Source of the DNA: an uncultured Peptostreptococcaceae bacterium
Lineage (GTDB): Bacteria > Bacillota > Clostridia > Tissierellales > Peptoniphilaceae
DNA length: 11,926 bases
Assembly: GCA_945910665.1 (NCBI GenBank)
Contig: CAMDZK010000013.1
Span: 1 to 11,926, forward strand
Direction of reading: 5' to 3'
Under the pieces are notes generated by a model that worked only from the letters and a program-made list of their open reading frames with translations, was not told the DNA's origin and did no database searches. This document shows positions 1-11,926 of the stretch, piece after piece. The stretch's first letter is position 1; each line of letters opens with the position of its first letter. The position numbers were made by a program, and so were the translations under genes.

Positions 1-11
1 CGGAATAGGCC

Positions 12-596
12 ATGGAACTGTTACAAGAATTACAAATTTTCGCCAAAGAATACGATGTACCCATTGTGGAAGAAGAGGTGCGGGATTGTTTGGCCATGTT
101 TCTACGCATCCAACAACCAAAACGGCTCTTAGAATTGGGCACGGCCATTGGGTATTCGGCAATCTTTTTTGCAACACTTCTCCCAGAAGTTGAAATTATA
201 ACCATCGAGCGAGATGACGCCATGGCCTTCAAAGCCAAAGAAAATATTAAAAAAGCTGGCCTTACAGAACGTATCACGCTCCTGCATGGGGATGCAAAAG
301 AGCTTTTACCGACCTTAGATGGTTTTTTTGACGCCATCTTCATGGATGCGGCAAAAGGGCAGTACAATGCCTTTTTCACATTATTAGAACCCCTTTGGAA
401 ACCAGGGGGCGTTTTGTACGCGGACGATGTCTATTTTCATGGCATGCTCCACGACAAAGAAAAATACCATAAACGGAAAGTGACCATCGTCAAACGCTTA
501 CGTCAATATTTACAAATGATTCAAGAAACCGAAGGATATGAAAGCATCGTGCTACCAGTGGGCGATGGCCTTGCGGTGACGAGAAAGGAAGATTAA
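12..596 (+). CDS. trmR: TrmR-like SAM-dependent O-methyltransferase (tRNA wobble 5-hydroxyuridine methyltransferase)
   Basis: The 194-aa protein is a class I SAM-dependent methyltransferase of the COMT-like family (Methyltransf_3). It resembles B. subtilis TrmR (YrrM), which methylates 5-hydroxyuridine to 5-methoxyuridine at tRNA wobble position 34. The SAM-binding motif ELGTAIGYS is at residues 41-49, the acidic end of strand beta 2 (TIER) at 64-67, the metal-binding MDAAKGQY at 111-118, and the conserved C-terminal LPVGDGLAV at 181-189. The second metal-site motif reads ADDV (137-140), where the family usually has DN. The start is ATG at 12. An in-frame TAG lies at 6-8, so the reading frame cannot extend upstream. 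This leaves the protein roughly 20 residues shorter at the N-terminus than B. subtilis TrmR, and no good Shine-Dalgarno is visible in the 11 bases available. The next gene starts directly after its stop codon. Family assignment is firm; the tRNA substrate is inferred from synteny and similarity. Confidence 0.88.
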   Translation: MELLQELQIFAKEYDVPIVEEEVRDCLAMFLRIQQPKRLLELGTAIGYSAIFFATLLPEVEIITIERDDAMAFKAKENIKKAGLTERITLLHGDAKELLPTLDGFFDAIFMDAAKGQYNAFFTLLEPLWKPGGVLYADDVYFHGMLHDKEKYHKRKVTIVKRLRQYLQMIQETEGYESIVLPVGDGLAVTRKED

Positions 597-1820
597 ATGA
601 AAAAACCAGAATTACTCGCTCCCGCGGGAGATTTAGAAAAGTTAATAACCGCCGTCGACTATGGTGCTGATGCAGTGTACATGGCTGGCCATCGCGGTGG
701 CTTGCGCACGGCGTCCAAAAACTTCACGAAAGAGCAAATGGAAGAGGGGATTGCTTACGCCCATGACCATGGAGTCACTGTACATGTTACCTTAAATATT
801 CTACCCCACGAAGATGATTTGGTGGGAATGGAAGAATATATTCAAGAATTAGTCGATTTAAAGGTGGATGCTCTCATTATTTCAGACCCAGGAATTTTCC
901 AAATGGTGAGAAAAATTGCACCGAATATGCCCATTCATATAAGTACGCAAGCCTCGGTCACCAATGCAGAGACGGTGAACTTTTGGCATAATTTAGGCGC
1001 AGAGCGTGTCGTCCTAGCTCGTGAGCTTTCTTTAGAAGAAATTCGCTCCATTCGAGAAAAAGCAGATCCAGGCATCGACTTAGAAACTTTCTGCCATGGA
1101 GCCATGTGTATTTCCTATAGTGGTCGTTGTCTCCTCTCCAGTTATATGACGGGCCGCGATGCAAACCGTGGGGATTGTTCCCACGCTTGCCGTTGGAATT
1201 ATGCGCTCGTTGAGAAAAATCGTCCAGATGATACCTATGAAATCGTGGAAGATGAAAAGGGAAGTTATATTTTAAACTCAAAGGATTTATGTACACTTCC
1301 TCATTTGAGGGATATGTTAGAAGCGGGGGTCAGCAGTTTTAAAATCGAAGGCCGTGTGAAAAGCCCCTATTATGTGGCGACAGTGGTTCGCGCATACCGC
1401 ATCGCTCTCGATTTAGCGGTCGAAGACAAACTCACGGATGAAAAAATTGAAGAATTAGTCAACGAACTTCGTAAATGTAGTCATCGAGATTTTACCACTG
1501 CCTTTTTATATGGAAAGCCCGATGAAACTTCCCAAAACTACGCATCGGCAGGCTATACGAGAGAGTACGACTTTATCGCTGTCGTCACCGATGTACGTGA
1601 AGACGAAAATGCGATGTTTGTCTCCCAAAGAAATAAATTTTCCCTTGGAGACACTTTGGAGGTGTTAGAACCAGGGGATCAAGAGATTTCCTTTGTCGTA
1701 GAACAAATGGAAAGTGAAAAAGGGGAAGCGATTGAATCGGCTCCCCATGCGGAACAAATAGTCAAGTTGCCTTATGTGGCGGGTGTGCACCCTGGGGCAA
1801 TGCTTCGAAGAAAAAGATAG
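597..1820 (+). CDS. trhP: U32-family protein, TrhP-like tRNA hydroxylation protein
   Basis: The 407-aa protein belongs to the peptidase U32 family. It opens with the family signature KPELLAPAGDLEKL (3-16), followed by a TIM-barrel-like domain with GADAVY (23-28). The U32 signature ETFCHGAMC (163-171) lies in a cysteine-rich stretch with C166, C171, C178, C194 and C198, plus C232, consistent with an Fe-S cluster. FKIEGRVKSPYYV (248-260) is the usual substrate-side motif, and the last 75 or so residues match the small U32 C-terminal domain. Relatives once annotated as collagenases are now known to act in RNA hydroxylation; TrhP makes 5-hydroxyuridine at tRNA position 34 using prephenate. That product is the substrate of TrmR, encoded immediately upstream with zero spacing (stop 594-596, ATG 597). 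The Shine-Dalgarno (AAAGGAAG) lies within the end of trmR, suggesting translational coupling. B. subtilis has two paralogues at this locus; only one is present here, closest in size to YrrO. Confidence 0.87.
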   Translation: MKKPELLAPAGDLEKLITAVDYGADAVYMAGHRGGLRTASKNFTKEQMEEGIAYAHDHGVTVHVTLNILPHEDDLVGMEEYIQELVDLKVDALIISDPGIFQMVRKIAPNMPIHISTQASVTNAETVNFWHNLGAERVVLARELSLEEIRSIREKADPGIDLETFCHGAMCISYSGRCLLSSYMTGRDANRGDCSHACRWNYALVEKNRPDDTYEIVEDEKGSYILNSKDLCTLPHLRDMLEAGVSSFKIEGRVKSPYYVATVVRAYRIALDLAVEDKLTDEKIEELVNELRKCSHRDFTTAFLYGKPDETSQNYASAGYTREYDFIAVVTDVREDENAMFVSQRNKFSLGDTLEVLEPGDQEISFVVEQMESEKGEAIESAPHAEQIVKLPYVAGVHPGAMLRRKR

Positions 1821-1830
1821 AGGGATAATC

Positions 1831-2442
1831 ATGCATACCTTTACGTTAGGAATATGTGGCGGCAGTGGGTCTGGTAAAAGTACCGTCACGCAGAAAGTTG
1901 TAGAAGCGTTCGGAGAAGAGCACATCTTGGTTCTTGAACAAGATAGCTATTATAAAGACCAAACCCATTTACCAATGGAAGTACGTATACAAACGAACTA
2001 CGACCACCCCAATGCATTCGATACGGCGCTTTTTGTTGAGCATATCGAAAAGCTAAAACGCGGAGAATCCATTGAAATGCCCGTATACGACTACGCAATG
2101 CACACGAGAAAAAAAGAAACAGTAACAATCCATCCAAAACCCATTTTGATTGTCGAGGGTATTCTCTTGTTTTTTGATAAAGCGCTTAGGGACACGATGC
2201 ATTTAAAAGTGTATGTAGAGACAGACGCAGATGTTCGCATTTTGCGAAGAATCCAGCGGGATATGCATGATAGAGGTCGTTCCCTTCAATCGGTTATTGA
2301 CCAATACTTAAATACGGTGCGGCCATCCCACCTGCAATTCGTGGAACCTTCCAAACGGTATGCAGATATTATCCTACCCGACGGTGGTTACAATGAAATT
2401 GGGATTGAACTTTTAGTCGCCCGATTACAAAAACAAATTTAA
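1831..2442 (+). CDS. udk: Uridine kinase
   Basis: The 203-aa cytosolic kinase phosphorylates uridine and cytidine to UMP and CMP in pyrimidine salvage. The P-loop GGSGSGKST is at residues 10-18, the substrate motif QDSYYKD at 37-43, NYDHP at 56-60, PVYDY at 84-88, and an arginine-rich lid (RRIQRDMHDRGRS) at about 139-151. Length is normal for the family. The ATG at 1831 is chosen because it is preceded by TAGAGGG at 1818-1824 and matches the usual short N-terminus before the P-loop. An in-frame upstream ATG at 1774 would add 19 residues lying inside the upstream gene and unlike the family. It sits 10 bases after the U32 gene and is the last gene of the operon, being followed directly by a terminator. 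The B. subtilis locus has the same trmR-U32-udk order, there followed by greA, which is absent here. Confidence 0.95.
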   Translation: MHTFTLGICGGSGSGKSTVTQKVVEAFGEEHILVLEQDSYYKDQTHLPMEVRIQTNYDHPNAFDTALFVEHIEKLKRGESIEMPVYDYAMHTRKKETVTIHPKPILIVEGILLFFDKALRDTMHLKVYVETDADVRILRRIQRDMHDRGRSLQSVIDQYLNTVRPSHLQFVEPSKRYADIILPDGGYNEIGIELLVARLQKQI

Positions 2443-2446
2443 ACTA

Positions 2447-2480
2447 AAAGTGGCTCAACTTCTGTTGAACCACTTTTTTA
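2447..2480 (+). terminator. Intrinsic terminator after udk
   Basis: The left arm (2447-2459) pairs with the right arm (2464-2476) over 13 positions with one internal mismatch (C2454 against A2469). The loop is TTCT and a T run follows. It begins five bases after the udk stop codon and closes the trmR-trhP-udk operon. Confidence 0.9.
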
Positions 2481-2589
2481 GTGACTGCGGGTATCCTTAT
2501 GGTCTAAGACGAGTGCCACCTTCATCTCATCGACTCGTTCTTTATTATTGTATATATGTACTTCTTTCAATATAGTTTTGTTATACAAC

Positions 2590-2646
2590 TTACAACAGAA
2601 GTGGTAAATTGGGTACAATAGAAATGAATGAAATAAAGGAGGAAAC
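2590..2646 (+). promoter_or_regulatory. Putative promoter and ribosome-binding site of pepF
   Basis: A TACAAT -10-like hexamer is at 2614-2619. Possible -35 sequences around 2589-2595 (CTTACA or TTACAA) are weak and slightly far away (18-19 bp). A strong Shine-Dalgarno (AAAGGAGG, 2635-2642) precedes the ATG at 2647. A promoter must lie somewhere in 2481-2640, because the upstream operon is terminated; the exact hexamers are uncertain. Apart from this, 2481-2589 shows only a weak inverted repeat (ACGAGT at 2509-2514 with ACTCGT at 2533-2538) and no convincing gene. Confidence 0.4.
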
Positions 2647-4428
2647 ATGAAAGAATTTGTAAAACGCCATGAGGTTGACCCAGCGATTACATGGGATTTA
2701 TCCTCATTATTTACGACAGAAGAAGAAGTAAAAACAGAAGTGGACTCCATCGTCAAAGATGTGGAAGTTTTTGTCGAAACGTACGAAAACAAACTGGAAA
2801 GTGCAGATGACTACAAAAACGCATTGGATGCGTATCAATCCATTGCGGGTCGTGTGTATCGCGTGGGCAGTTTTGGATTTTTACATGCAGCCACCGATTC
2901 AACGGACAACGACCGCGTGAAATTATCCCAATTTATTCGTATGCGCACGGGTAAAGCAGCTGCAAAAATGGAATTTTTAGAACAGAGTCTAAGAGAAGAA
3001 TCAGAAGAGCTGTTAAACGAATTAAAGTCCATGGGTTATGATGCATATATTAAAGAAGTACTTCGTCAAAAAGAACGAGCGCTATCTTCCGATGTAGAAA
3101 ATGCCTTAAAACTTCTTTCACCAATCACCGATGGTGGTGAAGGACTCTATAACCGCGCAAAACTTGCGGATTTACGTTTTGAACCATTTACTGTCAATGG
3201 AAAAGAATACCCCATGAGCTTTGGCCTATTTGAAGGACATTATGAAGGGGAAAAAGATACAGATTTACGGAGAGCCGCCTTTGATCATTTTTATGAAGGT
3301 GTAGGCGACTACCGCCATACAATCGCTGCGATTTTAAATATGAACATGCAGAAGGATAAAATTATCTCCGAACTGCGTGGATTTGATTCTGTGATTGATT
3401 ACTTACTCTTCAACCAAAATGTGAGCCGTGAATTATACGAGCGCCAATTAAAAGGCATCATGAATGATTTGGCACCGATTATGCGTCGCTACGCAAAAAT
3501 CATGCAAAAAGAGCATGGGTTAGAAGAAATGACTTTTGCAGATCTTCTTTTATCCTTGCCAGAAGAATCAGACAAACGCGTATCCGTTGAAGAAGCAAAA
3601 GAAATCATCATGGAAGCTTTAAAGCCTCTCGGTGAAGAATATGGAGAAATATTACGACGTGCTTTTACGGAACGTTGGATTGACTTTGCTGAAAATGAAG
3701 GAAAATCAACGGGTGCTTTCTGTGCATCTCCTTACGGAGCCCATCCATATATTCTCATTTCTTGGAGCGGTTCCATGAGTGACTTATTTGTTCTTGCCCA
3801 CGAATTGGGTCATGCAGGTCATTTTGCCATTGCACAAAATCGTCAACAATTACTTGATACAAGACCTTCCCTCTATTTAATCGAAGCGCCATCGACCACA
3901 AATGAGTTGTTCTTAGCGAAATATTTACTGGAAAAAGCAGAATCAGAGCAAGAAAAACGCACCATTTACCAAATTATGATTGCGAGAACCTACTACCATA
4001 ACTTTGTGACCCATGGAATTGAAGGCGTATTCCAAAATAAATGCTATGAAGCGGTAGACCGAGGCGAAGCACTTACGGCCGATCAATATGATCAGTATTT
4101 TAGAGAAACCCTTGAAGAATTCTGGGGTGATGCAGTGACCATTCAAAAAGGAGCAGAGCGCACGTGGATGCGTCAACCTCACTATTATTCAGGATTATAC
4201 TCCTACACATATAGTGCAGGACTCACACTTGGAACGGAAGCCAATCGCCTCCTCCAAGAAGAAGGCGACGCTGCCGTGAAACGTTGGATTTCCTTCCTTG
4301 AAGCGGGTGGAACGAAAGATGTATTAGGACTTGCAAAACTTGCTGGTGTTGATTTATCTACAGATGCACCGCTGAAAAATACAATGAAAAAAATCGAAAC
4401 TCTCGTCGATGGAGTCGAAGGGAAATAA
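2647..4428 (+). CDS. pepF: Oligoendopeptidase F (M3 family metallopeptidase)
   Basis: The 593-aa zinc metallopeptidase of family M3B degrades short peptides in the cytosol. The zinc-binding HELGH motif is at residues 385-389 (catalytic E386), and the third zinc ligand is expected to be E413 in EAPSTTNE (413-420), the M3 signature. The N-terminal region (about 1-200) is the helical oligoendopeptidase N-terminal domain, including YRVGSFGFLHAATDS (71-85). The C-terminal HYYSGLYSYTYSAG segment matches the substrate-binding tyrosine and histidine region of the family. There is no signal peptide. Length is close to the usual 595-605 aa. The ATG start is supported by AAAGGAGG upstream. It stands alone between terminators, so it is probably monocistronic. 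Nothing points to a specialised substrate; general peptide turnover is the safe reading. Confidence 0.95.
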   Translation: MKEFVKRHEVDPAITWDLSSLFTTEEEVKTEVDSIVKDVEVFVETYENKLESADDYKNALDAYQSIAGRVYRVGSFGFLHAATDSTDNDRVKLSQFIRMRTGKAAAKMEFLEQSLREESEELLNELKSMGYDAYIKEVLRQKERALSSDVENALKLLSPITDGGEGLYNRAKLADLRFEPFTVNGKEYPMSFGLFEGHYEGEKDTDLRRAAFDHFYEGVGDYRHTIAAILNMNMQKDKIISELRGFDSVIDYLLFNQNVSRELYERQLKGIMNDLAPIMRRYAKIMQKEHGLEEMTFADLLLSLPEESDKRVSVEEAKEIIMEALKPLGEEYGEILRRAFTERWIDFAENEGKSTGAFCASPYGAHPYILISWSGSMSDLFVLAHELGHAGHFAIAQNRQQLLDTRPSLYLIEAPSTTNELFLAKYLLEKAESEQEKRTIYQIMIARTYYHNFVTHGIEGVFQNKCYEAVDRGEALTADQYDQYFRETLEEFWGDAVTIQKGAERTWMRQPHYYSGLYSYTYSAGLTLGTEANRLLQEEGDAAVKRWISFLEAGGTKDVLGLAKLAGVDLSTDAPLKNTMKKIETLVDGVEGK

Positions 4429-4434
4429 TATGAA

Positions 4435-4463
4435 AAAAGAGGCCTGCGGGTCTCTTTTATTTG
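4435..4463 (+). terminator. Intrinsic terminator after pepF
   Basis: The 10-bp stem (4435-4444 with 4449-4458) includes one G-U pair and has a TGCG loop. A T-rich tail follows (TTTTATTT). It begins six bases after the pepF stop codon. Confidence 0.88.
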
Positions 4464-4493
4464 AAGAATTTATGAAACCATAAAGAATGCAAA

Positions 4494-4522
4494 TGCACAA
4501 AAGTGATTCTATCCCGTATACT
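4494..4522 (+). promoter_or_regulatory. Putative sigma-A promoter of the activase gene
   Basis: TGCACA (4494-4499, 4 of 6 matches to TTGACA) and TATACT (4517-4522, 5 of 6 matches to TATAAT) are separated by exactly 17 bp. They lie between the pepF terminator and the activase start. The leader would be about 15 bases and holds the Shine-Dalgarno AAAGAGGTG (4531-4539). Confidence 0.55.
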
Positions 4523-4543
4523 AGGATTGGAAAGAGGTGCATC

Positions 4544-5311
4544 ATGTACTACATTGGAATTGATATTGGTTCGACGGCTACAAAAACCGTTGTACTGGAT
4601 GAAAATAAAGAAAAAATCCTACACATGGACTTGCGTCCTACTGGGTGGGATAGTCGCGAAACGGCGAATGGAATTAAAAGAGAACTGGAAAACATCGGTT
4701 ATGCGGACAATGTATGGACCGCGACGGGATATGGGCGAATTTCTGTTGACTTTGCCGATAAAGTCGTCACTGAGATTACCTGCCATGCAAAAGGGGCGGT
4801 CTTTTTAGCGGGAGAAGATATTACAGTCATCGACATCGGTGGACAAGATACAAAGGTCATCACCATGAAAAATGGCATGGTCCAAGACTTTATGATGAAC
4901 GACAAGTGTTCCGCAGGAACGGGCCGCTTCTTAGAAATTATGGCAAACACTTTAGGTGTTGGACTCGATACAATGTTTGAATTAGCAGCAAAAGGTGATG
5001 AGGTGGAAATTTCTTCCATGTGTACGGTATTTGCTGAATCGGAGATCATCTCTCTGATTGGAAAGGGATGCCCCAAAGAAGATATCGCAAGAGGTGTGGT
5101 CGACTCAATTGTAAAAAAAGTAAGTACACAAACAGCAAAACACCGAAACGAAAGTCCGAAGTACTTTTTAACGGGTGGCTTTTCTGTGAGTCCATATATG
5201 GTTCAAGCTTTGTCTGAAAAATTGGAAGCGGCAGTGATGACCCATCCCCATGCGCGTTTTGCCGGTGCATTGGGTGCAGCGCTTTTGGGAAAAAAGAAAA
5301 AATCATCGTAG
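4544..5311 (+). CDS. Acyl-CoA dehydratase activase (HgdC/BadF-BadG family, orphan)
   Basis: The 255-aa ASKHA-fold ATPase resembles HgdC, the activator (component A) of 2-hydroxyglutaryl-CoA dehydratase. The family is a homodimer that shares one [4Fe-4S] cluster and uses ATP to push a low-potential electron onto a partner enzyme. Phosphate-1 motif GIDIGSTATKT is at residues 5-15 and phosphate-2 motif DIGGQDTK at 97-104. The two cluster cysteines are expected to be C122 (NDKCSAGTGRFLE) and C160 (SSMCTVFAESE), matching the two ligands of HgdC. The adenosine motif TGGFS is at 210-214. The ATG at 4544 is preferred over an upstream in-frame ATG at 4487, because it has the Shine-Dalgarno and the normal N-terminus. 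No dehydratase subunit (HgdA/HgdB type) is adjacent, so its partner is unknown: a 2-hydroxyacyl-CoA dehydratase, a benzoyl-CoA-reductase-like protein or a double-cubane-cluster reductase encoded elsewhere. The family is certain; the pathway is not. Confidence 0.9.
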   Translation: MYYIGIDIGSTATKTVVLDENKEKILHMDLRPTGWDSRETANGIKRELENIGYADNVWTATGYGRISVDFADKVVTEITCHAKGAVFLAGEDITVIDIGGQDTKVITMKNGMVQDFMMNDKCSAGTGRFLEIMANTLGVGLDTMFELAAKGDEVEISSMCTVFAESEIISLIGKGCPKEDIARGVVDSIVKKVSTQTAKHRNESPKYFLTGGFSVSPYMVQALSEKLEAAVMTHPHARFAGALGAALLGKKKKSS

Positions 5312-5323
5312 AGAAATTAAATT

Positions 5324-5349
5324 GTGTAAAGGATTATCACATCGGGTAT
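5324..5349 (+). promoter_or_regulatory. Sigma-B-type promoter of the YflT-domain gene
   Basis: GTGTAA (5324-5329) and GGGTAT (5344-5349) are separated by 14 bp. The B. subtilis general-stress sigma-B consensus is GTTTAA, 12-15 bp, GGGWAW, so there is one mismatch in 12. The gene downstream has a domain typical of the sigma-B regulon. No well-spaced sigma-A pair is seen in the same 70-bp gap. A perfect AAGGAGG Shine-Dalgarno at 5368-5374 sits 8 bases before the ATG. Base-level match is seen; sigma-factor assignment is inferred. Confidence 0.5.
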
Positions 5350-5382
5350 ATAAAGACAAATACCTTTAAGGAGGCTACAACG

Positions 5383-6621
5383 ATGAGATGGGAAGTATTT
5401 GATACACAATTAGAAGTAATCGAACGAATCCAGCAGTTACAAGCGGAAGGGTACACCAAAAATGAAATCGAAGTATTCCATGACGCGTATCGTGACATTC
5501 CTGCAGTCGCAGAAGCGGATGTGGATATAGTAGACGTACAAGAAGAAAGCAGAGATGAAACGATTATCGATCGCTTTGTGCGTTGGGTATCTGGACATGA
5601 AACGATGGATCAACTCTTTGAGGACCATGATATGCCTGCAGAAGACCGCGAGCGTTATCGTGAAGCCGTCCGAAACGGAAAAATTATCATCGCTGTGGAC
5701 AGCCATGCAGAACATGATCATGTGTTGCATGATGAACACGACCACGTAGATGAAGATATGCGTAGAAATTCCAAACGAGAGAACAACGTTCTTCATAATG
5801 AATCAGTGGAAAGAAATCACGAATACGTGAATCGTGACCTTCGCTTTGACCCAGAAGATCCAATGGATCCAGAAAATAAGAAGAGAACATTCCACGACAA
5901 CCAAGTGGTTGATGGAACCAATGACGATTTAGTTAATCGTTATGGAAAAAAATCTACAAGTGTTGAAAATGAGCCGATTGCGGTTCCTCCAACAGAAGGT
6001 CAAGTCTATGAAAGTGACCTTACAAGAGAACACGATGTTCCACAAACCGATCATCGAGTGTATTCAGAAGACCCTTATGATCCTGCAGAAATTGATGAAG
6101 ATCCAAATCGTCCTCTCACGTATAAAGAGGAAGAAATGGTGGATCCAACCATCAGAAAAGATCATGATTTAGCCAATGAACCAATCGCAGTACCGCCAAA
6201 AGAAGATCAAATCTACGATGAAGATGTACGTAAAGACCTTCACGACAATCTCCATCATACGGATGCAAGAGTTTATTCTGAAGATCCATATGATGAGCAT
6301 GATGTCGATGAACAAGGGAATCAAGTCATTCGTAAAGATTTAGGCGTTGATCGTGATGAATTGATTGAAAAAGATCACGATGTGAAGTTACACCAACAAA
6401 CAGATTATAAAGGACAAGGACAAAACGAAGAAGTTATGAATCCGGAAGGCGAAGATTTAATCGTCGATAATCCAGATTACAATAAAGAAGAAATTCGTTT
6501 AGAAGAGCAAGTGAACAATCATTTCCACAAACCACATGTAGGAGAAGATGCGATTTTAGACCCTAATCAGCATCAATTCCCACTGGATGGAATGCAAGAG
6601 AAGAAAAACCACGACCTCTAA
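5383..6621 (+). CDS. YflT-domain (general stress protein 17M-like) protein with long acidic His-rich repeat tail
   Basis: The 412-aa protein has two parts. Residues 1 to about 107 match the YflT / heat-induced stress protein fold of B. subtilis GspM. It opens with a strand-helix pattern (WEVFDTQLEVIERIQQLQAE), then KNEIEVF, a short DRFVRWVSGHE segment, an RYREAVRNGKIIIAV strand and H108. The remaining 300 or so residues are very rich in Asp, Glu, His and Asn and lack any hydrophobic core, so they are probably disordered. They contain a His-Asp cluster at 108-125 and a near-duplicated block (196-240 and 265-311) sharing NEPIAVPP and RVYSEDPYD. There is no signal peptide or membrane segment. 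The ATG has a perfect Shine-Dalgarno, and a perfect terminator follows. YflT proteins are usually little more than the N-terminal domain; long repetitive tails are known in related proteins, but their function is unknown. Stress protection or metal/water binding is speculation. Confidence 0.85.
   Translation: MRWEVFDTQLEVIERIQQLQAEGYTKNEIEVFHDAYRDIPAVAEADVDIVDVQEESRDETIIDRFVRWVSGHETMDQLFEDHDMPAEDRERYREAVRNGKIIIAVDSHAEHDHVLHDEHDHVDEDMRRNSKRENNVLHNESVERNHEYVNRDLRFDPEDPMDPENKKRTFHDNQVVDGTNDDLVNRYGKKSTSVENEPIAVPPTEGQVYESDLTREHDVPQTDHRVYSEDPYDPAEIDEDPNRPLTYKEEEMVDPTIRKDHDLANEPIAVPPKEDQIYDEDVRKDLHDNLHHTDARVYSEDPYDEHDVDEQGNQVIRKDLGVDRDELIEKDHDVKLHQQTDYKGQGQNEEVMNPEGEDLIVDNPDYNKEEIRLEEQVNNHFHKPHVGEDAILDPNQHQFPLDGMQEKKNHDL
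5968..6306 (+). repeat. Imperfect in-frame tandem repeat within the YflT-domain gene
   Basis: Two copies of a block of about 69-71 codons start at 5968 (residue 196) and 6175 (residue 265). Shared segments are NEPIAVPP (offset 69 residues) and RVYSEDPYD (225-233 and 296-304, offset 71 residues), so the copies differ by a small indel. The nucleotide sequences have drifted more than the peptide motifs, which suggests the protein motifs are under selection rather than recently duplicated. Confidence 0.75.
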
Positions 6622-6641
6622 AAAAGTTCAAACCTTTACCG

Positions 6642-6676
6642 AAAGCATGTAAGTTTAACGCTTACATGCTTTTTTT
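6642..6676 (+). terminator. Intrinsic terminator after the YflT-domain gene
   Basis: A perfect 12-bp stem (6642-6653 with 6661-6672) has a 7-base loop, and the T run extends to 6676. It is one of the strongest terminators in the window. Confidence 0.95.
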
Positions 6677-6715
6677 ATGATTTTTCTACTCAATTTGTAC
6701 CTTGGGGCAAAGTCT

Positions 6716-6744
6716 TTGTATTTATTTTGCTAAGGGCTTATAAT
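6716..6744 (+). promoter_or_regulatory. Promoter of the lplA-lipA operon
   Basis: A perfect TATAAT is at 6739-6744, with TTGTAT at 6716-6721 and a 17-bp spacer. The predicted start lies near 6751, leaving a short leader with AAAGGAGG at 6761-6768. A palindrome, CAAAG-T-CTTTG (6708-6718), overlaps the upstream edge of the -35. Confidence 0.65.
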
Positions 6745-6774
6745 AGAATGAGGACATTCAAAAGGAGGAAGCCT

Positions 6775-7788
6775 TTGTTATATCTCATCAATACACAGAC
6801 TGATCCTGCCATTAACCATGCCATTGAAGAATACTTTTTAAAAGAAACTGACGAAGAAATCATCAGCCTTTGGCAGCATGATAAAACGGTTCTTTTAGGG
6901 AGAAATCAAGATGTATACACAGAAGTAGACGTGGACTTTTGCAAAGAAAACGGCCTAAACATCGTCAGGCGACTCTCTGGAGGCGGGACGATTTATTGTG
7001 ATGTAAATAATATGCAGTACTCTTTTATCGGACAGCACGAGGATAAAAGTACGCAAGAATTATTTGAACAATACGCAGAGCCCATTGTGCAAGCCCTTCG
7101 AAAAATTGGAATCGATGCTGCGTTTACGGGAAGAAACGACATCGTTGTCGATGGAAAGAAGATTTCTGGCAATGCCCAGTATCGATACAAGCATCGCATT
7201 CTTCATCATGGTACGCTTTTATTTGATATTGATACAAAAATGCTCCAAGGAGCGATTCGTACACGAGAAGAAAAGTACAAGGGGAAGGGTGTCCCATCTG
7301 TGGTTTCTCGCATTGGGACTCTATCGCAAATGACGGATATGGACATCCATGCTTTTATGGACTATATCATCGGCGAACTTAAAGAATACGTAGGGACGGA
7401 CAAAGTCATCAAAGTTGACGATGCACTTCTCGCAAAAGTCGAGCCTTATATCACCCGTTTCAGAGATTCCAACTGGAATTTTGGTCATAAGGCTGAACAA
7501 GCGGTACAAACAGTGATTAAACATCCCTTTGGACTGATGGATTATCGCCTCACCTTTGAAGAAGGAAAAATTTATCAGGCGTGTATTTGCGGAGACTACT
7601 TCTCGGAAGCCGATTGTAAAGAGTTAGAAAAAGAACTCGTTGGCTGTCTCATGGATGAAGAAAGTTTAAAAGAACGACTTAAAGAGATTCCCGTGTCGAA
7701 GTATATTTCAGGCATGGAAAAAGAACAATTAATACAAGATTTAATGGAGGGAAGAAATTGCTATGAAGAGAAAACCCGATTGGATTAA
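6775..7788 (+). CDS. lplA: Lipoate-protein ligase A (TTG start)
   Basis: The 337-aa enzyme uses ATP to activate free lipoate (or octanoate) and attaches it to a lysine of carrier domains such as glycine cleavage H protein or 2-oxoacid dehydrogenase E2. The N-terminal domain contains the family motif RRLSGGGTIYCD (65-76). The catalytic lysine region is DGKKISGNAQ (126-135, probably K129), followed by HHGTLLFDID (144-153). The C-terminal accessory domain follows from about residue 215 to 337. The start is assigned to TTG at 6775 because AAAGGAGG (6761-6768) lies 6 bases upstream and the product then begins LYLINTQTDPAINHAIEEYFL, as expected for LplA. A longer frame from 6727 would begin upstream of the TATAAT and is not credible. 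Its last 26 bases overlap lipA, indicating co-transcription and coupled translation. Confidence 0.92.
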   Translation: MLYLINTQTDPAINHAIEEYFLKETDEEIISLWQHDKTVLLGRNQDVYTEVDVDFCKENGLNIVRRLSGGGTIYCDVNNMQYSFIGQHEDKSTQELFEQYAEPIVQALRKIGIDAAFTGRNDIVVDGKKISGNAQYRYKHRILHHGTLLFDIDTKMLQGAIRTREEKYKGKGVPSVVSRIGTLSQMTDMDIHAFMDYIIGELKEYVGTDKVIKVDDALLAKVEPYITRFRDSNWNFGHKAEQAVQTVIKHPFGLMDYRLTFEEGKIYQACICGDYFSEADCKELEKELVGCLMDEESLKERLKEIPVSKYISGMEKEQLIQDLMEGRNCYEEKTRLD

Positions 7789-8623
7789 AATAAAAATTCA
7801 AGGTGCGCAAACGACAAAAGGTGTTGTTAAGGCATTAAAGACAAACAACTTGACGACTGTATGTCATGAAGCGAATTGCCCCAATCGCATGGAATGTTAT
7901 GAAGCGGGCACTGCGACTTTTATGATTATGGGAAATCACTGTACGAGAAACTGCAAGTTCTGTAATGTAACGACAAGAAAACCACTTCCCCTTGACCCAG
8001 AAGAACCAAAACACGTGGCAGAAGCGGTCAAGGAATTGGGAATACAACATGCGGTCATAACATCTGTGGATCGTGACGATTTAGAAGATGAAGGGGCAAA
8101 CCACTTTGCCGACGTGTGTCGTCAAGTGAAAGAAATGAATCCTGACGTAACGGTGGAACTATTGATCCCCGATTTTCATGCAAAAGAAGAGTTGCTCGAT
8201 ATTGTCCTCGCATCAAAACCAGACGTGTTAAACCACAATGTGGAAACTGTGCCTGAATTTTTTGAAGAAATTTGCCCGCAAAGTAATTTTGAGGATTCCA
8301 TCCACGTGCTAGAGTACGCAAAAGAAAAAGGCTTTGTCACAAAGTCTGGGATGATGGTTGGGTTCGGAGAAACACCAGAAATGGTATACAATGTCATGAA
8401 AAGACTCAGAGAAGTTGGAGTGGATATGCTCACCATCGGACAGTATTTACAACCTTCCAAAGAGCATATTGAGGTTGTTGAGTACGTGCATCCCGATCAA
8501 TTTGCTGAGTATAAAGAGAGAGGTTTGGAGATGGGCTTTAAACGTGTTGAATCGTCTCCCTTTGTGAGAAGTTCATATCATGCAGAAGCCCTTGTAGAAG
8601 AAGGGGCTGTCGAAGCAGAATAA
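7763..8623 (+). CDS. lipA: Lipoyl synthase (radical SAM)
   Basis: The 286-aa radical SAM enzyme inserts two sulfurs into protein-bound octanoyl groups to make lipoyl groups. Both [4Fe-4S] sites are complete. The auxiliary cluster motif is C34-(4)-C39-(5)-C45 (CHEANCPNRMEC) and the radical SAM motif is C60-(3)-C64-(2)-C67 (CTRNCKFC). The C-terminal RSSYHA (269-274) supplies the serine ligand known for the auxiliary cluster. Length is normal for the family. The ATG at 7763 lies inside the lplA 3' end, with GGAGGG at 7746-7751 as Shine-Dalgarno (11 bases, slightly long spacing). No octanoyltransferase gene (lipB/lipM) is present in the window, so the ligase upstream may load octanoate for this enzyme as well as scavenged lipoate. 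The gene is closed by a strong terminator. Confidence 0.97.
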   Translation: MKRKPDWIKIKIQGAQTTKGVVKALKTNNLTTVCHEANCPNRMECYEAGTATFMIMGNHCTRNCKFCNVTTRKPLPLDPEEPKHVAEAVKELGIQHAVITSVDRDDLEDEGANHFADVCRQVKEMNPDVTVELLIPDFHAKEELLDIVLASKPDVLNHNVETVPEFFEEICPQSNFEDSIHVLEYAKEKGFVTKSGMMVGFGETPEMVYNVMKRLREVGVDMLTIGQYLQPSKEHIEVVEYVHPDQFAEYKERGLEMGFKRVESSPFVRSSYHAEALVEEGAVEAE

Positions 8624-8652
8624 AAAAATGCCGCAGAATTTGCGGCATTTTT
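8624..8652. terminator. Bidirectional terminator between lipA and the convergent editing gene
   Basis: A perfect 12-bp stem (8624-8635 with 8641-8652) surrounds a 5-base loop. The core is ATGCCGCA/TGCGGCAT. The flanks give a T run on the plus strand (8648-8652) and a seven-T run on the minus strand (complement of 8622-8628). It serves the two genes that converge on it. Confidence 0.93.
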
Positions 8653-8655
8653 CAA

Positions 8656-9138
8656 TTACATTCTTACAATTTGAACGTCATTACCTATTTTTTCAATTGC
8701 TTTGACCAAGTCATTAAATGAAATCCAAATCGTCGCTTCGTTTGTATTTGGATGAATGCCTAGACGTTCTTGTCCTTCCAATACTTTATCGAAGACGACA
8801 GTTACCATATGGTCTTCATTGTTTATAACGCCAAAAGGAGATACATATCCAGTAGCTAAACCCAACTGTTTTTTGAGGCGATCTGCAGATGCAAAGCTAA
8901 CTTTTCCGGCACCTATTTTTTCTCCTAAAGATCTTAAATCGACTTGTGTATCATTATCTGCGACGATTAACCAGTGGCGTTTCCCTTTTTGATCGCGGAC
9001 AAACATATTTTTACAAAGGGTCCCTTTTTCTGAAAGACCAATACGCACCATGTCGTCCATCGTAAGGACAGGCTCGTGCTCTGTCACTTCGTATTGAATG
9101 TTTTCTTGATCGAGAAAGTCATACACTTGTTGTTTCAT
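8656..9138 (-). CDS. YbaK/ProX-type aminoacyl-tRNA deacylase (prolyl-tRNA synthetase-associated domain protein)
   Basis: The 160-aa free-standing editing domain belongs to the YbaK/INS family. The ProX/PrdX/ProXp-ala subgroup hydrolyses mischarged Ala-tRNA(Pro). Conserved features are TEHEPVLTMDDM (19-30), the lysine of LCKNMFVRD (K43), VDLRSLGEKIGAGKVSFAS (66-84), the subgroup signature GYVSPFGVINNED (97-109) and HPNTNEATIWIS (129-140). The SPFG-IN motif and length favour the ProXp-ala-like subgroup over the Cys-tRNA(Pro) editor YbaK itself; exact substrate is inferred. The start at 9138 is backed by a Shine-Dalgarno AAGGAGG (complement of 9144-9150). No good sigma-A promoter is seen within 50 bases, so transcription may come through the structured RNA upstream (9180-9303). 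The gene is convergent with lipA and shares its terminator. Confidence 0.9.
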   Translation of the reverse strand: MKQQVYDFLDQENIQYEVTEHEPVLTMDDMVRIGLSEKGTLCKNMFVRDQKGKRHWLIVADNDTQVDLRSLGEKIGAGKVSFASADRLKKQLGLATGYVSPFGVINNEDHMVTVVFDKVLEGQERLGIHPNTNEATIWISFNDLVKAIEKIGNDVQIVRM

Positions 9139-9179
9139 TGTTTCCTCCTTAATTCACTTTTCGTTATGTATATACCCAT

Positions 9180-9303
9180 AAAAAGAAATCGACCCCTTTC
9201 GTTGGAAAGGGGTAGGAGATGAGTACGGTTTGTCACCGTAGATTTTACGAAAGTTTGTATGTTTCCATACAAGAAGGCAACTTACGTAAAAGTTATTCAC
9301 TAT
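9180..9303 (-). ncRNA. Putative structured small RNA or attenuator-type leader upstream of the editing gene
   Basis: Read on the minus strand, three hairpins follow a promoter. H1 (9291-9243) has an outer stem TTTTACG/CGTAAAA, a 1x1 mismatch, a middle stem AAGTT/AACTT, a seven-base one-sided bulge, and an apical stem TGTATG/CATACA capped by a GAAA (GNRA) tetraloop. H2 (9240-9224) is a perfect 6-bp stem TACGGT/ACCGTA with a GACAA loop. H3 (9213-9192) is a perfect 9-bp stem ACCCCTTTC/GAAAGGGGT with a CAAC loop, followed by CGA and TTTCTTTTT, resembling an intrinsic terminator. The predicted start is an A near 9303. No credible ORF is present. I do not recognise a known riboswitch or RNA family. 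It could be an independent RNA of about 120 nt or the 5' leader of the gene starting at 9138. Confidence 0.5.
9192..9213 (-). terminator. Terminator-like hairpin H3 upstream of the editing gene
   Basis: The stem is a perfect 9 bp with a 4-base loop. On the minus strand it is followed after three bases by TTTCTTTTT (9188-9180). On the plus strand it has no T tract, so it works, if at all, for minus-strand transcription. The three-base gap before the T tract makes it weaker than the other terminators here. Confidence 0.55.
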
Positions 9304-9309
9304 AGCTGT

Positions 9310-9337
9310 ATTATAGGCTAAATCACTTTGTTGAAAA
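9310..9337 (-). promoter_or_regulatory. Promoter of the structured RNA or leader
   Basis: On the minus strand a perfect TATAAT (9315-9310) has TTTTCA (9337-9332, 4 of 6 matches) 16 bp upstream. The tRNA-Thr promoter uses the same -35 hexamer. The rest of the region up to the tRNA terminator (about 9338-9410) holds two weak inverted repeats (AAGAGA/TCTCTT and GACTG/CAGTC) and no gene that I can support. Confidence 0.55.
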
Positions 9338-9410
9338 AGACTGTAAAACGACACATATATTAAATCAGTCGATAAAGAGATAAGATTCTCTTGTGCATCC
9401 TTGAAAGCAC

Positions 9411-9439
9411 AAAAAAGAAACGACTCTCGTCGTTTCTTT
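9411..9439 (-). terminator. Intrinsic terminator of tRNA-Thr
   Basis: A perfect 11-bp stem (9439-9429 with 9424-9414) has a 4-base loop and a T run on the minus strand (complement of 9416-9411). The stem begins at the A of the encoded CCA end, so the mature tRNA 3' end abuts the hairpin. Confidence 0.88.
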
Positions 9440-9514
9440 GGAGCTGCTGGGCGGATTTGAACCGCCGACCTATTGATTACGAATCAATTGCTCTACCAGC
9501 TGAGCCACAGCAGC
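9439..9514 (-). tRNA. tRNA-Thr (anticodon CGU)
   Basis: The complete cloverleaf is on the minus strand, 76 nt including an encoded CCA. The acceptor GCTGCTG pairs with CAGCAGC, the D stem is GCTC/GAGC, the anticodon stem ATTGA/TCAAT encloses the loop TTCGTAA with anticodon CGT (reads ACG), and the T arm is GGCGG-TTCAAAT-CCGCC. The discriminator is U followed by CCA. It has its own promoter and terminator, so it is a single-gene unit. Confidence 0.97.
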
Positions 9515-9526
9515 ATGAACATACTT

Positions 9527-9555
9527 ATTATAATGCAAAAGGGACAATTTGAAAA
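9527..9555 (-). promoter_or_regulatory. Promoter of tRNA-Thr
   Basis: On the minus strand TATAAT (9532-9527) and TTTTCA (9555-9550) have a 17-bp spacer, and the -10 ends 12 bases before the tRNA 5' end. The -35 lies in the loop of the hairpin that follows the transporter gene. Confidence 0.7.
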
Positions 9556-9564
9556 GTCCCTTTT
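9537..9564 (-). terminator. Weak terminator-like hairpin at the end of the MATE gene
   Basis: The perfect 9-bp stem AAAAGGGAC/GTCCCTTTT has a 10-base loop, and only four T residues (the end of the stem itself) precede GCATTATAATAAG on the minus strand. It overlaps the stop codon of the transporter. Some read-through into the tRNA is likely. Confidence 0.55.
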
Positions 9565-10927
9565 ACACGCGGTGATAGAGCCAATGTTCTCGTTTGTAGG
9601 CGACCGATAAAATAAGAGATTCTACAATGCCTGCGACGATAAAACTCCACCATACAAATTGAATCGAAAGCTCTAAAACAGTCGTCGTAATAAAGAGCAT
9701 GGGCAATTGGACAAACCATCTTGCGATGATCGATGCGATGAGAAAAGGCTTGTTATAGCCAGATCCGATAAAAGCACTGGCTAACCCCATGGACACTGCG
9801 CCGAGCAATATGGCTGGAATTAAAGTGTGAATCATGGGGATGCCATAAGGAATAACGGCTTGATCATCGATAAACAGTCCCATCAAATGTCCAGGGAAAA
9901 ACCACGCAATGATTGAAAGGATTCCAATCCCAACAACTCCGATGAGAATGGCCATACGCACGGCTTTTTTTGTACCTATGATATCTTCCTGTCCTAAGAG
10001 ATTTGCAACTGCTGTGGAACCCGCCACATAAGCCCCGGTGATGGGTACGTATGCAAAGCCAAAAAGTCTCGTTCCGATCCCTGCGGCCGTGATTGCGTGG
10101 GTACCGTAGATGGCGATGAAACGTACGAGTAAAAGACTTAAAAGGTTGCGAAATAAATTTTCTGCCCCGCCCGGTATCCCTACGCGAATAAAATGCTTAA
10201 ACTCATTCCACTTTATCTTAAAAATCCCTAGAAAAGAAATACGCACTTTGGCATTTTTTCGCATGAGAATGGCAAGTCCTATGATACACGAAATCATCGT
10301 CGAAAGCACCGTTGCAATGGCGGCCCCCTTTACACCGAGTCCGAGCCCTGGAAGGGAAGTCCAAGGAATCGTATCAAAAATAAACAGGGGATCGAATAAG
10401 ATGTTAAACCCGGCAGAAATTCCCATCATTACCATGGGAGCTCTAGGGTAACCGACGGAGCGAAGGGCTGTATTTAACGAATAGGAAGCAAAGAGAAAGG
10501 GTATAAAAAGAATGCGCGTCATTCCGTAGGAAATAGCAGCTTCTTGTACTTGAGGGTCTTGGGAAAATCCACTCAATTGCGTTTTTACGAGTAAAAAGAT
10601 CATAAGACCAGCGAGAATCGAACATAGGATGTTTCCTCCGATGGATTGCTCAACGAGGCGTGCTGTTTTTTCTCTGTTTCCTTTGGCGTAGGACTGGGAA
10701 AGAATTGAAATACTTCCCACATTCATCATTTCGTTGAGAACTGTGCCAATCCAAAGAAGAATCGAAAAAATTGTGACACCAGCCACAGCTTCCGATGAAA
10801 TACGGCCGACCCAAATCATGTCTACGACGTCGTATAAAGATTGGAGGGCGTACCCGGCCATTGTAGGTACTGCAATGGAAAGAAGGGACCGTCCAATTTT
10901 ATTTTTATCGATATAATGTTGTTCCAT
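9563..10927 (-). CDS. MATE-family multidrug/organic cation efflux transporter
   Basis: The 454-aa integral membrane protein of the MATE/MOP superfamily uses an Na+ or H+ gradient to export drugs or cationic metabolites. It has about twelve hydrophobic segments in two halves, each with the MatE repeat. The first half begins LLSIAVPTMAGYALQSLYDVVDMIWVGRIS (15-44), with the typical P-T/VD-WVG pattern. It includes LRSVGYPRAP and NILFDPLFIF; the second half contains VGIPGGAENLFRNLLS and GIGTRLFGFAYVP. Length is standard. The ATG at 10927 has a GGAGG Shine-Dalgarno (10939-10935, 7 bases away) and a TATAAT on the minus strand at 10955-10950. It is divergent from the phosphatase gene. Substrate cannot be predicted from the sequence, and no regulator gene of the MarR or TetR type is adjacent. 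Confidence 0.93.
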   Translation of the reverse strand: MEQHYIDKNKIGRSLLSIAVPTMAGYALQSLYDVVDMIWVGRISSEAVAGVTIFSILLWIGTVLNEMMNVGSISILSQSYAKGNREKTARLVEQSIGGNILCSILAGLMIFLLVKTQLSGFSQDPQVQEAAISYGMTRILFIPFLFASYSLNTALRSVGYPRAPMVMMGISAGFNILFDPLFIFDTIPWTSLPGLGLGVKGAAIATVLSTMISCIIGLAILMRKNAKVRISFLGIFKIKWNEFKHFIRVGIPGGAENLFRNLLSLLLVRFIAIYGTHAITAAGIGTRLFGFAYVPITGAYVAGSTAVANLLGQEDIIGTKKAVRMAILIGVVGIGILSIIAWFFPGHLMGLFIDDQAVIPYGIPMIHTLIPAILLGAVSMGLASAFIGSGYNKPFLIASIIARWFVQLPMLFITTTVLELSIQFVWWSFIVAGIVESLILSVAYKREHWLYHRV

Positions 10928-10976
10928 GAATATTCCTCCAATAGGAAATATTATAACAAATTTTTAAGGAGAGATT
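10928..10976. promoter_or_regulatory. Short divergent promoter region between the MATE and phosphatase genes
   Basis: Only 49 bp separate the two start codons. On the minus strand TATAAT lies at 10955-10950 with no good -35. On the plus strand, TATTAT at 10949-10954 and a TATAAT at 10912-10917 (inside the transporter's 5' end) are candidates without clear -35 partners. Shine-Dalgarno sequences for both genes are present (minus 10939-10935; plus AAGGAGAG 10966-10973). Confidence 0.4.
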
Positions 10977-11438
10977 ATGAATCGGGAAATAATCTTATTT
11001 CGCCACGGCATTGCAGAAGACTATAGAGGCTCTGATTTTGACCGAGCGCTCACTGAAGAAGGCATCCGGAAGATGGAAGAAATGGGCCGTTGGTTTTCCA
11101 CAAATGTGAAGCACGAACACTTTCGAATCATTAGTTCACCTCTCGTGCGGGCAAAAGAAACCGCAGAAATTATTGCCCAAGCAATCCATGTCCCTGTAGA
11201 AATTGAAGATTGGGTCGTAGATGGCGTTTTTACCAAATTATTTTCTTTTGAAGAGAGTGAGCTGCCAATTATCGTGGGGCATAATCCAACCTTAGAGATT
11301 TGGCATATGAGACTTACAGGAGGAGACCATGATTTTAAAAAAGGTTCTTTCTGCCATTACGAAGTTTCAGAACCAACCGGGCAATGTATACAATGTGTCC
11401 GCTATAAAGAGATTAAGGGAGGGAAACATGAAATTTAA
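10977..11438 (+). CDS. SixA-like histidine phosphatase (histidine acid phosphatase / phosphoglycerate mutase superfamily)
   Basis: The 153-aa protein belongs to the small branch of the histidine phosphatase superfamily. The catalytic RHG is at residues 9-11 (H10 is the phosphohistidine nucleophile), LTEEG at 25-29, the second arginine motif SSPLVRAKETAE at 53-64 (R58), and the second histidine in VGHNPTL at 100-106 (H102). Size and motif spacing match E. coli SixA, which dephosphorylates phosphohistidine domains. Such short proteins are often annotated as SixA without evidence, so its substrate here is open. The start is ATG with AAGGAGAG upstream. Its last 11 bases overlap the next gene, which encodes an exported protein. 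Confidence 0.9.
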   Translation: MNREIILFRHGIAEDYRGSDFDRALTEEGIRKMEEMGRWFSTNVKHEHFRIISSPLVRAKETAEIIAQAIHVPVEIEDWVVDGVFTKLFSFEESELPIIVGHNPTLEIWHMRLTGGDHDFKKGSFCHYEVSEPTGQCIQCVRYKEIKGGKHEI

Positions 11439-11926
11439 TCCGAAGGCAATCTTTGTTATTATCATTTTATTATTACCAATTTTCAGCTTTGCCCATGATA
11501 TTCAAAGTTTAGACTATACCGTATACCTAACACCTGAAGGGCATGGGGAAGTGACTCTTTTTTGGACCAGTGTTCAATCCTCAGATGGGACGGAAAACTA
11601 CATTCCTATTACAAATTTAGGGGATTCAAAAATTACTGATTTTCGCGTTTCTGAAAAAGGCGTACCTTATACGGAAAATCCCAATTGGGATTCAGACCGT
11701 TCAAGAGAAGAAAAGGCGAATACGTACGGAATCGCCAATATTTCTGATGGTGTGGAACTCATTTGGGGGATGGGTGCAGAAGGTCCCCATCAATATGAAA
11801 TCAAGTACACCATCACAAATCTCGTAAAGAATTATAGCGATTCACAAGCTTTGTTTTGGCAATTTATGAACCATGATTTAAGCGATGCACCGAATCGCGT
11901 CTATTTGCGACTGTATGCAGACGAAC
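11428..11926 (+). CDS. Exported protein, possibly DUF2207-like (3' end outside the window)
   Basis: An open frame starts at ATG 11428 and remains open to the window end (166 complete codons). It overlaps the phosphatase gene by 11 bases, with AAGGGAGGG at 11415-11423 as Shine-Dalgarno. The N-terminus is a clear Sec signal peptide: lysines at 2 and 6, a hydrophobic core at about 7-21, and a plausible cleavage after SFA (20-22). The mature part begins with alternating beta-strand pattern (DYTVYLTPEGHGEVTLFW, 29-46) and contains DGVELIWGM followed by YEIKYTITNLVKNYSDSQ, with a tryptophan-phenylalanine strand (LFWQF) afterwards. This pattern recalls the N-terminal domain of DUF2207 membrane proteins, but the similarity is judged by eye and weak. 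If correct, a transmembrane C-terminal part should lie beyond the window. Function unknown. Confidence 0.75.
   Translation, partial: MKFNPKAIFVIIILLLPIFSFAHDIQSLDYTVYLTPEGHGEVTLFWTSVQSSDGTENYIPITNLGDSKITDFRVSEKGVPYTENPNWDSDRSREEKANTYGIANISDGVELIWGMGAEGPHQYEIKYTITNLVKNYSDSQALFWQFMNHDLSDAPNRVYLRLYADE

Follow-up and report, generated by a model that had tools for sequence, protein, structure and literature searches.

A candidate leader or small RNA, apparently lineage-restricted, upstream of a ProXp-ala-like editing gene

The minus-strand gap between a tRNA-Thr gene and a gene for a YbaK/ProX-type aminoacyl-tRNA editing protein raises the question of whether it encodes a leader of the editing gene, a separate small RNA or no functional RNA. 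The gap lies in a stretch of 11,926 nucleotides (the window) on one contig (C13) of a draft genome of 1.26 Mb that is 76.5% complete. Of the matches listed for its PepF protein (at least 120), the highest with an organism name were from Caldanaerobacter, Thermoanaerobacter, Proteiniborus and Tissierellales/Tissierellia bacteria (identity up to 49%), some Bacilli reached 46-48%, and matches lacking a name reached 80%, self excluded; from these identities, the source may be related to the Tissierellia. An earlier note on this DNA had described a TATAAT promoter followed by three hairpins, and proposed either a small RNA gene or an aptamer-plus-terminator leader, without a match to known riboswitch classes. 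As detailed below, its description was partly confirmed, being right in large part, its interpretation was partly supported, and its caution was justified.

Layout and folding of the gap

All three hairpins were found where the earlier note had placed them on the minus strand (Table 1), including the compound hairpin of 49 nt with its GAAA loop and the perfect 6-bp hairpin, and the Shine-Dalgarno sequence and start codon (9138) of the editing gene are present downstream of the hairpins.

Table 1. Features of the gap and its flanks, in the order in which the minus strand is read.
Feature	Coordinates	Strand	Remark
tRNA-Thr (CGT), upstream neighbor	9439..9514	-	feature and Rfam search
Strong intrinsic terminator of tRNA-Thr	9414..9439	-	d +18.3; separates tRNA-Thr from the RNA
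Promoter-like TTTTCA-16 nt-TATAAT	9310..9337	-	10/12 matches; TATAAT 9315-9310; predicted start near 9303
Hairpin 1, compound, 49 nt, GAAA loop, asymmetric 7-nt bulge GCCUUCU	9243..9291	-	z -4.35
Hairpin 2, perfect 6-bp stem UACGGU/ACCGUA, loop GACAA	9224..9240	-	folding
Linker CUCAUCUCCU between hairpins 2 and 3	9214..9223	-	UCUCCU inside can pair with the Shine-Dalgarno sequence
Hairpin 3, 9 bp (9213-9192), displaced T tract 9188-9180; weak, terminator-like	9180..9213	-	d -29.2
GGGTATATA, possible -10-like element of the editing gene, 39 nt 5' of its start	9169..9177	-	GGGTAT counts
Shine-Dalgarno AGGAGG of the editing gene	9149-9144	-	
160-aa YbaK/ProX-type aminoacyl-tRNA editing protein (ProXp-ala-like)	8656..9138	-	PF04073, 98.1 bits

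The folding stability of the region was compared to that of shuffled sequences and of other windows from the same genome. A 134-nt stretch folded at -35.8 kcal/mol (z -4.37), and none of 200 shuffles was equally stable. The same count (0/200) was obtained for hairpins 1 and 2 without hairpin 3 (z -4.21) and for hairpin 1 alone. When the 134-nt target was scored with 25 shuffles (z -3.02), it ranked 52 among 571 windows of its own genome, itself included. For a 90-nt target (z -3.8), equal or greater stability was seen in 9 of 462 own-genome windows that a filter had classed as terminator-free, and several of the nine look like terminators it had missed; the filter had removed another 422 windows as terminator-bearing, and 10 surrounding the target were excluded. 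Both backgrounds, 276,524 bases in all, comprised the window and 20 of the genome's 219 contigs, with crude ORF calls. By this comparison, the stability of the element, taken alone, is not exceptional within its own genome.

Hairpin 3 was scored as an intrinsic terminator by use of a d'Aubenton-Carafa-type formula, in which a d value of 0 is the threshold. The hairpin and T tract noted earlier are present; the strength of a terminator is not, as d was -29.2 (nT 1.71) because the displaced tract begins only after UCGA (CGATTTCTTTTT directly 3' of the 9-bp stem on the minus strand). Of two neighboring terminators, that of tRNA-Thr scored +18.3 and that 3' of the editing gene +36.2 on the minus strand; the latter hairpin scored +10.6 when taken as the plus-strand terminator of lipA. 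Among the best hairpins beside the stop codons of 29 convergent gene pairs (n = 52), 18 had d above 0 and 34 below. A simple pattern scan accepted hairpin 3 as a terminator. By the d criterion, hairpin 3 ranks as a poor intrinsic terminator; termination would therefore be partial at best, and read-through into the editing gene is likely.

In a fold of the whole leader, the linker UCUCCU forms six pairs with the Shine-Dalgarno sequence AGGAGG, one of them G-U; the predicted probability is about 0.8-0.85 for every pair except the outer one (0.3). This occlusion was not beyond chance, since 8.5% of 200 shuffled leaders equaled it, as did 8 of 87 genes of the same genome. Sites complementary to the linker with up to two mismatches were also at chance level in the genome (7, itself included, vs 6 for the reversed control). 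The only antiterminator tried, in which CUUUCGU of hairpin 1 pairs with ACGAAAG of hairpin 3, was rejected, since it folded at -33.1 vs -45.2 kcal/mol and was thus about 12 kcal/mol worse. A 66-aa frame that spans the region (9154-9354) was considered as a leader peptide because it carries three CCN codons; it had no homologue, no Pfam match and no visible ribosome site, and was likewise rejected.

Known RNA families and searches for relatives

When region 9120-9437 was searched with Rfam 15 (4227 models), no family reached its gathering threshold, which bears out the earlier statement that no known riboswitch class could be matched. The sub-threshold matches within this region were PyrG_leader, SpF25 (over the tRNA terminator) and snR107. 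The highest, PyrG_leader (RF02371), scored 19.6 bits (E 2.9), and its paired part was the CCCUUUC hairpin only. The element shares with PyrG leaders a terminator-type hairpin of the form CCCUUUC...GAAAGGG with a U-rich tail; however, the gene here is not pyrG, and the score is far below the cut-off of 65 bits. Reiterative transcription at PyrG leaders needs a G run at the start of the transcript, and the predicted start region here, ATAGTGAATAAC, has no initial GGG run.

T-box leaders of aminoacyl-tRNA synthetase and amino-acid genes in Firmicutes resemble the locus in having a structured leader, a terminator-like hairpin and a translation-related gene downstream. The conserved T-box sequence is AGGGUGGNACCGCG. 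By contrast, neither T-box nor guanidine riboswitch families were among the Rfam matches at E up to 10, and AGGGUGGNACCGCG (or AGGGTGGNACCGCG) was not matched anywhere in the window with up to three mismatches. Firmicutes also have intergenic small RNAs with C-rich anti-Shine-Dalgarno linkers, to which the promoter-like site, hairpins and exposed CUCCU are similar; the candidate here differs in its weak terminator and lack of target excess, and is known from sequence alone. A precedent for a leader ahead of a stand-alone tRNA-editing gene is CtdA, a different editing protein that is frequently found under guanidine riboswitches (PMC10018355). Compared to that system, our locus has no guanidine riboswitch match, and the protein family is YbaK/ProX rather than B3/4 (CtdA).

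Relatives of the RNA were sought by several approaches. When 181 bases were searched by BLAST against 149 genomes, our own among them, matches at E up to 1 were obtained in 126, again counting our own, and among the matches listed, those other than self were only short pieces (16-43 nt; lowest E 0.00138). A single-sequence covariance model found only the element itself in 130 family (E 0.1), 249 order (E 0.05) and 391 class genomes (E 0.02), sets that overlap and include the own genome; its strict filters lose weak matches and can miss diverged copies. Upstream of editing-gene homologues, no related leader was apparent by eye (19 and 27 loci, two shared; 3 of the 19 unalignable), and when 9150-9337 was compared by BLAST to 73 relative loci, no match had an E value below 0.4. 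The sequence 3' of the tRNA was read at 15 of 30 tRNA loci, one of them our own, and at none of the other 14 did it resemble the RNA. Exact pieces of hairpins 1 and 2 had no match in viral contigs. Since none of the searched genomes yielded a relative, the element is best described as a leader or small RNA that is unproven and probably lineage-specific, and not as a recognizable new riboswitch; it is apparently lineage-restricted, as judged from these sequence searches.

One recurrent exact match of 16 nt (query 64-79) was rejected as a sign of conservation, as 15 of the 20 regions examined were one and the same DNA segment, unrelated to the RNA; in the remaining 5 regions, neither of the two patterns tried was present. 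The segment is a 1,000-base stretch in 15 genomes of one family (G004, G008, G021, G023, G026, G032, G035, G064, G071, G081, G090, G093, G094, G106 and G107), identical in 13 and with one base different in 2. At the one locus read, the ORF beside it presumably resembles a conjugation ATPase, and the stretch appears to be a mobile element that spread recently.

Promoter-like sites, the editing gene and its neighborhood

The TATAAT reported earlier is present, with TTTTCA 16 nt upstream, as a promoter-like site. The match is not beyond chance, as the number of such sites in the region (3 observed vs 2.7 +/- 1.5 expected) was that of chance. Both hexamers recur with a spacing of 17 nt at 9555-9527, before tRNA-Thr. 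The terminator of tRNA-Thr closes the upstream unit, so a promoter is expected in the gap.

The element GGGTATATA may, by its sequence, be a separate promoter of the editing gene, in which case a leader would be unnecessary. GGGTAT was found within 110 nt upstream of 10 of 41 editing-gene homologues (own included; 44 were tried, of which 3 gave no alignment, and several are from the same genera) vs 10 of 216 ORFs of the own genome. In noncoding DNA of the sampled contigs plus the window, it occurred 25 times vs a mean of 15.6 over its 60 letter permutations, a modest enrichment, with five other permutations equally common or more so. Eight of these 25 sites, including that of the editing gene, lie 26-39 nt before a start codon. 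No good -35 was seen upstream of GGGTATATA. GGGTAT fits a SigB-type promoter for the editing gene, but a GTTTAA-like -35 at 12-15 nt was not seen.

SigB-type patterns were observed elsewhere. In four genomes of one genus (loci L116, L118, L121 and L122), editing-gene homologues are preceded by GTTTAG or GTTTGC-13 nt-GGGTAT, which corresponds to the SigB-type consensus; this pattern suggests stress control of the editing protein in those genomes. Within the window (5324-5383), GTGTAA-14 nt-GGGTAT precedes the start of ORF 5383-6621 by 39 nt and may, from its sequence, be a promoter of the same type. The product of this ORF is acidic and repetitive with no Pfam or NCBIfam match, and we take it to resemble general stress proteins. 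The own genome also carries an rsbV-rsbW-sigB-like operon after a gyrA-like gene (G000 contig C18, L143 2827-4274), in which the sigma factor passes the SigBFG model and the gyrA-like and two small rsb-like proteins were named by inspection. A SigBFG-type sigma factor was above the model cut-off in 128 of 130 family genomes.

The editing protein is a member of PF04073, and its closest match among solved structures was ProXp-ala (5vxb, E 7e-23). It was far below the cut-off of the YbaK subgroup model TIGR00011 (33.5 vs 153.25). The name Ala-tRNA(Pro) deacylase was carried by 7 of the 74 homologues listed, all from one source (jgi). The gene was matched in 17 of 61 genomes (E 0.001) and in 33 of 130 family genomes (E 1e-15), own included both times, and the closest match in those other genomes was 53% identical. 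The protein homologue P0002 was 80% identical. In a contig collection, the editing protein had one distant relative, with 34% identity over residues 59-144, and no relative of the protein was found in viral contigs.

The searched genomes include one other member of the genus (G001), which has no editing gene. Its tRNA-Thr adjoins a homologue of the protein encoded at 5383-6621 of the window (43% over 111 residues), with 44 bases only from the tRNA to the stop codon of this homologue (L072); the end of pepF comes next (75% over 95 residues), and the relative order is as in the window. Between the same flanks, the window has lplA, lipA, the editing gene and the RNA (6622-9438). As the sister genome has the conserved flanks but nothing of the lplA-lipA-editing gene-RNA block between them, the RNA apparently belongs to a block that was either gained in this lineage or lost in the sister.

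Readings of the element

We tentatively read the element as a structured 5' leader through which transcription leaks into the ProXp-ala-like editing gene, and rank this over an independent small RNA, which is nearly as likely, and over no function. The folding potential, the promoter-like site, the shared strand and the close spacing to the gene are all observed. In this model, a transcript would begin near 9303 on the minus strand and extend as a 165-nt structured leader into the editing gene at 9138. Hairpin 3 would serve as a leaky terminator: some transcripts would stop near 9180, leaving a stub of about 124 nt, and the others would read through. In the latter, the Shine-Dalgarno sequence may be masked by the linker CUCCU, which would keep expression of the editing gene low. 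Transcription, partial termination and translational masking are the modeled steps of this leader, in which no ligand or tRNA sensing is indicated. It is favored by the folding of hairpins 1 and 2 beyond shuffles, the strong tRNA-Thr terminator that leaves a promoter in the gap expected, the low score of hairpin 3, the predicted linker-Shine-Dalgarno pairing, and the presence of the RNA and editing gene in one block that is absent between the sister-genome flanks. These points are tempered by the lack of relatives in the searched genomes, the equal masking in shuffles and own genes, the promoter match at chance level, and GGGTATATA, which could be a separate promoter given the GGGTAT counts. 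The terminator part of the earlier proposal is weak, and leader and small RNA both stand as candidate readings.

That the region holds an independent small RNA gene is possible if somewhat doubtful. The transcript, about 124 nt long, would run from 9303 to about 9180 under a promoter of its own and end at hairpin 3, with GGGTATATA as promoter of the editing gene; its exposed linker could act on the Shine-Dalgarno sequences of other mRNAs. The compact three-hairpin layout with a final hairpin and U-rich tail, the hexamers identical to those before tRNA-Thr, and GGGTAT upstream of editing-gene homologues and at 26-39 nt from start codons speak for such a gene; the weak terminator, linker complements without target excess, no relative in other genomes and the modest enrichment of GGGTAT speak against it. 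That chance hairpins and a chance TATAAT occur here in an intergenic stretch without selection appears unlikely: the confinement of the element to its own genome in the searches run, the nine windows of at least equal stability and the chance-level promoter are as expected of such a stretch, yet two independent well-formed hairpins that no shuffle equaled are not, and the same-strand gap needs some promoter for the editing gene. We consider improbable a lineage-specific leader that combines partial termination with Shine-Dalgarno masking of the ProXp-ala-like gene in answer to a signal linked to mischarged tRNA. Most improbable is a new riboswitch or T-box-like leader that senses a metabolite or tRNA in response to stress from amino-acid mischarging. 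Conservation across genera is usual for riboswitch aptamers, and no conserved copy was found in the 130, 249 and 391 genomes; no Rfam class, T-box sequence or related leader before relatives of the gene was detected, and there was no clear competing antiterminator. The suggestion in the earlier note of a leader that senses tRNA, alanine or proline status was accordingly not sustained. For ligand, T-box or proline/alanine sensing, nothing is in support beyond the precedent of CtdA, frequently under guanidine riboswitches (PMC10018355).

A limited literature search, in which broader results were judged by their top entries, gave no example of RNA control of a YbaK/ProX-type proofreading enzyme. 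For now, the element adds to the orphan candidates among intergenic RNAs, its source being a probably uncultured bacterium; if the leader does regulate the editing gene, it would represent RNA control of a proofreading enzyme of this type.
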